A stretch of 64,000 bases of DNA from an uncultured Acetatifactor sp. (GTDB taxonomy: Bacteria > Bacillota > Clostridia > Lachnospirales > Lachnospiraceae). A program made the position numbers and the translations under genes. Below are positions 1 through 64,000 of the stretch, piece after piece. The DNA is taken from NCBI GenBank assembly GCA_947624245.1, contig CANQJL010000009.1, positions 1 to 64,000 of the forward strand, written 5' to 3'. Positions within the stretch are counted from its first letter, which is position 1. Every line of letters starts with the position of its first letter. The notes below the pieces were generated by a model. It was given only the letters and a program-made list of their open reading frames with translations, did not search any database and had not been told where the DNA came from.

Positions 1-52
1 AGCTGGTCTTTCAAATTACGGAATAGGGGCGGTTGCCTATCAAATCATTGTG

Positions 53-2569
53 TTACTTTACCGCACATGAGCATTCACCGTGGTTTTCCAGCGTACTATC
101 ATTAACGACCGTTCCCTCCATTCTTCCGCTGTTCTTCAGCGTACCGTCGTTCGAGACGTCACTCTTTATCTCGCCTTTATTCTCCAGATTTCCTTGATTG
201 ACAACAGTACCCTTGCCCTGAATGCTGCCGTTTTCCGTCACCGTAAGGGACGATCCTTCCGGTATCGTCAAGTCGCCGTCCAAGGTCAATTCCCGTTCGA
301 GCACAACGTCGCCATAGACCGTATTTTCCACAACGCCCCGCCAGTTTTCGCGGTTGGATTGATCCGATACGGTGCCCTGAATAATGGCATTGCCATTTTC
401 GCCCGTGGAAAAGCTGCCTTTATCCGGTATCGGCGAGTCGGTTTCGCTGATGCCGTCGCCTATGTCGCATCCTTTGCCGCCCTCGGCGCAGACGTATCCT
501 CCTGTGATGGTAACCTCTCCTTTATGACCCTGCCCGCCGCCGATTCCGGCCGCGTGATCGTGACCGACCGCCTGTATCACTCCGCCGGTGATTGTGACCT
601 TTCCCGCACCGTCGCAGCCTCCGCCAAGACCAGAGCCGCTTCCGTCACCGCCATAGGCGCAAACGTGTCCTCCTGTGACAGTGACCACTCCGTCACCGCC
701 CAGGCCGCCGCCGATTCCGGCCGCCAGCATCGCGCCATATGCATTTATCTCTCCGCCATTTACCGTCACATAGCCGTTCCCGGCGTTACCGCCGCCGATC
801 CCGGCGCCGTCGTTATTTCCGCCATATGCATAAATCCGTCCGCCGTTAATGGTAATCTGACCGCTGCTCTCGTCTCTGTTGCCGCCGATACCTGCCTGAT
901 CGTTGTCGCTATACGCACTCAACAGGCCGTTGCTCTCATACTCAGCGCTTTGCCCCCAGATCGTAAGACTGTTTCCCTCTTTTACATGAATACCTAATCC
1001 TGCATTAAGCTGTGCACCGTCTGCCAGAATCAGATGAACGTCCCCGCTTATCTCGATACGGTCAGGAATTGAGACATCCCCACTTACGATATACCAGCCG
1101 CTTGTAAGCTCTCGCGTCGATGCCTCTATGACTGTTGCTTCCGCCGATTGGACGCACTGATTCACGGGATCATAATAGGACGAGGTCCGATTCGTCCGCG
1201 CCTGATTTCCTGATACGGGGGTTCCGTCAAGCCGACCGCTTCCGCTGTTCTGAATGTCACCGCTGTTATGGATCGAGCCTTTATTTTCTATGACACCGTT
1301 ATTGGTAAGCTCCGCGCCTTCCGCCACGGTAAGGTCTGCGCCCTCAGACACGGTAAGTTCCGCGCCCTCAGACACGGCCAAAGAAGCGTCCTCCGGAATG
1401 GTCAGCGTCTCGCCCTCCTGAAGCGTAAATTCGTCATAGATTGTCACATTTCCCTGTACCGTATAGGTATGAGCCGCCTCGTCATAGAAGATGCAGGAAG
1501 CTTCCTCCGGGATACCGGCCGCTCCTGTTCTGAAAATACCGCCTTGAACCGCTCCGTCATCGTTTAGCAGCTCGGTCTGCCTGAAGTCGCCGCCCTGAAT
1601 CGTTCCGCCATTGTATACGTCGTACTCACACTGAAAGGTGCCCCCCTGAATCGTTCCGGTATAGTTATATACATAACCGTTTTGAAAGGTTCCGCCGCAG
1701 ATGGTTCCGAAATTCTCAAGCAAACTATCGTTAAATGTGCCGCCTGTAATCACACCATCCGACGCATTATTCACAGACACATCAAAGGTGCCCCCCCTGA
1801 TTGCACCGTGATTACCTATGCCTACTATATAGAACGACGGATTTTCTTCTATGGCATAGTCAACAATCTCTCCTTTATTATCGATATAGTAATGGCACTC
1901 GACGCGATCTCCGCCAAAAGTAACGCTCTGCGGCATACCGATAAGCTTCACCTTACAGTCGGAAAGTATCCGAAAATCCAGTATCAAGTTATGACTGGCG
2001 TGTTCTGCAAGGTAATGGTAAACTGCCATTACAGAGAAACACTCTCCGAAAACAATCATTTCCGTATTTTGCAGATCCTGATCCGTCCCTTCCGTATAGC
2101 CGGCTTCTTCCGCTATCGCGCGAAGATCAATGGGAATCTGCCCAAAATCGATGGTATAGACACCGTTCTCGTCCTGTAAGGGGTGATATTCCGGCATGGA
2201 GATTCGGGCTGTCCCATCTCCGTTTATCCCTTCCGTCTGAGGCTCTCCAGGCTCCGGAATCATGTCTCCCTCCGAAACCTCTGCCTGCTCCTGTGCCTGA
2301 GCGGTGGTCTGGGGCAGCGTTGATGCCGCGTTGCCGGAGACCGTCTCCCCCTGCAACTCCCCCTGCGTCGGTTCGGACGCTTCCGGCGTCTGCTGCTGTC
2401 CCTCCGCGGGCAGACCGGTCGATTCCGCGCTCTGAATCACGTCCTCTGTCTGCTCCTCCGTCTCCGACGCCACCGCATTCACTATGCCTCTGTCGCTCAT
2501 AAGCAATACCGAGGCCAAAAACAGCGCCCACGCTCTTCTTTTCCAAATATTCCCGCGATACGATCCCAT
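53..2569 (-). CDS. Secreted repeat-rich surface protein
   Basis: An 838-residue exported protein of unknown function. The ATG at 2569 is preferred over an upstream in-frame GTG (2599) because AGGCGGA lies just upstream of it. An N-terminal basic stretch and hydrophobic helix (about residues 8-30) form a signal peptide. Then come a Glu/Gln/Thr-rich linker, a block of short GGTF-type beta-helix repeats, three 8-residue acidic repeats (LTVSEGA type), and about six 31-residue repeats built around AGIGGG and TINGG motifs, as in surface beta-helix or carbohydrate-binding-like proteins. It ends with a second run of 'leave-NKG' turns. No LPXTG, SLH or other anchor is visible at the C-terminus, so it is either freely secreted or lacks its original end. 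It is transcribed from duplicated promoters upstream. Confidence 0.8.
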   Translation of the reverse strand: MGSYRGNIWKRRAWALFLASVLLMSDRGIVNAVASETEEQTEDVIQSAESTGLPAEGQQQTPEASEPTQGELQGETVSGNAASTLPQTTAQAQEQAEVSEGDMIPEPGEPQTEGINGDGTARISMPEYHPLQDENGVYTIDFGQIPIDLRAIAEEAGYTEGTDQDLQNTEMIVFGECFSVMAVYHYLAEHASHNLILDFRILSDCKVKLIGMPQSVTFGGDRVECHYYIDNKGEIVDYAIEENPSFYIVGIGNHGAIRGGTFDVSVNNASDGVITGGTFNDSLLENFGTICGGTFQNGYVYNYTGTIQGGTFQCEYDVYNGGTIQGGDFRQTELLNDDGAVQGGIFRTGAAGIPEEASCIFYDEAAHTYTVQGNVTIYDEFTLQEGETLTIPEDASLAVSEGAELTVSEGADLTVAEGAELTNNGVIENKGSIHNSGDIQNSGSGRLDGTPVSGNQARTNRTSSYYDPVNQCVQSAEATVIEASTRELTSGWYIVSGDVSIPDRIEISGDVHLILADGAQLNAGLGIHVKEGNSLTIWGQSAEYESNGLLSAYSDNDQAGIGGNRDESSGQITINGGRIYAYGGNNDGAGIGGGNAGNGYVTVNGGEINAYGAMLAAGIGGGLGGDGVVTVTGGHVCAYGGDGSGSGLGGGCDGAGKVTITGGVIQAVGHDHAAGIGGGQGHKGEVTITGGYVCAEGGKGCDIGDGISETDSPIPDKGSFSTGENGNAIIQGTVSDQSNRENWRGVVENTVYGDVVLERELTLDGDLTIPEGSSLTVTENGSIQGKGTVVNQGNLENKGEIKSDVSNDGTLKNSGRMEGTVVNDSTLENHGECSCAVK
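1311..1382. repeat. 24-bp tandem repeat inside surface gene
   Basis: Three head-to-tail 24-bp units (1311-1334, 1335-1358, 1359-1382) encode 8-residue acidic beta-repeats. The last two units differ at only a few bases, so unit-number change by slippage is possible. Confidence 0.7.
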
Positions 2570-2614
2570 TATGTCCGCCTGCCTTTCGAGGATTTCCACG
2601 CAAGATTCAATAAC

Positions 2615-2643
2615 ATAATAGCCCTCAAAAATGTTATTGTCAA
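2615..2643 (-). promoter_or_regulatory. Proximal promoter P1 of surface gene
   Basis: Minus-strand TTGACA (2643-2638), 17-bp spacer, TATTAT (2620-2615). This is close to the sigma-A consensus, with the start codon about 40 bp downstream of the expected start site. Confidence 0.75.
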
Positions 2644-2692
2644 TTGGGAACGATCTCCGCTTTTGTCAGAACTTCCGCGTAAGATCAATAAC

Positions 2693-2720
2693 ATAATACC
2701 CCCCCGAATGCCATTGTCAA
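2693..2720 (-). promoter_or_regulatory. Distal promoter P2 with G7 spacer
   Basis: Minus-strand TTGACA (2720-2715), 16-bp spacer, TATTAT (2698-2693). The spacer includes a run of seven G (plus-strand C at 2699-2705) directly upstream of the -10. Its flanks repeat those of P1, so the promoter looks duplicated. Confidence 0.7.
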
Positions 2721-2858
2721 TTACGAAGCGCCGCTTTTACTAAAACCGCTTATGTTTGATGAATAAGGTCTTTATCTATCTTTGGGCTAAAAGTCACCGG
2801 TATTGTATATCCATCTTTGCTCTGTAATATAAAAATTATAACACAAACCATCAAATCA

Positions 2859-3863
2859 TCAATCCAATTGAATATCCATTGCATATGCGTAGGAAATAGC
2901 CTCTCCTGTCTTTGTAGCCTTGTAGCCTTTCTCCTTATGCGAATAGTCGGAAATCTCCGCGGAACCAAAGTTTTTAAACTTTTCGTATATGCGGTTCAAC
3001 ACTTTCATCTCTGCATCTGAAAGCACACCTTCAGGGATATCGCGCTCCGGTACTACCTGATGCTTTTCATACCCCCCGTCAAAAAACACATCGATGTGGG
3101 CAATATGGTCTGCTGCCATTTTCCCGAGAATCATATCAAAATGATCAGGCACCGGTCCGTAAGGCAAATGCGCATATTTTAAACCGGATATTGATATTCC
3201 GTTTTCTTTATAGAAAATCATATCCGAGTAGTTAAGCAGCTTCATAAGCTTAGTTTTCAGTAACTCAGTGCTCTTATTCGCAAAAAACAGAACCATGGCA
3301 CAGAGCTTCTCATAATCAAATCCCTTGAAGCCGTTTTCCTCACACGGAATTCTTGAGAAAAACAAATCAAAGAAACGGCTGCCAACTCGATATTCTGTAT
3401 TTTGTTCAAGTTTGTCAACCGTATCGAGCAGTTTTGCTTTTTGCCTCTCATCAAGGACAATCTCGTTCTCCGTTAGATATGTCCTCATATTTTCAGGCTC
3501 ACGCAAAAACAAAAGAAGGCTATTGTGCGCCTTATCTTGAATAGAGCCATTCTCATATCTGCAAATAGTCTTATCTCCCCAGTTCAAGAGCCTGGCAAAA
3601 CTCCTCTGACTCAGCCCATACTGCTCCCTTATTTCCCTGATCTCCTCCGGCAGCAAGAGCCTATGCCGTCTGCGATATTCGTTATAAGCATTGATCAGAG
3701 TGACATTATCAAATTCCTCACAATAGAACTCTTCCCCACACTCAGCGCAGACCAACACCCGGGCATCAACCTCGATCGATTCGCCACAGACATTATAAGT
3801 TTCTTTCTTAATTACTACCTTGGTCTCTACTTCTCTTCCACATTCCTCGCAATATTTCTTCAT
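2859..3863 (-). CDS. MqsA-like zinc-finger/HTH antitoxin with Panacea domain
   Basis: A 334-residue predicted antitoxin and autorepressor. The ATG at 3863 is chosen because AAGGAGAT sits 8 bp upstream of it; it lies 17 bp after the toxin stop. Domains: a YgiT/MqsA-type zinc finger (CxxC at Cys5/Cys8 and Cys39/Cys42), an XRE-like helix-turn-helix (about 72-120), then a linker and a Panacea (DUF4065/SocA-like) domain (about 185-334) with the typical YGPVPD segment at 235-240. Panacea domains are known as neutralising modules attached to many toxin types. Here one is fused behind an MqsA-like DNA-binding half and follows an MqsR-like toxin. Assignment as the antitoxin is inference from domains and order. 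Confidence 0.8.
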   Translation of the reverse strand: MKKYCEECGREVETKVVIKKETYNVCGESIEVDARVLVCAECGEEFYCEEFDNVTLINAYNEYRRRHRLLLPEEIREIREQYGLSQRSFARLLNWGDKTICRYENGSIQDKAHNSLLLFLREPENMRTYLTENEIVLDERQKAKLLDTVDKLEQNTEYRVGSRFFDLFFSRIPCEENGFKGFDYEKLCAMVLFFANKSTELLKTKLMKLLNYSDMIFYKENGISISGLKYAHLPYGPVPDHFDMILGKMAADHIAHIDVFFDGGYEKHQVVPERDIPEGVLSDAEMKVLNRIYEKFKNFGSAEISDYSHKEKGYKATKTGEAISYAYAMDIQLD

Positions 3864-3880
3864 CAATGCCATCTCCTTTC

Positions 3881-4225
3881 CTAAGCAAAATCGTCCTCGT
3901 GGAATCCAATACATTTCAGAATGTCTTCCCCGTTCTCCTGTACAATTTTTACCTTTACATAAAATTGTATCCCGTCAATACTCTTTTTGAATTCCCATAT
4001 GTCTCCCGGGCGCTTGGGATCAAGGTCATGCTTAGGGCCTTTGTAGTAATCACCGACAACAAGCCCTAAAATCTCATTCTTTGCATCGGTGATAGTAAGA
4101 CCATGTTGCGCCAATGCTTGCATATTTTTTCTTCTTGGAACGAAATCATATTTCCCTGCGGAAAGCAGGCGCTTGACATCATCAAGATACGCTGCAATGT
4201 CCGCATTGCTTGCACGATTACTCAC
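3881..4225 (-). CDS. MqsR-family toxin (putative mRNA interferase)
   Basis: A 114-residue protein starting at GTG with GGAGGTG 5 bp upstream. It matches the MqsR pattern: an N-terminal AYLDDVKRLLSAGK helix, a central ILGL...DYYKG segment, then strands around DIWEF and FYVKVKI. MqsR proteins are RelE-fold ribonucleases that cleave mRNA and are held by MqsA. The toxin gene precedes the antitoxin, as in mqsRA. Recognition is from memory of the family; the catalytic residues were not modelled. Confidence 0.7.
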   Translation of the reverse strand: MSNRASNADIAAYLDDVKRLLSAGKYDFVPRRKNMQALAQHGLTITDAKNEILGLVVGDYYKGPKHDLDPKRPGDIWEFKKSIDGIQFYVKVKIVQENGEDILKCIGFHEDDFA

Positions 4226-4248
4226 TCAGTCACCTCCGTGTACTTAAT

Positions 4249-4276
4249 ATTATACTCAAGAATTTTAAATAGTCAA
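4249..4276 (-). promoter_or_regulatory. Promoter of toxin-antitoxin operon
   Basis: Minus-strand TTGACT (4276-4271), 16-bp spacer, TATAAT (4254-4249). The toxin GTG lies about 20 bp downstream of the expected start site. Confidence 0.8.
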
Positions 4277-4277
4277 G

Positions 4278-4305
4278 AAAAATGCGGTCATATGACCGCA
4301 TTTTT
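4278..4305. promoter_or_regulatory. Perfect palindrome abutting toxin-antitoxin promoter
   Basis: A perfect 28-bp palindrome with core GCGGTCATATGACCGC flanked by A/T runs ends one base from the -35 hexamer. It is the obvious candidate operator for the HTH antitoxin. It lies upstream of the promoter and follows no converging gene, which argues against a terminator. Single GACCGC half-sites recur just beyond it. Confidence 0.65.
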
Positions 4306-4371
4306 ACCAATAGACCGCTTTCTCTCACTCATAGACCGCCGCTTTTATTAAAGCCGGCTCCGCTTTCTTTA

Positions 4372-4391
4372 TCCGCTTTTGTCAGAACTTC
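4372..4391. repeat. 20-bp repeat X, right copy
   Basis: Identical to 2656-2675 in the same orientation. This copy covers the end of the MBL gene and its stop; the other lies in the promoter repeat on the far side of the toxin-antitoxin genes. A related 20-mer (18/20 identical) occurs at 2729-2748 and 4337-4356. Confidence 0.6.
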
Positions 4392-5020
4392 AGCTTCAGC
4401 TCCACCCTGACCGGGGCCTTCACATATCCGGCAAACGCCTCTCCATCGGACGGTTTTCCCACAATACTGCCGTAATGCGTGGGAATCGCCACCTCAGGGC
4501 AGATGGCGTTCACCAGCTCCGCAGCCTTTTTCGCATCCATTGTATAAGTGCCGCCGACCGGTATCAGCGCGACGTCACACTTGACCGCCTTTGCTTCCCC
4601 TGTGGCGTCCGTATCGCCGGAAATATAGATGCGCTTCCCGCCTGCCTTCAGAATATAACCTACCCACCCGGCGCTCTTTGGATGGAAGGGCTTTAAAACA
4701 TTATATGCCGGAACCGTCTCAAGCTCCAGCCCCTCCACTTCCTTAGAAACGCCCGGCTTTACCGTCACGATCTGCTTTACCGAATCGGAAGCCTCTTTCG
4801 CCTTGCCCGCCATCTTCTCCGGCACCACAAGAATCGTTCCGCCGTTTGCCGCTTTCCCGATGTCCTCCGGCGAGAAATGGTCGAAATGGTCATGCGTGAT
4901 CAGAATGAAATCCGCGTCGTGGGGCTCCGTCTTCATTTGAATGGGATCGATATAAATTGTCCTGTCCCCGTCCTGAATGCGAATGCTGCTCTGTGTCAAT
5001 ACTTCAATGTTTTCTGTCAT
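4382..5020 (-). CDS. MBL-fold metal-dependent hydrolase
   Basis: A metallo-beta-lactamase-fold protein of about 212 residues, of the small UlaG-like/YycJ-like class. The zinc motif THDHFDH, a later SGDTD and a C-terminal THYGS are all visible. The substrate is unknown. The ATG at 5020 has no clear ribosome binding site; a TTG at 5032 is an alternative, 12 bp after the rloB stop. The short gap suggests co-transcription with rloA-rloB, which could be accidental neighbourhood or a functional link. Confidence 0.8.
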   Translation of the reverse strand: MTENIEVLTQSSIRIQDGDRTIYIDPIQMKTEPHDADFILITHDHFDHFSPEDIGKAANGGTILVVPEKMAGKAKEASDSVKQIVTVKPGVSKEVEGLELETVPAYNVLKPFHPKSAGWVGYILKAGGKRIYISGDTDATGEAKAVKCDVALIPVGGTYTMDAKKAAELVNAICPEVAIPTHYGSIVGKPSDGEAFAGYVKAPVRVELKLKF

Positions 5021-5044
5021 GGCTGTAAACAATTAAAATTTACC

Positions 5045-5689
5045 TTATTTAACCTTTCCCTTAATCTCTCCCACCAGCTCATGCACCGTCGTACACGGGC
5101 ACATCTCTGACGGCTTTATCCTACCTTCCCTTTTACACTGCTCTAGTTTCTGCTGCGCTATCCGAATTGCCTTTTCCTCGTCACCGGCTCTGCAAAGTTT
5201 GTCATACATCTGCTCATCTGCCTTGGAATACTTCTGTCCGATCTTGGCCTCATATACTCGCCCAAAATCCGAACAACACGCCCTGGAATCTTGGAGCGCC
5301 GGCATAGAACCAAAGTAAGCATACATCCATATTTCAAAACACGGATTGGACCATCCCACCTGTATTCCTTTACCTACCGCCTCTGCAATAATCTCGTCAA
5401 ATCCCTGTACTTGATCTCTGTCGAATACAATCCAAGGCATACGATATTGCGCGTCATAAGCAATGAGTTCCAGACATTTATCGATCATCGTCCGAGTCTT
5501 TGTCTCTACTACCCTTATCACAAGCTTATCTCGCACCTCCTCCGGCAATGCCTGATGGAGTCCTGTGAAGAAACAACGCTCTGTGGCTTTCGTATCTGTA
5601 ATAATCAAGTAATAGCCCATTTCAGGCACCTTAAATTGTTTTCGCTGTTCTCTTGTTTTTCTGTTACCTGTTCTGTCTTTTTTCTCCAT
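5045..5689 (-). CDS. rloB: RloB-like protein
   Basis: A 214-residue protein of the RloB family, whose fold is Toprim-like. An acidic N-terminal motif (TDTKATE, residues 31-37) stands where most members have an EGExTE motif. DRD at 90-92 and the family signature SNPCFE at 114-119 follow. The start is the ATG one base after the rloA stop, with AAGGAGG inside the rloA end, so the two genes are translationally coupled. RloA/RloB pairs are known from restriction-linked loci, and the similar AbiL pair acts in phage exclusion. Function here is inferred. Confidence 0.75.
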   Translation of the reverse strand: MEKKDRTGNRKTREQRKQFKVPEMGYYLIITDTKATERCFFTGLHQALPEEVRDKLVIRVVETKTRTMIDKCLELIAYDAQYRMPWIVFDRDQVQGFDEIIAEAVGKGIQVGWSNPCFEIWMYAYFGSMPALQDSRACCSDFGRVYEAKIGQKYSKADEQMYDKLCRAGDEEKAIRIAQQKLEQCKREGRIKPSEMCPCTTVHELVGEIKGKVK

Positions 5690-5690
5690 T

Positions 5691-6947
5691 CTAATCCTCC
5701 TTAAAAATATCAATACTCTTTAAGGCAGGAATCGCACCATACTTTCCAATCAGATAATTCTTCTCATAACTTTCATCCTTACGGATGCGAGTACCGTCCT
5801 CGTCCACAAAATCCGCCAATGAATACAGGGTAGAAACACCCTCTTCATCCTTCTCCACGAACCAGATTTCATCACGGCGCAAAAGCCTGTTAGACAACTG
5901 CCATGTATCATGAGTTGTAAACACAAGCTGCGCGTGATTCGTATTGATCTTCGGATTTAAGAATGTAAGCACGAAGTTTCTTACGAGCAGCGGATGCAGA
6001 CGCGCATTTAATTCGTCAATAAAGAACACACTGCCCCTTTCCAATACTTCCTGCAATTCCGGATACAACGCAAACATCTTCAATGTGCCTGCAGATTCCA
6101 GTTCCAGCGGAATCGCCACCAATTCATCCGAGCCAATCATCTTGTGCCGTGCATCGATTTTATACTTTTCTTCTTTGGAATCTCCCTCCTGGGACATCTT
6201 TTCTACTTTGAAATCCTTAATATGCTCATCAAAAGATGCAAGATATTCTACAACCTTTTGTTGCACATTCTTGTCACTCACAAACCCTTTCGGCAATCTA
6301 TGATACATAAAATAATTTGTAGCAGAATCTGCAAAGTCAGCAAACGCATTTGCAAGAAACCAATCTCTGATATCCTTGCACTTACCAATCTTCAGCTTTG
6401 CTCCCAAAGAAATAATAAGCACCTGCTTTTCCAAAGCCACCTGTATATTATCCCTGTTGCTTTTTGGAAAGCCGGACAGATTTAATTCATCTGCATTACG
6501 GTAAAAAACAGTACTATACTTTCTTGCAGTCTTTGCCTTGGAATTCAACCATTCTTCCGCTACTCCTTCTTTGTCGATACAGAATCCATAATTATATATC
6601 TTTTCCGCCTTGTCTCCCTGCAATGTAAAATATATCTCAAAACTTGACTCGGCATTTGCCGATATTGCATCGAACAAAAACGGAGTCGGCCTGAAATGCT
6701 CAAACCTTTCTTCTTCATCGCCGTACTTAAACGAATCTATGACATAAGCGGACATATATTCAAAGGCATTATATATATTAGACTTTCCACTTGCGTTTGC
6801 ACCGTAAATAGCGGCAACCGGCAAGATTTTCTCGCCGCAGACAGTTACTACTCTGTCTGAGAACTCAGTCATTTTCGCCGCAGACAAATCCAAAGTAGCC
6901 TCTTCTCTGAACGATTTGAAATTTTTAAAACTAAATTGAATTAACAT
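5691..6947 (-). CDS. rloA: RloA-like AAA family ATPase
   Basis: A 418-residue ATPase of the RecF/ABC-like AAA_15/21 class. The N-terminal strand-helix LIQFSFKNFKSF, Walker A GANASGKS (49-56), Walker B FFIDELN (about 308-314) and a final FTTHD H-loop are present. The ATG at 6947 is chosen for the conserved N-terminus; the reading frame upstream to 7217 is non-conserved and overlaps the promoter. It is the first gene of a unit with rloB and probably the MBL gene. In such pairs the ATPase controls a nuclease-like partner; that role is inferred here. Confidence 0.8.
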   Translation of the reverse strand: MLIQFSFKNFKSFREEATLDLSAAKMTEFSDRVVTVCGEKILPVAAIYGANASGKSNIYNAFEYMSAYVIDSFKYGDEEERFEHFRPTPFLFDAISANAESSFEIYFTLQGDKAEKIYNYGFCIDKEGVAEEWLNSKAKTARKYSTVFYRNADELNLSGFPKSNRDNIQVALEKQVLIISLGAKLKIGKCKDIRDWFLANAFADFADSATNYFMYHRLPKGFVSDKNVQQKVVEYLASFDEHIKDFKVEKMSQEGDSKEEKYKIDARHKMIGSDELVAIPLELESAGTLKMFALYPELQEVLERGSVFFIDELNARLHPLLVRNFVLTFLNPKINTNHAQLVFTTHDTWQLSNRLLRRDEIWFVEKDEEGVSTLYSLADFVDEDGTRIRKDESYEKNYLIGKYGAIPALKSIDIFKED

Positions 6948-6978
6948 GATTACTGCCTCGCCTTCTTTTCTACCTCCT

Positions 6979-7006
6979 ATTATATACAGTTTTTCCACAA
7001 AATCAA
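6979..7006 (-). promoter_or_regulatory. Promoter of rloA operon
   Basis: Minus-strand TTGATT (7006-7001), 16-bp spacer, TATAAT (6984-6979), giving a short leader before the ATG at 6947. Confidence 0.6.
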
Positions 7007-7108
7007 CAGTCAAATGCGAATATTTCTCATTTGGTTGTTTGTTTTTATCGAAATATAAAAAATCAGGTTGATATTTCCATGATATCCCCCAAAAGGCTAA
7101 AACAACAG

Positions 7109-7139
7109 CGCCTTCTTTCCTTTTGGGAGAGAAGACGCC
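7109..7139 (-). terminator. Possible terminator after solute-binding gene
   Basis: An imperfect hairpin (GCGTCTTCT... pairing with ...AGAAGGCGC) is followed on the minus strand by TGTTGTTTT. The T-run is broken, so the call is weak. Confidence 0.4.
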
Positions 7140-7209
7140 TTGTCCTTCGCTATTTCCTATTCCTGCGGGCTTCGTATTTTTCCACAGCTGTACTCTTGAC
7201 AGCCGCCTC

Positions 7210-8631
7210 TCACTCATGAAGCGTACTGTTTTCGCGCCCTTCAGAGATAGCCGTATTTAATTTCTCCTGCAGATTCCTTGCGCATTCTTCCGGAGTAACG
7301 GCAAAATTACCGTCTGCATCTTTGATCATAAGCCGCGCTATTTCTTTGTAAAATACGCTCCTGACAGAATTCTCACTTCCCTGCCAGTTCGGGAGATTAT
7401 GTGTATAATCAACTGAATTTACGGAATTCTGCGAGAACGCCTCCAAAAGCAAAATATCATCTTTATATTTTTCCATGACTTTTTTGCTTACAGGGATACT
7501 TCCGGCGGAACATTCGAGCCATTTATCGGTCTCATAGAAATATCTTAAGAAATCCTTCGCTATTTCTATTTTTTCGCTGTCGCCGTTGTCGAAGATCTCA
7601 AATCCCTCGTTGAAGATCGTACAGTGATTGCCGGGGTAATTGACAAAGCCGTATTTCGTAAAAGTATTTGTCTGCGCATTGTAATCTTCTATTACTCTGC
7701 TGTACGTTGAGCTTCCCAGATTAAAGTTATAAAAAGTAAGCTCGTCCATTTTGAATTTACTGCTGTTATCGGACATTGTTTTGTAATACGGAACAGGCAG
7801 ATACCAACCTGAATCCACACCGTTCTGAAGCCACCTGAGAGCAGAAATAACATCGGGATCCTCAGCAAGATCAAAATTATTGCTGCTGTCAAACAGATCG
7901 CCGCCAAATGCGCGAAGCATCGTCATGATATGAGTATCGCCCTGATTATCTTTTGCGTACATCATCATAGGGACTTTCCCTTTGCCTTCTTTTGCAAATC
8001 CGTCCGCAAGTGTATTCAGTATCTTTGTCCAGTCCTCCATGCTCCAGTTGGAAATTACTTCGCCCTCGTCAATATATTCGCTCAAGCCGTATTGTTCAAG
8101 CATTTCCCTGTTATATATGAGAATGTTCTCGGAACTCATATAGGGCAGCATATAGAGCTTATCCTCAAACCGTCCCTGCTCCAAATAGGCAGGAGCTATA
8201 TCCTCTTTCATTTCCGGTGTAAGGACATCGTCTATCGGAACAACCTTTCCTGTATGGATAAACGAGCTCATATTGAAAAATCCGTCATATAAGATATCGG
8301 CCGCATCACTTTGTCCAAAAGAATTTGTGATTGCTTTCGTTTCCTCGCCGCCGTCAAATTCTACGACTTTTATTCTAACCTCTTTGTCATACTGCGCCAT
8401 AAAATCCCGGCTTGCCAGTTCGAGGAGCGTATAGACATTTTTTATATCTTCATTGGAAATGCAATTCATAGTGCTGGTATGCGGCACTTTTATAATAATT
8501 TCCTTTACCGTTTTAGTTGATTCGGAACAACCGGCAAGGCTGAATAAAAACGGCACCGCTATGACGATCTGCAATAAAAACGCCGTGATTCTTTTCCTCA
8601 TTTTTTTCTTATTAACTGTTGTGTTTTTCAC
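7210..8631 (-). CDS. Extracellular solute-binding lipoprotein
   Basis: A lipoprotein of about 473 residues from the family-1 (sugar-type) solute-binding proteins: a basic N-terminus, hydrophobic helix and lipobox LAGC, then a two-lobed binding fold with motifs such as FNEGFEIF and FLRYFYETDKW near the hinge. The GTG at 8631 has GGAG 10 bp upstream and overlaps the kinase end by 20 bp; an ATG at 8601 is an alternative. There is no permease or ATPase gene beside it. Overlap with the kinase gene suggests it feeds a signal to that kinase rather than to a transporter (inference). Confidence 0.8.
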   Translation of the reverse strand: MKNTTVNKKKMRKRITAFLLQIVIAVPFLFSLAGCSESTKTVKEIIIKVPHTSTMNCISNEDIKNVYTLLELASRDFMAQYDKEVRIKVVEFDGGEETKAITNSFGQSDAADILYDGFFNMSSFIHTGKVVPIDDVLTPEMKEDIAPAYLEQGRFEDKLYMLPYMSSENILIYNREMLEQYGLSEYIDEGEVISNWSMEDWTKILNTLADGFAKEGKGKVPMMMYAKDNQGDTHIMTMLRAFGGDLFDSSNNFDLAEDPDVISALRWLQNGVDSGWYLPVPYYKTMSDNSSKFKMDELTFYNFNLGSSTYSRVIEDYNAQTNTFTKYGFVNYPGNHCTIFNEGFEIFDNGDSEKIEIAKDFLRYFYETDKWLECSAGSIPVSKKVMEKYKDDILLLEAFSQNSVNSVDYTHNLPNWQGSENSVRSVFYKEIARLMIKDADGNFAVTPEECARNLQEKLNTAISEGRENSTLHE

Positions 8632-10819
8632 GATCGATTTTCTCCATTTTACGAAGCAGGGTATTGACATCTATAGGCTTTGTCAAAAAGTCGTCCATTC
8701 CGCTGTCTAAAGCCTTGATCCTGTCCTCCTGAAAGCTGTTTGCGGTACAGGCGAATATGGTAACGGTTTTGGCATCTTCACGGTCAAGCTCCCTGATCCT
8801 TGCCGACGCCTCACAGCCGTCCAAGACAGGCATACGCACATCCATAAGGATTATTTTGAACTCGTTTAGCTTTGATTTCTCAAAGATATCCACAGCCTCC
8901 AGACCGTTCTGCGCGTGCACCGGAACAAACCCGAACTGGTTCAGTATCTCCATCAGTATTTCCGCATTCAGTTCGTTATCTTCGGCAACAAGAATTTTCG
9001 TTGCCTCGGCACCGCTGCCGGAATGATCCGCTGTTTTTTCGGCGTCCTCCGAATCTATCCTCAGATAGTCAGGAATTTCACAAATTTCGGCAGGAATTTC
9101 AACAGTGAACGTACTGCCCTTGTTCAACTCGCTCTCTACACTTATTTCTCCTCCCATTGCATTGACAAGCAGCTTGCTGATCGCCATTCCTAGGCCTGTA
9201 CCTTTGGTGGAGTTGGAGATACTGCTGCGGTCCTGGGTAAATTGATTAAATATTTCATTCAGAAATTCCTTACTCATTCCGCAGCCTGTATCCGCACAGA
9301 CAAATGTAGTCATAACGTGATTTTCGTCGATCATGCTCTGGTTTACCGAAAATCTTATAGTTCCTCCTGCCGGCGTAAATTTTGCCGCGTTGCCGACAAT
9401 GTTCATAAGCACCTGTTTGATATGTACCTCATCACACTGTATGCACGGGACTGTTACATGGATATCTTTTATAAATTCCACTCCGCGTCCTGTAATATTA
9501 TCGTACTGCATGGAACAAACAGACTCTGACATTGTTTCCACAAGCATCGGAGCACGGGTAATTTCCACTTTCCCCGCCTGAAGTTTGGATATATCCAGCA
9601 CATCGTTTATGAGCGCAAGCAGATATTCTGCCGTATTCTGCGATTTCTTCAGCCACTCTTTTATCTGAAGATGTTTCTCCGGAGTATCAATTGCATTCAT
9701 CATCAGGTAATTCAATCCGACAATACCATTCAACGGCGTGCGGATCTCGTGGCTCATATTGGACAAAAATTCGCTTTGTGCCTTTTCCTGAGCGTAGGCT
9801 ATCTGAGTTTTTCTCTGCATGATAACGGTCAATACGAATGCACTGATAATGACAATGATCGCAGCGCTCATTGCCGCAATGATAAGCAGAACAAATAATT
9901 TTGTCTGGTCTTTCACCACCTGATCGCTTACCGACATGATAAAATACCAGTCAACACTGCTGCTGTTCAACGGGGCACAGTAGTTCAGTTCACGAACACC
10001 GTTCTTTTCCATATAGAACCAAAATTCTTCGCCTGCAAGCATTTTTTCCCGTACCTCAGCGGGCGTGAGATTGGATCTGTCGCAGCGTTTCACTATGTCG
10101 AACAAATTATCAGAAACAGAGCTTGCCGCATCTTTTCTGTCCACAACATATTCGCCCTTATTATCGACTACCGAGCTGTAGCCCTGCGTATTGCCTGATT
10201 CATCAACATAATTTTCAATGACAAGACCGTCCACAATAGACGACCTCTTGCAGACTCCTATCACGGCATAGACCTCTTTTTGATCTTCGCCTATTTTTAT
10301 ACCGGACAATACTTCATCCTGCGGATTGTCCGGCAATCTATAACCGTAAATTACGACTTTATCGGAGCCCATTACAGGAAGCGAATCATAACCGATGACT
10401 TTGTAGCTGTCAGTATCCGCGAACAGATCCATATACGGATAATAATCCGGATCTTCGCTGCCTCTCCTATAAGTAATATCGGTATAATAGGAACCGTCTT
10501 CCATCAACAGATAGACCTTATCGAATGTTGATTCATACGCTTCCAGTCCCAGATATTCGTTTATTTGGCTTACCGTTTTAAGATTCTGACTGTTCCGCCT
10601 CAGTCTTTCGCCTATGCGCTGCTGGTTCTTCCAATTATATTCAAGGAACATAGTAATTGTATTACGGTCATGCACAGCAACTTCCCTGATGTTGTCAACT
10701 GCCGCATCTTCAAGGATATTTCCCGTCACGATCGAATATACATATATCGCCCCCAAAAATACTATTATGATAAATAAAATAAATAATGCATAGAAACGTT
10801 TGCTTTTTAATCGTTTCAT
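8612..10819 (-). CDS. Membrane hybrid histidine kinase/response regulator
   Basis: A 735-residue kinase. TM1 spans about residues 9-30, an extracytoplasmic Cache-like sensor about 35-303, and TM2 about 307-334. The HisKA domain carries SHEIRTP with phospho-acceptor His357, the HATPase domain has the N box near Asn477 and a GTGLGMAI G2 box, and a C-terminal receiver (about 607-725) has Asp660 in MDVRMP. No separate output regulator or Hpt protein is in view. The start follows GGAGAG at a long spacing. It is the first gene of a two-gene unit with the overlapping lipoprotein. Confidence 0.9.
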   Translation of the reverse strand: MKRLKSKRFYALFILFIIIVFLGAIYVYSIVTGNILEDAAVDNIREVAVHDRNTITMFLEYNWKNQQRIGERLRRNSQNLKTVSQINEYLGLEAYESTFDKVYLLMEDGSYYTDITYRRGSEDPDYYPYMDLFADTDSYKVIGYDSLPVMGSDKVVIYGYRLPDNPQDEVLSGIKIGEDQKEVYAVIGVCKRSSIVDGLVIENYVDESGNTQGYSSVVDNKGEYVVDRKDAASSVSDNLFDIVKRCDRSNLTPAEVREKMLAGEEFWFYMEKNGVRELNYCAPLNSSSVDWYFIMSVSDQVVKDQTKLFVLLIIAAMSAAIIVIISAFVLTVIMQRKTQIAYAQEKAQSEFLSNMSHEIRTPLNGIVGLNYLMMNAIDTPEKHLQIKEWLKKSQNTAEYLLALINDVLDISKLQAGKVEITRAPMLVETMSESVCSMQYDNITGRGVEFIKDIHVTVPCIQCDEVHIKQVLMNIVGNAAKFTPAGGTIRFSVNQSMIDENHVMTTFVCADTGCGMSKEFLNEIFNQFTQDRSSISNSTKGTGLGMAISKLLVNAMGGEISVESELNKGSTFTVEIPAEICEIPDYLRIDSEDAEKTADHSGSGAEATKILVAEDNELNAEILMEILNQFGFVPVHAQNGLEAVDIFEKSKLNEFKIILMDVRMPVLDGCEASARIRELDREDAKTVTIFACTANSFQEDRIKALDSGMDDFLTKPIDVNTLLRKMEKIDREKHNS

Positions 10820-10903
10820 AAGTTCACAGCTCTCCGGTAGTATATTTCGTGTATGCGTTTGTTTTTTAAATCATATAGTTTTGTTTTTGACATCTTTGCT
10901 TAA

Positions 10904-10932
10904 ATTACATCATATAATGCGTTATTTGTCAA
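10904..10932 (-). promoter_or_regulatory. Promoter of hybrid kinase operon
   Basis: Minus-strand TTGACA (10932-10927), 17-bp spacer, TGTAAT (10909-10904). The leader to the start codon is about 78 nt. Confidence 0.7.
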
Positions 10933-11017
10933 CCGCCTGCAACGCTCTGCGGGGAGCGTGAAGTGCAGCCATTCTGTCGGAGCATGAAGCATGTTTCAGC
11001 GTCTTTGCTATTCAGTT

Positions 11018-12229
11018 TCAATATTCAGAGCTGAGCAGAAAATCCGCTATGTGCATTGTCTTAATGCCCTCATAGTTCCCGCCTGCAAATTCATCTGCTC
11101 TGAGTACATATTTGGGATAATTGTCGTGTATTTCAAGCAGGCGGTGGTATTCCCGTTTTTCGGTCTTTTCGGAGTTTATCTCCTGCGCAACCTGAATATA
11201 AATCTTTTCATTCTGCCTCGTTGCTACAAAGTCGATTTCTCCATCCTTTGTTTTTCCAATATAAACAGTGTACCCTCTGCGGCAAAGTTCCAAATATACA
11301 ATGTTTTCAAGACTTGAGGCAACACTGTCGGCATTATAACCGAGAACGCTGTATCGCAGGGCATTATCCGCAAGATAAAATTTCTCCTGTGTTTTCAGGA
11401 TTTCCCTGCCCTGTAAATCATACCTGGAACAACGGTGAAGCAGATACGCTTTTTCCAGCTTTTCAAGATAGCTGTAAACCGTTTCGTTGTCAAGCGCCCT
11501 GAGTTCTGATTTCAGATAATCGGAAATCGACTTTGCTGAAAACGTGTTGCCGACATTTTGAAAGGTGTACTTAACAACACGCTCCAACTGATCGATTTTC
11601 CTGACCTGACTGCGTTTCACAATATCGGAGAAAATGGTCGAGTTATAAATATCACGAACAATCGTGTAAATCTCGTCCTGCGAATACTTCTGCAAATGCG
11701 TTGCAGGAAATCCACCTAAGCGAACATACTCCGCAAGCTCCGTTCTCGTATCTCCGACCGTATCATATTTTTCCTTAAACATCAGGTATTCCGAAAAGGA
11801 TAGGGTAAATATACGGAAAGCAATATATCTTCCGGTCAGGTAGGTGGAAATCTCCGAGGACATCATACGGGAGTTAGAACCTGTGACATACAAGTCCACA
11901 TCAAAATCCGTTACCAATGAGTTTACAACCTTTTCCCAACCCTTGATTTCCTGAACCTCGTCAAGAAACAGATAAGTTTTCCTATCAGGCGAAAGCCGCT
12001 CTTTCAGGTGAACGTACATCTGCTTTGCTGTCATATCCTCATATTCCATCGAATCGTAACGGCAGCTTACAATACAGTCTGCGGGAATATTTCGTTCCTT
12101 TTGCAGCTTTTCCATAATCATTTTTAGTATTGTAGACTTCCCACAGCGACGAACTCCGGTCAGTACCTTTACAAAAGGAGTGTCCACATACGCCATTATC
12201 TTATCCACATACATAGGTCTGTAAATCAC
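11018..12229 (-). CDS. AAA ATPase with DUF4143 domain
   Basis: A 403-residue protein of the AAA_14 plus DUF4143 family. Walker A GVRRCGKST is near the N-terminus, Walker B FLDEVQ follows, then VTGSNS (sensor-like) and a C-terminal DUF4143 region with DNALRYS and a nuclease-like EIDFVATRQ segment. The GTG at 12229 is preferred because GGAGGTG lies 6 bp upstream; the frame extends to 12265. The cellular role of this widespread family is not settled. It sits behind its own strong promoter with repeated CCGCAAAA sites. Confidence 0.85.
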   Translation of the reverse strand: MIYRPMYVDKIMAYVDTPFVKVLTGVRRCGKSTILKMIMEKLQKERNIPADCIVSCRYDSMEYEDMTAKQMYVHLKERLSPDRKTYLFLDEVQEIKGWEKVVNSLVTDFDVDLYVTGSNSRMMSSEISTYLTGRYIAFRIFTLSFSEYLMFKEKYDTVGDTRTELAEYVRLGGFPATHLQKYSQDEIYTIVRDIYNSTIFSDIVKRSQVRKIDQLERVVKYTFQNVGNTFSAKSISDYLKSELRALDNETVYSYLEKLEKAYLLHRCSRYDLQGREILKTQEKFYLADNALRYSVLGYNADSVASSLENIVYLELCRRGYTVYIGKTKDGEIDFVATRQNEKIYIQVAQEINSEKTEKREYHRLLEIHDNYPKYVLRADEFAGGNYEGIKTMHIADFLLSSEY

Positions 12230-12244
12230 AATGACCACCTCCAT

Positions 12245-12308
12245 CCGCAAAATATTATACCGCAAAATATGTAAAAGTCAATTTGTTTTGCGATTAAAAA
12301 CCGCAAAA
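12245..12308. repeat. CCGCAAAA repeats around promoter
   Basis: CCGCAAAA occurs at 12245-12252, 12260-12267 and 12301-12308 in the same orientation. The first two are 15 bp apart and bracket the -10 hexamer, which fits a repressor site. Confidence 0.45.
12254..12281 (-). promoter_or_regulatory. Promoter of AAA/DUF4143 gene
   Basis: Minus-strand TTGACT (12281-12276), 16-bp spacer, TATAAT (12259-12254). Confidence 0.75.
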
Positions 12309-12590
12309 CTTTTTTTCTGGATTACTCTGGGCGAAAGCTCTTTGGACCACCGCAGGCGGGAAGAATTTCCCGCCAGGCATCTTATTTTTTGAAATATACT
12401 TTATTCTTTGTTTTCCAACACTTTTTAGAATATCCAGTTTTTCTGCCTTTAACAACAATCTGCTTGCCGTCTTCATCTCGACTTCCAATAATTTCGCTGC
12501 AAGAGAACTGCTAATTTCCTTATTTACGTCCAAATAACTCAAAATCATCCGCATCCTTGTCCTCTCCAATTCGGACATTAATTCGGACAT
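12294..12590 (-). CDS. Small winged-helix-like protein, possibly a remnant
   Basis: A 98-residue frame. Residues about 10-68 look like a winged helix (LAAKLLEVEMKTASRLLLKAEKL, then a wing GKQRIKYI), as found at the C-termini of larger regulators and ATPases. The N-terminus begins with a duplicated MSEL (a 12-bp DNA repeat) without a ribosome binding site; a better one (GGAGAGG) precedes the ATG at residue 13 or 15. The last 30 residues are Pro/Phe-rich and contain a DNA hairpin (GGCGGGAA...TTCCCGCC), so they look like read-through sequence. It may be a truncated gene. Confidence 0.45.
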   Translation of the reverse strand: MSELMSELERTRMRMILSYLDVNKEISSSLAAKLLEVEMKTASRLLLKAEKLDILKSVGKQRIKYISKNKMPGGKFFPPAVVQRAFAQSNPEKKFCGF

Positions 12591-12617
12591 TAAACATGCT
12601 GACTTTGATGATGCCTG

Positions 12618-12929
12618 TCAACGATAGACAAGCACCCAGCGGTTTTCTTCTTTATAGTAGACCAGTTTCACACTGATTTCCTGCTCCAGAATCGTTATCA
12701 CGCAGTCAAACTCCAGAGACGGTATGCCGGCATACATCTTTTCCTCCCGAGCCAACACCCGTATCCGTCGTACCGTTCTGATCTCGCCGTCCTCATCGCG
12801 TATCTTCAGCATCATCGGCGTAATCTTTCCCGTACTTGTGAACCAACACTGGCAGGCGACCTCCCGCTGTCTGCCTTTGATCTGCCCGGCGTCAGCCTGC
12901 TGTGAATTGACCCCTATGCCAAATGCCAT
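12618..12929 (-). CDS. Unknown 103-aa protein in dinB operon
   Basis: Starts at an ATG preceded by GGAAGGTGG, 14 bp after the dinB stop, so it is co-transcribed with the SOS-controlled polymerase. It is soluble, rich in charged beta-strand-like segments (CQCWFTSTGKITP, EISVKLVYY) and has no catalytic motif I recognise. It resembles the small proteins often found beside Y-family polymerases in Clostridia (from memory). An accessory role in translesion synthesis is possible but unproven. Confidence 0.65.
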   Translation of the reverse strand: MAFGIGVNSQQADAGQIKGRQREVACQCWFTSTGKITPMMLKIRDEDGEIRTVRRIRVLAREEKMYAGIPSLEFDCVITILEQEISVKLVYYKEENRWVLVYR

Positions 12930-12943
12930 AATTCCACCTTCCC

Positions 12944-14224
12944 TCAATCTATCCGAATTTTACTGCGGTCAACGCTCCTTTTTTCCAAGCGCAAATGCTT
13001 TGGGCTTGAGATGCCTTCGCTCATGCGGTCAATCGGCTGCTGTAAAAATGCCGCTCGCATAACGCTGTCCATACCATACCGCTTCCGCAGTGCATCTACC
13101 ATTCGGTCAGCTTTTTCAAGCTTCTCATAATCTGCCTTTTCAAACAGGGACGCCTGTCGGAAGAAGCCGTCATGCTGCACTCTCCCGGTATGGATGCCAA
13201 GATGCCTGACCGGATTGCCGCTCCACAGTTCCCGGAACAGTTCACTTGCCGCCTGATAGATCTCCCATGTGATATTGGTAGCCGTTTCCAATACTCTCTG
13301 ATGGGACACATAGGACAGATCCGAGTACCGGATGCCCACAGACACCGCTTCAATCTGCACTCCGTCACACCGCAGCCGATTTCCCACAGTCTCTGCCAGT
13401 CCCAACAGTACCCGGTCTGCCGTCTCGGCATCTGTCACATCGCAGGGCGTCGTGGTAGAATTGCCATATCCTTTATTGGCAGGCGGCTGTTCCGGTACGG
13501 GAGAAAGGTCAACGCCATTGGCAAACTCCCATACCACCTCCCCTTGCTTTTTCAGAAGTCTTTTCAGCCACTCCGGATCGGCTGCGGCAAGTTCCCCAAT
13601 CGTTCCGATCCCCAAGCTCAGCAGTTTCGCTGTAGTCGCACGGCCTACAAAAAATAAATCGGAGACCGGCAGCGGCCACATCTTTGCCTGTATCTCCTCC
13701 GGATACAATGTGTGTACTCTGTCCGGCTTTTCAAAGTCGCCGGCCATCTTTGCCAGCAGCTTATTGGTGGATACTCCGATATTTACCGTAAATCCCAGTT
13801 TATCCCTGATATGATCCCTGATTCGTTCTGCAGTCTCCACCGGCCCGCCGAACAATCCGCAGCTTGCCGTCATATCCAGGAACGCCTCGTCTATGCTGTA
13901 CTGCTCCACAATATCGGAATATTCCCGCAGAATCTCCATAAATGCGGCAGAGCACTTCTCATACAGTCCGTAATCAGGCGGCACCAGCACCAAGCCGGGG
14001 CATTTCCGCTGCGCTTCCAATATCGTCTCGCCGGTCTTGATCCCATATTTCTTTGCCGGTATGGACTTGGCCAATATGATGCCGTGTCTCGTCGCCATAT
14101 CGCCTCCCACAGCGGAGGGGAACTCTCTCAGGTCTTTTGTATCACCCTTATGCGCCAAACGATAAACAGCCTCCCAGGAAAGGAAGGCTGAGTTCACATC
14201 GATATGAAAGATAATCCTCTTCAC
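12944..14224 (-). CDS. dinB: Y-family DNA polymerase (Pol IV/DinB type)
   Basis: A 426-residue error-prone translesion polymerase. The palm motifs FHIDVNSAFLSWEA at the N-terminus and YSIDEAFLDMT hold the metal-binding acidic residues. A helix-hairpin-helix (GIGTIGELAAADPEWL) and the little-finger domain follow, and length fits the family. The GTG start lies behind GGAAGTG. A LexA box sits in the promoter spacer, so it should be induced by DNA damage. No canonical beta-clamp motif was confirmed by eye. It leads a unit with the 103-aa unknown gene and perhaps the winged-helix frame. Confidence 0.9.
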   Translation of the reverse strand: MKRIIFHIDVNSAFLSWEAVYRLAHKGDTKDLREFPSAVGGDMATRHGIILAKSIPAKKYGIKTGETILEAQRKCPGLVLVPPDYGLYEKCSAAFMEILREYSDIVEQYSIDEAFLDMTASCGLFGGPVETAERIRDHIRDKLGFTVNIGVSTNKLLAKMAGDFEKPDRVHTLYPEEIQAKMWPLPVSDLFFVGRATTAKLLSLGIGTIGELAAADPEWLKRLLKKQGEVVWEFANGVDLSPVPEQPPANKGYGNSTTTPCDVTDAETADRVLLGLAETVGNRLRCDGVQIEAVSVGIRYSDLSYVSHQRVLETATNITWEIYQAASELFRELWSGNPVRHLGIHTGRVQHDGFFRQASLFEKADYEKLEKADRMVDALRKRYGMDSVMRAAFLQQPIDRMSEGISSPKHLRLEKRSVDRSKIRID

Positions 14225-14253
14225 ATATATTCACTTCCTTTGGTTGGAATTTC

Positions 14254-14282
14254 ATTCTAGCAAACATATGTTCGATTATCAA
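14254..14282 (-). promoter_or_regulatory. SOS promoter of dinB operon
   Basis: Minus-strand TTGATA (14282-14277), 17-bp spacer, TAGAAT (14259-14254). The LexA box fills most of the spacer. Confidence 0.75.
14261..14274. promoter_or_regulatory. LexA/DinR box
   Basis: CGAACATATGTTTG on the minus strand matches the Gram-positive consensus CGAACRNRYGTTYG at every position and lies between the -35 and -10 of the dinB promoter. Confidence 0.85.
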
Positions 14283-14309
14283 GAGGTAATTTATGCCATT
14301 TCTAAAATC

Positions 14310-14753
14310 TCACTCTTTCAACGGTTCAGTTCTTTCACAAAGCTCTGCAAAAAGTTCTGCCAGGAATTGTGCGCTAAAGGCCATAGAGTCCTTCTCATAA
14401 GAGTAGCGAAACTCTGTGAAAGCCTTCCCTAACTCTTTCAAATTCAATTCGAACGCATCCCTCGTAATTCCTTTCTCCGGATGACACTTTACAATGTCCT
14501 GCTGCAAATCTTCCGGAAGTAGTTTGAACAGCTCGAATAAATCATGCTTTTTTATAAACGATTTGGAATCGGCATGTATGCAAAATAGGTAGTATTTAAA
14601 AAACAGTTCACAGGAGAATGCTACGTTCGTATACCAGGCCATGCAATGTTCGGAGACAATCATATCTACATTCCGCATACACAAATATGAAAAATGCATT
14701 GCCTGCCTGTAACACGCCCTCGCTATATTTGCAAACGAATCTTGTTTCTCCAT
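14310..14753 (-). CDS. HEPN-like helical protein
   Basis: A 147-residue, almost wholly helical protein with a HEPN-like layout: an aromatic-rich first half (YTNVAFSCELFFKYYLF), a KKHDLFELF segment and a late FRYSYE segment where HEPN proteins carry their conserved Arg. The catalytic RxxxxxH motif is not clear, so it may be a non-cleaving member. No nucleotidyltransferase partner is adjacent. An inverted TTTGTGG...CCACAAA repeat lies upstream. Confidence 0.5.
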   Translation of the reverse strand: MEKQDSFANIARACYRQAMHFSYLCMRNVDMIVSEHCMAWYTNVAFSCELFFKYYLFCIHADSKSFIKKHDLFELFKLLPEDLQQDIVKCHPEKGITRDAFELNLKELGKAFTEFRYSYEKDSMAFSAQFLAELFAELCERTEPLKE

Positions 14754-14854
14754 AGTTCCATTCTCATTTCATTGTTAATCTATATGGAAAATAAATTCAA
14801 TTTAGTCATACGCATCTTCCCACAAAGTTCACTCTAATTATATTATAACAATTC

Positions 14855-14874
14855 TTTGTGGCTTTTTCCACAAA
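14855..14874. repeat. Inverted repeat upstream of HEPN-like gene
   Basis: TTTGTGG and CCACAAA separated by 6 bp, with a further CCACAAAG at 14820-14827. It flanks a TATAAT-rich stretch and may be an operator. No clean -35/-10 pair was found. Confidence 0.4.
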
Positions 14875-14950
14875 TATTTTCCCGCTTATACTATGAATGC
14901 ATTAGTCAAACCTATTTTCACCTAGTCATAAAATGTATCGCCACAGTATG

Positions 14951-15034
14951 TTATTGCTCTACACTTTCCATACCATGATTCTCTTCATTTAATGCTTCTA
15001 TATACTCCGAATAGCGATTGGTAGCTTTAGCCAT
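14951..15034 (-). CDS. Possible 27-aa small peptide
   Basis: ATG at 15034 preceded at good spacing by AAAGGAGGGAGG, one of the strongest ribosome binding sites in the window, then 27 codons (starting MAKATNRYSEY) to TAA. It is hydrophilic with an acidic end and no signal or membrane segment. It could be a real small protein or the surviving start of a decayed gene. Confidence 0.35.
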   Translation of the reverse strand: MAKATNRYSEYIEALNEENHGMESVEQ

Positions 15035-15285
15035 TGATCTGCCTCCCTCCTTTGGTATATGACGCGCTATGGTTTTTACATGGTAAAATTTTTTTGTAAT
15101 CCGACATTGAATCTGTTAATTTCGAGATACTGCTCTTCGGTATTTCCGTGGTCGGCTCCCCGATCAAGATATTTAAACGCAAGCAGCAGACAAAAGAACA
15201 AACCCGCAAACCTCCCACCTCGAAATATTATATACTTAAAATTATCAGAGCTGAATTGAGCAAGCTGCTACTACCTATTAGTAGT
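15035..15285. other. AT-rich stretch without a supported gene
   Basis: Between the small peptide and the terminator of the next gene. Short frames exist on both strands, but none has a ribosome binding site or recognisable domain. Confidence 0.5.
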
Positions 15286-15316
15286 AAAATTGGTAGTAAA
15301 AAAAGTTTACTACCAA
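15286..15316 (-). terminator. Terminator of membrane protein gene
   Basis: Perfect 11-bp stem (TTGGTAGTAAA with TTTACTACCAA, 15290-15300 and 15306-15316), 5-base loop, followed by TTTT on the minus strand, just after the stop at 15322. Confidence 0.65.
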
Positions 15317-15321
15317 CGTAC

Positions 15322-16041
15322 TTAAAAAAAGAAATCGCTTATGTAATTTACAACAATACCTAAAATCATTCCAATAATAATTGTTCCTACTATAAAATTT
15401 CTTTTAGCTGCGTTCTTCTCTTCAATAAGTGCATTCTGCCCTATTTTAAATTCTATACATGGAAACAAATTTCTTTTAATTCTTTTAAAAACCGGAAATA
15501 CTCCAATGCTAAAACTTCCCCATATCCATATACCAATTATCGCCCATTGTATCGCTGTAGGAAAAATTATGGCTTTTATATTTGTGTACACACAAATATA
15601 TATAAACGCAATTGTTAGTAGCATAGGCATGATTGGTAATCTAGATAAAATTCGATAACTCAATTTAAAATTATTTAAGCATAATTCTATCTTGTTTTTA
15701 AGTAATAAATAATCATCTGCATTGTCAAACTGGAATCTAATCTCTGTTAAAGGCAGGTCTCCATTATCAAAAGATAATTTTATCTGGTTGCTATTATATT
15801 CTGTTCCAAGCATCACTGTAATTTCCATTTTTATTATCCGATAAGGTTTCTTTTCAAAATACTCAAAGCACTCATCAATATTATCGAAAACATAACTCGC
15901 ATTATTATTACACCCTACACGAACTTCTAAAACAGTTTTTTCACTATATTGTTCAAATATATCTTTTAAACTTAACAATAGTTGTTTATCAATCTTATAC
16001 CCAACAGGATATTTATGTATTTCAAATATTTCTTCTTTCAT
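15322..16041 (-). CDS. Unknown membrane protein
   Basis: A 239-residue protein with an N-terminal soluble half of about 140 residues, a hydrophobic helix pair (about 142-190) and a C-terminal membrane helix ending at FFF. It is strikingly AT-rich with Asn/Ile-rich codons compared with the rlmD gene next to it, which suggests recent arrival. The ATG at 16041 follows GGGAG at a 10-bp distance. No family recognised. Confidence 0.65.
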   Translation of the reverse strand: MKEEIFEIHKYPVGYKIDKQLLLSLKDIFEQYSEKTVLEVRVGCNNNASYVFDNIDECFEYFEKKPYRIIKMEITVMLGTEYNSNQIKLSFDNGDLPLTEIRFQFDNADDYLLLKNKIELCLNNFKLSYRILSRLPIMPMLLTIAFIYICVYTNIKAIIFPTAIQWAIIGIWIWGSFSIGVFPVFKRIKRNLFPCIEFKIGQNALIEEKNAAKRNFIVGTIIIGMILGIVVNYISDFFF

Positions 16042-16116
16042 AAGCCAATTTCTCCCATTCAAAAAATTTTTTAAATATATTTTACCATTAAAATCTTGTA
16101 TTCATCTGTGAAATGC

Positions 16117-17619
16117 TCAGTCTTTTTTGTCTCTTATTTTTTGTATACACACTATACACTCCACATTCCCCGTCCACGGGAACTGATCCACGGCCACGGC
16201 CTTCTCCACTCGGTAGCCTCCTGCCAGGAACGCCTCCAGATCCCGCGCCAGGCTGGTGGGCTTGCAGGAGATGTACACAATCCGCTCTACCCCGTAGCCG
16301 ATGATCTTTGGCAGCGCTTTCGGATGGATCCCGTCCCGGGGCGGATCAAGAATGATCAGATCCGGCTTGTCCGCAATGCCGTCCAGCACCTTCAGCACGT
16401 CCCCGGCGATGAACTCGCAGTTATCCAGACCGTTCTCGGTGGCGTTCCTGCGGGCGGCCTCCACAGCCTCCTCCACGATCTCCACGCCGATGACCTTCTT
16501 CGCCGCAGGCGCCATGAGCTGTGCGATGGTCCCCGTGCCGCTGTAAAGATCGTACACCACCTTGTCGGGCCGCACGTCCCCCGCCGGCTGCACCTTGCCC
16601 GCCGAATCCGCGGCCTTCGTGCCCTGGGGATTCCCTACATACTCCCGCACTGTCTCGTACAGTACCTCCGCTCCGTGGGAATTTGTCTGAAAAAAAGAAA
16701 AGGTGGAAATTTTGAACCGCAGACCCAGCAGTTCCTCATAGAAATACTCCCGGCCGTACAGCACCTCGGTCCGGTCGCTCTTGACCACATCTGCCAAAGA
16801 GTCGTTGACGATATGTAAGATACCGGCGAAGCGTCCGGAAAGCTTCCCCTCTCTCTCCAGGGAAAGCAGCGTCTCCCGAAAGCCGTCCAACAGCTCCCGC
16901 TCCGCCGTCCACTCTTCTGCCGTCTGCTCCGCCGCCGTCCCTTCGCCGCACAATCCCTGCGACGTGGTCACCAGCGCCGTCAGGATCTCTCCTGTTCGGG
17001 ACGCCTTTCGCACCAGCAGATGCCGCAGATACCCCCGATGGGTCAGCTTGTGAAAGAATTGCACGCCCCTTGCGGCAAAATAATCTCTCGCGGCCGTTAA
17101 GATCAGCCGGTAGTCCCCGTCCACAATACGGCAGTCGTCCACCGTCACCACATCGTAAAAGCTGCCGCGCTTATGCATCCCCAGCGCCAGCGGGCCGTCC
17201 TTCACCTCGTCGCCAAAAGAGAACTCCATCTTGTTCCTGTACTCATATACCACAGGGCTTGCCTTGATCCCTTCCCAGCGCCAGTCCTCCGCCTGTGCGG
17301 ACAGCGCGCCGTCCAGCAGGCGTTTTACCTGTTCCTCCTTGATGCGCAGCTGATCCTCATAGAGCAGGGACAGATAATTGCAGCCCCCGCACACGCCAAA
17401 ATGAGAACACGGTCGGCCTTTCTCCAGAGGGGATTTTTTCAGCACCTCCAGCAGACGGCCTTCCGCCTTCCCTTTTCTCACTTTATTTACACTGAACTGA
17501 ATCAACTGACCGGGCAGGCTGTTCTTCACGACCACGGTACCTTCCTCCGTCCGGGCAATGCCCTTGTTGGGGAAGTCTACCCTGTCGACTTCGGCTTCAA
17601 GTACCTGTCCTTTTTTCAT
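16117..17619 (-). CDS. rlmD: 23S rRNA (uracil-C5)-methyltransferase RlmD/RlmCD
   Basis: A 500-residue TrmA/RumA-family enzyme that methylates uracil in 23S rRNA using S-adenosylmethionine. An N-terminal TRAM RNA-binding domain is followed by the 4Fe-4S cysteines in CSHFGVCGGCNY, the SAM motif VYDLYSGTGTIAQ, LDPPRDG, and the catalytic cysteine in ISCKPTSLARDL. The length is normal with a linker near residue 340. It lies 4 bp after the small acidic membrane gene, so the two are co-transcribed. Confidence 0.9.
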   Translation of the reverse strand: MKKGQVLEAEVDRVDFPNKGIARTEEGTVVVKNSLPGQLIQFSVNKVRKGKAEGRLLEVLKKSPLEKGRPCSHFGVCGGCNYLSLLYEDQLRIKEEQVKRLLDGALSAQAEDWRWEGIKASPVVYEYRNKMEFSFGDEVKDGPLALGMHKRGSFYDVVTVDDCRIVDGDYRLILTAARDYFAARGVQFFHKLTHRGYLRHLLVRKASRTGEILTALVTTSQGLCGEGTAAEQTAEEWTAERELLDGFRETLLSLEREGKLSGRFAGILHIVNDSLADVVKSDRTEVLYGREYFYEELLGLRFKISTFSFFQTNSHGAEVLYETVREYVGNPQGTKAADSAGKVQPAGDVRPDKVVYDLYSGTGTIAQLMAPAAKKVIGVEIVEEAVEAARRNATENGLDNCEFIAGDVLKVLDGIADKPDLIILDPPRDGIHPKALPKIIGYGVERIVYISCKPTSLARDLEAFLAGGYRVEKAVAVDQFPWTGNVECIVCIQKIRDKKD

Positions 17620-17623
17620 CTGC

Positions 17624-17887
17624 TCAGTTTTCTCCCTCGTCTACGAAGAAGTCGTCCTCCGCATCCTCGTCCTCGAACTCATCTTCGAACTCGTCATCGA
17701 ATTCGTCCAGATAATCGGGGTTCAGATAACGGTATACAGCGTATGCGATGGCCGCAACCGCAGCGACTGCGCCGATCACTGCCAGCACGATCAGCACCAC
17801 GTTGCACTTTTTCTTGGACTCTTCCTCTTTCTTGTTCAGAAACTCGTTTGCCTTTACCAAGTCGATCAGGTTCTCAAACTTATTCAT
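17624..17887 (-). CDS. Small membrane protein with acidic tail
   Basis: An 87-residue protein: an amphipathic N-terminal helix (about 1-27), one transmembrane helix (about 29-52) and a tail made almost entirely of Asp/Glu/Phe. The orientation is probably N-in. Function unknown; similar small acidic-tail proteins accompany rlmD in Clostridia (from memory). The ATG at 17887 has AGGAGGTATGCT upstream. Confidence 0.7.
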   Translation of the reverse strand: MNKFENLIDLVKANEFLNKKEEESKKKCNVVLIVLAVIGAVAAVAAIAYAVYRYLNPDYLDEFDDEFEDEFEDEDAEDDFFVDEGEN

Positions 17888-17958
17888 AGCATACCTCCGT
17901 CACAGACAGCAGCGCTGTCGCTTTTCCATTATAGAATACCACATTTGTTGTAAAATTA

Positions 17959-20289
17959 CTACACTCTTTTCAATTTTGCAAAAGATGCGTACATAATTTT
18001 TTGTCCCGCTTTGTCAAAATTCACCGTCACCTTGTAATCCCTGGGCTCCCGCTCGATCTTTAAGACCGTTCCCTCGCCGAATTTGACGTGGGACACTCTC
18101 TCGCCCGTCCCGTAGTCGAGGGCTTCCGGCGCCTGCACCGGCGCGCCCTTGGATACTCCCGCCAGTCTGTTCAGGCTGTCAACCCCGCCGGCCCCAAACG
18201 TCTTTTCCGGCCGAAGGCTCACCCTGGGTCTCGCCGACGCTTTCGGAAGCGTTCCTCCCTTTGAGAGCGGTTCCGACTTCGAAAAGGCTCCCGTCAGACG
18301 GGACAGCCCGGCAAGGACGGACTCCTCCGATCTGTACTTTTTCGGCACGGCGTTGTCCATAAGCTGCGCGGGAATCTCCCTGACAAAGCGGCTCACGGCG
18401 TTGTACTGTGTCTCTCCCCTGACCATGCGCATCTGGGCGTAGGTCAGCGTCAAATCGTTCATGGCCCTGGTGATTCCCACATAGGCCAGGCGGCGCTCCT
18501 CCTCCACCTCCTGAGGGTCGTCGGAGGCGATCGCCATAAAGCCGGGGAACAGGCCGTCCTCCATGCCCGCCATATACACATTTGGAAATTCCAGCCCCTT
18601 GGCGGAGTGGAGCGTCATCAGAAGCACTCTGTCGTCATTGCCGTCCACATTGTCGATATCCGCTACCAGCGCCACCTCCTCTAAGAATTCCGTGAGGCTC
18701 TCCGTCTCATGGCTCTCGCGGTAGCTTACGGCCTTATTGATCAGCTCGGCCACGTTCTCCATTCTGTCTTCGTCGTTGTCGTCATAGTCCCTGAGGTACT
18801 CCTCGTAGCCTATCCGCTTTGTGATCTCCCCGATCAGCTCCGCTATGGCGGGCTTTTCCGTGTCCTCCGGCTCCGCAAGGCGCCTGCGGAAGTCTTCTAT
18901 CAATTGGACGAAAGGGCGCAGCTTCGCCGCCGTCCTGCCGACTCCCATGATATCGTCTGCCTGCCGCATCGCCTCATAGAGGCTGATGTCGTGAAGCTGT
19001 GCGTAGTCCTCCAGCTTGTCCAGCGTCGCCGGTCCGATGCCCCGCTTGGGGACGTTCACGATGCGGCGCACCGCCACCTCGTCCCGTCCGTTGTCGATGG
19101 TCTTTAAGTAGGCCAGTATGTCCTTGATCTCCATTCTGGAGTAAAAGTTCGTGCCGCCCACCACATTGTAGGGCATTCCCTCCAGAATCATACGCTCCTC
19201 CAGCAGACGGGCCTGCGCGTTCGTCCGGTACAGCACCGCGCAGTCCTTATAGTGCGCCCCCTCCTTTTTGACCTTGCGCGCAATGTCTCCGGCGATGAAT
19301 TCGGCCTCCTCATAGGCGTTGTCGAACTGCCTGAAATGCACTCTGTTTCCCGCGCCTCTGTCCGTCCACAGCGCCTTGTCCTTTCGGCCCTCGTTGTTGC
19401 CGATCACGGCGTTGGCGGCGTCCAGAATATACTGTGTGGAACGGTAATTCTGTTCCAGCTTGATCACTGTGGCCTCCGGAAAATATTTCTCGAAGTCCAG
19501 AATATTTCGGATATTTGCTCCCCGGAAACGGTAGATGGACTGATCGTCGTCGCCCACCACGCACAGGTTGCGGTATTTGTCCGCCAGAAGCCGTATCAAT
19601 TCAAACTGGGCGGTGTTGGTATCCTGATACTCGTCCACCATGATATAGCGGAATCTCTCCTGATAGGAATCCAGCACCTCCGGACAGCTCTTGAACAGCT
19701 CCACGGTCTTCATGATGATGTCGTCAAAATCCAGCGCATTGTTCTTCTGCAGCGTCTCCTGATACTCCCGATAGACCTTCGCGCAGACCGCCTTTTGATA
19801 ATCTCCCGCCGCGCCCAGCTCGTACTCTCTGACCCCGATCAGCTTATCCTTTGCGGAGGAGATGCTTGCCAGAAGCATCCTCTCCTTATACGTCTTTGTA
19901 TCGATGTCCAGCCGCTTGCAGATTCCCTTCATAACGGTCTTCTGATCGTCGGTGTCGTAGATCGTGAAGCCGTTGTCGAACCCCAGTCTGTCAATATACC
20001 GCCGCAGGATCCGCATACAGGCGGCGTGGAAGGTGGACACCCATATCTGGTCGGCGCCGAAGCCCACCAGCTCGTCCACCCGCTCCCGCATCTCGCCGGC
20101 AGCCTTATTGGTAAATGTAATCGCCAGAACATTCCACGGCTGCACTCCCATCTCGCCGATCAGGTAGGCGATCCTGTGCGTCAGCGCTCTCGTCTTGCCG
20201 CTTCCCGCTCCCGCTAAAAGCAGAACAGGCCCGTCCACCGTAGTGACTGCCTGTTTCTGTTCTCTGTTCAGGGTATCGTAAATACTCAT
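17959..20289 (-). CDS. pcrA: ATP-dependent DNA helicase PcrA
   Basis: A 776-residue UvrD/Rep superfamily-1 helicase acting in repair and plasmid or rolling-circle replication. Motif I LLLAGAGSGKTRAL, motif II VDEYQDTN, motif III GDDDQSIYRFRGA, motif IV LEQNYRS, motif V TLHSAKGLEF and motif VI RLAYVGITRA are all present. The C-terminal PcrA beta domain (VSHVKFGEGTVL) ends it. The ATG at 20289 follows AAGAGGAAAG. It lies 37 bp downstream of the Tim44-like gene. Confidence 0.95.
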   Translation of the reverse strand: MSIYDTLNREQKQAVTTVDGPVLLLAGAGSGKTRALTHRIAYLIGEMGVQPWNVLAITFTNKAAGEMRERVDELVGFGADQIWVSTFHAACMRILRRYIDRLGFDNGFTIYDTDDQKTVMKGICKRLDIDTKTYKERMLLASISSAKDKLIGVREYELGAAGDYQKAVCAKVYREYQETLQKNNALDFDDIIMKTVELFKSCPEVLDSYQERFRYIMVDEYQDTNTAQFELIRLLADKYRNLCVVGDDDQSIYRFRGANIRNILDFEKYFPEATVIKLEQNYRSTQYILDAANAVIGNNEGRKDKALWTDRGAGNRVHFRQFDNAYEEAEFIAGDIARKVKKEGAHYKDCAVLYRTNAQARLLEERMILEGMPYNVVGGTNFYSRMEIKDILAYLKTIDNGRDEVAVRRIVNVPKRGIGPATLDKLEDYAQLHDISLYEAMRQADDIMGVGRTAAKLRPFVQLIEDFRRRLAEPEDTEKPAIAELIGEITKRIGYEEYLRDYDDNDEDRMENVAELINKAVSYRESHETESLTEFLEEVALVADIDNVDGNDDRVLLMTLHSAKGLEFPNVYMAGMEDGLFPGFMAIASDDPQEVEEERRLAYVGITRAMNDLTLTYAQMRMVRGETQYNAVSRFVREIPAQLMDNAVPKKYRSEESVLAGLSRLTGAFSKSEPLSKGGTLPKASARPRVSLRPEKTFGAGGVDSLNRLAGVSKGAPVQAPEALDYGTGERVSHVKFGEGTVLKIEREPRDYKVTVNFDKAGQKIMYASFAKLKRV

Positions 20290-20326
20290 TTCTTTCCTCT
20301 TGCAAACCATAGTGATACAAGCCGGT

Positions 20327-21091
20327 CTATTTTACTTCCTGCACATTGCTGAAATTCCATGTCTTAATGTTGAACTCCACAATCGGGGAATCGCAGTAAG
20401 GACATTTCACAGCCCCCATCTTGGGAAGCGGGCCGCCGCAGTTGGGACAGTTCAGGGCAAGCCCGATCTCCTCCGTCTTCTCCACCAGCTCTCTGTCCTG
20501 AATATAGATCAGTTCCACATTATACCGGCTCTGATGCAGCTTCTCGGAGGCGCCTTCCACGACCTGTCCGTTCTGCTCCGCCCAGTAATTGTACTGAACG
20601 GAAGACTGGAAGACCACGGTGCATTTTCCCTTTGCCTTGGAGTAGGAGGTGATCTCCGTCCTGTGGATCTTAATACTCTGATAATGCTCGCTCCTGCCCG
20701 CATCTCGCAGCATGTCGATCTTAAGCTGCAGCTTGCTCTGAAGCTCGCTCGTCCCCTCGGAAAGCTCGGACACATTCTCCTCGTCGATTCCCCGAAGATA
20801 AGACGTCAGCACGTTCTCCGCCCGCCGCTTCATCTCCTCATAATGAAAATCGGGGAAATCCCTTGTGATATTCGGCAGATAGAGGCCGGTGGCCGCAGCG
20901 ACGGACTTGGGCGTAATCTCGCTCTCATGCTCCACCTGCTGCAGCCCCTTCACAATATCTTCCGTTCCGAAGGCAACGTTGGAAAAAGCCTGTACCTTGC
21001 GTTTTATTTTGTTGTATGCGTAAAATGCGATTCCCATAGTCGTTAAGATAAGTACCGACACAATGGCAATCATAATGAGCAAGGAAAACAT
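20327..21091 (-). CDS. Membrane-anchored Tim44-like zinc-ribbon protein
   Basis: A 254-residue protein: one N-terminal transmembrane helix (about 3-26), a Tim44-like alpha/beta domain in the middle, and a C-terminal zinc ribbon (CPNCGGPLP...CPYCDSPI, about 214-236). It lies 32 bp after the SPFH gene. In Bacillus, comparable zinc-ribbon and SPFH proteins are encoded in the ydjFGHI phage-shock cluster. A membrane-stress role together with the SPFH protein is inferred. Confidence 0.75.
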   Translation of the reverse strand: MFSLLIMIAIVSVLILTTMGIAFYAYNKIKRKVQAFSNVAFGTEDIVKGLQQVEHESEITPKSVAAATGLYLPNITRDFPDFHYEEMKRRAENVLTSYLRGIDEENVSELSEGTSELQSKLQLKIDMLRDAGRSEHYQSIKIHRTEITSYSKAKGKCTVVFQSSVQYNYWAEQNGQVVEGASEKLHQSRYNVELIYIQDRELVEKTEEIGLALNCPNCGGPLPKMGAVKCPYCDSPIVEFNIKTWNFSNVQEVK

Positions 21092-21123
21092 TGCGAATCT
21101 CCTCTTTATCCGAAACCGAACGA

Positions 21124-22473
21124 TCAGATCTTATCGTTGTCGTCGAAAATGTCTCCGCACTCAGGGCAGAATTTCGGAGGGTTCGCAGGATCTTCCGGCT
21201 CCCAGCCGCACTTGTCGCATCGATACAGCGGTGCGCCCTCCGGCTTCTTCTTGCCGCACTCCTGACAGAACTTGCCCTGGTTCACATGTCCGCAGGAGCA
21301 GGTCCAGCCGTCCAGAGCGGGCTTGGGAAGTCCGCACTCCTGACAGAATTTGCCTCTGTTGTCCGCCCTGCCGCAGCTGCAGGTCCAGCCGAGGACCGCG
21401 CCCTCTTCCACAGTGCTTGCAGGCTTCATCTGAGGCTGGGATACTCCGAACATATTTCCCATACCGTTGTTCATCATGCCCTGCATCATGCCCATGGCCA
21501 TCATACCCATAGCGCCGTTCATGGCAGAGGCGTTGCCGCCCTCGCCGTCTCCGCCGCCGTTTCCCATATTCTCCAGGGCCCTGGTATAAGCCTCCGTCTG
21601 TCTTGCCGCAGCCATGTTGGCGTTGGTGAGCACCGCAGTCTCGTTCCACTTGTTGATCTTGTCCAGGTCCTCCTGAGGAACGATGGGCGCGTTCATGGTC
21701 ATGGACGCCACTTCGATACCGCGCTTCTCCGTCCAGAGCGTGTTCAGCTCGGTCTTCAGGTATTCGGTCAGCTCATCCATATGCGCGGGCACCTGAGAAG
21801 GGAGCACGCCCTGCGCCGCGATCTGGGACAGCGCAATGGGAAGCTTGGTCAGAAGCTCCGACTTCATGATGCCTGTCAGCTCTTCATTCTTGGAGTATTT
21901 GTCCTCCACATTGCCCGCGATATTGGTGTAGAAGACAATGGGATCCACGATCTTGAAGGAATACTTACCGTTGCACTTCACCGTCGTCTCCAGCTCAAGA
22001 CCCGTCTTGGGCGATACCACATGGAACGAGATGGCTGTCGGCGTGCCGTAGAGATTGTCCAGGATCTCCTTTGTGTTGATGAAATAGACTCTCTGATCCT
22101 TGGCCGTATTGCCGCCGAAGGTGAACCTTCTTCCCAGCTGGGTGAAGGATTTCTTCAGATTCTCTCCCAGATTTCCGTACAGCAGTGAGGGCTCCGTGGA
22201 GTTGTCGTACACGAACTCGCCGGGCTCTGCGCAGAAATCCGTGATCTTACCCTGATCCACGATGATCATGCACTGTCCCGCATTGACGGAAATAATGGAA
22301 CCGTTGGAGATAATGTTGTCGGTTCCCTGATTGCTGTTCCGGCCCTGCGTCACCCGCTTCTCGCCCTTGACCATCAGCGTGTCGCTGTTCATCGACGTGC
22401 AGTAGAAATACTCGCGCCACTGGTCCGCTACCAGACTACCCAGCGCATCTTTAGCTGCTTTGATTAATCCCAT
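21124..22473 (-). CDS. SPFH-domain protein with zinc ribbons (YdjI-like)
   Basis: A 449-residue protein: an SPFH/band-7 domain (about 20-280), a Gly/Met-rich low-complexity linker (GGDGEGGNASAMNGAMGMM), then three zinc ribbons (two with CSCG...CQECG and one with CDKCG...CPECG) to the end. It lacks a transmembrane helix, so it is probably a peripheral scaffold. YdjI of Bacillus has the same SPFH plus ribbon arrangement and recruits a PspA homologue to membranes. A PspA gene is not in this window. Confidence 0.85.
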   Translation of the reverse strand: MGLIKAAKDALGSLVADQWREYFYCTSMNSDTLMVKGEKRVTQGRNSNQGTDNIISNGSIISVNAGQCMIIVDQGKITDFCAEPGEFVYDNSTEPSLLYGNLGENLKKSFTQLGRRFTFGGNTAKDQRVYFINTKEILDNLYGTPTAISFHVVSPKTGLELETTVKCNGKYSFKIVDPIVFYTNIAGNVEDKYSKNEELTGIMKSELLTKLPIALSQIAAQGVLPSQVPAHMDELTEYLKTELNTLWTEKRGIEVASMTMNAPIVPQEDLDKINKWNETAVLTNANMAAARQTEAYTRALENMGNGGGDGEGGNASAMNGAMGMMAMGMMQGMMNNGMGNMFGVSQPQMKPASTVEEGAVLGWTCSCGRADNRGKFCQECGLPKPALDGWTCSCGHVNQGKFCQECGKKKPEGAPLYRCDKCGWEPEDPANPPKFCPECGDIFDDNDKI

Positions 22474-22539
22474 TTTTCTTCCTCCATTTTATGTGTGATT
22501 TTAGTGACCCCGCAACTATGTAGCTTCACAACTACATTC

Positions 22540-22568
22540 ATTTTAGCAAGTTTTGTACTTTTTCTCAA
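22540..22568 (-). promoter_or_regulatory. Promoter of SPFH gene
   Basis: Minus-strand TTGAGA (22568-22563), 17-bp spacer, TAAAAT (22545-22540). It starts directly after the terminator of the preceding gene. Confidence 0.65.
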
Positions 22569-22576
22569 CAACTTTA

Positions 22577-22620
22577 TAAAAAAAGAAGCGCCGCCTGCGA
22601 TTCTTCCGCAAAACGGCGCT
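22577..22620 (-). terminator. Terminator of solute-binding lipoprotein gene
   Basis: Hairpin 22587-22620 (AGCGCCG...CGGCGCT outer stem with an inner TGCGG/CGCA pairing), then a run of T on the minus strand. It follows the stop at 22642. Confidence 0.8.
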
Positions 22621-22641
22621 CCCGCATACGCCCGCCGGTAT

Positions 22642-23655
22642 TTATTTCAGCGCTTCCTTTGCAAAATCGGTATTTACCAGATCCTCATAGGGCACCCTCT
22701 GCTCCAGGACCTTCGCGTCCTCCAGAATATTCTGCAGCAGGTCGAAGGCGTCCTTCTCGAACACCAGATCCGCCTTCCAGGTGTCCTGCTCGTAATAGCG
22801 CTTCACGATGGCGGTCAGCGTCTCTTTGTCCGTCTCCGCGAACTGGGGCGCGATCACCTCCGCGATCTCCTCCGGAGTGTGGGTCTGCACGTAATCCATG
22901 CCCTTCTGCAGGGCGTTCGTGAACGCCTGCACGGTGTCCTTGTGCTTTTCCAGATAGCTCTTTTTTGCGGAGAACGCCGTGTACGGCACGAATCCGGAGT
23001 CCTCGCCCAAAGACGCCACCACATAGCCCTCTCCCTGCTGCTCAAGGGAGGTGGCGTGGGGCTCAAATTCTACCGTGAAATCTCCCTGTCCGCCGGAAAA
23101 CGCCGCTGCCGTGGAGCCGAAGTCAATGCTCTGATCGATGTTGACGTCTGCGGGATCGATGTTGTTCTTCTCCAGAATATATTCAAAGACCATCTCCGGC
23201 ATTCCGCCGGCCCTTCCTCCCAGTACGTCCTTCCCGATCAGCATATCCCAGGAGAAATTCTCCACAGGCTCCCTTGCCACAAGAAAGTTGCCTGCCCGCT
23301 GGGTCAGCTGTGCAAAGTTCACCACATAATCGTCCGTGCCGCCCGCATAGGTGTAGATCGTACTCTCGCTTCCCATGAATCCGATGTTGGCCTCGTCCGT
23401 CAGCACCGCCGTCATGGTCTTGTCTGCACCGAATCCGGTCACCAGCGTCAGCTCAATGCCCTCCTCCTCAAAATAGCCGTTTTCTATGGCCACATACATA
23501 GGTGCATAGAAAATGGAGTGAGCCACCTCGTTCAGCACCACCTTCTCACTGCCCTTCTGCGACCCGCTCCGGTCCGAGCAGCCCATCAGCGCGCACAATG
23601 CGAACATCACGCCGAAGCACGCCGCGGCTGCCCGTTTTAATTTTGCTCTCTTCAT
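22642..23655 (-). CDS. ABC transporter substrate-binding lipoprotein (NMT1/SsuA type)
   Basis: A 337-residue lipoprotein: basic N-terminus, hydrophobic helix, lipobox LMGC. The mature part matches the NMT1/SsuA/ThiY-type binding fold, with the early LNEVAHSIFYAPMYVAIENGYFEEEGI segment typical for nitrate, sulfonate and thiamine-precursor binders. The ligand cannot be read. No permease or ATPase gene is adjacent. The ATG at 23655 follows AAAGGGAGGG, but that site is buried in a strong predicted hairpin (see 23660-23702). Confidence 0.85.
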   Translation of the reverse strand: MKRAKLKRAAAACFGVMFALCALMGCSDRSGSQKGSEKVVLNEVAHSIFYAPMYVAIENGYFEEEGIELTLVTGFGADKTMTAVLTDEANIGFMGSESTIYTYAGGTDDYVVNFAQLTQRAGNFLVAREPVENFSWDMLIGKDVLGGRAGGMPEMVFEYILEKNNIDPADVNIDQSIDFGSTAAAFSGGQGDFTVEFEPHATSLEQQGEGYVVASLGEDSGFVPYTAFSAKKSYLEKHKDTVQAFTNALQKGMDYVQTHTPEEIAEVIAPQFAETDKETLTAIVKRYYEQDTWKADLVFEKDAFDLLQNILEDAKVLEQRVPYEDLVNTDFAKEALK

Positions 23656-23659
23656 AAAA

Positions 23660-23702
23660 GCCCTCCCTTTCAAATGATGTTCTATCATATGAGAGGGAGG
23701 GC
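23660..23702 (-). promoter_or_regulatory. Hairpin over the ribosome binding site
   Basis: Two 19-nt arms (23684-23702 and 23660-23678) match at 17 positions around a 5-nt loop. The 3' arm contains the whole AAAGGGAGGG ribosome binding site of the lipoprotein gene and is followed by CTTTTATG. It could be a translational switch or a weak terminator of the DUF1836 transcript. Confidence 0.6.
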
Positions 23703-23732
23703 GCAAAAGTTCCTTTTTCCCGAAATCTCCGG

Positions 23733-24509
23733 TCACTCGTTCCGGTGGGTCCCGTCTGCCTTGTCGCTTTCTGTCTTGTCTATTTCTTCTTTTGCGGTCA
23801 TATCCGCCTTGGCCGTCTTTTCTGCCTTGGCGGCCTTGTCTGCCTTTTCCATTTCTGCCTTTGCAGCCTTTTCTGTCTTGGCCCCCTTCTTTTTCTCGCT
23901 CTTGTCCAAGGCGCCGGACTGCTCCGCCAGATTGTCCACAAGCTTTTCGATCAGAAGCTTCTTCATGTACACGTCAAAGCCCAGCGCGCAGATGAACGCG
24001 AATTTCCGCAAGAATTCCCTGCTGTCCTCCGGCGCGTCCTGAAAGGTCTCCTGGGCCGCCTCGTATTTCTGCGTCACGTCCGCCTTCAGCGCCTCGATCT
24101 GGGACGCCTCCAGGCTGAACGCCTCCCGATAGATGTCCTCCAGATTATAGTCCTCGCCGTTCTTGAAAAAGCGCTCCGTAATGGGGTGCAGCAGGGTCTG
24201 AATGTCTCCTATGGACAGAATGCCCTTGTAGTAATAGATAAAGATCAGCAGCAGCACATGCTCCTTGGAGTACTTCTTCTTCACCGGCGGAGGAAGCAGA
24301 TCGTTCTTCGCGTAGTTGTTGATCATTGTCTTTGTCAGGATCTTGTCCTCGCCGGGATATCTCAGGGTGGACTGCAGCTTGCTGTCCATAAAGGTAGTCA
24401 CCTGATCCATGTAGAGATCTATGCCCGGAATGTCGTCGGGGCTGATGTACTTGATCCTGTCGAGGCTTGCCAGTATGCTGTTCAGCAGATCGCTGTGGTC
24501 AATCGTCAC
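23733..24509 (-). CDS. DUF1836 protein with Lys/Ala-rich tail
   Basis: A 258-residue protein with a DUF1836 domain (about 15-165; typical LTKTMINNYAKNDLLPPP and YSKEHVLLLIFIYYYKG), a family with MerR-like helix-turn-helix character. The last 60 residues are a low-complexity KAEK/KADK run. The GTG at 24509 is chosen over the ATG at 24530: AAGGAGG sits 8 bp before the GTG, the ATG has no ribosome binding site, and the promoter would leave it almost no leader. Confidence 0.75.
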   Translation of the reverse strand: MTIDHSDLLNSILASLDRIKYISPDDIPGIDLYMDQVTTFMDSKLQSTLRYPGEDKILTKTMINNYAKNDLLPPPVKKKYSKEHVLLLIFIYYYKGILSIGDIQTLLHPITERFFKNGEDYNLEDIYREAFSLEASQIEALKADVTQKYEAAQETFQDAPEDSREFLRKFAFICALGFDVYMKKLLIEKLVDNLAEQSGALDKSEKKKGAKTEKAAKAEMEKADKAAKAEKTAKADMTAKEEIDKTESDKADGTHRNE

Positions 24510-24542
24510 TTGCGTTTCCTCCTTTTGCATATGCCTGACAAT

Positions 24543-24571
24543 ATTATATAGTATTTAAAACCGCATGACAA
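24543..24571 (-). promoter_or_regulatory. Promoter of DUF1836 gene
   Basis: Minus-strand TTGTCA (24571-24566), 17-bp spacer, TATAAT (24548-24543). Confidence 0.75.
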
Positions 24572-24614
24572 CAATTTATTTGTTATTTTTCGCGGTATTG
24601 CCCCCACAGGTCTG

Positions 24615-24643
24615 TTGACTTTAGGACTTTAATGTGTTACTAT
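24615..24643 (+). promoter_or_regulatory. Promoter of yerC
   Basis: TTGACT (24615-24620), 17-bp spacer, TACTAT (24638-24643), with a palindrome immediately after the start site. Confidence 0.75.
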
Positions 24644-24656
24644 GCTCATAGCAGGA

Positions 24657-24672
24657 CTGTAAAATTTTACAG
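24657..24672. promoter_or_regulatory. Palindromic operator candidate of yerC
   Basis: Perfect 16-bp palindrome CTGTAAAATTTTACAG at about +7 to +22 of the yerC transcript. TrpR-family dimers bind short palindromes, so autorepression is plausible. Confidence 0.55.
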
Positions 24673-24701
24673 TGTAAAAGTGTTCAACGAGGTGTTGCGA
24701 T

Positions 24702-24989
24702 ATGAATAAAAAGATTAAGACCGAAGCCGTGGATTTTCTGTTTGACGCAGTGCTCTGCCTAAAGACCAGAGAGGAGTGCTATAGCTTTTTCGAGGATCTC
24801 TGTACCGTCAACGAGCTGCTCTCTCTCTCGCAGCGCTTTGAAGTGGCGTCCATGCTGAAGAAGCAGAAGACTTATCTGGAGATCGCCGAGAAGACCGGCG
24901 CCTCCACTGCCACCATCAGCCGTGTGAACAGATCCCTGAACTACGGGAACGACGGCTATGAGATGGTGTTCGACCGCATGGAAAAATAG
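24702..24989 (+). CDS. YerC/YecD family TrpR-related regulator
   Basis: A 95-residue DNA-binding protein of the TrpR-like YerC/YecD family. LTVNELLSLSQRFEVASML-type helices lead into the helix-turn-helix TYLEIAEKTGASTATISRVNRSL (about 57-79). Full length for the family. GAGGTG precedes the ATG. It is one of the few plus-strand genes and stands alone between its own promoter and a shared terminator. Its regulon is unknown; a palindrome in its own leader points to autoregulation. Confidence 0.9.
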   Translation: MNKKIKTEAVDFLFDAVLCLKTREECYSFFEDLCTVNELLSLSQRFEVASMLKKQKTYLEIAEKTGASTATISRVNRSLNYGNDGYEMVFDRMEK

Positions 24990-25015
24990 TCCGACCGGCT
25001 TCTACCGGTCGGACT
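24988..25015. terminator. Shared terminator between yerC and bactofilin
   Basis: Perfect 11-bp stem (AGTCCGACCGG with CCGGTCGGACT, 6-base loop). On the minus strand it is followed by ATTTTT and contains the bactofilin stop codon; on the plus strand it begins at the yerC stop but lacks a T-run. Confidence 0.7.
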
Positions 25016-25472
25016 CTCCCTGCTCCTCCTCTTGGTTGGCTGCCTCCACTTCCCGCAGCGCTTCCTCAATGGCGGCCTTCGCGGATCTCTTGCCCGCTCT
25101 GACTTCTCTTCCGGCAGGCTTCTGCCTCGTTTCGCCCGATGCCCGATCCATATTACAGCTTCCCTGAAAGACGGCGTTCTCGTCGATCACGATCAAGGTC
25201 GTGCTGATATTGCCTATCACCTTTGCCGTTCCGGTGAGCTCCGTCTTATCTGCAACGGTCACATTTCCTATGACCTCGCCGCCTATCATGGCGGACTTCG
25301 CCGACACGTCCCCGTTGATGATTCCCGCAGAGCCCACAGTCAGACTTCCCGTGACCGTTACGTCTCCGTTCACGGTGCCGTCGATCCTGACGGAACCCTC
25401 TGCGCTGAAATTGCCGTCACACTCTGCTCCCCGACCGATAATCGTGGTAATCTTTGCTTCATTGTTCTTCAT
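25002..25472 (-). CDS. Bactofilin
   Basis: A 156-residue polymer-forming cytoskeletal protein (DUF583). The beta-helix repeats (GSVRIDGTVNGDV, GSLTVGSAGIINGDV, IGGEVIGNV, GTAKVIGNI) cover about residues 15-110, and a charged tail follows. The ATG at 25472 follows GAGG at 6 bp. Bactofilins form scaffolds that often localise cell-wall enzymes. Here the gene lies 50 bp after a LytM-type gene in the same operon, a frequent pairing. Confidence 0.9.
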   Translation of the reverse strand: MKNNEAKITTIIGRGAECDGNFSAEGSVRIDGTVNGDVTVTGSLTVGSAGIINGDVSAKSAMIGGEVIGNVTVADKTELTGTAKVIGNISTTLIVIDENAVFQGSCNMDRASGETRQKPAGREVRAGKRSAKAAIEEALREVEAANQEEEQGESDR

Positions 25473-25522
25473 AATTATCCTCACCTTCCGCCGTCCAAAC
25501 GGCTAAACAAATATTTTCGGCA

Positions 25523-26236
25523 TCAGCCGCTGATAACAAGCACGTCCATCGGCGCGACATATGCGCCGTCCTTCATCATCTGGTATCCCAGAGTACTGTT
25601 CTCCTCCCCGATCAGGAAAAGCGTCGTCCCCTGCTTGACGCTCTCTCCCTGCTTCACCTTGACCTCACCGGAATTTCGGTAGATGGTCACATAGCCGTTG
25701 CCGTGATCGATCCATACATTATGACCGTACTCCGGATCGTCGTTCACCGCCTCGACGGTTCCGTCTGCCGTGGCTACCACCATGGCGCCCTCCGAAGACG
25801 TGAAAACACACATGGGGTCCCCCTCGGCGACCTCCTCCCATGTGGCGGAGCCTGTCAGAGGAAATTCCGTAGGCGTATGCTGCGATTCGATCTGCTGGGA
25901 CAGCTCGCTCTCGCTCTCTGTCTTTGCCGCCACGGTGTCGCTCAATATCTGAATCGTGGCATTCAGCTCTTCCACCTGCCGCTGCAGGGTGAGGTTCTCC
26001 GTTTCCAGACGGGTGATGGTCTCCCGCTGCTGGGCGGTCTGAAACCCTCCCTCCCGCCGGATATCTTCCGCAACGATAAGCACGCCGATCAACGCCCCCA
26101 GGGCAGCGCACAGCAAAAGCGTCAGCGCCCTGACCACAGAGGTTCTGATGCGGAACTGTTTTGTGACCGCATCTGCGGCATCGGATGTAACAATGACTAC
26201 TTGACTGGTCTTTCGCTTATGTCTTTGTCGTCTCAT
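25523..26236 (-). CDS. Degenerate LytM/M23 membrane protein
   Basis: A 237-residue protein: cytoplasmic basic N-terminus, one transmembrane helix (about 36-56), coiled coil (about 65-115), then an M23/LytM fold with DHGNGYVTIYRNSGEVKVKQG. Both zinc-binding histidine motifs of active M23 enzymes are missing: the usual YxHL is YRNS, and the final HLHF position reads GYQM. It is therefore probably a non-catalytic activator or scaffold like EnvC or Bacillus SpoIIQ. It is coupled to the bactofilin gene. GGAGGTGAC precedes the ATG. Confidence 0.85.
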   Translation of the reverse strand: MRRQRHKRKTSQVVIVTSDAADAVTKQFRIRTSVVRALTLLLCAALGALIGVLIVAEDIRREGGFQTAQQRETITRLETENLTLQRQVEELNATIQILSDTVAAKTESESELSQQIESQHTPTEFPLTGSATWEEVAEGDPMCVFTSSEGAMVVATADGTVEAVNDDPEYGHNVWIDHGNGYVTIYRNSGEVKVKQGESVKQGTTLFLIGEENSTLGYQMMKDGAYVAPMDVLVISG

Positions 26237-26240
26237 AAAA

Positions 26241-26281
26241 AGTCACCTCCGGTAAACCTCATTATTTTACCATAGGTGACT
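26241..26281. repeat. Inverted repeat spanning the -10 region
   Basis: Arms 26241-26256 and 26266-26281 match at 14 of 16 positions around a 9-bp gap. It covers the spacer, the -10 and the ribosome binding site. Because one arm lies upstream of the transcript start, it is more likely a DNA operator than an RNA hairpin. Confidence 0.5.
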
Positions 26282-26292
26282 CTTGACGGCAA
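26264..26292 (-). promoter_or_regulatory. Promoter of LytM-bactofilin operon
   Basis: Minus-strand TTGCCG (26292-26287), 17-bp spacer, TAAAAT (26269-26264), overlapped by a long inverted repeat. Confidence 0.65.
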
Positions 26293-26350
26293 TGAAAATT
26301 TAATATTTTTGTAACATTTATCCAATAATTTCTTAATTCTTTATGAAAAA

Positions 26351-27400
26351 TCACACATGTAACGCCATATCTCCGTACCGGATCAGACCCTTTTTGCGCA
26401 TCAGCTCAGAGAAAAGCAGGGTGAGGGCCGCCGGCAATATAAAGTGCATGAGCAGGATCAGCAAAAGCGCCGCTCCCTTTCCCATACCGCCTTCCACCAT
26501 GGACCCGTAAGCGGCGATCTGCCCCACAAAACCCGCGGAACCCATACCGGATCCCACCGGAGTGCTGGTCATATGCAGTACCGCCGACGCCACCGGCCCC
26601 AATATGGCGCTGGAAAGGATCGCGGGAAGCCAGATGACGGGCTTCTTCACAATATTGGGAACCTGCAGCATGGAAGTTCCCACGCCCTGAGCAATCAGTC
26701 CGCCCACCTTGTTTTCCCGATAGCTTGCGACGGCAAAGCCCACCATATTGCAGCAGCAGCCGATGGTAGCGGCTCCGGCCGCAAGCCCCGTCATGCCCAG
26801 GGAGACTCCTATGGCGGCAGAGCTGATCGGCAGTGTCAGAATCATTCCCATCAGCACGGAAACGGCGATCCCGCCTAAGATGGGGTGCATTTCCACATTC
26901 ACATTCACCAGATTTCCGAGCCAGCTCATGAAAACGGTGATCGGCGGCCCTGCCACAAAGGCGGCCAGCGATCCGGAAACTACGGACAGAAGCGGCGTCA
27001 CCAGAATATCGACCTTGGTCTTGCCCGCCAGCAGTCCGCCCATCTTGATCGCCACCACGGCCGCAACGAACGCTCCCAGCGGCTCTCCCGGCGCGCCCAG
27101 CTTCAAGGCCTCCATGCCGGTAACGGCGGGAAAGGCTCCGATCATGCCTGCCACGGCGGCAGACACGGTGACCAGCGGCCCCTGCTTGAACTTGCAGGCC
27201 ACGCCCACGCCGATGCCCGCTCCGGTCAGCGTTTTGGCCACGTTGCTGACGGCCGTAAGATAGATTTTCAGCGGTCCGCCGATGAGGCCTGCCAGCTGGG
27301 CGATGATCGTACCGATGATCAGGGTCGCGAACAGTCCCAGCGCCATACCGCTGAGACCGTCGATAAATATTTCATTCAGCCATTTCTTTACCTTGTCCAT
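26351..27400 (-). CDS. PTS transporter subunit IIC-like membrane protein
   Basis: A 349-residue integral membrane protein with about ten hydrophobic segments, of the PTS_EIIC_2 family (GLxGMALGLFATLIIGTI at the N-terminus, KTKVDILVTPL in the middle). There is no IIA or IIB domain, nor a gene for one beside it. The substrate is unknown. The ATG at 27400 has GAGGAG 7 bp upstream and follows the hisA stop by 11 bp, so the two are co-transcribed. The pairing with a histidine enzyme is unexplained. Confidence 0.8.
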   Translation of the reverse strand: MDKVKKWLNEIFIDGLSGMALGLFATLIIGTIIAQLAGLIGGPLKIYLTAVSNVAKTLTGAGIGVGVACKFKQGPLVTVSAAVAGMIGAFPAVTGMEALKLGAPGEPLGAFVAAVVAIKMGGLLAGKTKVDILVTPLLSVVSGSLAAFVAGPPITVFMSWLGNLVNVNVEMHPILGGIAVSVLMGMILTLPISSAAIGVSLGMTGLAAGAATIGCCCNMVGFAVASYRENKVGGLIAQGVGTSMLQVPNIVKKPVIWLPAILSSAILGPVASAVLHMTSTPVGSGMGSAGFVGQIAAYGSMVEGGMGKGAALLLILLMHFILPAALTLLFSELMRKKGLIRYGDMALHV

Positions 27401-27411
27401 TTTGTATCTCC

Positions 27412-28191
27412 TCACAAATCTCTACAGATTTCCAATACCTTTTTCCAGGAAAGGGGACCGCCGAACAGATCGAGGGCGCTTCCCACGGTGACGTTCAGTC
27501 TGCCGCGGCCAAGCCTCTTGAGCAAAAGCAGGTCGTCGTAATCGTGGACGCCGCCCGCATAGGTGATCGGTATCCCGCTCCACGTCCCCAGAAATGACGC
27601 CAGCTCCTCCTCGATGCCCTCCGCCTTTCCCTCCACGTCTACCGCATGGACCAGAAATTCGTCACAGTGACGGGAAAGCTCTCGAAGCAGAGGCTCGTCC
27701 ACCCTCTGCGAGGTCAGCGTCTGCCATCTGTCGGTGACGATCAGATAGCCCCCGTCGGTCCTTCGACAGCTCAGGTCCAGAACAAGCCGCTCCTTTCCCA
27801 CCGCTCTCTCCAGCTCCTCCAGCCGCTCGTAATGTATCATTCCGTCCCGAAACACATAGGAGGTCACGATCACATGGGAGGCTCCCGCGTCCAAAAATTC
27901 CGCCGCGTTCTTTGGAGTGATTCCGCCGCCCGCCTGCATACCGCCGGGATAGGCCCGAAGCGCATCCAGCGCCTGCCGCTTCGTCTCCTCGTAATATTTG
28001 TCGCCGGGAGGATTCAACAGTATGACATGCCCGCCTTGAATGCCCTCTCGGCGGTACAGCCGCGCAAAATCGGACGCGTTTTGTTTCGATACAAAATTTT
28101 CCAGAACCTTTTCGCCGCCGTCCTGCAGGCTTCCTCCCACGATCTGCTTTACTGCGCCGTTATGAATATCGATGCACGGTCGAAACTCCAT
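27412..28191 (-). CDS. hisA: Phosphoribosylformimino-5-aminoimidazole carboxamide isomerase, eukaryote type
   Basis: A 259-residue TIM-barrel enzyme of histidine synthesis that converts ProFAR to PRFAR. The sequence is of the eukaryote-like HIS6 type: FRPCIDIHNGAVKQIVGGSL, LNPPGDKYYEETKRQALDALRAYPGGMQAGGGI, LDLSCRR and TYAGGVHDYDDLLLLKRLG are diagnostic and differ from ordinary bacterial HisA. The ATG at 28191 fits the conserved start; the ribosome binding site is weak. No other his gene is nearby. The only co-transcribed gene is a PTS IIC protein. Confidence 0.85.
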   Translation of the reverse strand: MEFRPCIDIHNGAVKQIVGGSLQDGGEKVLENFVSKQNASDFARLYRREGIQGGHVILLNPPGDKYYEETKRQALDALRAYPGGMQAGGGITPKNAAEFLDAGASHVIVTSYVFRDGMIHYERLEELERAVGKERLVLDLSCRRTDGGYLIVTDRWQTLTSQRVDEPLLRELSRHCDEFLVHAVDVEGKAEGIEEELASFLGTWSGIPITYAGGVHDYDDLLLLKRLGRGRLNVTVGSALDLFGGPLSWKKVLEICRDL

Positions 28192-28408
28192 AATATCCGC
28201 AACCAATCCTCTCAATTTTTAGAAATCCCGATTTTTATAGTTTTAGAAAATTTTTTCAGCGACCACACGCATAAATCGTCTCGCTTTCCACATACTAAAC
28301 GCAAAATCCGTGTCGCTCCTTTTGAGGAATCGCTCATTTTGAGGAACGACAGGATTTTTAACTTTAGTTGAGGCAGACTGACGAGCAATATGCAGAATGG
28401 AGGAAATT

Positions 28409-28894
28409 ATGAAAAAATTCAAAAATCTTGCCGGAACCAAAAAGTTCCTGGCGCTTGGTCTTATGCTGGCATTTATGTGCATCGCCACAGCTTGTACCAA
28501 CGGCGGCACCGCAAGTTCCGAGGGCTCCGGAAGCATGGCACAGAACGGCTCCCAATCGGGCTCCGGCGCACTGGCGGACAATGACACCAATGCGAACGGA
28601 AACAACATGACGGGCAGCGGCTCCGCCAACGGAAACAACACCACCGGCAGCAGCTCCGCAAGCAGAGACAGCATGACCGGCAGCAGCTCCGCCAACGGAA
28701 ACAGCACCACCGGCAGCGGCTCCGCGAACAACGGTTCCGATGCCAACGTCACGGACGGAAGCTACAATAATTCCGTGACCGAGGGAACCGACGACAATTC
28801 CCTTGGAACCGATAAGGACGGCGTCCTCGGCAACGTTCTGGACGATGTAAAGGACGGCGTTGACGACCTGGCCGACGATACCATGAACCGGTAA
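28409..28894 (+). CDS. Asn/Ser/Gly-rich lipoprotein
   Basis: A 161-residue lipoprotein: basic start, hydrophobic helix, lipobox-like IATAC, then a low-complexity region made of roughly ten-residue units (variants of SANGNNTTGS) and an acidic end (VLDDVKDGVDDLADD). GGAGG lies 5 bp before the ATG. No fold or function is recognisable; it is probably a surface-exposed disordered lipoprotein. It is transcribed alone, divergent from hisA, with a strong terminator behind. Confidence 0.75.
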   Translation: MKKFKNLAGTKKFLALGLMLAFMCIATACTNGGTASSEGSGSMAQNGSQSGSGALADNDTNANGNNMTGSGSANGNNTTGSSSASRDSMTGSSSANGNSTTGSGSANNGSDANVTDGSYNNSVTEGTDDNSLGTDKDGVLGNVLDDVKDGVDDLADDTMNR

Positions 28895-28911
28895 CCTTTT
28901 TTCAAAACCGC

Positions 28912-28955
28912 AAGGCTTTCAAGCGCACGGACAATCTGCGCCTGAAAGCCTTTTT
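28912..28955. terminator. Terminator of lipoprotein gene, facing dapB
   Basis: Stem AAGGCTTTCA/TGAAAGCCTT with an inner GCGCA/TGCGC pairing, then TTTTTG on the plus strand. It also lies just beyond the dapB stop and may serve both. Confidence 0.8.
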
Positions 28956-28956
28956 G

Positions 28957-29727
28957 TCAAAATGAGAGCGCCGCCTCGATCACATCGCTCATGTCGTACA
29001 TTCCCGCCGGCTTGCCTGCCAGAAATTTTGCGGCCTGCACGGCGCCTCTGCCGAACACTGCCTTGGAGTGCGCGGCATGGGAGAAGGTGACGACCTCGTC
29101 CGTCCCCGCAAAGATCACGTCATGCTCGCCCACAATGGTTCCGCCGCGGATCGCGCTGATGCCGATCTCCTTTTTGGGGCGCTGCATACGCCGCCCGCTC
29201 CTGTCAAACACATACTCGTACTCCCCGCCCAGCTCTTCCCTGACGGAATCCGCCAGAGCAAGCGCGGTCCCGCTGGGCGCGTCCAGCTTCAGATTGTGAT
29301 GCTTTTCCAGTATCTCCACATCAAATCCTGCCGGAGCCAGAACCTCCGTGGCCTTCTTTAAAAGCTTCAGCAAGAGATTGATTCCCAGAGACATATTCGC
29401 CGACCTGAGCACGGGAGTCACCTTGGAGACCTCCGCGGCCTTCTCCAGCTGTTCCTTGCTCAGTCCCGTGGTGCACAGCACACAGGGAAGTCTGTGGGCC
29501 GCGCAGTAGTCCAGCATCTTGTCGATCACGGCTGCCGTGGAAAAATCAATGAGACAGTCAGCCTCGACATCGCATAAGTCAATGTCCGGAAACACGGGGT
29601 AGGGATTGTGGCCGTCGTCCCGCGGATCGATGCCCGCTGCCATCTCCAGCTCCGGATCCTCCGCTATCATCGCGCTGATGACCTGACCCATTTTACCGTT
29701 ACACCCGTGCATGATAATTTTTGTCAT
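28957..29727 (-). CDS. dapB: 4-hydroxy-tetrahydrodipicolinate reductase
   Basis: A 256-residue NAD(P)H-dependent reductase, the second enzyme of the diaminopimelate/lysine branch. HGCNGKMGQV is the nucleotide-binding loop, and EKHHNLKLDAPSGTAL is the substrate and catalytic motif. The ATG at 29727 follows AGGGGT. It is downstream of dapA and under the same lysine riboswitch. Dipicolinate made from this branch is also needed by spores, in keeping with the sporulation genes nearby. Confidence 0.95.
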   Translation of the reverse strand: MTKIIMHGCNGKMGQVISAMIAEDPELEMAAGIDPRDDGHNPYPVFPDIDLCDVEADCLIDFSTAAVIDKMLDYCAAHRLPCVLCTTGLSKEQLEKAAEVSKVTPVLRSANMSLGINLLLKLLKKATEVLAPAGFDVEILEKHHNLKLDAPSGTALALADSVREELGGEYEYVFDRSGRRMQRPKKEIGISAIRGGTIVGEHDVIFAGTDEVVTFSHAAHSKAVFGRGAVQAAKFLAGKPAGMYDMSDVIEAALSF

Positions 29728-29798
29728 TTTTATACCCCTGGCGTGCTTTAGCACACCCTCTTTTTAAAATTTGAAAGTTTATCTTACGCCCGCAGCCG

Positions 29799-30683
29799 TC
29801 ACAGTATTCCGTATTCCTTCATGGCCTTTTCCAGTCTTGTCACATTGGAAGGCTCCATCTCGGACAGAGGCATACGCAGCGTGCCGCCTATCCGTCCCAT
29901 CAGCTCCAGCCCCTTCTTCACGGGGATCGGATTCACCTCGCAGAACAGCGCGCCGCACAGATCCATGGCCCGCAGCTGCTCCCTCCTGCTGCCCTCCAGA
30001 TCGCCGTCCAGGAATTTTTGGCAGATCTCGTGGGTCTGCCTCGGCGCCACGTTGGACAGTACGGAGATTACGCCGATGCCGCCCAAGGCCATGATGGGAA
30101 CGATCTGATCGTCGTTTCCGGAATAGATATCCACCTTCCCGTCAGCCAATGCCGCCAGCTTGGCGATCTGAGAAATATTGCCGCTGGCCTCCTTTACTCC
30201 CACGATGTTCTCTACGTCCTTACAGAGCCGCACCACGGTCTCCGGCAGGATATTGCAGCCGGTCCTTGAGGGCACGTTATACAGCAGAATCGGAATCTTT
30301 ACCGATTCCGCGATCGCCTTGAAATGCGCGTACAATCCGTTCTGAGTGGCTTTGTTATAGTAAGGGCTCACCAAAAGCAGGCCGTCCGCCCCGAGCTTCT
30401 CCGCCTCCGTGGAGAGATAAATCGCCGTCTCCGTACAGTTGGAGCCGGTCCCCGCTATCACGGGAATCCTGCCCGCCACAGTCCTGACGCAGTGGCCGAT
30501 CACGTCCAGATGCTCCTCGTGCGTCAATGTGGAAGCCTCGCCGGTAGTGCCGCACACGATGATCGCGTCCGTGCCCTCGGCGATCTGAAACTCCAGCAGC
30601 GCATCGAACTGCTCATAATTTACCTTTCCGTCCTCGTACATCGGCGTGACGATAGCCACGCCCGCTCCCTTAAAAACAGCCAT
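29799..30683 (-). CDS. dapA: 4-hydroxy-tetrahydrodipicolinate synthase
   Basis: A 294-residue TIM-barrel aldolase-type enzyme that condenses pyruvate with aspartate semialdehyde. GTTGEASTL, the catalytic tyrosine in YNVPSRTG and the Schiff-base lysine in GVKEASG are present. CGGAGG precedes the ATG. It is the first gene after the lysine riboswitch and its terminator, so transcription should fall when lysine is plentiful. Confidence 0.95.
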   Translation of the reverse strand: MAVFKGAGVAIVTPMYEDGKVNYEQFDALLEFQIAEGTDAIIVCGTTGEASTLTHEEHLDVIGHCVRTVAGRIPVIAGTGSNCTETAIYLSTEAEKLGADGLLLVSPYYNKATQNGLYAHFKAIAESVKIPILLYNVPSRTGCNILPETVVRLCKDVENIVGVKEASGNISQIAKLAALADGKVDIYSGNDDQIVPIMALGGIGVISVLSNVAPRQTHEICQKFLDGDLEGSRREQLRAMDLCGALFCEVNPIPVKKGLELMGRIGGTLRMPLSEMEPSNVTRLEKAMKEYGIL

Positions 30684-30738
30684 CTGATTTTCCTCCGTCC
30701 GCTTTAGATTTTATTTCAGGAAGACACATGTCTTATGT

Positions 30739-30772
30739 AAAAATAAAACGCCGGCGAGACAAAGCGCCGGCG
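30739..30772 (-). terminator. Riboswitch-controlled terminator
   Basis: Stem of CGCCGGCG with CGCCGGCG (30749-30756, 30765-30772), 8-base loop, followed by TTTTATTTTT on the minus strand, between the lysine aptamer and dapA. Confidence 0.85.
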
Positions 30773-30797
30773 AACGATCCAACAGGAATATCCTTCC

Positions 30798-30963
30798 GAT
30801 AGCGCCCCATCCGATTACCGAATGACAGTCATACAGCTCTTAACTGTATGCCCAAGGATAAGACCTGCAGGACGTCTTCCCTTTCGGCGTCTTTCCCTTT
30901 CCCCTTCTCTCTCCTGCGCCTGCCGCATCGAGAAAGGTACTTTTGAAAAACGCGACCTCTATC
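30798..30963 (-). promoter_or_regulatory. Lysine riboswitch (L box)
   Basis: The minus strand carries the conserved L-box blocks in order: GATAGAGGTCGCG, TCAAAAGTA, GACGCCGAAAGGG, TGACTGTCAT and the closing GGATGGGGCGCTATC, whose end pairs with the first block. Position upstream of dapA-dapB fits transcriptional control by lysine. Confidence 0.93.
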
Positions 30964-30980
30964 TCCCTACTTATATATGC

Positions 30981-31009
30981 ATCATAGCATCTTAGACAGC
31001 ATGTGTCAA
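30981..31009 (-). promoter_or_regulatory. Promoter of dapA-dapB leader
   Basis: Minus-strand TTGACA (31009-31004), 17-bp spacer, TATGAT (30986-30981), just upstream of the aptamer. Confidence 0.85.
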
Positions 31010-31035
31010 TAAATTATTAAAAATCCCAAGAATCG

Positions 31036-31674
31036 TCAGGGCTCCGTATCCTCCACGATCTCCAGCTTGCTCACGGACACCTCGAATGCCACTCTTTTTT
31101 CCACGTTCTCCTCGTCCAGCTTTTTCATGTACTCACGGCTCTGGATCCTGCCCCATACGCAGCAGCGCTCTCCGACCTTAAAATTATTTGCGTAGCGGGC
31201 GTTCCTTCCCCAACAGATGCAGGGTATGTAATCGGACTTTCCGTAAGGTCTGTTCACCGCCAGAAGAAGATCCGCGATCTCTCTGCCAAGAGGGGTCTTG
31301 CGGTAGATAGGCTCCTTGCAGATGTAGCCGTCGAGAAAGATCTGATTTGTCTTGGAGCTCTCCTCCACCTCATCGATGAAGCTGACTTCCCTGGCAAACA
31401 CGGACAGGACCAGTCTGTTCCTTCTCTCCTCATGGCGATTGTAGGATCTGAACTGACCGTTCACGCAGATCAGGGAACCCACATAATTCTCCGCAACGTC
31501 CATAAGGCGCTCGGAGACCATGACGGGAATGATATCATAGCTCTCGCTGAGACGCTTGCATCTCACATCCACCATGTAGAACCCCTCGCCGTAGATCTGA
31601 TGGCTGTAGGAAAAACCGCTCACGATTTCCCCCATGACCGTTACCTGATTGTTTTCAATTACTTTATCTGTCAT
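31036..31674 (-). CDS. Single-stranded DNA-binding-like protein, two OB folds
   Basis: A 212-residue protein with two OB-fold halves. The second (about 108-205) is SSB-like: FLDGYICKEPIYRKTPLGREIADLLLAVNR, then IPCICWG and VWGRIQSREY. The first half is a more diverged OB domain. It lacks the acidic C-terminal tip of housekeeping SSB, so it is more likely an accessory single-strand binding protein. GGAGAGG precedes the ATG. The leader is AT-rich. Confidence 0.8.
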   Translation of the reverse strand: MTDKVIENNQVTVMGEIVSGFSYSHQIYGEGFYMVDVRCKRLSESYDIIPVMVSERLMDVAENYVGSLICVNGQFRSYNRHEERRNRLVLSVFAREVSFIDEVEESSKTNQIFLDGYICKEPIYRKTPLGREIADLLLAVNRPYGKSDYIPCICWGRNARYANNFKVGERCCVWGRIQSREYMKKLDEENVEKRVAFEVSVSKLEIVEDTEP

Positions 31675-31893
31675 TTTTCCTCTCCTTCTGCCGCTTTATC
31701 GGCTTGTCTCGTGCTTAAGCTTTACGCCTCTTTGTGGATATTATTATATATACAATATTTCCGGCAAAATTAGTACTGTTTTTCATCGCGGATATTTCCA
31801 TTTTTCGTCGTTAAAATTTATATTCAGACTTATATTATCACTTATTCCCCACCAAAAAAGCAACTACTTTTTTCAGACGACCGCGATGTACGC
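31675..31893. other. Divergent intergenic region ssb-like/typA
   Basis: AT-rich leader and promoter zone of the SSB-like gene. A TATAAT-like stretch lies near 31740-31750, but no convincing -35 was found. No open frame with a ribosome binding site. Confidence 0.4.
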
Positions 31894-31922
31894 TTGCATA
31901 CGGTCTGAAATGGTGCTATACT
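31894..31922 (+). promoter_or_regulatory. Promoter of typA
   Basis: TTGCAT (31894-31899), 17-bp spacer, TATACT (31917-31922). Confidence 0.65.
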
Positions 31923-31925
31923 GTA

Positions 31926-31975
31926 ACGGTTTGAAATTCGACAAAAGTTTTCGTCGACAAAAAATTCAAAACCGT
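31926..31975 (+). repeat. Inverted repeat in typA leader
   Basis: ACGGTTTGAA at the start pairs with TTCAAAACCGT at the end (one bulged base), with an inner TTCGAC/GTCGA pairing. It would form a long hairpin at the 5' end of the typA transcript. Confidence 0.55.
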
Positions 31976-31996
31976 TTTGAAAGGACCGATCAATAG

Positions 31997-33829
31997 ATGA
32001 GACAGAAAAGAGAAGACGTCAGAAACGTAGCTATCATCGCCCATGTGGACCACGGCAAAACGACTCTGGTGGACGAGCTTCTGAAACAGAGCGGCGTGTT
32101 CCGAGAGGGGCAGGAGGTGGCCGAACGAGTCATGGACTCCAACGATATCGAGCGGGAGCGCGGCATCACCATATTGTCCAAGAATACCGCCGTTATGTAC
32201 AAAAACACCAAGATCAACATCATAGACACCCCGGGCCATGCGGACTTCGGCGGCGAGGTGGAGCGCGTGCTGAAAATGGTGAACGGCGTCATTCTGGTGG
32301 TGGACGCCTTCGAGGGCGCGATGCCCCAGACCAAATTCGTGCTGCGCAAGGCCCTGGAGCTGAAGCTTCCCGTCATCGTCTGCATCAACAAGACGGACCG
32401 TCCCGAGGCCCGTCCGGGTGAGGTGGTGGACGAGGTGCTGGAGCTGTTCCTTGAGCTGGACGCCGACGATGCCCAGCTGGACTGTCCCTTTGTCTTCGCC
32501 TCCGCCAAGACGGGCGTCGCCTCGCTGGACGCCGGGAAGCCGGGCGTAAGCATGGAGCCGCTGTTCGAGACGATCCTGAATTACATTCCCGCTCCGGAGG
32601 GCGATCCCGACGCCGGCACTCAGGTGTTGATCAGCACCATCGACTATAACGAGTACGTGGGCCGAATCGGCGTGGGGAAGGTGGACAACGGGCAGATCAA
32701 GGTCAATCAGGAGGTAGTCATCTGCAACCACCATGAGCCCGACAAACAGACCAAGGTAAAGGTCAGCAAGCTCTACGAATTCGACGGGCTGAACAAGGTG
32801 GAGGTGAAGGAGGCCGGTATCGGCTCCATTGTGGCCATCTCCGGCATCAGCGATATCCATATCGGCGACACGCTCTGCTCTCCCGACTGCGCAAACCCCA
32901 TTCCCTTCCAGAAGATCAGCGAACCCACCATCGCCATGCAGTTCATGGTGAACGATTCCCCTCTGGCAGGTCAGGAGGGAAAATACGTGACCAGCCGCCA
33001 TATTCGCGACAGACTGTTCCGCGAGCTGAACACGGACGTCTCGCTCCGTGTGGAGGAGACGGACACCACCGAGTGCTTCAAGGTGTCCGGCAGGGGCGAG
33101 CTGCATCTGTCCGTCCTGATCGAAAACATGCGCAGGGAGGGCTATGAGTTCGCCGTCAGCAAGGCGGAGGTGCTCTACAAGACCGACGAGAACGGCAAGC
33201 GCACGGAACCGATGGAGCTTTGCTACATTGATGTACCCAACGAGTACGCCGGCGCCGTCATCGAAAAGCTGGGACAGCGAAAGGGCGAGCTGCGCAATAT
33301 GGGCTCCGTCTCCGGCGGCACGGGAACTCGCCTTGAGTTCTCCATTCCGGCAAGGGGCCTGATCGGTTACAGGGGCGAATTTATGACGGACACCAAGGGC
33401 AACGGCATCATGAATACCGTCTTCGACGGCTACGCTCCCTATAAGGGCGATATCCAGTACCGCAAGCAGGGCTCCCTGATCGCCTTTGAAGCGGGGGAAG
33501 CCATCACCTACGGCCTCTTTAACGCGCAGGAGCGCGGCACCCTGTTCATCGGCCCCGGCGAGAAGGTGTACGCCGGCATGGTGATCGGTCAGACAGGCCG
33601 AAGCGAGGACATCGAAGTGAACGTCTGCAAGAAAAAGCAGCTGACCAACACCCGCGCCTCCGGTTCGGACGACGCCCTGCGTCTGACGCCTCCCAAGATC
33701 CTTTCTCTGGAGCAGGCTCTCGACTTTATCGACACGGACGAGCTTTTGGAGGTAACTCCCGTCTCCCTGCGGATCCGCAAAAAGATACTGGATCCCACCA
33801 TGCGCAAGAGAGCCGCCATGAAAAATTAG
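31997..33829 (+). CDS. typA: Translational GTPase TypA/BipA
   Basis: A 610-residue ribosome-binding GTPase involved in ribosome assembly and stress growth. G1 AHVDHGKTTL, G2 region RERGITI, G3 DTPGHADF and G4 NKTDR are visible, followed by EF-G-like domains and the TypA-specific C-terminal domain with RGTLFIGPGEKVY. Full length. AAAGGA precedes the ATG at a long spacing. It is on the plus strand and its stop overlaps that of spoIVB by 4 bases, so no terminator fits between them. Confidence 0.95.
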   Translation: MRQKREDVRNVAIIAHVDHGKTTLVDELLKQSGVFREGQEVAERVMDSNDIERERGITILSKNTAVMYKNTKINIIDTPGHADFGGEVERVLKMVNGVILVVDAFEGAMPQTKFVLRKALELKLPVIVCINKTDRPEARPGEVVDEVLELFLELDADDAQLDCPFVFASAKTGVASLDAGKPGVSMEPLFETILNYIPAPEGDPDAGTQVLISTIDYNEYVGRIGVGKVDNGQIKVNQEVVICNHHEPDKQTKVKVSKLYEFDGLNKVEVKEAGIGSIVAISGISDIHIGDTLCSPDCANPIPFQKISEPTIAMQFMVNDSPLAGQEGKYVTSRHIRDRLFRELNTDVSLRVEETDTTECFKVSGRGELHLSVLIENMRREGYEFAVSKAEVLYKTDENGKRTEPMELCYIDVPNEYAGAVIEKLGQRKGELRNMGSVSGGTGTRLEFSIPARGLIGYRGEFMTDTKGNGIMNTVFDGYAPYKGDIQYRKQGSLIAFEAGEAITYGLFNAQERGTLFIGPGEKVYAGMVIGQTGRSEDIEVNVCKKKQLTNTRASGSDDALRLTPPKILSLEQALDFIDTDELLEVTPVSLRIRKKILDPTMRKRAAMKN

Positions 33830-35184
33830 TGCTCCAGCATATTCTCGATAAAGATTCCGTATCCTCTGGTGCTGTCCTGCACCAGAACATGGGTGACGGC
33901 CCCGATGAGCTTTCCGTTCTGAATGATGGGGCTGCCGCTCATGCCCTGCACGATCCCGCCTGTGACTTCCAAAAGGTTGGGATCCGTGACCTTCAGTTCG
34001 ATTCCCCTGTTCACATTGTCGTGATCGAGATGTATCTCCGTGATCTCCACGTCATAATACTCCGTGCGGTCCTCCACGGTACAGAGGATCTGGGCCGGCC
34101 CTTTCTGTATTTCCTGCTTCAGACCGATGGGAATCGGCTCCTGATCTGCCAGCTCTGCCGCATTTTCATTGCATATTCCGAAGATCCCGCGGCTGCTGTT
34201 GCTGGTGATATCCCCCAGCACATTCTCCGGCGAATAGACGATCATTCCCGTCATCTCGCCGGGATCGCCGTCGCTTCCCTTTCTGATGTTCACGATATCG
34301 GTGCTGTAGAGCGTCCCGTCCTGCATGTGCATCAATGTGCTGGTATCGATATCGTTGATCCCGTGTCCCAAAGCGCCGAAATTCCCCTCGGGGTCGATAT
34401 AAGTCATCGTGCCGACGCCCTGCGCATTGTCCCTGATCCACACGCCGATCTTATACTCGCCGTTTGCGTCCTGCACAGGATCCACGCTGACTTCCGTGAT
34501 CTCACCGTCGCGCTCCAGCGTCAAAGCAAGCTGTTTCCCGCCGCTCTCCCGAACGCGGCGGATAAAATCTTCCTTTTCCGTGACGTCCTCGCCGTTTACC
34601 TTGCGGATATAGTCTCCCGATCTCAAGACATATCTTCCCGGCGAATAGCTGACGCCGTTCATTCCCCGAAATTCACCGGTGCCTACCACCAACACCCCGT
34701 TCGTCTTCACGTAGATTCCCACGGGCGCCCCCACGGGAATCAGCTCCTGATCCTCAATGACCTGAATATCTACCTGCTTGATGGGGAGAAAGCCGAACAG
34801 CCTCACGGACATGCGATAGCTGGACTCCCCGGGCGCTTTCATGGTCACCGGCTTGCTTAAATCAATGTGCACGGCTCCCGCCGGAATATTGCTGGTTCCT
34901 GTCTCGCTGACGCTTACGATCTGCGCCTGTGCCGGCACGCCCAAAAAGAACGACTGCTCCTTGTCTGCCCGCACATTGAGGACCGAAGGAATATTGCTGT
35001 CTATGCGGTAATAGAGCGTACAGGCAAGGGCCGTGCAGCTTACCGCCAGCACCGCACAGAGGCAAAAGCGGTAGATCTTAAGCCGCCTCAATCTCCTTTT
35101 CCAGTCCTGCAGCAGGATCACCATGTCCTGCCCGGCCTGTTTTCTGATCGTCTCGTCGCTTTTTGCGCCTATCCGCCGTCTCAT
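33826..35184 (-). CDS. spoIVB: SpoIVB sporulation serine peptidase
   Basis: A 452-residue peptidase of family S55. One N-terminal transmembrane helix (about 38-60) anchors it, a PDZ domain (about 155-235) contains the SGDYIRKVNGEDV loop, and the peptidase domain has GALGHGIND with the catalytic His and GMSGSPIIQNGKLIGAV with the catalytic Ser. In Bacillus it is made in the forespore and triggers sigma-K processing. The ATG at 35184 follows AGGGAGTG. spo0A, its usual downstream neighbour, is absent and typA converges instead. Confidence 0.93.
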   Translation of the reverse strand: MRRRIGAKSDETIRKQAGQDMVILLQDWKRRLRRLKIYRFCLCAVLAVSCTALACTLYYRIDSNIPSVLNVRADKEQSFFLGVPAQAQIVSVSETGTSNIPAGAVHIDLSKPVTMKAPGESSYRMSVRLFGFLPIKQVDIQVIEDQELIPVGAPVGIYVKTNGVLVVGTGEFRGMNGVSYSPGRYVLRSGDYIRKVNGEDVTEKEDFIRRVRESGGKQLALTLERDGEITEVSVDPVQDANGEYKIGVWIRDNAQGVGTMTYIDPEGNFGALGHGINDIDTSTLMHMQDGTLYSTDIVNIRKGSDGDPGEMTGMIVYSPENVLGDITSNSSRGIFGICNENAAELADQEPIPIGLKQEIQKGPAQILCTVEDRTEYYDVEITEIHLDHDNVNRGIELKVTDPNLLEVTGGIVQGMSGSPIIQNGKLIGAVTHVLVQDSTRGYGIFIENMLEH

Positions 35185-35393
35185 GCACACACACTCCCTG
35201 CATTTTTTGTTGCCTTACAATGCCGCCTGCGGTATTGTTTCAGATCACATTGCCCACGATCCAATGTTGACAGTGTGTGTACTTTTCCGGTTTTTTATTA
35301 CAAAACCCTTTTATTTTGTTGTGGATATTGCTTTTTATTCTGCTTGTTTTTTATCCTGCTTCTTTTGTCCCATTTCTTTTATCCTTTTTTATT
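35185..35393. other. Purine-rich intergenic stretch recN-spoIVB
   Basis: On the minus strand 35290-35393 is a nearly pure A/G-rich run downstream of recN. A 12-codon frame (ATG GGA CAA AAG..., RBS AAAAAGGAT) is present but too short to call. No T-run hairpin was seen and no sporulation sigma site could be placed with confidence. Confidence 0.4.
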
Positions 35394-37079
35394 CTATCTT
35401 TCTTTGTAGGAAAGCGCCTGCGCCCGCATCTGACGCGCATTGGACAGCGCCTCCTCGGTCAGCGTGTCGCTGCCTAAGAGCCTTGCCAGCTCCGTCAGGC
35501 TCTCCTCCCCTTCCACGGGCTTGATGTCCGTGATGGTGTTGTCCTGCGTGCTGCTCTTTTCGATGACAAAATGGCTGTCCGCCATAGCCGCGATCTGAGG
35601 AAGATGGGTGATACAGAGCACCTGAGTGTCCCGCGCCACGGTGTCTAATTTCTCGGACACCTTCCACGCCGTTCTCCCGCTGATTCCCGCGTCGATTTCA
35701 TCAAAGATCAGCGTTCCCACGGCGCCTTTTCCCGCCAGAACGGTCTTGATTGCCAGCATGATCCTCGACAGCTCCCCGCCGCTGGCCACCTGGCTCAGGG
35801 GCTTTAAGCTCTCCCCAGGGTTGGTGGAGATCAGAAACTCCACGTCGTCATATCCCTTGGAGGTGATCTCCTGATGGGGACGCACCGCGATCTCGAACTC
35901 CACCGTCAGAAAATTCAACTGCTGCAGGGCTTCCTTAAGCTGCCCTGCCAGACGGCCCGCGTTCTCGGACCGCAGCGCGGACAGTTCGCCGCACGCTTCC
36001 TCCAGCTCCCGTTCCCGCTCCCCCAGCCGTGCCTTCAGCTTTTCCAGATAGGCGTCGTAATCCGAGAGCTTTGCAAGCTGCTGCTGCCGCTCCTGCCCGT
36101 ACCGGATCACCGCCTGTATCGTGCCCCCGTACTTCTCCTTCAGCCGGTTCAGCACATTCAGCCTTTCCTCCGTGCGCTGAAAGTCCTCCCCGTCAAATTC
36201 GCAGCGGCTCATATATTCCGAGATGTCTCTGTTGTAATCGGCCAGCAGACTGTCTATTTCCGTAAGCTGTCCCTCCAGCTCCTCCAGCCTGCCGTCATAT
36301 GCGGAGACGCTGCGCAATGCCTTCAGTGCACGGCCAAGCTCCGCCCCCGCGCCGCTCTCAAAATCGCCTCCGGTGTACCGGTAGCTCTCCGTCAGGCTCT
36401 CCAGGATCCGCTTGCCGTTGACCATGAGACGGTAGCTTTTCTCCAATTCCTCATCTTCGCCGGGAACAGGCTTTGCCGCCTCGATCTCCTGCAGCTCGAA
36501 CTCTGCCAGAGACTGCTCCCTGGCCTTGGCGGCTTCGTCCATCGTCTCGTTCTCAAGCTCCGCGCGCAGCTTCCCGCACTCGCGGTAAAGCTCCGACACC
36601 CGCTGTGCCGCGGGCGGCAGCTTCTCCCCGCAGTACCCGTCCAGAATCTCCATGTGGTTTTTCTTGTGCAAAAGGGACTGGTGCTCGTGCTGACCGTAGA
36701 TGTCCAGAAGCGATTCCGCCAGCTCCTTCACCTGTCTGGCCGTGACGGTCTCCCCGTTGATCCTGCATATGCTCTTGCCCGCCTGCAGACGTCTGGTGAG
36801 AATCACGGTGCCGTCCTCCTGAGGCTCTATTCCCAAGCTCTCCAGCTTCTCTCGCACCCCTTGGCTGTCATCGTCGAACATCAGCTCCACCAGAGCGCTC
36901 TCGGCGCCCCTGCGCAGCATGTCCTTCTCGAATTTTGCGCCCAAGGCCAGATTAAGGCTTCCGATCAACAGCGATTTTCCCGCGCCCGTCTCTCCGGTAA
37001 GAATATTCAGACCGGGTCCGAACTCCACCTCGACCTCCTCTATCAGCGCCAGATTTTTCACGTGTAAGCTCTGCAGCAT
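35394..37079 (-). CDS. recN: DNA repair protein RecN
   Basis: A 561-residue SMC-like ATPase in double-strand break repair. Walker A TGETGAGKS near the N-terminus, a long coiled-coil middle (about 150-370), then the signature VASGGELSRIMLAIK, Walker B TLIFDEIDAGISG and CITHLPQIA. The ATG at 37079 follows GAGAGGAT. It lies 41 bp after argR in the common Firmicutes order. No LexA box was seen in this short gap. Confidence 0.95.
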   Translation of the reverse strand: MLQSLHVKNLALIEEVEVEFGPGLNILTGETGAGKSLLIGSLNLALGAKFEKDMLRRGAESALVELMFDDDSQGVREKLESLGIEPQEDGTVILTRRLQAGKSICRINGETVTARQVKELAESLLDIYGQHEHQSLLHKKNHMEILDGYCGEKLPPAAQRVSELYRECGKLRAELENETMDEAAKAREQSLAEFELQEIEAAKPVPGEDEELEKSYRLMVNGKRILESLTESYRYTGGDFESGAGAELGRALKALRSVSAYDGRLEELEGQLTEIDSLLADYNRDISEYMSRCEFDGEDFQRTEERLNVLNRLKEKYGGTIQAVIRYGQERQQQLAKLSDYDAYLEKLKARLGERERELEEACGELSALRSENAGRLAGQLKEALQQLNFLTVEFEIAVRPHQEITSKGYDDVEFLISTNPGESLKPLSQVASGGELSRIMLAIKTVLAGKGAVGTLIFDEIDAGISGRTAWKVSEKLDTVARDTQVLCITHLPQIAAMADSHFVIEKSSTQDNTITDIKPVEGEESLTELARLLGSDTLTEEALSNARQMRAQALSYKER

Positions 37080-37120
37080 GTATCCTCTCATTCCGCCGTA
37101 AATACGGCCAAAAAATGTTT

Positions 37121-37579
37121 TTATCTCTTTAGGGAGCTCTCCAGCTTCTCCATCAGCTTGGCGGCTCCCTCGCCGGTGCGCACCGCCGCAAAGATGGTGT
37201 CGTCACCCGCAATACAGCCCACTATCTCCGGAAATTTCAGCTCGTCCAGCGCAGCCGCCACGGCCATTGCCATTCCGGACACCGTCCGTATCACCAATAT
37301 GTTCTGGGCGATATCCATGGAGAGAAAGCCGTCGCGCAATACCCGCAAGAACTTGTCCTGTCCCTGACCGCCCTCCTGCTCCTGCTGCAAGGCCGCATAT
37401 TTCTGACGGCCTCCGGCCGCCGACACCTTGGTGAGCTTCAGCTCTCTGATATCTCTGGACACGGTCGCCTGGGTCACGGAAAGTCCCGCTTCCTTCAGCC
37501 TGTCGGCCAACTCCTCCTGGGTCTCCACGTCGAACTCCTGCACCAGCTCCAAAATCTTTCCCTGTCGAATCTTCTTCAT
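37121..37579 (-). CDS. argR: Arginine repressor
   Basis: A 152-residue ArgR/AhrC hexameric regulator. The N-terminal winged helix has the recognition segment SVTQATVSRDIRELKL; the C-terminal oligomerisation and arginine-binding domain has GCIAGDDTIF. Full length. It lies 9 bp after nadK in the conserved nadK-argR-recN string. No arginine genes are in the window, so its targets are elsewhere. Confidence 0.95.
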   Translation of the reverse strand: MKKIRQGKILELVQEFDVETQEELADRLKEAGLSVTQATVSRDIRELKLTKVSAAGGRQKYAALQQEQEGGQGQDKFLRVLRDGFLSMDIAQNILVIRTVSGMAMAVAAALDELKFPEIVGCIAGDDTIFAAVRTGEGAAKLMEKLESSLKR

Positions 37580-37588
37580 AGCGCCCTC

Positions 37589-38458
37589 TCAATCCGTCAT
37601 TTTCCGCTGAAGCACCTCGAGAAAGCTCACCCGATTCAGCTTGATGAATTCCGTGATCTGACCGGACTCTGTCACCCGCACTCTGTCGCCCGTGCGCAGA
37701 GGGATCACATGGCTTCCGTCAAAATTTGCCTCCACCGTCTGTATCCTGTCTTCCCTTCCCTCGGGAATCTCGATCTCGATCACATCTTCCGGCGAAAAAA
37801 TAATGCTGCGCTGGTTCAGGGTGTGGGGACAGATCGGGGTGAGCATAATAAGCCTTGCCTTCGGTTCCACCAGCGGGCCGCCCGCGGAAAGGTTATAGCC
37901 CGTAGAGCCCGTGGGGGTAGTGACGATGACCCCGTCCGCATTATACTCGTGAAGGAACTGGCCGTTGACGTAAATCCTGAACTTGATGATCTGCAGAGAA
38001 CCCACGCGGGAGATGACGATATCGTTCAGCGCCCAGCCCTCCTCGGTGCGCCCGTCCGCAAAGACCGCCTTTCCCTTGAGCATCATTCTGCTCTCCTGCG
38101 CATAGTCCCCGGCGATCAGACGGTCCAGCGCCTCCTCCAGATACTCCGGCTCGATCTCCGTCATATATCCCAGCGTTCCCAGCTTCACGCCGATGATGGG
38201 GATATGCAGCGCCTTCGTCTCTCTTGCCGCGCGAAGCACGGTACCGTCGCCGCCCAGAACCAGCATACAGTCCACGTCGCCCGGAATATCCTCCGGCACT
38301 TCCTGTCCGTCTGCAGACATGCGCCTTCCCGCCTGTCTGCTCTCCCCCGTCCGCATCGTAACGCGCTGGCCCTTGCCCTCCAGGTACTGACAGATCCGCT
38401 TCGTGACGGTCCTATCTTGGTCCTTATGTTCGTTGGTATAGATCAGAAAATGCTTCAT
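37589..38458 (-). CDS. nadK: NAD kinase
   Basis: A 289-residue ATP/polyphosphate-dependent kinase producing NADP. The GGDGT motif (LVLGGDGTVLRA) and the second conserved block DGVIVTTPTGSTGYNLSAGG are present. The start overlaps the ribosome binding region following tlyA (9 bp gap). Full length. Confidence 0.95.
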   Translation of the reverse strand: MKHFLIYTNEHKDQDRTVTKRICQYLEGKGQRVTMRTGESRQAGRRMSADGQEVPEDIPGDVDCMLVLGGDGTVLRAARETKALHIPIIGVKLGTLGYMTEIEPEYLEEALDRLIAGDYAQESRMMLKGKAVFADGRTEEGWALNDIVISRVGSLQIIKFRIYVNGQFLHEYNADGVIVTTPTGSTGYNLSAGGPLVEPKARLIMLTPICPHTLNQRSIIFSPEDVIEIEIPEGREDRIQTVEANFDGSHVIPLRTGDRVRVTESGQITEFIKLNRVSFLEVLQRKMTD

Positions 38459-38467
38459 ACCTCTCTC

Positions 38468-39349
38468 CTAAACTGCGTGCGAGCGCTCCACCGTCCCGGC
38501 TATGCGCTCCTCCCACTCCGTGGTATGCGACAGCCCTGTTCCCGCCTGCTGCAATTCTCTCAATCTCTCCTCTGCGGCGCCCTCCGTCAGCGCACCGATC
38601 TCCTCATCCGGCTCCCGCTCTTTTCCCAGGTACAGCAGATACTCTATATTTCCCTCGGGTCCCTTTATAGGAGAATAATCCAGATCCAGCACCGCAAATC
38701 CGATGCTGTCCGCATAATCTACGATCTTAGAGATGACCTCGCGGTGCGTCTTTTCCTCCCGCACCACGCCGTTCTTTCCCACCTTCTCGCGGCCCGCCTC
38801 GAACTGCGGCTTCACCAGACATACCATCTTCGCACCGCATTTTAACAGATTTCTCGCCGGTATCAGTATCTTGGTAAGCGAGATAAAGGAGACGTCTGCG
38901 CCGGCGAAATCAGGCTCTTCCCCGATATCCTCCCGCACCGTATAACGAAAGTTCGTCTGCTCCATGCAGACCACCCGCGCATCGCTTCGCAGCTTCCACG
39001 CAAGCTGTCCCCGCCCCACATCTACGGAATAGACCTTCGCCGCTCCGTTTTGCAGCATACAGTCGGTAAATCCCCCTGTGGAAGCGCCGATATCCAGACA
39101 CACACAGCCCTCCAGACTGATGGGCCAGACCTTCAGGGCCTTCTCCAGCTTCAGTCCGCCGCGGCTCACGTATTTTAGATCGTTCCCCCGAACCTCCAGC
39201 TTGAGCCCCTCCTCCGCAAAGGAGGCGCCCGCCTTGTCTTCCTTCTGACCGTTCACATAGACGCTGCCCGACATGATGACGGCTCTGGCCTTTTCCCTGG
39301 ACTGCGCGTATCCTCTCTCCACCAGAAGCACATCCAACCGCTTTTTCAT
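38468..39349 (-). CDS. tlyA: TlyA family rRNA 2'-O-methyltransferase
   Basis: A 293-residue protein: an N-terminal S4 RNA-binding domain (KKRLDVLLVERGYAQSREKARAVIMSGSVYVNG) followed by an FtsJ-like methyltransferase domain with the SAM motif CLDIGASTGGFTDCML. Known members methylate 16S and 23S rRNA; the older name hemolysin A is misleading. It starts 5 bp after dxs, with the ribosome binding site inside the dxs end. About 25 residues at the C-terminus exceed the family core. Confidence 0.9.
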   Translation of the reverse strand: MKKRLDVLLVERGYAQSREKARAVIMSGSVYVNGQKEDKAGASFAEEGLKLEVRGNDLKYVSRGGLKLEKALKVWPISLEGCVCLDIGASTGGFTDCMLQNGAAKVYSVDVGRGQLAWKLRSDARVVCMEQTNFRYTVREDIGEEPDFAGADVSFISLTKILIPARNLLKCGAKMVCLVKPQFEAGREKVGKNGVVREEKTHREVISKIVDYADSIGFAVLDLDYSPIKGPEGNIEYLLYLGKEREPDEEIGALTEGAAEERLRELQQAGTGLSHTTEWEERIAGTVERSHAV

Positions 39350-39354
39350 CTAAA

Positions 39355-41226
39355 TTAATCCTTCCTGCTTCCGGCGAGCTTTTGGCAGATCTTATCCGTG
39401 ATGCTGTCCGCATCGATACCGATCTCCTGCTTTAAGAGCTCCACATTTCCGTGCTCCACATAAGCGTCGGGAATGGCAATGCTCAAAAAAGCGTTGTGCA
39501 GATCGCTCCGGTTCATAAAATCCAGCACCTTTTCCCCGTAGCCGCCCGCCGAAACGTTCTCCTCCAAGGTGACGATCAGCACATGATCCCTGCAGGCGTC
39601 CCTGACGGCGTCCTCGTCTATGGGCTTCACAAAGCGCCCGTTGATCAGGCTGACATGGTATCCCTTTTCCTTCAGCGCCTGCCTTACGGTCTCTGCCGTC
39701 TTCACCATGCTGCCCACCGCAAAGAGCGCGATGTCCCGCTCCCTGTAGATCCACTCGGCCTTTCCCAGCTCTATGGGCGCTCGGTATTCCTTCAGACCGT
39801 CGTAGGCCGTGCCTCTGGGGTAGCGTATGGCGATGGGGGCCGACAGATTGACGGCAAATTTCAGCATGTCGGACAGCTCCCACTTGTTCTTCGGCGCACA
39901 GATATGCATATTGGGAATACCGGAAAGGTAGGTGAAATCAAAGATGCCCTGATGCGTCTCGCCGTCGCTTCCCACCAGCCCCGCTCTGTCTATGGCAAAC
40001 ACCACGGGCAGGTTCTGCAGACAGACATCGTGAAGGATCTGGTCGTAAGCTCTCTGCAGGAAAGAGGAATAGACCGCCACAATGGGCTTCAGGCCGCCTG
40101 CGGCCAGACCCGCCGCAAAGGTCACCGCATGTTCCTCCGCGATGCCTACGTCGAAGAATCGGTCCGGATACATGTTGCGAAAACGTTTTAGGCCCGTGCC
40201 GTCCGGCATCGCGGCCGTGATGGCCACCACCTTCTCGTCTCTGGCGCCCAGCTTGCACATCACCGTGGAGAAAATATCCGTATAATTTGCCACCGTTCTG
40301 GGGTGGGAGGGAATCCCCGTCTCAATGTCGAAGGGTTCGGCGCCGTGGAATCTGGCGGGATGCCGCTCCGCGGGCTCGTAGCCCTTGCCCTTCTGGGTCA
40401 GCACATGAATGAGCACGGGCCCCTCCACTCTCTTTGCCTCGTTGATCACCCGCACCATTCCCTCGATGTTATGGCCGTCCACGGGCCCCAGATAGGTAAT
40501 GCCCATGTCCTCAAAGAACATTCCCGGGATCACGAGCTGCTTGAAGCTGCTCTTTGCCCTGCGAATGCCCTTGATGGTGCTTCCGCCCCACCTGGTGCCG
40601 CGCAGATAATTGTAGATGCCCTCCTTCAGGTCCAGATACCCTGTGGCTGTCCTGATATTGTTCAGATATTTTGAAAAACCGCCCACATTCTCGGAGATGG
40701 ACATATTGTTGTCGTTCAGAATAATGATAAAATTCGTTTCCAGACGGGCGGCGTTGTTCAGCGCCTCGTAGGCCATGCCGCCGGTCATGGATCCGTCTCC
40801 GATCACGGAGACGATGGTGCTGCTCTCTCCCTTTAAGTCTCTGGCCTTCACCAGGCCCAGCCCCGCCGATACGGAGGTGGAGCTGTGTCCCGTGTCGAAC
40901 ACATCGCAGTCGCTCTCCTTTCTCTTGGGAAAGCCGCTGAGGCCGTGGAACTGCCTGAGATGGTCAAAGCCTTCCCCGCGTCCCGTCAGTATCTTATGGG
41001 TATAGGATTGATGTCCCACGTCCCAGACGATCTTATCCTCCGGCAGATTCAGCGCAAGGTGCAGCGCCATGGTCAGCTCCACCGTTCCGAGATTAGAGCC
41101 CAGATGACCTCCCGTAACGCTGATCTTGCGGATCAGGAAATCTCGTATTTCCTGCGCGAGCTGGCCATAGTCCTCCCGCCTTATCTCCTTGATATCGTTC
41201 GCCTGCTTAATGGTCTCCAACAGCAT
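39355..41226 (-). CDS. dxs: 1-deoxy-D-xylulose-5-phosphate synthase
   Basis: A 623-residue thiamine-diphosphate enzyme, the first step of the MEP isoprenoid pathway. The thiamine-binding GDGSMTGGMAYEALNN, the conserved DVGHQSYTHKILTGR near the N-terminus, FDVGIAEEHAVTFAAG and the SDGETHQG motif are visible. Full length. It is co-transcribed with ispA (20 bp gap), so precursor supply and prenyl elongation are joined in one unit. Confidence 0.95.
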   Translation of the reverse strand: MLLETIKQANDIKEIRREDYGQLAQEIRDFLIRKISVTGGHLGSNLGTVELTMALHLALNLPEDKIVWDVGHQSYTHKILTGRGEGFDHLRQFHGLSGFPKRKESDCDVFDTGHSSTSVSAGLGLVKARDLKGESSTIVSVIGDGSMTGGMAYEALNNAARLETNFIIILNDNNMSISENVGGFSKYLNNIRTATGYLDLKEGIYNYLRGTRWGGSTIKGIRRAKSSFKQLVIPGMFFEDMGITYLGPVDGHNIEGMVRVINEAKRVEGPVLIHVLTQKGKGYEPAERHPARFHGAEPFDIETGIPSHPRTVANYTDIFSTVMCKLGARDEKVVAITAAMPDGTGLKRFRNMYPDRFFDVGIAEEHAVTFAAGLAAGGLKPIVAVYSSFLQRAYDQILHDVCLQNLPVVFAIDRAGLVGSDGETHQGIFDFTYLSGIPNMHICAPKNKWELSDMLKFAVNLSAPIAIRYPRGTAYDGLKEYRAPIELGKAEWIYRERDIALFAVGSMVKTAETVRQALKEKGYHVSLINGRFVKPIDEDAVRDACRDHVLIVTLEENVSAGGYGEKVLDFMNRSDLHNAFLSIAIPDAYVEHGNVELLKQEIGIDADSITDKICQKLAGSRKD

Positions 41227-41246
41227 TCCTTATCCCTCTCTTATCT

Positions 41247-42167
41247 CTACTTGCGCCGATGGACCAGCGTATAGATCAGTTCCTCCAAAAATTCGCTGTC
41301 CCCGTCGATGCTTCTCAGGTATTTCTCCACCGCTTCTTCCGAGAGCGATTCCACCAGCATCTTGGCATCCTCCAGACCGTACAGCGTCACATAGGTCTGC
41401 TTGCTGTTCTGCGCGTCGCTTCCCACGGGCTTTCCCAGCTCCGAGCTGTCTCCCACCACGTCCAGGATATCATCCTGTATCTGGAAGGCCATGCCGATAT
41501 TCTCCGCACAGCACTCCAGCGCGCGGACCTGCTCCGCGGAAGCGCCCGCCAGAATCGCGCCGATCTTCATGGAAGCCGCGATCAGTGCTCCCGTCTTGTG
41601 TTCATGGATAAAATGCAGCTGCACCTCCGTCATGGGGGACTCCTGCGTCTGGGCCTCGATATCCACCGTCTGCCCGCCGATCATGCCGTAGATGCCGGCA
41701 TTGTGCCCCAGAACGGACAGGGCGCGGACAATTCTCCCCATGGCCTCCGCGTCTGTTGCGTCCACCGCTTCAAACGCCTTAAGCGCCGTCTCGAAAGCAT
41801 AGTTCAGCAGGCCGTCGCCCGCCAGTATACCCATGGCCTCTCCGTACACCTTCCACGTGGTCTCCCTGCCCCTGCGGTACTCGTCGTTATCCATAGCCGG
41901 CAGGTCGTCATGGACCAGCGAATAGGTGTGGATCATCTCGATGGCCGCCAGAAAGGGTTCTATCTCCTTCCCCGTGCCGCCGCAGAGCCGATAGGTCTCC
42001 AGCATCAGCATAGGGCGAAGCCTCTTTCCTCCCGCCAGAACGCTGTAATTCATGGCCTGAAGCACCGTCCTCTGCCAGCCCTCCTCCCTGGGAAGAAAAC
42101 TGCCGATGATCTCCTCGATCTCTTTTACTTTTTTCTGCAGCACTGCGTCAAATTTCTGTCTCTCCAT
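41247..42167 (-). CDS. ispA: Polyprenyl (farnesyl) diphosphate synthase
   Basis: A 306-residue trans-prenyltransferase. The first aspartate-rich motif is in LVHDDLPAMDNDEYRRG and the second in QIQDDILDV; GGKRLRPML near the N-terminus binds isopentenyl diphosphate. It overlaps xseB by 20 bases, implying translational coupling. Product chain length is inferred from the family, not measured. Confidence 0.92.
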   Translation of the reverse strand: MERQKFDAVLQKKVKEIEEIIGSFLPREEGWQRTVLQAMNYSVLAGGKRLRPMLMLETYRLCGGTGKEIEPFLAAIEMIHTYSLVHDDLPAMDNDEYRRGRETTWKVYGEAMGILAGDGLLNYAFETALKAFEAVDATDAEAMGRIVRALSVLGHNAGIYGMIGGQTVDIEAQTQESPMTEVQLHFIHEHKTGALIAASMKIGAILAGASAEQVRALECCAENIGMAFQIQDDILDVVGDSSELGKPVGSDAQNSKQTYVTLYGLEDAKMLVESLSEEAVEKYLRSIDGDSEFLEELIYTLVHRRK

Positions 42168-42381
42168 GATCCCATTCCTCCGGCTCGCCGCTCTCGCTCA
42201 GCATCTGCACCTGCTTTTCCACCTTGTCTATCTGGTCGTTGCACTGTTTCAGGATCTCCATGCCCTGACTGTAAGCCTTGAAGGCGTCCTCCAGAGAGAT
42301 ATCCTCCTGCTCCAGGGTTTCAAGGACTTTGTCCAGGCGCTCAAAATTTTCTTCCAGACCGTATTGTTTTTCTTCGCTCAT
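42148..42381 (-). CDS. xseB: Exodeoxyribonuclease VII small subunit
   Basis: A 77-residue helical protein with the family pattern FERLDKVLETLEQEDISLEDAFKAYSQGMEILKQC. It partners XseA in single-strand DNA degradation. It lies 51 bp after xseA and overlaps ispA. Confidence 0.92.
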   Translation of the reverse strand: MSEEKQYGLEENFERLDKVLETLEQEDISLEDAFKAYSQGMEILKQCNDQIDKVEKQVQMLSESGEPEEWDHGETEI

Positions 42382-42432
42382 AACTGCCTCTTTTCCTCCT
42401 GCCTGCGGCTCCTGACGGGCTGCCTTGCGTCC

Positions 42433-43656
42433 CTATACGGTCCGCGGCCCATCGGCGTCTGTCTGCTCCACACGCGCCCGCAGACTGCCGTCACAAAATT
42501 GTATCCTCAGGGCCTGTCCTACCTTTGTCTGCGCCACGGACCGGACATTCGCACCGTTCTCGTCGGAGACATAGGAAAAGCCGCTGTTCAACTTTTCCAA
42601 AGGGGAGAGCCCCTTTAACCGCTCGATATAGAGAGCCAGCCGATGACGCCTTTCCGCCAGCAGCCTCTGCATTCCGGCCTGCAGCTTTTCTTCCGCGGAC
42701 AGAGCCTGCATACGGTTCTCGCGAATACGCCCCGCCGGACTTGCCGCCTTCAGACGAAGGCTCATGCGCTCCGCCAGGGACCGCTTCTCCCGAAGGACTC
42801 CCTCCATGGCCCGCTCCAGGCCCTCCCGATACGCCGCAAGCTCCCCGTAAATTTCCCTGATATCCGTCACTGCCAGCTCCGCAGCCGCCGAGGGCGTAGG
42901 CGCCCGCAGATCCGCCACAAAGTCAATGATCGTCGTATCCGTCTCATGTCCCACGGCCGAGATCACGGGCACGGAGCACTGAAATACCGCCTCCGCCACC
43001 TCTCGCTCGTTAAAGGCCCAGAGATCTTCAATGGAGCCTCCTCCTCTGCCGACGATCATCACGTCCACATTCAGCCGCTCCAGAGCGCGGATTCCGTTCA
43101 CAATGCTTGCCGCTGCCGCCTCGCCCTGCACAATGGCGGGGTAGAGAATGATCTGCACATAGGGATTGCGTCTTCCCGCAATCTGGATAATATCGCGCAC
43201 GGCAGCCCCCGTGGAAGCGGTGACTACCCCCAATGTCTTTATGTATCTGGGAATGGGGCGCTTGTATTCCGGCGCGAACATTCCCGTCTCCTCCAGCTCC
43301 CGCTTGAGCTGTTCATATTTCTCATAGAGAAGCCCGTTTCCTGCCAGTTCGATCTGCTTTGCATAGAGCTGATACCTGCCGTCCCGCTCATAGACGTCCA
43401 CGGCTCCTCCCACGATCACCTGCTGCCCTTCCGTGAGACGAAAAGAAAGACCCGAACGGCTGCCTGCGAACATAACGCAGCTTACTGTACCCTTAGAGTC
43501 CTTTAACGTAAAATAAATATGTCCGGAGGGGTGATATTTGCAGTTGCTCACCTCCCCTTTCACAAAGAGGCTCTGCAACAGATAGTCCTGCGTGAACATA
43601 TTTTTGATATATGAATTCAGTTGCCCTACCGTATAAACACTTCGAATCTCAATCAC
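42433..43656 (-). CDS. xseA: Exodeoxyribonuclease VII large subunit
   Basis: A 407-residue subunit. An N-terminal OB fold (TLKDSKGTVSCVMF) is followed by the nuclease domain with VVTASTGAAVRDI, MIVGRGGGSIEDLWAFNE and SAVGHETDTTIIDFVADLRAPTPSAAAE, then a coiled coil. Its start overlaps the nusB end by 8 bases. Full length. Confidence 0.95.
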   Translation of the reverse strand: MIEIRSVYTVGQLNSYIKNMFTQDYLLQSLFVKGEVSNCKYHPSGHIYFTLKDSKGTVSCVMFAGSRSGLSFRLTEGQQVIVGGAVDVYERDGRYQLYAKQIELAGNGLLYEKYEQLKRELEETGMFAPEYKRPIPRYIKTLGVVTASTGAAVRDIIQIAGRRNPYVQIILYPAIVQGEAAAASIVNGIRALERLNVDVMIVGRGGGSIEDLWAFNEREVAEAVFQCSVPVISAVGHETDTTIIDFVADLRAPTPSAAAELAVTDIREIYGELAAYREGLERAMEGVLREKRSLAERMSLRLKAASPAGRIRENRMQALSAEEKLQAGMQRLLAERRHRLALYIERLKGLSPLEKLNSGFSYVSDENGANVRSVAQTKVGQALRIQFCDGSLRARVEQTDADGPRTV

Positions 43657-44059
43657 CCTGCTTCAATATTTTTGCAAGTATGGCGTTTACGAAGCCGCCG
43701 GAGTTATCCTGACCGAATTTCTTGGCGATCTCCACCGCCTCGTTGATGGCCACTCCGGCGGGAATATCGTCGTCAAAGCACATTTCATACACTGCAAGGC
43801 GCAGAACGGTGAGCTCCACCTTGCCTATGCGCGATGTGTTCCACCCTTCCGTGTTGTCGTTGATCAGCTTGTCGATCTCGGGCAGCTTCCCGCAGACCGC
43901 CTGACATCTGGACTTGATATAGTCGGCGTCCTCCCCGAAGTTCACGTCCTCGCTGTTCTCAAAGAACAGTCTTATCTGCTCAGGCATATCCGCCACGTCG
44001 TGAAATTCAACGCGGAACAAAAGCATAAATACCTGTTCTCTCTGCTCATGTCGTCCCAT
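43649..44059 (-). CDS. nusB: Transcription antitermination factor NusB
   Basis: A 136-residue helical RNA-binding protein required for rRNA antitermination. RHEQREQVFMLLF and the C-terminal DDIPAGVAINEAVEIAKKFGQDNSGGFVNAIL are typical. The ATG at 44059 is favoured over an upstream in-frame TTG. It follows asp23 and overlaps xseA. Confidence 0.93.
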   Translation of the reverse strand: MGRHEQREQVFMLLFRVEFHDVADMPEQIRLFFENSEDVNFGEDADYIKSRCQAVCGKLPEIDKLINDNTEGWNTSRIGKVELTVLRLAVYEMCFDDDIPAGVAINEAVEIAKKFGQDNSGGFVNAILAKILKQGD

Positions 44060-44113
44060 CTGTGCTTCTTTTTCCTTCCGCAAGATTTACGGTAAATACT
44101 CTGACGGCTCCTC

Positions 44114-44524
44114 TCAGGCCTTCACCTTGATCCCCGCGATGCGAATATTCACATCGGTACAATTCAGCCCCGTCATGTTCTCGATGGCGGACTTTACCTT
44201 TGTCTGTACGGACTGACAGGTGGCGGGAATATTGTAGCCGTATTCCATGGTGACCGCCAGATCCACCGTCACATTGTTCTCCAGCACGTCCACCTTCACG
44301 CCCTTGGTCAGGTTCTTCAAGCCCACTCTGCTCATGAGCTCGTTGGTGATATTGCCGACCATGGCGCCGACGCCCTCCACCTCAGTCGCGGCAAGGGAAG
44401 CGATCATGGCGACCACATCGTCCGCTATCTGAACAACGCCCACATTTTCCTCCTGCTTGAGCACTACGGAGCTCGTCTCCGCAGCCGCTTTCTTTTCCGT
44501 TCTCTTTTCTATCTTTTTTGCCAT
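44114..44524 (-). CDS. Asp23/Gls24 family protein (YqhY-like)
   Basis: A 136-residue Asp23-domain protein: VVQIADDVVAMIASLAATEVEGVGAMVG at the front and VTMEYGYNIPATCQSVQTKVKSAIENMTGL further on. YqhY-type members beside nusB are linked in Bacillus to lipid metabolism control; the exact role is unsettled. It is the first gene of the long asp23-nusB-xseA-xseB-ispA-dxs-tlyA-nadK-argR-recN unit. Confidence 0.9.
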   Translation of the reverse strand: MAKKIEKRTEKKAAAETSSVVLKQEENVGVVQIADDVVAMIASLAATEVEGVGAMVGNITNELMSRVGLKNLTKGVKVDVLENNVTVDLAVTMEYGYNIPATCQSVQTKVKSAIENMTGLNCTDVNIRIAGIKVKA

Positions 44525-44569
44525 AGCTCTATACTCCTTCTATCGAAATTTTAACAAAGCAAAACAGCA

Positions 44570-44597
44570 TCTATAGTGAGTATACCACACCTGTCAA
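44570..44597 (-). promoter_or_regulatory. Promoter of asp23-recN unit
   Basis: Minus-strand TTGACA (44597-44592), 16-bp spacer, TATAGA (44575-44570). The -35 overlaps the stop codon of the upstream transglutaminase gene. Confidence 0.65.
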
Positions 44598-45847
44598 TCA
44601 TTTGTCACCCAAAATGTCAACGACCGCTGGACAGGATTCTGCGTGTAGGCGACAGTGTCGCCGTGCCGGTCAAAATACTGAAAGATCTCCTGATCTTCTA
44701 TCAAAGCGGACACGATCTCCTCATAGCACGCCTCGTCGGCGCACTTAACGGTAACGTCGTTTCTGCCCTGTCCCAGAGCTCTGTCAAAGAGCGCCGCCAT
44801 CTGCTCCCTGTCATATTCGGTAAACAGCGCGCCCTCCCTGACATAATAGTTGGCCGCCGTATCGGTGCACACCGGAAGCGGCAGGCGGTCGTCAGGCACA
44901 TGCGTGCGCAGCAGCTCCTGTGTAGTCACGTTCAGGTAGTCGTAATTGATATCGGGAATCGCCGCCAGGTCTCCGTCTTCCTCCTCCGATTGATAGGACG
45001 CATCTCCCCACGTGGTGTCCACATAGTAATAGCTGCCGTCGATCTTCACCAGATTCCAGGCATGACCTTCCCCGGTATGCACCGTCCCCAGGACCAGCGC
45101 GCACTCCACGTTCAGACGGTGGAGAAGATACTGCGTGGCCTTCGCATACCCCTGGCACACGGAGCTGTGATTGACGAACACCGAATAGATATTTTGATTG
45201 TCCGGAGCGTCCAGCTGATAATCCGTCTCACGGATCACGGTGTCATATACATACTTGACCTTATCATACTCGGAGGCATCGGCGTCTATGCCCGCCAGGA
45301 TCCTTTGCACCTGCTCCTGTATCCGGTCGTATCGGGAGCGGATCGTGTCCGGATCCGCATTGTATTTGCCCGAAAATTCCATGGCCGTGATCTCGCCCGT
45401 TCCCCCGAATCTGGTGTATTTTGTGTAGGAATAGCCGTCCACGTAGAACAGCTCGGGATGATCGTTGAGCACACACTGAAATATCCTGTCCAGATCGTTC
45501 TCGTCAAGCCCTGCTGCCAGACCCTCCTCCGACAGCTTCACTTCTTCCCGATATTCCCCCAGAATCCGCTCTATGTCCCGATACCATATTTTTTCCGTCT
45601 CGTCCAGCGAGGAAAACGCAAAATTGCCGCCCTCCTCCAGAAAAGAAACACGATTGGCTGCCCCTTCCGCCTCGAAGGCCGTTCGATCCCCGGCTGCCGA
45701 GGCCGAGGCCGTCGGATTCGGTTCTTCGCTGATATTCAGGCTAAAGTCCTTGGGGCTCTCCGCCATAATTCCGTCCGTGCAGCCGCCCGCGAACAGGCAC
45801 AGCAAAAACAGAATACCAAAAGCCCTGCCGCAATTTCTTATTCTCAT
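44594..45847 (-). CDS. Transglutaminase-like lipoprotein
   Basis: A 417-residue exported lipoprotein: basic start, hydrophobic helix, lipobox FAGGC, linker, then a transglutaminase/protease-like core. The catalytic triad region is visible as SSVCQGYAKATQYLL (Cys), EGHAWNLV (His) and YYVDTTWGD (Asp). Its natural substrate is unknown; similar proteins act at the cell surface on peptides or sugars. The ATG at 45847 follows GGAGCGG. It lies just after prfC and upstream of asp23. A second such protein is at 54206. Confidence 0.85.
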   Translation of the reverse strand: MRIRNCGRAFGILFLLCLFAGGCTDGIMAESPKDFSLNISEEPNPTASASAAGDRTAFEAEGAANRVSFLEEGGNFAFSSLDETEKIWYRDIERILGEYREEVKLSEEGLAAGLDENDLDRIFQCVLNDHPELFYVDGYSYTKYTRFGGTGEITAMEFSGKYNADPDTIRSRYDRIQEQVQRILAGIDADASEYDKVKYVYDTVIRETDYQLDAPDNQNIYSVFVNHSSVCQGYAKATQYLLHRLNVECALVLGTVHTGEGHAWNLVKIDGSYYYVDTTWGDASYQSEEEDGDLAAIPDINYDYLNVTTQELLRTHVPDDRLPLPVCTDTAANYYVREGALFTEYDREQMAALFDRALGQGRNDVTVKCADEACYEEIVSALIEDQEIFQYFDRHGDTVAYTQNPVQRSLTFWVTND

Positions 45848-45860
45848 CCGTCCGCTCCAC

Positions 45861-47456
45861 TCAGTTCCTTCCAAACTCCGTAAGTACCAGCCCCTTGTTG
45901 CGGTCCAGCGTCATGCCGATGCTCCAGGAATTTACGAACAACAGCAGGGGATTTCCTTTCATGTCTTTTACCTTCTTCATATCGGAGGTTCCCGTCAGCT
46001 TATCCAGATCCACCTCGTCCTTATTCTCGATCCAGCGGATATGCTCATAGGGAAGGTTCTCCAGCCTGATCTCCACATTGTACTCATTCTCCAGCCTGTA
46101 TTTGAGCACGTCGAACTGCAGCACTCCCACCACGCCTACGATGATCTCCTCCATACCGGAGTTGAGCTCCTGAAAGATCTGTATCGCGCCCTCCTGAGCG
46201 ATCTGCTCGATGCCCTTCACGAACTGTTTCCGCTTCATGGTGTCCACCTGGCGCACCCGCGCGAAATGCTCCGGTGCAAAGGTGGGAATCCCCTCGTAGC
46301 AGAACTTGTCCTTCGGCATACACAGCGTGTCGCCGATGGAAAAGATACCGGGGTCGAACACGCCGATGATGTCCCCCGCATAAGCCTCGCTCAATATCTT
46401 TCTCTCGTCCGCCATGATCTGCTGGGGCTGGGACAGCCTCATGACCTTTCCGCCCTGCACATGGCGCACCTCCATCTGCGCGTCGAATTTTCCGGAGCAT
46501 ATCCGCATGAAAGCGATCCTGTCCCTGTGCGCCTTGTTCATATTCGCCTGTATCTTAAAGACAAAGGCGCTGAACTCATTCTCCACCGGATCGATCAGGC
46601 CGATGTCGGCCTTTCTGGGAAGCGGCGCCGTGGCCATCTTGAGAAAATGCTTCAGGAATATCTCCACGCCGAAGTTCGTCAGTGCCGAGCCGAAGCACAC
46701 GGGAGTCAGCTCCCCCTTCCGCACAAGGTCCAGATCGAACTCCGCGCTGGCGCCGTCTAGGAGCTCTATCTCCTGAATCAGCTTGTCCGCCGCCTCGTCA
46801 CCGATCATCTCCTTCAGATGGGCCTCATCCTGCACGGGTATCTCGGTAGCGGTGCCTTCCTTCGTGCCCTTTTCCGTGTCGGAGTAGGAAATCACACATT
46901 TCTTCTCCCTGTCGTAGACGCCCTTGAAGCTCTTTCCCGAACCGATGGGCCAGTTCACGGGACAGGTGGCGATGCCAAGCTCCTTCTCAATGTCATCCAA
47001 CAGATCGAAGGTGTCGTTGGCGTCGCGGTCCATCTTATTGATGAATGTGAAAATGGGGATCTTGCGCATGACACAGACCTTGAACAGCTTTCTGGTCTGC
47101 GCCTCCACTCCCTTGGACGCATCGATGACCATGACCGCCGAGTCCGCCGCCATCAGCGTGCGGTATGTGTCCTCAGAGAAGTCCTGGTGTCCCGGCGTGT
47201 CCAGAATATTGATACAGTAGCCGTCGTATTCGAACTGCAGCACCGACGACGTGACGGAGATACCTCTCTCCTTCTCGATCTCCATCCAGTCGGATACGGC
47301 GTGTCTCGCAGTCGCTTTTCCCTTGACGCTTCCCGCCAGATTGATGGCTCCTCCGTAGAGCAGGAATTTCTCCGTCAGCGTGGTCTTTCCCGCATCAGGA
47401 TGCGAAATAATCGCAAATGTGCGGCGGCGGTTGATTTCTTCCGTGTGGTTGCTCAT
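45861..47456 (-). CDS. prfC: Peptide chain release factor 3
   Basis: A 531-residue translational GTPase that recycles release factors. P-loop SHPDAGKTTL, RGISVTSSV, DTPGHQDFSEDT and NKMDR are present, with an RF3-type C-terminal domain (VGVVGVLQFDVLKYRLENEY). Full length. It starts 2 bp after the deoB end. Confidence 0.95.
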   Translation of the reverse strand: MSNHTEEINRRRTFAIISHPDAGKTTLTEKFLLYGGAINLAGSVKGKATARHAVSDWMEIEKERGISVTSSVLQFEYDGYCINILDTPGHQDFSEDTYRTLMAADSAVMVIDASKGVEAQTRKLFKVCVMRKIPIFTFINKMDRDANDTFDLLDDIEKELGIATCPVNWPIGSGKSFKGVYDREKKCVISYSDTEKGTKEGTATEIPVQDEAHLKEMIGDEAADKLIQEIELLDGASAEFDLDLVRKGELTPVCFGSALTNFGVEIFLKHFLKMATAPLPRKADIGLIDPVENEFSAFVFKIQANMNKAHRDRIAFMRICSGKFDAQMEVRHVQGGKVMRLSQPQQIMADERKILSEAYAGDIIGVFDPGIFSIGDTLCMPKDKFCYEGIPTFAPEHFARVRQVDTMKRKQFVKGIEQIAQEGAIQIFQELNSGMEEIIVGVVGVLQFDVLKYRLENEYNVEIRLENLPYEHIRWIENKDEVDLDKLTGTSDMKKVKDMKGNPLLLFVNSWSIGMTLDRNKGLVLTEFGRN

Positions 47457-47458
47457 GT

Positions 47459-48622
47459 CTATTTTATATCCTCCAACATGCCCTCCCCTGAAAAAGCGGG
47501 CGTAATACCAAAGTATTGTAACACAGTTGCCCCTATATCTGCAAAGGTTTTCCGTGTTCCCAGGTCCCGGGGCGCGATTTTTTTACCGTACATGAGAAAA
47601 GGCGTATATTCTCTGGTGTGATCCGTGGTGGCCGTGTAGGCGGGATCGCAGCCGTGGTCGGCGGTGAGCATCAGCACGTCGTCCTCCCGCAGCCTGCCGA
47701 GGATCTCAGGCAGACGCCCGTCAAAATACGTCAGCGCTCTCGCATAGCCGTCCACGTCTCTCCTGTGTCCGTAGAGCATATCGTAATCCACCAGATTGAT
47801 GAAGCAGAGTCCCTCAAAGTCCCTGTCCAGATACTCCAGCGTCCTCGCGATGCCATCCTCGTTTCCTCCGGTGTACACGGACTCCGTGATGCCCTGCCCC
47901 GCAAAGATATCCTTGATCTTGCCGACGGCGATCACCTCCCTGCCGCTGTCCTTCAGCTGATCCAGCATGGTGACGGAGGGCGGCTGCAGAGAAAAATCAT
48001 GGCGTCGGGACGTTCTTGTATAATTGCCCTTTTCTCCCAGAAACGGTCTGGCAATCACCCTGCCAACCCCGTGTTCCCCTGTCAGGATCCTGCGCGCGAT
48101 ACGGCAGTACTCATAGAGCGTCTCCACAGGAACCTTTTCCTCATGGGCCGCGATCTGGAACACACTGTCGGCGGAGGTGTACACGATCAGATCTCCCGTG
48201 CGCACATGCTCGTCCCCGTAATCCTGTATGACCTGTGTGCCGGAGTAAGGCATATTACAGAGCACTCCCCGACCGGTCTGCTCCCTGAAAGGCGCAAGCA
48301 CCTCCTCCGGAAAGCCCTGCGGATATGTGGGGAGAGGCCGCGGTGAGTAAATACCGGCGATCTCCCAGTGCCCCACGGTGGTGTCTTTCCCCTTGGACGC
48401 CTCCCTCATGCGGGCGGTGACGGCTTCCGGAGACGCACATTTCTCCCCCGCATTCACGCCCTCTATATTAAATAGCCCAAGACGCCTCAGGTTCGGAAGC
48501 GAAAAAAACGGACTTGAGGACACGCTTCTTAAGGTGTTCACGTTCACATCTCCGTAAGAAGCCGCGTCCTCCATTCCGCCGATTCCGAAACTGTCTAAAA
48601 CGATCAAAAATATTCTCTTCAT
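47459..48622 (-). CDS. deoB: Phosphopentomutase
   Basis: A 387-residue alkaline-phosphatase-superfamily enzyme that interconverts ribose-1- and ribose-5-phosphate in nucleoside salvage. VLDSFGIGGMEDA holds the first metal ligand and the catalytic region; TADHGCDPAYTATTDHTREY holds the later ligands. The ATG at 48622 follows AAAGGACAGAAG. No other deo gene is nearby. Confidence 0.93.
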   Translation of the reverse strand: MKRIFLIVLDSFGIGGMEDAASYGDVNVNTLRSVSSSPFFSLPNLRRLGLFNIEGVNAGEKCASPEAVTARMREASKGKDTTVGHWEIAGIYSPRPLPTYPQGFPEEVLAPFREQTGRGVLCNMPYSGTQVIQDYGDEHVRTGDLIVYTSADSVFQIAAHEEKVPVETLYEYCRIARRILTGEHGVGRVIARPFLGEKGNYTRTSRRHDFSLQPPSVTMLDQLKDSGREVIAVGKIKDIFAGQGITESVYTGGNEDGIARTLEYLDRDFEGLCFINLVDYDMLYGHRRDVDGYARALTYFDGRLPEILGRLREDDVLMLTADHGCDPAYTATTDHTREYTPFLMYGKKIAPRDLGTRKTFADIGATVLQYFGITPAFSGEGMLEDIK

Positions 48623-48729
48623 GATATCTTCTGTCCTTTCGCTCCGGCTTAGGTGCCGATATGTAAAGTGTACCATAAATACCCAATAAATTATACTACT
48701 TTTTGTACTTCTTATCCGTTCCGCCCAAA

Positions 48730-49470
48730 TCAGCGCACCACCGTGCTGATGATGATATTTTCCGCGGGTATGTCGGTCTTTCGCTTCACGATGTCCTCTA
48801 TCTGGGCGCGCATCACATCATCTAAGGCGGCTGCGTTGACCACCACATCCACGGCATCGCCGTTGATGCTCACCACCACGTCGTTAAAGCCCTTTGCCTC
48901 CAACAGTATCTCTGCCGCCGACTCCTTTTCGGCGATCTCGGTCATCTTCACCATGCTGTCCACAGCGGCCTGTTTCTGTTCGTCCGTAAGGCCCGTGCTG
49001 TTGATGATCTCCATCAGGGTCTCCTTGTTGCGCGCTCTGGTCTGTTCCTTTAAAAGCTTTGCCTCGGAGAGCACCACCGCCACGTCGCTGCTCGATGTGA
49101 ACACCGCTTCCCCGGGAATCTCATCCTGATTCGGAGTGACCTCTGCGACCTGATTGCCGCTGACGCTCTGCGCCGTATCCGTATTCAGATAATCCTCCGC
49201 ATAGTCGCCCTCCATATCGGAATCGAGACTTTCAATCTCTCCGGTGCCTACGCCCAGCAGATCTTCCTCAGACAGGTCCAGCAGACCGTCGGACGTAAAG
49301 ATATCGTCGGAATCCACGGCGCTCACATTGCCTGTGTAATCCACGTCATCATCTACTGTCAAATAGTCCTCCTCAAGACCTGTGCCCGCAAATTGCAGAT
49401 ACCCCGCGATGGCGATCATGATCGCAAGGGCCGTTATCATAAGCTGGTTTTTCTTGATCAGGTTTTTCAC
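48730..49470 (-). CDS. spoIIIAH: Stage III sporulation protein AH
   Basis: A 246-residue forespore-facing mother-cell protein: an N-terminal transmembrane helix (about 7-27), an acidic linker, then a YscJ/FliF-like ring-building domain (about 130-246; LMEIINSTGLTDEQKQAAVDSM and VVVSINGDAVDVVV). It forms the channel with SpoIIQ in other endospore formers. Last gene of the operon. Confidence 0.92.
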   Translation of the reverse strand: MKNLIKKNQLMITALAIMIAIAGYLQFAGTGLEEDYLTVDDDVDYTGNVSAVDSDDIFTSDGLLDLSEEDLLGVGTGEIESLDSDMEGDYAEDYLNTDTAQSVSGNQVAEVTPNQDEIPGEAVFTSSSDVAVVLSEAKLLKEQTRARNKETLMEIINSTGLTDEQKQAAVDSMVKMTEIAEKESAAEILLEAKGFNDVVVSINGDAVDVVVNAAALDDVMRAQIEDIVKRKTDIPAENIIISTVVR

Positions 49471-49533
49471 TTATTATCCCCTCTTTGCGTTTTACTATTT
49501 TATTGTATGAGCTGTCTGATAGTGATATGCATA

Positions 49534-50214
49534 CTACTTTGTCTCCATCTTTACCACTGATACCTTGTGGGCTTCCACGTCGAACAGTGCCTGAACGATC
49601 GCGATGACGGTGCGCTTTACGCCTATGTCACCCGCGCCCTGCGCCACCACCAGGACGCCCTCTACCTCCGGCAGCACTGTCTTGACCACATAGGGCTCGC
49701 TGTCGCTTCCCACAGAGCGGTATACCACGCTGTCCCCTGCCTCCACCTGGCCTGTGACCCTGCTGCCGCCCTGGGCGTCCGTCTCGTTGACCGTCTGGCG
49801 GGTCACCGCCGCCTCCCTCTCCACCACAAGCTCCTTTGACGCCCGCAGCGTGATCATCACCTGCACACGGCCCACTCCCGCCACCTGGGACAATGCCTGC
49901 TCAAGCCTCTGCTCCAGAAGCCGCGCATACTCCTCCTCCGAAAGGTCTTCTGCCGCGGCTTCCCCGTTCCCGCTGCCGGCCTCCGTCTCCTGCCGTGATG
50001 CCGTCCCCTCCTTCTCCTCGGCGTCGCCGTTTTCCTTGCCGCCCTTTTCCATGGGTATGGCGACGATCAACAGCAGCACTCCCAGCAGCACCAGAACGAT
50101 CAGATTGTCCCTGCGGAGCCACTTTTCCGGCACCTTCTCCCTGATTCGTTTTCTCCAATCCTCCCACGGCAGCCGCCCGAATCGATTCTTATTATCTTGC
50201 TTCTCCATTCTCAT
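49534..50214 (-). CDS. spoIIIAG: Stage III sporulation protein AG
   Basis: A 226-residue protein: transmembrane helix (about 36-56), Glu-rich linker, then a ring-building domain (about 95-226; LEQALSQVAGVGRVQVMITLRAS). It forms the large ring of the A-Q channel. It overlaps spoIIIAF by 23 bases. Confidence 0.92.
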   Translation of the reverse strand: MRMEKQDNKNRFGRLPWEDWRKRIREKVPEKWLRRDNLIVLVLLGVLLLIVAIPMEKGGKENGDAEEKEGTASRQETEAGSGNGEAAAEDLSEEEYARLLEQRLEQALSQVAGVGRVQVMITLRASKELVVEREAAVTRQTVNETDAQGGSRVTGQVEAGDSVVYRSVGSDSEPYVVKTVLPEVEGVLVVAQGAGDIGVKRTVIAIVQALFDVEAHKVSVVKMETK

Positions 50215-50764
50215 ACCCCCTGTACGGTTCCACTTCCACCTGTATGTCCGGAATCTCCACGGACGCCTGCGTGCCGAGCACCTGCGATTCTTCCGGAATC
50301 CGCGTTCCTTCCGATGTCTGCGCTTCTTCTGATGTCTGCGTTCCTTCCGGCATCTGCGCTCCTTCCGATGTCTGCGCTCCCTCCGGCATCTGTGCTCCCT
50401 CTGATATCTGCCCCGCCGGCGCTCCCTCCGATGCCGAAGCGGCCTGCTCCTCCATTCTCCTGCGCACTTCCTCCAACGTCATCTTTTCCAGCAGGGCGTC
50501 CGCCCGCTCCGCCTCACGCCCTGCCTCCTCCATTCCCTGCTCCAGACTTTTCCGGAAATCCTCGAGCTGTGTCGCTGCCGACTGTCTCCCCGTTCCCGCG
50601 AGCAGACCTGCCACGGGCAAAAACAGCTGGATCAGCACCATGACGCTGACGAGCAGCTTCAGATATTTTTCATAGGACTCATGGGGCCTGAAATGCACCA
50701 CAGCCTGTGCGCAGATCATAAAGATTCCCGTCCTGCAGACGGCCCGAAATAAAGCGGTTCCCAT
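50192..50764 (-). CDS. spoIIIAF: Stage III sporulation protein AF, repeat-extended
   Basis: A 190-residue protein: two membrane helices (about 9-25 and 36-58; HFRPHESYEKYLKLLVSVMVLIQLFLPV is family-typical), a soluble domain, and an unusual Gln/Glu-rich stretch of about nine hexapeptide units (SEGAQM/PEGAQT) near residues 120-175. Repeats of this kind are not part of the SpoIIIAF fold I know. The DNA behind them is a degenerate 18-bp tandem array. Confidence 0.85.
   Translation of the reverse strand: MGTALFRAVCRTGIFMICAQAVVHFRPHESYEKYLKLLVSVMVLIQLFLPVAGLLAGTGRQSAATQLEDFRKSLEQGMEEAGREAERADALLEKMTLEEVRRRMEEQAASASEGAPAGQISEGAQMPEGAQTSEGAQMPEGTQTSEEAQTSEGTRIPEESQVLGTQASVEIPDIQVEVEPYRGYENGEAR
50257..50420. 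repeat. 18-bp tandem array in spoIIIAF
   Basis: Degenerate head-to-tail copies based on CTTCCGATGTCTGCGCTC, encoding EGAQxS/P hexapeptides. Neighbouring copies alternate two variants. Confidence 0.6.
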
Positions 50765-50779
50765 ATTTTTTTCTCCTTC

Positions 50780-51832
50780 TCACATGGAGGCCGTGATTAC
50801 TGCCATGCAGACCAACAAAAGCAGCATTGCCGTTCCCGCAGTGCGAAGGAGCAGCATTCCCGCGTCTCCCGTGCGGTTCGCGCAGTTGGTGATCCGCTTG
50901 TCACAGACGATTCCCATAAACGCCGCGGAGCATTTCATCAAAAGCGCTATGGCGGCGATCTTCATAAGCGGCGCCGCGCACATCACCAAGAACAGCAGAA
51001 GCAGCACCACGCCCACGCTGTTCTTTACCATCACGGCGGAGCTCAGCACCATTTCCACCACGCCGTCAGCGGCATTGCCTACCCCGGGAATGGCGGACAC
51101 GATCTTCTGCAGGGCGGAAGTCCGCACGGTATCTACCACCGGCGTGATCAGCGCCTGAAGAATGCTCAGTCCCGCCACGACCCCCAGCGTCCCCTTCAGC
51201 ACCCAGCCGATTCCCTTCTCCAGCAGGTCGATCACCAGAGTCAGCTTCTCCTCCACCCAGACGCCGTTGATCACCACCAGCATACACATGCTGTAGATCA
51301 GAGGAAGCAGCCCTGCGGAAAGCAGGTTCTGAATGCCGTATATGATCAGCAGCATCATCTGATAGGAAGCCCCCGCCGTCACCGAGCCCGTGGAAATTCC
51401 CAGCGAGATCAGATAGGCGGGAATCATGAGCTGAATGAACAGCACCACGTTCCCCATGGCGTCCGACGCGGTGGACGCCGCCTGATGAAAGCACTTCAAC
51501 AGCACCACCGTGAACAGAAGGTAGGTAAAATAGAAGCTGATATCCGCCACCTGGCGCCTGTCGAAGATTTCCACGAAATGCGTCATCAGCGCCGACACGA
51601 TCCCCAGCACCAGAAACCAGACAAAGATATTGCGCATACCGGCCAGCTGCCCCGCAAAGTCCGCCAGCACTCCCTCGAAAAGTCCGCCCACGGCGCCGAA
51701 TATGTCCCCCTGCATCACCTGTCCCAGAATCGCTTCCAGAGACAGGGAACTGCGCGGGAACAGCGTCTGCATTCCCTCGTTCAGCCGGTCCAGCCCGTAG
51801 TCCTGCCAGATTGCATTCATATCCATCGACAT
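50780..51832 (-). CDS. spoIIIAE: Stage III sporulation protein AE
   Basis: A 350-residue polytopic membrane protein with about seven hydrophobic helices and the family stretches SALQKIVSAIPGVGNAADGVVEM and GVVAGLSILQALITPVVDTVRTSALQ. An N-terminal soluble segment of about 60 residues precedes the first helix. AGGCGGAGG precedes the ATG. Confidence 0.93.
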   Translation of the reverse strand: MSMDMNAIWQDYGLDRLNEGMQTLFPRSSLSLEAILGQVMQGDIFGAVGGLFEGVLADFAGQLAGMRNIFVWFLVLGIVSALMTHFVEIFDRRQVADISFYFTYLLFTVVLLKCFHQAASTASDAMGNVVLFIQLMIPAYLISLGISTGSVTAGASYQMMLLIIYGIQNLLSAGLLPLIYSMCMLVVINGVWVEEKLTLVIDLLEKGIGWVLKGTLGVVAGLSILQALITPVVDTVRTSALQKIVSAIPGVGNAADGVVEMVLSSAVMVKNSVGVVLLLLFLVMCAAPLMKIAAIALLMKCSAAFMGIVCDKRITNCANRTGDAGMLLLRTAGTAMLLLLVCMAVITASM

Positions 51833-51844
51833 TGCCCTCCGCCT

Positions 51845-52231
51845 TCACATAAAATTACGGATCTGCTCTATCACGGCAAACAGCACCGGCAGGCCCGCGA
51901 ACATGACGGCCAGCTTTCCCAGCACCTCTATCTGCCCCGCCACCGACTGATATCCGGCGTCCTTGCAGATACCGGAGCTGAACTCGCAGACATAGGTGAT
52001 TCCGATGACCTTGAGCAGAATGCCGAGATAGCTCTCCGCGCCGTCCAGATATCCCCGTATCCTGTCCAGCTGTCCGAGAACGGCCTCCACCTGCCGTATG
52101 GCATACCAGAAGATCAAAATGCCTGTTCCCAGCCCGATATAGATGCCGTACTCCGGCTTCTGGGCCTTGAACTGCACCGCCAGGAGCACCCCTGCTATTC
52201 CCAAGAATCCCATCTTTATCAGTTCCTGCAT
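51845..52231 (-). CDS. spoIIIAD: Stage III sporulation protein AD
   Basis: A 128-residue membrane protein with four hydrophobic helices (for example FLGIAGVLLAVQFKAQKPEYGIYIGLGTGILIFW). Order and length match spoIIIAD. It lies 12 bp upstream of spoIIIAE. Confidence 0.92.
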   Translation of the reverse strand: MQELIKMGFLGIAGVLLAVQFKAQKPEYGIYIGLGTGILIFWYAIRQVEAVLGQLDRIRGYLDGAESYLGILLKVIGITYVCEFSSGICKDAGYQSVAGQIEVLGKLAVMFAGLPVLFAVIEQIRNFM

Positions 52232-52243
52232 ACGATGAACCTC

Positions 52244-52438
52244 CTACAGTGAAAACAAGGTCTGTATCGTCTGGAACAGTTCATATATGTACGGCACGAT
52301 CCACGTCAGCACCAGGATCAGTCCGGCCAGACTGATGAGAAAGGCATGTTCCTCCCGCCCGCTGTGCTTCAGCACCTGACTGAGTATCGTCACCAGTATT
52401 CCCACCGCCGCTATTCTAAATATCAGACTTATTCCCAT
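52244..52438 (-). CDS. spoIIIAC: Stage III sporulation protein AC
   Basis: A 64-residue protein of two hydrophobic helices with the conserved LIFRIAAVGILVTILSQVLKHSGREEHAFL pattern. Confidence 0.92.
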   Translation of the reverse strand: MGISLIFRIAAVGILVTILSQVLKHSGREEHAFLISLAGLILVLTWIVPYIYELFQTIQTLFSL

Positions 52439-52475
52439 AATCTCCCGCCTTCCGCCGAATTTCTTCCACAGAGCC

Positions 52476-52994
52476 CTACCACAGCGCGATGATGAGCAGC
52501 AGCCCTCCCATCGCGCCGAGCCCTACGGCCATTTTGCATTTATCGGTATTTTCGCGCTCCAGCTGCTTCACGGTACCCGCCATCAGCTCCCTGCTCTGCT
52601 CCATGGCGCGAAGCTGCATCTGCCCGTCCGTGTAACCGCCGCTTGAGGCGACCTGCAGAAAGACCTCTCTGTCCTCCTGCTTCAGCGGAAGCGTCTCCAG
52701 CGGCCCCTGCAGGCATTCCCGAAAGACTTCCGCAAACGACGCTCCCGTGTTCTCACACATCTTCGCATCGATGCTGTCAAAGGCTTCCGCAAAGGGAGAG
52801 GAAAGCCTTGCGGATACGTTCCTGCAGCTCTCCGGAAGCGTGGCCCTGCCGTACCGCACCTCGCTTTCCAAAAGCTCCAGCACCGTCCCCAGCATTCTCA
52901 GCGCTTTCACCCGTCCCAAAAGCTGTCCCCGATACCAGAATCCCAGCCCCAGGCACCCGAAAAATATCATCATGCCGCCGGCAAATTTAAGCAT
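52476..52994 (-). CDS. spoIIIAB: Stage III sporulation protein AB
   Basis: A 172-residue protein with an N-terminal helix, a cytoplasmic helical domain (RVKALRMLGTVLELLESEVRYGRATLPE) and a C-terminal membrane helix. It overlaps spoIIIAA by 8 bases. Confidence 0.92.
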   Translation of the reverse strand: MLKFAGGMMIFFGCLGLGFWYRGQLLGRVKALRMLGTVLELLESEVRYGRATLPESCRNVSARLSSPFAEAFDSIDAKMCENTGASFAEVFRECLQGPLETLPLKQEDREVFLQVASSGGYTDGQMQLRAMEQSRELMAGTVKQLERENTDKCKMAVGLGAMGGLLLIIALW

Positions 52995-53925
52995 TGCTCT
53001 CCCCCATTTCGACGACCTGTCTCACGATGCAGCGCCCGTTCTCTTTACCCAGCAGGAAACAGATATCGAACAGTCCGGCCCATTTCTCTTTGTCTGCGCC
53101 GAACCGCCGCTTCACATCCTTTATGCTCTCCCCGTGTACCGTCGCCAGTATCCTGCAGCCGCAGGCGGAGGCCCGGGCCAGCTGCTCCAGCTCCCCACTG
53201 CTTCCCAGCTCGTCTATGGCAATGACCTGGGGCGACATGGAGCGAAGCAAGAGCAGCATTCCCACAAGCTTCGGACAGCCGTCCAGCACATCCGTGCGCA
53301 TACCGAGGTCGTTTTGGGGAATCCCGCAGAAGGACCCCGCCAATTCCGACCGCTCGTCCACCACTCCCACCGTCATTCCTCTGCCGTAAGCACAGCCGTC
53401 CGATATCTGACGGATCAGGTCCCGCAGAAGCGTTGTCTTTCCGCACCCGGGCGGCGAGACGATCAGCGCGCTCTTCAGCCCCTGCTCCCCGTACATATGG
53501 GAAATGACGCCGTCCGCCGCACCCATGACCTGATGGGATATCCTGATATTGATGTAGGAAATATTCTTGATGCTGCGAAGTCTCCCGTCGCTTTCCAGCA
53601 CTGCTTGTCCCGCCACTCCTACCCTGTGTCCGCCGCTGACCGTGATAAAGCCCTGACGCAGTTCCTCCTCAAAGGCGTAGAGGGAATAGTGGCAGATATG
53701 CTTCAGCAGTCCCTCCAGCTCCCGAGGCGAAACGCACAGGGCGCGGAGGGAGCTGTCGGACAGGGAGCCGTCCGGCTGCAGAAAGCGCTCCCTGCCGCCC
53801 ATATATATCACAACGGGCCGAAACGCCCGCAGACGAATCTCCTGTATGTCCTTCTGACAGGCCGCCGTCTGCTGCCAGAGGCCGCGCTGCTCTGCGGGAA
53901 ACAGCTGCAGGATCGTATTTTTCAC
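52987..53925 (-). CDS. spoIIIAA: Stage III sporulation protein AA (ATPase)
   Basis: A 312-residue secretion-type ATPase expected to power the mother-cell-to-forespore channel. Walker A PPGCGKTTLLRDL, VVDERSELAG, VIAIDELGSSGE (Walker B) and ATVHG are present. The GTG start follows GGGGGAGA. First gene of the complete spoIIIAA-AH operon. Confidence 0.95.
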   Translation of the reverse strand: MKNTILQLFPAEQRGLWQQTAACQKDIQEIRLRAFRPVVIYMGGRERFLQPDGSLSDSSLRALCVSPRELEGLLKHICHYSLYAFEEELRQGFITVSGGHRVGVAGQAVLESDGRLRSIKNISYINIRISHQVMGAADGVISHMYGEQGLKSALIVSPPGCGKTTLLRDLIRQISDGCAYGRGMTVGVVDERSELAGSFCGIPQNDLGMRTDVLDGCPKLVGMLLLLRSMSPQVIAIDELGSSGELEQLARASACGCRILATVHGESIKDVKRRFGADKEKWAGLFDICFLLGKENGRCIVRQVVEMGESNA

Positions 53926-53994
53926 CGGTATCTCCCCCTTTCCTTCCCCTGCGCCAGACGCAAACGGACGCGCACGGGTTTGTCCCCTCTCTCA

Positions 53995-54022
53995 AATATA
54001 TGAAGACGCGCCGAGTATATTC
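53995..54022 (-). promoter_or_regulatory. spoIIIA: Sigma-E-like promoter of spoIIIA operon
   Basis: Minus-strand GAATATA (54022-54016), 13-bp spacer, CATATATT (54002-53995). This resembles the sigma-E pattern (ATA-type -35, CATA-type -10) expected for spoIIIA in the mother cell. No sigma-A site is nearby. Confidence 0.6.
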
Positions 54023-54070
54023 CTGTGAAATTTTAGGCAAACCTTTCTTTTTTCCGAAAATTCCGCACAG

Positions 54071-54093
54071 AAAAAGCCGGGCATCTGTCCGGC
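54071..54093 (-). terminator. Second tandem terminator after transglutaminase gene
   Basis: Stem GCCGG/CCGGC (54076-54093) followed by TTTTT on the minus strand. Confidence 0.6.
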
Positions 54094-54097
54094 AACA

Positions 54098-54128
54098 GAA
54101 AAAACGCCGCCGGACATAAGCCGGCGGC
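54098..54128 (-). terminator. First tandem terminator after transglutaminase gene
   Basis: Perfect stem GCCGCCGG/CCGGCGGC (54106-54128), 7-base loop, followed by GTTTTTT on the minus strand. Confidence 0.8.
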
Positions 54129-54203
54129 TAAAAATTACATTTAAAATCACCTAAATCAGAGATACTCTCTGGACGTTCGATGGCGGCTGAAAATTACATT
54201 TAA
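54123..54203. repeat. 22-bp direct repeat downstream of transglutaminase gene
   Basis: Copies at 54123-54144 and 54182-54203 (GGCGGCT[A/G]AAAATTACATTTAA) differ at one base. The right copy abuts the gene end and the left copy ends in the terminator stem, suggesting a local duplication. Confidence 0.6.
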
Positions 54204-54205
54204 GA

Positions 54206-55897
54206 TCAGTAGGTACAGATATTGTGGTAAATGCGGTAAAATCCTCCGCCCAGATTCTGCACCTGAATCTGAATGGAGAAATTGTCCCTCTTAAGCTCCG
54301 CCAGCGCCGCGTCCACATAGCCGCTGCGATAGGCGCCGCTGCTGTAGGCGCTCTCCACGCTGCTCCACAGACTTGCAGGCACTACATTGCTGAACTGCCT
54401 GTCCCCCGCGCCGACCCGTTTCATCTGCGCCTTACAATCGTCATAGTATTCCGTCAGCGTATCCAGCACTTCCTCCTCGGTGACGCCGGCCTTCTGCAGA
54501 TTCCTCTGACGCTCCGCTTCCTCGGCGGAAAGCTCCGGCTCATCGCTGCCCGTGCTCTCTCCCTCACTCTTGCCGCGGTCCTCCCACACGAGAGGCTTGC
54601 TGGGATTGGGATTGATCAGACTCTCGGAGGAGTCGCCTCCGCTCACCTCTGTATCCCCTCCGCTCACCTCTGTGCCGTCACCGGCCGGCGAGCCTTGGCC
54701 GTCCTGGGCGTTATCCCCGGCAGAATCCGCGGGCTCGGAAGCGATAGGCTGCTTGGAATCGCCCCCGTAGAGAGTGCCCGTACAGGCGGGCAGATACACG
54801 GAGAGTCCTGTCCTGACATGCGTTCCCGCAAACTCCGCATCACTTTTATTATAATAGTCGTAAGTCATAGGTTCGATGTCGTCCCAGGTCAGGTCCACAT
54901 TGTAATATTTGCCGTCCAGCAGGACAATGTTCCAGGCATGTGCCTCCCCCGCATAGCCGGTGCAGTAGTAGCACGGAATCCCCAGCTGCGTCATCAGCAG
55001 CTGAAAAGCTCTGGCATATCCCGCGCAGACAGTCCGGCCGTTCTCTATGGCGCTGTAAGCCACCTGATTGTACGGAGCGTTCCTGTCATAAGCCGCCATC
55101 TCGGCCAGCGCGTCATGGACGTACTTTTCCTTCTCCCTGTCGCTCCCCAGAGTATCCGCTCCCCGAAGCAGCTCCGCGACCTTGTCGGAATACTCCGTTC
55201 TCCCCTGCTCATTGCCGATCAGATCGTTGTATTTCAGCGTGATCTCCACGCAGGTGCCGTCCTCCAGGCACAGACCGGAGTATCCCATCTCCAGCAGCAC
55301 CAGCTCCGGCCGATCGTTGAACACCGCCTCAAAGACCGTATGCAGCTCTTCCTGATTCACATTGACCGCAGGGACAAAGGACGTCACCTGCGCGGCGGCG
55401 TTGGCGTATATCTGCCGGTAAAGAGGCTGCAGGTCAGGCTCCAGCATAGCGTAGTAAGGGAAAAATTCGGAGTCCACAGACAGATCCGTTTCCGCATCTG
55501 TGCCGGTCAGGACCTCGCTCAGATTGTCCGCTTCCTCCTGTGCCACCTGACTGGTGTCGGCATTGATCGGCTCATACCCCCACAGTCCGGTCACCTCCGC
55601 AGGAAGATTCTCCGGCATGTCGGCAGGAATCAGATACCCGTCCGTCTCCCGATTCGGCATCCAGTTGACATTGATGCCCGGTATGGCTTCCGGCAGCTTC
55701 CCTTCGCCTCTACCCGACTGTTCGGTGGGAACCGCATCTTCCGCCGGCTCGGCATTCTGCCCGAGGCCCTGTACCCGTCCGGCCAGCGTCTTGGTCAGGG
55801 ACGGATTCAACGCACATATGATGACTGCCAGACACAGAAGCAAAATCACACCGGCCAGTCCAAAAAAGATACGCTTCAATATCTTCATTTTCCACAC
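54206..55897 (-). CDS. Membrane-anchored transglutaminase-like protein
   Basis: A 563-residue protein (ATG alternative at 55888). One N-terminal hydrophobic helix with no lipobox, then a transglutaminase-like core (about 270-370) with GRTVCAGYARAFQLL (Cys), EAHAWNIV (His) and YYNVDLTWDD (Asp). Next come a low-complexity linker with duplicated SGGDTEVSGGD and a C-terminal domain of about 110 residues. The layout echoes the lipoprotein at 44594. Substrate unknown. Confidence 0.8.
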   Translation of the reverse strand: MWKMKILKRIFFGLAGVILLLCLAVIICALNPSLTKTLAGRVQGLGQNAEPAEDAVPTEQSGRGEGKLPEAIPGINVNWMPNRETDGYLIPADMPENLPAEVTGLWGYEPINADTSQVAQEEADNLSEVLTGTDAETDLSVDSEFFPYYAMLEPDLQPLYRQIYANAAAQVTSFVPAVNVNQEELHTVFEAVFNDRPELVLLEMGYSGLCLEDGTCVEITLKYNDLIGNEQGRTEYSDKVAELLRGADTLGSDREKEKYVHDALAEMAAYDRNAPYNQVAYSAIENGRTVCAGYARAFQLLMTQLGIPCYYCTGYAGEAHAWNIVLLDGKYYNVDLTWDDIEPMTYDYYNKSDAEFAGTHVRTGLSVYLPACTGTLYGGDSKQPIASEPADSAGDNAQDGQGSPAGDGTEVSGGDTEVSGGDSSESLINPNPSKPLVWEDRGKSEGESTGSDEPELSAEEAERQRNLQKAGVTEEEVLDTLTEYYDDCKAQMKRVGAGDRQFSNVVPASLWSSVESAYSSGAYRSGYVDAALAELKRDNFSIQIQVQNLGGGFYRIYHNICTY

Positions 55898-55950
55898 GCA
55901 TTCCGCCGCTCATGCGGCATCTCTTTCGTTACTTTCATCTTAGCATAAAA

Positions 55951-55993
55951 AGCGCCCCCATAGCAACCTTAGATTGCCATGGGGACGCTTTTT
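55951..55993. terminator. Terminator of hsp20
   Basis: Long near-perfect stem (AGCGCCCCCATAGCAA with TTGCCATGGGGACGCT, 55951-55966 and 55974-55989), 7-base loop, flanked by A-run and T-run so it can act on both strands. Confidence 0.8.
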
Positions 55994-56007
55994 CCTGCTT
56001 TTGGGAT

Positions 56008-56451
56008 TTAGCCCTCGATACGGATATATTTTGTCTCTTCCGCTTTGGGTACCGCCTCTTTCTTCGGTACGCTCAGCTTCAGGATACCGTCCTCGAACTT
56101 GGCTGTGATATCCTCCTGGGTCACTTCCTCGCCCACATAGAAGGTTCTGCTGCAGGTTCCGTAGTATCTCTCCCGACGGATATACTTTCCGTTATCGTCC
56201 TTCTCATCGTTGTCCTGCTTGGTCTGCGCCGTAACGATCAGATAGCCGTCCTTCAGCTCTGCCTTGACATCTTCCTTCTTATATCCGGGAAGATCGATTG
56301 CCAGCTCGTAGCCTCCCTCATTCTCCTTGATATCCGTGCGCATCACGTTGTTGGAAGGGGTATTGTACCTTGTGACTGCTCTGGCCGGGCGGGCAAGATC
56401 GTCAAAGAAATCGTCAATCAAACTTTCTCCAAAAATACTGGGCATCAACAT
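56008..56451 (-). CDS. hsp20: Hsp20/alpha-crystallin small heat-shock protein
   Basis: A 147-residue small chaperone: an N-terminal arm, the alpha-crystallin domain (about 38-140; YELAIDLPGYKKEDVKAELKDGYLIVTA, YYGTCSRTFYVGEEV, ILKLSVPKK) and a C-terminal extension. AAAGGAGG precedes the ATG at 56451. The promoter carries a CIRCE element, so it should be repressed by HrcA and released on heat or protein stress. hrcA itself is not in the window. Confidence 0.93.
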   Translation of the reverse strand: MLMPSIFGESLIDDFFDDLARPARAVTRYNTPSNNVMRTDIKENEGGYELAIDLPGYKKEDVKAELKDGYLIVTAQTKQDNDEKDDNGKYIRRERYYGTCSRTFYVGEEVTQEDITAKFEDGILKLSVPKKEAVPKAEETKYIRIEG

Positions 56452-56550
56452 AAGTCATTCCTCCTTTTTCAATACATGACCTTCGTCATAACCATTGTTT
56501 CCCGGAGAGGGATAAAGTATGTATTCCTTTATCTCCTTCGTTCTGACTCT

Positions 56551-56579
56551 GTTATACCACTCTTGTTAGCACTCGTCAA
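56551..56579 (-). promoter_or_regulatory. Promoter of hsp20
   Basis: Minus-strand TTGACG (56579-56574), 17-bp spacer, TATAAC (56556-56551). The -35 lies inside the CIRCE element. Confidence 0.75.
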
Positions 56580-56592
56580 TAGCGAGTGCTAA
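56566..56592. promoter_or_regulatory. CIRCE element (HrcA operator)
   Basis: TTAGCACTC-N9-GAGTGCTAA, a perfect match to the CIRCE consensus, overlapping the hsp20 -35. Confidence 0.95.
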
Positions 56593-56627
56593 CAATTAAT
56601 TTTTCTTTTATACTTTTTATTTTTGCT

Positions 56628-57653
56628 TTATACTTTTGCCTTTGCCGCCTCCAACGCTTCGATCAGACGGTCGCACCATGCGTCAAATTCCGGATCTTCC
56701 TTCTGGCATTCCTCCGGATGGGACAGCACATAGTCCAGCGCGATCCGCACACCCTGATCGAACCGCACTGTCGTCTTCATGTCCGGCACGGCCCGCTTCA
56801 GCTTGCTGTTGTCAAACACCACGGACACGGACTTGTCGCCGATCAGACTTCCCGTGAAATCATATCCGTACTTATCGCCCACGGCCGCAAGATATTCCGA
56901 CGCCACATAATAGGGATACAGCTCCACGCCCAAAGCATCCGCTATGGTGGCGTAGATCTGATTCCAGGTCAGGGTCTCGTCCCCCGTGATCTGAAATGCC
57001 TCTCCGATGGCGTGGCGATTTCCCATCAGTCCGGTAAAGCCGATGGCAAAATCCGCATTAAAAGTCAGCGTCCAAAGAGACGAGCCGTCGCCCTGAATAA
57101 TGACCGGCTTTCCCTCCCTCATGCGCTTCACCACCTGCCAGAAACCGTTCTTCCCATGCACTCCCAGAGGAATATTGCGCTCGTCGTAGGTATGGCTGGG
57201 CCGAACGATGGTAACGGGGAAGCCCTCCTGGCGATACTTCTTCATCAGAAATTCCTCGCAGGCGATCTTGTCTCTGGAGTACTGCCAATAGGGATTGGCC
57301 AGGGACGTCCCCTCGGTGACGACATAACCTGCCGTGGGCTTATGATAGGCGGAGGCGGAGCTGATATAGATATACTGTCTCGTCTTGCCCTGAAACAGCC
57401 GGTAATCCCGCTCCACCTGCTCTGCTTGAAAGCCGATGAACTCGCAGACGGTGTCAAAATACAGATCCCTGAGCTTCTCCGTCACATCCGCCTCGTCATT
57501 GATATCGGCGGCAATATGATGGACGCCCTGAGGAAGGACCTCATTCCGGTTCCCACGATTCAGGATCCATACCTCCCAGTGCAGTTCATTCACCAGACGT
57601 TTTACGATCGCCGTGCTGATGATTCCGGTTCCACCCACAAATAACGCTTTCAT
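56628..57653 (-). CDS. NAD-dependent epimerase/dehydratase family protein
   Basis: A 341-residue extended short-chain dehydrogenase-type protein. The N-terminal nucleotide-binding loop is ALFVGGTGIIS. The usual YxxxK appears displaced (YWQYSRDKIACEEFLMKKY region gives YSRDK). Later parts match the NAD-dependent dehydratase/CSP41-like subset (IVRPSHTYDERN). The substrate cannot be named. The ATG at 57653 follows AAAGGAGATG. Confidence 0.8.
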   Translation of the reverse strand: MKALFVGGTGIISTAIVKRLVNELHWEVWILNRGNRNEVLPQGVHHIAADINDEADVTEKLRDLYFDTVCEFIGFQAEQVERDYRLFQGKTRQYIYISSASAYHKPTAGYVVTEGTSLANPYWQYSRDKIACEEFLMKKYRQEGFPVTIVRPSHTYDERNIPLGVHGKNGFWQVVKRMREGKPVIIQGDGSSLWTLTFNADFAIGFTGLMGNRHAIGEAFQITGDETLTWNQIYATIADALGVELYPYYVASEYLAAVGDKYGYDFTGSLIGDKSVSVVFDNSKLKRAVPDMKTTVRFDQGVRIALDYVLSHPEECQKEDPEFDAWCDRLIEALEAAKAKV

Positions 57654-57710
57654 GTCCGCATCTCCTTTCCGTGACATAAACTGTAAATACCGTATCCGAA
57701 TATATGAAGA

Positions 57711-57739
57711 ACGGGGCACCAGCCGGACTGATGCCCCGT
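57711..57739 (-). terminator. Probable terminator of cheX-cheY unit
   Basis: Perfect 8-bp stem ACGGGGCA/TGCCCCGT with a 13-base loop, followed on the minus strand by TCTTCAT. The T-run is poor. Confidence 0.5.
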
Positions 57740-57751
57740 ATCATACGGAAA

Positions 57752-58114
57752 CTATTTCTGTGCAACGCGGGATACGGTGGCAAGCACCTCCGCCTCGTCG
57801 AAGGGCTTCGTGATGAACTCCTCCGCTCCGCGCTTTAAAGCCTCCACCATCTTCTCCTTCTGTCCCGCCGCCGTGATCATGATGACCTTGGCGTCTTCCT
57901 TTGCCTTTTTGATTAACGTCAGCGCCTCGATACCGTCCATGACCGGCATGGTAATGTCCATGGTCACAATGTCGGGATTCAGCTCTTTGAACTTCAGATA
58001 GCCTTCCTCGCCGTTTCCCGCCTCCCCGACGATGGTGTGACCGCCGCGCTCCAGAGTAGCCCGCAAGATCTTTCTGGACGTTCTGGAATCATCTATCATC
58101 AATACTGTAGCCAT
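57752..58114 (-). CDS. CheY-like single-domain response regulator
   Basis: A 120-residue receiver domain only. ATVLMIDDSRTSRKIL has the acidic pair, VTMDITMPVMDG the phospho-acceptor Asp, and VIMITAAGQKEKMVEAL and KPFDEAEV the switch Thr and conserved Lys. The ATG at 58114 follows GGGAGG. It starts 14 bp after the CheX-like gene, which probably encodes its phosphatase. Confidence 0.93.
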   Translation of the reverse strand: MATVLMIDDSRTSRKILRATLERGGHTIVGEAGNGEEGYLKFKELNPDIVTMDITMPVMDGIEALTLIKKAKEDAKVIMITAAGQKEKMVEALKRGAEEFITKPFDEAEVLATVSRVAQK

Positions 58115-58128
58115 TCTCTTTTCCTCCC

Positions 58129-59001
58129 TTACATGATCTCTGCGACCGTAAAATACAGACCCTGTCCGCGCACAAAAATGGGAATCTTGCATACGGACCC
58201 GTCGCGCACCTGCTCCTTTACCCCGTTGTACTCAGGCGGCATCAGCTCAAGCGAAACGCCCTGTCTGCTCAGCTCCGAGGCATAGAGACCGTTGATACAG
58301 TTCAAAAGTTCACCTGCCGCATCCAGGGAATCCGAATCCAGACAATCAAATTCCTCCTGTCCGAAGGAACAGCACACACTCAAAAGCGCTCCGTCCCTCT
58401 CCGAGAAGCAGGTCACGATTCCTTCTTTGCCCACAAGCGCCTGACTTACCATATCGTCCCTGGGAATCTCGTCCACCATGACGCCTCTGCCGAGATAGAT
58501 ATTTCTGTTCACCAGACGAATCAATGTGCGGACGGCCATCCCGATGATATCCTGATACTTCTTTGCCTCATCGGGCAGAAGCAGCGGAATAATTCTGTCG
58601 ACATTGTCGCTCTTGATATCTTCCAGCTCCGAATTGCTGTAGCCGTACCGGCGCTTAAAATCACTCAACAGAAGATCGATCTCTTCCATCGTGATCAGCT
58701 GCTCGTCTACCAGCGCCTGAACAAAGATCAGATAAGCATTTCCCTGCTGCTTTAACAGTTTGTCGATCTGCTCCTCCGTCAGATACCCCTTGCTCACGGC
58801 AATATCGCCGAACCGCTGGTCCATCATCGCCTGCAGCCTGTTGACCTCGTCGGCCTGCTCGATGGTGAGCAGCCCCTCGTTCACGGCAATCAGCCCGAGC
58901 TTGACCCGAACGGCATCCTGTTTTGCCAGGATCCGGCTCAGTTGATCTTTTGTTATCTTTCCTGTCTCTACGAGATAGTTGCCCAAAATATGTTCTACCA
59001 T
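58129..59001 (-). CDS. CheX-like phosphatase with MshEN-like repeats
   Basis: A 290-residue fusion. Residues 5-28, 34-57 and 63-86 are three 24-residue units with 5-residue spacers, each fitting the MshEN motif (xLGxx[LA]V..G......L...L..Q). The MshEN domain is a known c-di-GMP-binding module made of two such units. Only the third unit keeps the first Arg. A middle helical part (87-145) leads to a CheX/CheC-type domain (146-290) with the phosphatase pattern DxxxExxN at Asp227, Glu231 and Asn234. It is co-transcribed with the CheY gene. Confidence 0.75.
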   Translation of the reverse strand: MVEHILGNYLVETGKITKDQLSRILAKQDAVRVKLGLIAVNEGLLTIEQADEVNRLQAMMDQRFGDIAVSKGYLTEEQIDKLLKQQGNAYLIFVQALVDEQLITMEEIDLLLSDFKRRYGYSNSELEDIKSDNVDRIIPLLLPDEAKKYQDIIGMAVRTLIRLVNRNIYLGRGVMVDEIPRDDMVSQALVGKEGIVTCFSERDGALLSVCCSFGQEEFDCLDSDSLDAAGELLNCINGLYASELSRQGVSLELMPPEYNGVKEQVRDGSVCKIPIFVRGQGLYFTVAEIM

Positions 59002-59057
59002 TCCGCCTCTCCTGTTCCGCGCTGTTGCAGCCGATTGACTTACGATTACTACATTTT

Positions 59058-59086
59058 AGTATATCTCTAAGGACGGCATGTGTCAA
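59058..59086 (-). promoter_or_regulatory. Promoter of cheX-cheY unit
   Basis: Minus-strand TTGACA (59086-59081), 17-bp spacer, TATACT (59063-59058). A sigma-A type promoter rather than the sigma-D type usual for chemotaxis genes. Confidence 0.8.
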
Positions 59087-59190
59087 GGAATATCCGCCTT
59101 ATCCTGCCGTCCATATCCGTTTTGTTTTGATGTGACATTGCTATGTCTCGAGGCGGCATATCCTGCCCTGTCTTGATGTAACTTTGCATG

Positions 59191-59218
59191 AAAAAACCTG
59201 CCGGCAAAAACCGGCAGG
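59191..59218 (-). terminator. Terminator of amino-acid transporter operon
   Basis: Perfect stem CCTGCCGG/CCGGCAGG (59197-59218), followed by TTTTTT on the minus strand, after the ATPase stop at 59231. Confidence 0.85.
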
Positions 59219-59230
59219 CGTTGATCCGCT

Positions 59231-60061
59231 CTATAAGACCTTGGACAAAAATTCCTTCAGTCTGGGATTTTGGGGATTTCCGAAAAATTCCTCCGGTGAA
59301 CCGCTCTCAAGGATCTGTCCCTCGTCGATAAAAAGCACTTTATTGGCGACTTCTCTGGCAAAGCCCATCTCGTGGGTCACAATGATCATGGTCATGCCTT
59401 CCTTCGCCAGCGCCTTCATCAGATCCAGCACCTCCCCTACCATCTCGGGGTCCAACGCGCTGGTAGGCTCGTCGAACAGGATCACGTCCGGATTCATGGC
59501 CAGAGAACGCACGATGGCCACTCTCTGCTTTTGTCCGCCGGAAAGAGTGGACGGATAGACGTCCGCCTTGTCCTCCAGACCGATACGCTTTAACAGGGAA
59601 ATCGCCTCGTCCCGCGCCTTTCTCTTAATGTCCGCCTTGCTCTCCGTGACGGGAAGCAGCTCCTTCCTGTGCTCCTTCGCCCTGAATACGTTGGTGAAGC
59701 GTGTCACAAGGTTGCTTCGTTTCGCCCTGCGCAGATCCTGACAGCGCAGATAGACGGGCGCCAGCATGATGTTTTCAATCACGGTCTTGTTGTGAAAGAG
59801 GTTAAAGTGCTGGAACACCATGCCCATATGTCTTCTGTGGACATTGATGTCCACCCGCTGGTCCGCGATATCTACGCCGTTAAAAATGATCTGGCCTCCC
59901 GTGGGATCCTCCATACAGTTCAGGCAGCGCAGAAAAGTACTCTTGCCGGAGCCGGAGGGACCGATCACCACAACGATATCGCCCTTGTCGATCTTGACGC
60001 TGATACCGCGAAGCACCTGCAGGCCGTCGAAATGCTTTTCCAGATTAATGACGTCTATCAC
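59231..60061 (-). CDS. Amino-acid ABC transporter ATP-binding protein
   Basis: A 276-residue GlnQ-type ATPase. Walker [11 protein letters not shown]-loop MVFQHFNLF, signature LSGGQKQR, Walker [13 protein letters not shown] and H-loop [12 protein letters not shown] are present. About 35 extra, strongly basic residues (about 107-142) are inserted between the Q-loop and the signature compared with usual 240-residue members. It overlaps the permease gene by 17 bases. Confidence 0.93.
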
Positions 60062-60755
60062 TTCTTCTCAGGCTCCTTTCCATAATCTTGATCCCTGCGC
60101 TGATGATCAGCACCAGCAGGATATAAATAAGCGCCATGACCAGATAAGGAACCATGAATTCATAGCTGTTGCTTCCGATGTAGTTAAACGCCACATAGAG
60201 ATCCGCGGCACCCACAAAGCTGACGACCGACGTCTCCTTCACCAGAGTGATGAACTCGTTTCCCAGAGTGGGCAGTATATTCTTCACCGCCTGCGGAAGC
60301 ACGATCTTCATCATCGTGGTGCCGAAGCTCAGGCCCACTGCCCGTCCGGCCTCCATCTGTCCCTGATCGACGGACAGGATACCGCTCCGCATGATCTCGG
60401 ATATGTAAGCGCCGCTGTTCAGACCGAAGACCCAGATGGCCACCTGCACGCCCGTCATGCGCTGACCCAGCAGGGGCAGCATAACGAAATAGAACAGCAG
60501 AAGCTGCACCACCATGGGCGTCCCGCGGAAGAAGCCCACATAGAAGCTGCAGAAGCCGTTCAGAATACGGGGCAGCAACTTATACTTGGGAATGACTCGC
60601 ACGGTAGCGATCAGCGTTCCGATCACAATGCCGATGATCAATCCCAGAACGGCAATGATGAGCGTGTTCTTCAATCCCTCTATCACCCTCACATAGCCGT
60701 TCTGATTGATAAAGATTTCTATGAATTTGTCGATTTTCTGACTAAAATTGCCCAT
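60045..60755 (-). CDS. Amino-acid ABC transporter permease
   Basis: A 236-residue His/Glu/Gln/Arg/opine-type permease with about five membrane helices. The N-terminal [20 protein letters not shown] and the EAA loop ([35 protein letters not shown]) are typical. It lies between the binding protein and the ATPase. Confidence 0.93.
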
Positions 60756-60767
60756 TGATCCTCTGTC

Positions 60768-61613
60768 TTACTGCATGGTATTGATAGATGCCGTGATAAA
60801 TTCCGCCGGTGCGGAGTCGATGATAACGTACTGGATATTGCCGTTGAGCATATCCTGAACTGCCAGCGCGCCGTTCTTATAGCCTACAGCCTCTGCCGCA
60901 AAACCGGCAAATCCCCACTCCTCGTCGCCTTCTACATAGAATTGGCCTGTAGTGCCGTTCTGTACACCGATCTTCACACTGGCATCCTTTGTGTTCAGTA
61001 TGGCTTCCACGGAAGCGGCGTCCGTGCAGTTGTCGAACTCCGTGTTGTCGGAGAGAGTGATCAGTCTCTGAGAGGCGATGTAATATGAATCAGAGAACGC
61101 CACATACTCCTCTCTGTCGGGTCTCACCGTAAGTCCCGCCATGGCGATGTCGCATTTCTGCTGGCCTACAGACAGACATACCGCATCGAAATCCATGTTC
61201 TGGATAACGAGCTCTTTGCCGAGATACTCTGCCAGCGCAGCCGCGATCTCCATATCCACGCCGTAGTAGCTGTCGCCCTGCGTGTACTCGAAGGGCTCAA
61301 ATGCGGCGTTGGTAGCCACCACCAGCTGGTCCTTGCTCTCATCGTATGCGGCAGATGTCACAGGTGAAGGCGTGCCGTCGCCGAAATACTTGTTGCAGAT
61401 CTCATCGAAGGTACCGTTGTCCTGAATCTCCTTGATGAAAGCGTTCACAGACTCCAGCAGCTCGGGCTGGGTCTTATCCACGCCAAATGCGTACTCCTCA
61501 TTCGTCAGGTCGACGGGAATCACTTTTGCTGTCTTTGCAGCGTCCTTGCCGCATCCGGCGAACGCGGATACAGCCAGCACTGCGGTGAGTGCGATTGCTA
61601 AAAACTTTTTCAT
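60768..61613 (-). CDS. Amino-acid-binding lipoprotein, apparently circularly permuted
   Basis: A 281-residue family-3 solute-binding lipoprotein (lipobox FAGC, Cys21). Residues 31-78 (LTNEEYAFGV...LLESVNAFIKEIQ...GTFDEICNKYFG) match the segment that normally ends such proteins. The usual N-terminal half begins only at residue 96 (LVVATNAAFEPFEY). Ligand-site features MDFDAVCLSV and CDIAMAGLTVRPDRE follow, and the protein stops at IIDSAPAEFI, where the C-terminal segment would normally continue. It is first in the operon with permease and ATPase. AGGAG precedes the ATG. Confidence 0.85.
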   Translation of the reverse strand: MKKFLAIALTAVLAVSAFAGCGKDAAKTAKVIPVDLTNEEYAFGVDKTQPELLESVNAFIKEIQDNGTFDEICNKYFGDGTPSPVTSAAYDESKDQLVVATNAAFEPFEYTQGDSYYGVDMEIAAALAEYLGKELVIQNMDFDAVCLSVGQQKCDIAMAGLTVRPDREEYVAFSDSYYIASQRLITLSDNTEFDNCTDAASVEAILNTKDASVKIGVQNGTTGQFYVEGDEEWGFAGFAAEAVGYKNGALAVQDMLNGNIQYVIIDSAPAEFITASINTMQ

Positions 61614-61646
61614 TTTTCTCCTCCTATACTGCAATATATTTATGGC

Positions 61647-61690
61647 GAATTCCCCCTTGCAGCCGGTAAGGAACCGGCCGGCAGGAATTC
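61647..61690. repeat. Inverted repeat in transporter operon leader
   Basis: GAATTC...GAATTC outer arms with an inner CCGGT/ACCGG pairing in the leader before the binding-protein gene. No T-run, so not a simple terminator. A possible promoter lies upstream: minus-strand TTGCAT, 17 bp, TACATT near 61720-61757. Confidence 0.45.
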
Positions 61691-61774
61691 CCCATCTACG
61701 GATATGAAAATAATATCATACCTGTTGTAATGTACCATTTTTTGTCGGAAAATGCAACATTTTTTGCGGCACAA

Positions 61775-63223
61775 TTATCCGAGCCGCCGCAGTACCTCCA
61801 GCACATAATTCCATGTCCGCTGTACGGAGGCAATCTCCAATCGTTCCTCCGTGGTGTGAATGTCTCTTATGTTCGGCCCGAAGGAAACGCAGTCCAGCTC
61901 CGGAAGCTTCCCCGCGAACAATCCGCATTCCACCCCCGCGTGAATGGCCTCGACAGAGGGCGGATATCCGTATTGCCGCTCAAACACTTCGATCATCAGC
62001 TCTCTCAGCAGAGAATCCCGTCTGTACTCCCACGCCGGATAGTCTCCCGTGCAGTTCATGGTTCCGCCGAACCGAGCCGTCAGGGCGGCAAGGCGGTCGA
62101 CCAGCTCTTTCTTTTCCGCGCCCACGCTGCTGCGGACGGAATAGCTCATCACCACCTCGTCGCCTGCAGTCTGCAAAATACCCATGTTCAGGGAAGTCTG
62201 TACCAGTCCCGGTATCTCCCCGCTCATGCTCTGCACGCCGTTTGGCAGCTCTGTCAGTGCCGAGACAATACGTTCCGCACAGCCTTCTTCCATGGCGCGG
62301 CAGCTCCCTTCCCCGCCGAAGGAAAGCTTCAGCGCAAGCTGCGGATCGGCATCACGATATTCCGCCGCGAACAGCTCATGACATTCCACCGTCAGCTTTT
62401 TGGCCGCCTCAAGGTCTTCTGGGCGAAGCACCAGCCTGGCGGCAGCTTCCCGGGGAATCGCATTGTCCTTTAATCCTCCCGACACCGAGACCAGCGCATA
62501 CGGCACCGCCTTGCGCAGCTCCTTCAGCGCCCGGCCCAGCAGCACGTTTGCGTTCGCCCGCCCCTTATGGATCTCCACGCCGGAATGACCGCCGATGAGA
62601 CCGCCGATTTCCAGAACGGCTTCCACTCCGTCCGCCGCCCTGCGCAGCACGGGGAAACGGCAGACAGCGTTCACTCCGCCTGCGCAGCCCACCAACAGAA
62701 CGCCTTCCTCCTCGGAGTCGAGATTCAGCATGATCCGCCCCTTTAGCGGGGAACAGTCAAGCCCCGCCGCGCCCAGCATTCCGATCTCCTCGTCCACGGT
62801 AAGGACCACCTCCAGAGGCGGGTGGGGGATATCGTCCGCGGCCAGGATTGCCAGCGCATACGCTATAGCGATGCCGTCGTCCCCGCCCAGTGTGGTGCCC
62901 TCCGCAAACACGACGCCCTCCTCCGCTCTCAGAGCAAGGCCGTCCTTTTCCGGATCCACGGCGCTGTCCGCCGTCTTCTCGCATACCATGTCCAAATGTC
63001 CCTGCAGGATCACGGGCCGGGCCTTCTCATATCCCGCCGCAGCGTCCTTGAAAATAATCACATTGTTGCATTCGTCCTGAATGTACCTCAGACCGTGCGC
63101 GACGGCAAAGCGCACGCAATAGTCGCTGATCTGCTTTGTATTTCCCGACCCGTGCGGTATGGCGCAGATCTCCTCAAAATAACGGAACACCGATGCCGGT
63201 TCCAATTCCGATAACACGCCCAT
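61775..63223 (-). CDS. pepD: Aminoacyl-histidine dipeptidase (M20 family)
   Basis: A 482-residue zinc metallopeptidase cleaving Xaa-His and other dipeptides. HLDMVCEK, the metal-bridging LGGDDGIA, DEEIGMLGA and GLIGGHSGVEIHKGRAN are present. Full length. The ATG at 63223 follows AGAGGTGGAG; the first 6 codons of the longer frame look like leader. It lies next to the amino-acid transporter operon on the same strand, fitting peptide and amino-acid use. Confidence 0.93.
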   Translation of the reverse strand: MGVLSELEPASVFRYFEEICAIPHGSGNTKQISDYCVRFAVAHGLRYIQDECNNVIIFKDAAAGYEKARPVILQGHLDMVCEKTADSAVDPEKDGLALRAEEGVVFAEGTTLGGDDGIAIAYALAILAADDIPHPPLEVVLTVDEEIGMLGAAGLDCSPLKGRIMLNLDSEEEGVLLVGCAGGVNAVCRFPVLRRAADGVEAVLEIGGLIGGHSGVEIHKGRANANVLLGRALKELRKAVPYALVSVSGGLKDNAIPREAAARLVLRPEDLEAAKKLTVECHELFAAEYRDADPQLALKLSFGGEGSCRAMEEGCAERIVSALTELPNGVQSMSGEIPGLVQTSLNMGILQTAGDEVVMSYSVRSSVGAEKKELVDRLAALTARFGGTMNCTGDYPAWEYRRDSLLRELMIEVFERQYGYPPSVEAIHAGVECGLFAGKLPELDCVSFGPNIRDIHTTEERLEIASVQRTWNYVLEVLRRLG

Positions 63224-63266
63224 GCTCTCCACCTCTTCCAAGTTTTCTTAATTTAATTTTCTACCC

Positions 63267-63312
63267 TGTTTTCTTAATTTTCCCAACATTGTTTTCTTAA
63301 TTTTCCCAACAT
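63267..63312. repeat. Perfect 23-bp tandem duplication
   Basis: Two identical copies (63267-63289 and 63290-63312) of a TGTTTTCTTAATTTTCCCAA-type unit, with a partial third copy at 63242-63260, between pepD and the rubredoxin promoter. Confidence 0.8.
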
Positions 63313-63316
63313 TCGA

Positions 63317-63345
63317 TTGTCTTTTGGGACCGGTTGTGATATAAT
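63317..63345 (+). promoter_or_regulatory. Promoter of rubredoxin gene
   Basis: TTGTCT (63317-63322), 17-bp spacer, TATAAT (63340-63345). The leader to the ATG is about 50 nt. Confidence 0.75.
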
Positions 63346-63401
63346 CCATTGTATGAATGGAACAAAGCTTCCAAGTACATTATCCGAAAGGAGTCTTAGC
63401 T

Positions 63402-63575
63402 ATGCAAAAGTATTTCTGTAATCCTTGTGGCTACACATATGACCCTGCCAAGGGCGATCCTGAGCACGGCATCGCACCCGGAACGGCGTTTGAAGATCTC
63501 CCCGATGATTGGGTATGCCCCGTGTGCGGAATCGATAAGAGCATGTTCCAGCCCTGCATCGACAATTACAACTAA
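63402..63575 (+). CDS. Rubredoxin
   Basis: A 57-residue iron electron carrier. Two knuckles [11 protein letters not shown] and [13 protein letters not shown] supply the four Cys ligands. [20 protein letters not shown] is the family-typical middle. The ATG at 63402 is chosen for AAAGGAG 8 bp upstream; a longer frame to 63357 is not supported. Transcribed alone, with a terminator behind. Probably serves oxygen or peroxide detoxification, as in other anaerobes (inference). Confidence 0.95.
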
Positions 63576-63583
63576 AAAGCCAA

Positions 63584-63617
63584 AAGAGACCGGTAGTTCT
63601 GCTATCGGTCTCTTTTT
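63584..63617. terminator. Terminator of rubredoxin gene
   Basis: Stem AAAAGAGACCG(G)TAG with CTATCGGTCTCTTTTT. It works on both strands because the flanks are an A-run and a T-run, and it overlaps the end of the converging gene. Confidence 0.8.
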
Positions 63618-64000
63618 ATTTCCTCTGCAAGGCGGTCCCGCAGGTATTCATACCGCAGCCGCTTTTCCTCTTTTGCAAAATGCGTCTCCCGAAGCTGTTC
63701 CTGACAGTCTCCGTAATCCAGTGCTTCCCCCTGAAACTGCTCGCTGGTCAAATCGAACACGCAGTCCCCCACAACGTTGAAGCAATGATAGTTTCCGCCG
63801 GGCCGCAAAATGCCGCAGACCCTGCCGCCGAAAATGTCCTGCATCAGAAACGCCGTGATCGAGCACTGGCCCAGCGTGGGATTCTGCTCACTCCACTCCT
63901 CCCGCAGACGCGGCGCGCAGGTGTCGGCGCACCATATTTTTAGGAGAATGTCATAATAATCCCGCGGGGTAAGCCCGTTCTTATCCTTGATATCGGCCGT
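63602..64000 (-). CDS. YunG-like family protein (partial, cut by window end)
   Basis: Only the C-terminal 132 codons are inside the window; the frame stays open to position 64000, so the start lies outside. The sequence reads ...KIWCADTCAPRLREEW, NPTLGQCSITAFLMQDIFGG, NYHCFNVVG, FDLTSEQF, a pattern I associate with YunG-like proteins of unknown function. Conserved Cys, His and Asp residues suggest a papain-like fold, but this is inference. Confidence 0.65.
   Translation of the reverse strand, partial: TADIKDKNGLTPRDYYDILLKIWCADTCAPRLREEWSEQNPTLGQCSITAFLMQDIFGGRVCGILRPGGNYHCFNVVGDCVFDLTSEQFQGEALDYGDCQEQLRETHFAKEEKRLRYEYLRDRLAEEIKRDR

Follow-up and report, generated by a model that had tools for sequence, protein, structure and literature searches.

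Family-3 binding proteins are a textbook case of the hinge clamp and serve as scaffold for many biosensors, and protein engineers deliberately permute proteins of this kind. A natural circular permutation is described for TpMglB-2 (Tp0684) and its relatives, for which a type Ic, or cluster Bc, is proposed, and the authors raise tethering as a possible reason for the permutation (available text of PMC4990184). This was the only natural precedent found in the literature searched. The same search found no description of a family-3 permutation or of several cut sites, and no assayed member of the permuted family-3 proteins.

The window (the whole stretch of DNA analysed, 64,000 nucleotides) encodes a protein that is very probably an ABC-importer lipoprotein of circularly permuted order. 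Specifically, the last ~54 canonical residues come first, directly behind the lipidated Cys, and a 17-residue linker joins the old chain ends, which lie in lobe 1. The best reading of the sequences is a real, conserved natural circular permutation that is apparently working.

Segment order of the binding protein

The binding-protein gene and its neighbours lie on the reverse strand, as follows (evidence after the semicolon).

60768..61613 (-), circularly permuted family-3 amino-acid-binding lipoprotein (type A), 281 aa; profile and structure-sequence matches
61620..61625 (-), ribosome-binding site AGGAGG; sequence
61551..61613 (-), lipoprotein signal peptide (residues 1-20) and lipobox Cys21; sequence
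61383..61544 (-), displaced canonical C-terminal segment, residues 24-77; profile columns 164-217, AF2 secondary structure
61332..61382 (-), linker, residues 78-94, from old C-terminus to old N-terminus; gap between profile stretches
60771..61331 (-), old N-terminal part, residues 95-281, with the first part of lobe 1, the first hinge strand and lobe 2; profile columns 1-163, Foldseek/VIA
60045..60755 (-), amino-acid ABC permease (BPD_transp_1), 12 bases after the binding-protein gene; Pfam/NCBIfam
59231..60061 (-), ABC ATPase of the GlnQ/HisP kind, with a 17-base overlap with the permease; Pfam/NCBIfam
59639..59749 (-), extra ATPase segment of ~36 residues lying between Q-loop and signature, with approximate limits; motif spacing
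59196..59219 (-), terminator-like hairpin of 10 pairs and a T run, after the ATPase; hairpin search

The open reading frame runs from an ATG at 61613 to a stop at 60768-60770, in agreement with the location, strand and frame given by a sequence-only reading made earlier. That reading also described an intact signal peptide, permease and ATPase, and all three are in place. Cys21 is invariant in 13 of 13 rows of alignment A1 and 63 of 63 rows of alignment A2. Pfam and NCBIfam label the three genes as a family-3 binding protein, a permease and a GlnQ/HisP-like ATPase, and the substrate is left unassigned because the NCBIfam matches fall below the curated cut-offs of the named equivalogs. An Rfam search of 58000-64000 matched no known RNA element, and no promoter-like site was found directly before the binding-protein gene.

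The protein scores 104.2 bits against SBP_bac_3 (PF00497; curated cut-off 26.4), in two stretches, of which the best pairs residues 97-217 with profile positions 1-98. In a search of the protein's own genome, profile positions 97-131 lie upstream of positions 1-97 in a single open frame. Alignment with the solved GlnBP (1ggg) gives the same order, pairing residues 96-200 with 4-108 and residues 31-79 with 175-223. A 217-column canonical family-3 profile, built from 11 canonical relatives, places columns 164-217 at residues 24-77 and columns 1-163 at residues 95-274; thus no column is absent or doubled at the cut. With 217 of 217 columns used once, the chain does not carry the two complete domains of a tandem substrate-binding-domain (SBD) protein. 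These profile matches establish the segment order and the clean cut. With the lobes assigned by homology, we read residues 24-77 as comprising the final lobe 2 strand, then the second hinge strand, and lastly a pair of helices completing lobe 1.

The sequence-only reading had put the displaced C-terminal segment at residues 31-78 and the normal N-terminal part from residue 96. The displacement is borne out by the two reversed stretches, with a start nearer residue 24. The chain was said to stop just after IIDSAPAEFI; this motif is near the end, and a few more residues (TASINTMQ) follow it.

In the rotation test, chains were trimmed and doubled in silico, and the best single domain was scored against the 217-column profile. 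The score of the window protein rises from 146.0 bits (columns 1-161) to 185.5 bits (columns 1-217 of 217), a gain of 39.5 bits, so that a PF00497 match in one N-to-C stretch, absent in the native chain with its two reversed stretches, is present only once the chain is rotated. Because of the reversed order, we file the protein as a permuted variant of PF00497 and not as a regular member. The test took in all 175 frames matching the profile. The gain is 26-63 bits for 110 frames with the cut of the window protein (type A, 109 distinct proteins), 57-156 bits for 35 frames of type B and 58-66 bits for three frames of type C, the latter two types being cut elsewhere (see below). The 23 canonical controls, 11 of which are profile seeds, change by -3 to -2 bits. 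Two tandem proteins lose ~2 bits, L191 gains 12 and the kinase L154 loses 1.8. Since nearly all 110 type A frames were fetched by resemblance to the query, these figures measure the cleanness of the pattern and not its commonness.

No third profile stretch above 5 bits is present in any of the 148 permuted proteins, the window protein included, which means that there is no second copy of the displaced segment at the C-terminal end. The amino-acid contacts are kept as well: all 63 rows carry T162, R167, D266, F105 and F142. We take these to be the equivalents of GlnBP Thr70, Arg75, Asp157, Phe13 and Phe50, the first-part equivalences coming from the GlnBP alignment and D266 being the presumed counterpart of Asp157.

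Predicted fold, covariation and position of the cut

A one-chain AlphaFold2 (AF2) run demonstrates one confident predicted fold, with pLDDT of 93.2 and pTM of 0.81. In mature numbering, the ten-residue blocks over 11-50 of the displaced part have pLDDT of 95, 96, 98 and 96; the value drops to 85 where this part ends (51-60), and the tether together with the first strand (1-10) has 72. The predicted strands and helices of the displaced part cover 9-11, 19-21, 24-26, 30-45 and 48-57. In Foldseek/VIA, family-3 solute-binding protein (SBP) structures align mostly to mature residues 70-261; the place of the displaced segment is not demonstrated by these sequential searches because they cannot follow a permutation. 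The best structural match is 6ggp, a truncated Thermotoga ArgBP, and PfVFT1 (5jkq) is also among the matches, with 205 residues aligned at 9% identity. TpMglB-2 is absent from the fold lists, an absence that excludes nothing.

Covariation among 108 type A proteins bears on where the displaced segment packs. Pairs 55-130, 59-126 and 63-123 fit an antiparallel arrangement of the displaced helix and the first helix of lobe 1, and pair 62-130 links the same two helices in a different register. As a control, 64 of 70 rows outside the type A clade were kept, including two A-prime rows (type A cut, see below). In these 64 rows, 62-130 once more ranks first among the pairs that involve the segment, at the 100.0 percentile of all pairs, and 61-175 reaches the 99.7 percentile, while 48-152, 49-151 and 63-123 are unremarkable. 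The mean covariation of the segment with lobe 1 does not differ from that with lobe 2 (-0.0004 and -0.0008), and the lead of lobe 1 over lobe 2 falls from 8:2 among the best 30 pairs to 18:11 among the best 120. The signal would pack the displaced helix on lobe 1, unevenly across pairs.

Covariation is equally compatible with a permuted monomer and with a domain-swapped oligomer, in which the front segment of one chain fills out lobe 1 of the next and the working unit is a dimer. Thermotoga ArgBP has a swapped C-terminal helix, its truncated form is the best structural match, and a 17-residue linker could reach another chain. However, the one-chain prediction places the segment confidently, and the linker length is almost fixed (17-18 residues in 110 of 110 type A frames). 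We regard the swap as improbable. The permuted protein would instead fold as a monomeric two-lobed clamp, which is predicted to use the customary residues to bind a polar amino acid and then to pass it to the neighbouring permease.

The cut at column 163/164 corresponds to about GlnBP residue 168, as extrapolated from the 1ggg alignment. The second hinge strand of GlnBP is presumably 181-185. The cut therefore appears to fall within lobe 2, separating the final helix of that lobe from its final strand, several residues short of the second hinge strand. A cut in lobe 2 leaves both hinge strands covalently continuous; what has moved is the attachment of the lipid anchor and of the free C-terminus. 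This weakens the earlier suggestion that the permutation may alter hinge mechanics.

Spread, other cut sites and descent

A collinear copy is present in at least 42 of 397 genomes of the same family. Forty of these are at 47% identity or more; the two others (G030 and G348, 37-39%) are both A-prime. The segment order was read directly in 38 of the 42. Among 299 genomes of the phylum, the genome of the window and G180, both of the same family, are the only two with a collinear type A match when E is limited to 1e-30. The permuted order is found in 80 of the 80 best named loci, a count favoured by the ranking, which is by similarity to the permuted query. Family labels of these loci are Lachnospiraceae (49), Oscillospiraceae (9), Eubacteriaceae (6) and Clostridiaceae (1), with none for 15.

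Permease and ATPase genes lie directly behind the type A gene in 72 of these 80 loci, two in-frame fusions to the permease (L118 and L123) being counted among them. In two loci the pair is on the opposite strand, and three (L101, L114 and L119) are ended by contig ends. For L105, L120 and L121, where the locus extends 10 kb behind the gene, neither a permease nor an ATPase scored over threshold anywhere in it. Compared with L010, the displaced segment is identical at 42 of 49 positions with dN/dS of 0.037, synonymous changes being near saturation; lobe 1 is tighter (0.006) and lobe 2 has 0.070. Comparison among loci thus establishes a mostly conserved operon and purifying selection, the latter acting on the displaced segment itself.

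These data bear on two further explanations. The front segment could be left over from the lost first domain of a decaying tandem, the rest being a broken binding domain, and the protein does lack a C-terminal segment at its end. Yet the segment is under purifying selection, it has invariant residues across 63 proteins, it covaries with lobe 1 and the operon is kept, which makes decay very improbable. For an assembly or sequencing artefact in this genome no supporting sign was found, and the collinear single-frame copies in other family genomes and the uniform order in the named loci speak against it; we give it almost no credence. Single open frames in independent genomes make both decay and assembly error very unlikely. 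The preference of the sequence-only reading for a natural circular permutation over decay is accordingly upheld by the rotation gain, the predicted fold, covariation, the collinear copies and selection on the segment.

At least three cut sites are in use, of which the window protein has one; the others escaped the earlier reading. Type B has the order lobe 2, C-segment, lobe 1, and ends after the first hinge strand; cuts of types B and C are near columns 95-97 or 126, compared with 163 in type A. Other arrangements occur in the following loci.

L039-L047; L048-L051, L155-L162, type B examples; profile stretch order
L147:1474-2295(-), L153:585-1547(+), L199:1399-2262(-), type C, cut in mid-lobe 2, from family f73 of the phylum
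L118:9968-11593(+), L123:9980-11584(+), type A binding protein continuing in frame into the permease through its new C-terminus
L191:604-2940(+), 779 aa, lobe 2 to C-segment, whole domain, lobe 1, permease
L052:413-3331(-), 973 aa, three near-identical binding domains in tandem, followed by a permease-like end
L154:10-2154(+), from a genome of the same family, Ser/Thr kinase domain (Pkinase E 2.9e-34), apparent membrane helix, family-3 domain

In all, 35 proteins carry the type B cut and three the type C cut. Thirteen of the 35 type B proteins examined exceed 400 aa, and each of these 13 includes a permease in its reading frame; permease and ATPase genes adjoin types B and C wherever they are in view. 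In 200 family genomes (taken as G000-G199, with which the listed ones agree), type B gives 41 near full-length matches and one cut match, and it also occurs in one genome of another family (G476). Of these 200 genomes, 22 have type A or A-prime, 42 have type B and none has both; the probability by chance is 0.004 when kinship is ignored, and kinship could explain why the two never co-occur.

L191 reads as two type B units in tandem, that is, a frame-shifted array. The near-identical repeats of L052 suggest recent recombination among them. L197 is a tandem protein and not type B. No tandem protein with a type A linker was found among the proteins examined. In L154 the family-3 pieces stand in type A order, the outer ones with only 13 and 11 bits, and there is no rotation gain, so the assignment rests on weak pieces; type A order is nevertheless likely, and one permuted form may be the sensor of a kinase.

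Trees were built on rotated sequences of the binding proteins (first tree, 28 of 110 type A and 30 of 35 type B rows; second tree, 54 chosen rows, leaving out long-branch rows such as L001, L003, L005, L204, L154 and L191) and on 52 chosen permease rows. Permuted and canonical proteins are intermixed. Type A forms one clade with support of 100/100 (14 rows) in the binding-protein tree and again a single clade (97/94, 13 rows) in the permease tree. A-prime (L053/L054) has the type A cut, canonical-like sequence and an ATPase spacing of 55. Its binding proteins group among canonical ones, its permeases with those of canonical L143/L152, and it joins type A in 0 of 200 bootstrap trees. An AU test of a single A and A-prime clade gives p of 0.285 for binding proteins and 0.161 for permeases, neither rejected. 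An origin of A-prime independent of type A is thus probable rather than demonstrated, because the AU test allows one clade. Type C groups with the type B binding protein of G476, and the permeases of type C mix with those of G476.

The spacing from Q-loop to signature is 91 in the window ATPase, compared with 55 in most type B and canonical systems. It is 69-101 in 70 of 70 measured named type A loci (a value is missing for 10 of 80 loci, three of them because the motif pattern missed), and 55 in two of two A-prime ATPases, 36 of 37 from type B loci and all 25 of the others. The insert does not mark the type A clade as a whole, the outlying members L056, L058 and L171 having spacings of 61, 55 and 55. 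Anchor length was likewise dropped as a distinguishing trait of permuted proteins; the median tether is 9 residues in type A, 8 in type B and 15 in canonical proteins, with wide overlap.

Possible role of the tether and relation to known systems

Canonical proteins have both ends on lobe 1, whereas the ends at all three cut sites would lie on lobe 2. With the ends on lobe 2, the lipid anchor is tied to the other lobe and the hinge strands stay continuous; in the fusions, the permease would likewise be tied to lobe 2. The effect of the permutation may thus be to move the tether from lobe 1 to lobe 2, a proposal that we hold with rather less than even confidence. It competes with a neutral permutation, in which duplication and loss left a transporter that works exactly as a canonical one, and which has close to an even chance. 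The presumed hinge strands and binding residues are kept, permuted and canonical proteins intermix in the trees, type A tethers overlap the canonical range in length, and a neutral rearrangement would give the same picture as a moved tether. On the other side, all three cut sites map to lobe 2 within its presumed limits, and the ATPase insert is present in the named type A loci and absent from A-prime, nearly all type B and the others; both could reflect chance and shared descent.

The permutation likely arose when two binding domains in tandem were trimmed, the first losing its front and the second its back. Tandem binding domains within the same family (L052) and the arrangement of L191 support such an origin. 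A wider and still more tentative scenario is that, in Clostridia, permutation occurred repeatedly from tandem ancestors at three lobe 2 sites, selection shifted the membrane or permease tether from lobe 1 to lobe 2, the two common topologies are interchangeable and displace one another between genomes, and a receptor kinase has taken over one of them as its sensor.

This binding-protein family has been re-cut in nature at several places, and the products look functional. The natural, conserved permuted forms offer ready-made cut sites accepted by evolution and make the role of the tethered lobe in permease docking testable. The several cut sites, with the tandem forms in relatives, provide a natural series for the origin of circular permutations. 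Order-based domain annotation will split or truncate such proteins.

The window protein shares with canonical family-3 SBPs (PF00497; GlnH, HisJ and ArtJ; type II) the profile match, the amino-acid contacts, the lipoprotein anchor and the permease and ATPase, and differs from them in segment order, columns 164-217 preceding 1-163. Types B (L039-L047) and C (L147, L153 and L199) belong to the same family and are also cut in lobe 2, at other columns than type A. In the tandem SBDs of GlnPQ (6h30) and in L052, the junction from C-segment through linker to the next lobe 1 resembles the front half of the window protein; among the matches listed for solved chains, 6h30 is the only one whose best stretch crosses that junction. 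Unlike the window protein, GlnPQ and L052 have two or three complete canonical domains per protein. TpMglB-2 is likewise a permuted, membrane-tethered ABC binding protein, but according to the available text of PMC4990184 it is a type I glucose binder. The window protein matches PF00497, and the two would be separate events in different fold classes. The permutation of TpMglB-2 needs a fourth lobe crossing (PMC4990184, available text), while the window protein would keep the usual two. Circular permutation is thus known in kind from type I proteins; the family-3 case and the use of several cut sites appear new as far as the literature searched shows.
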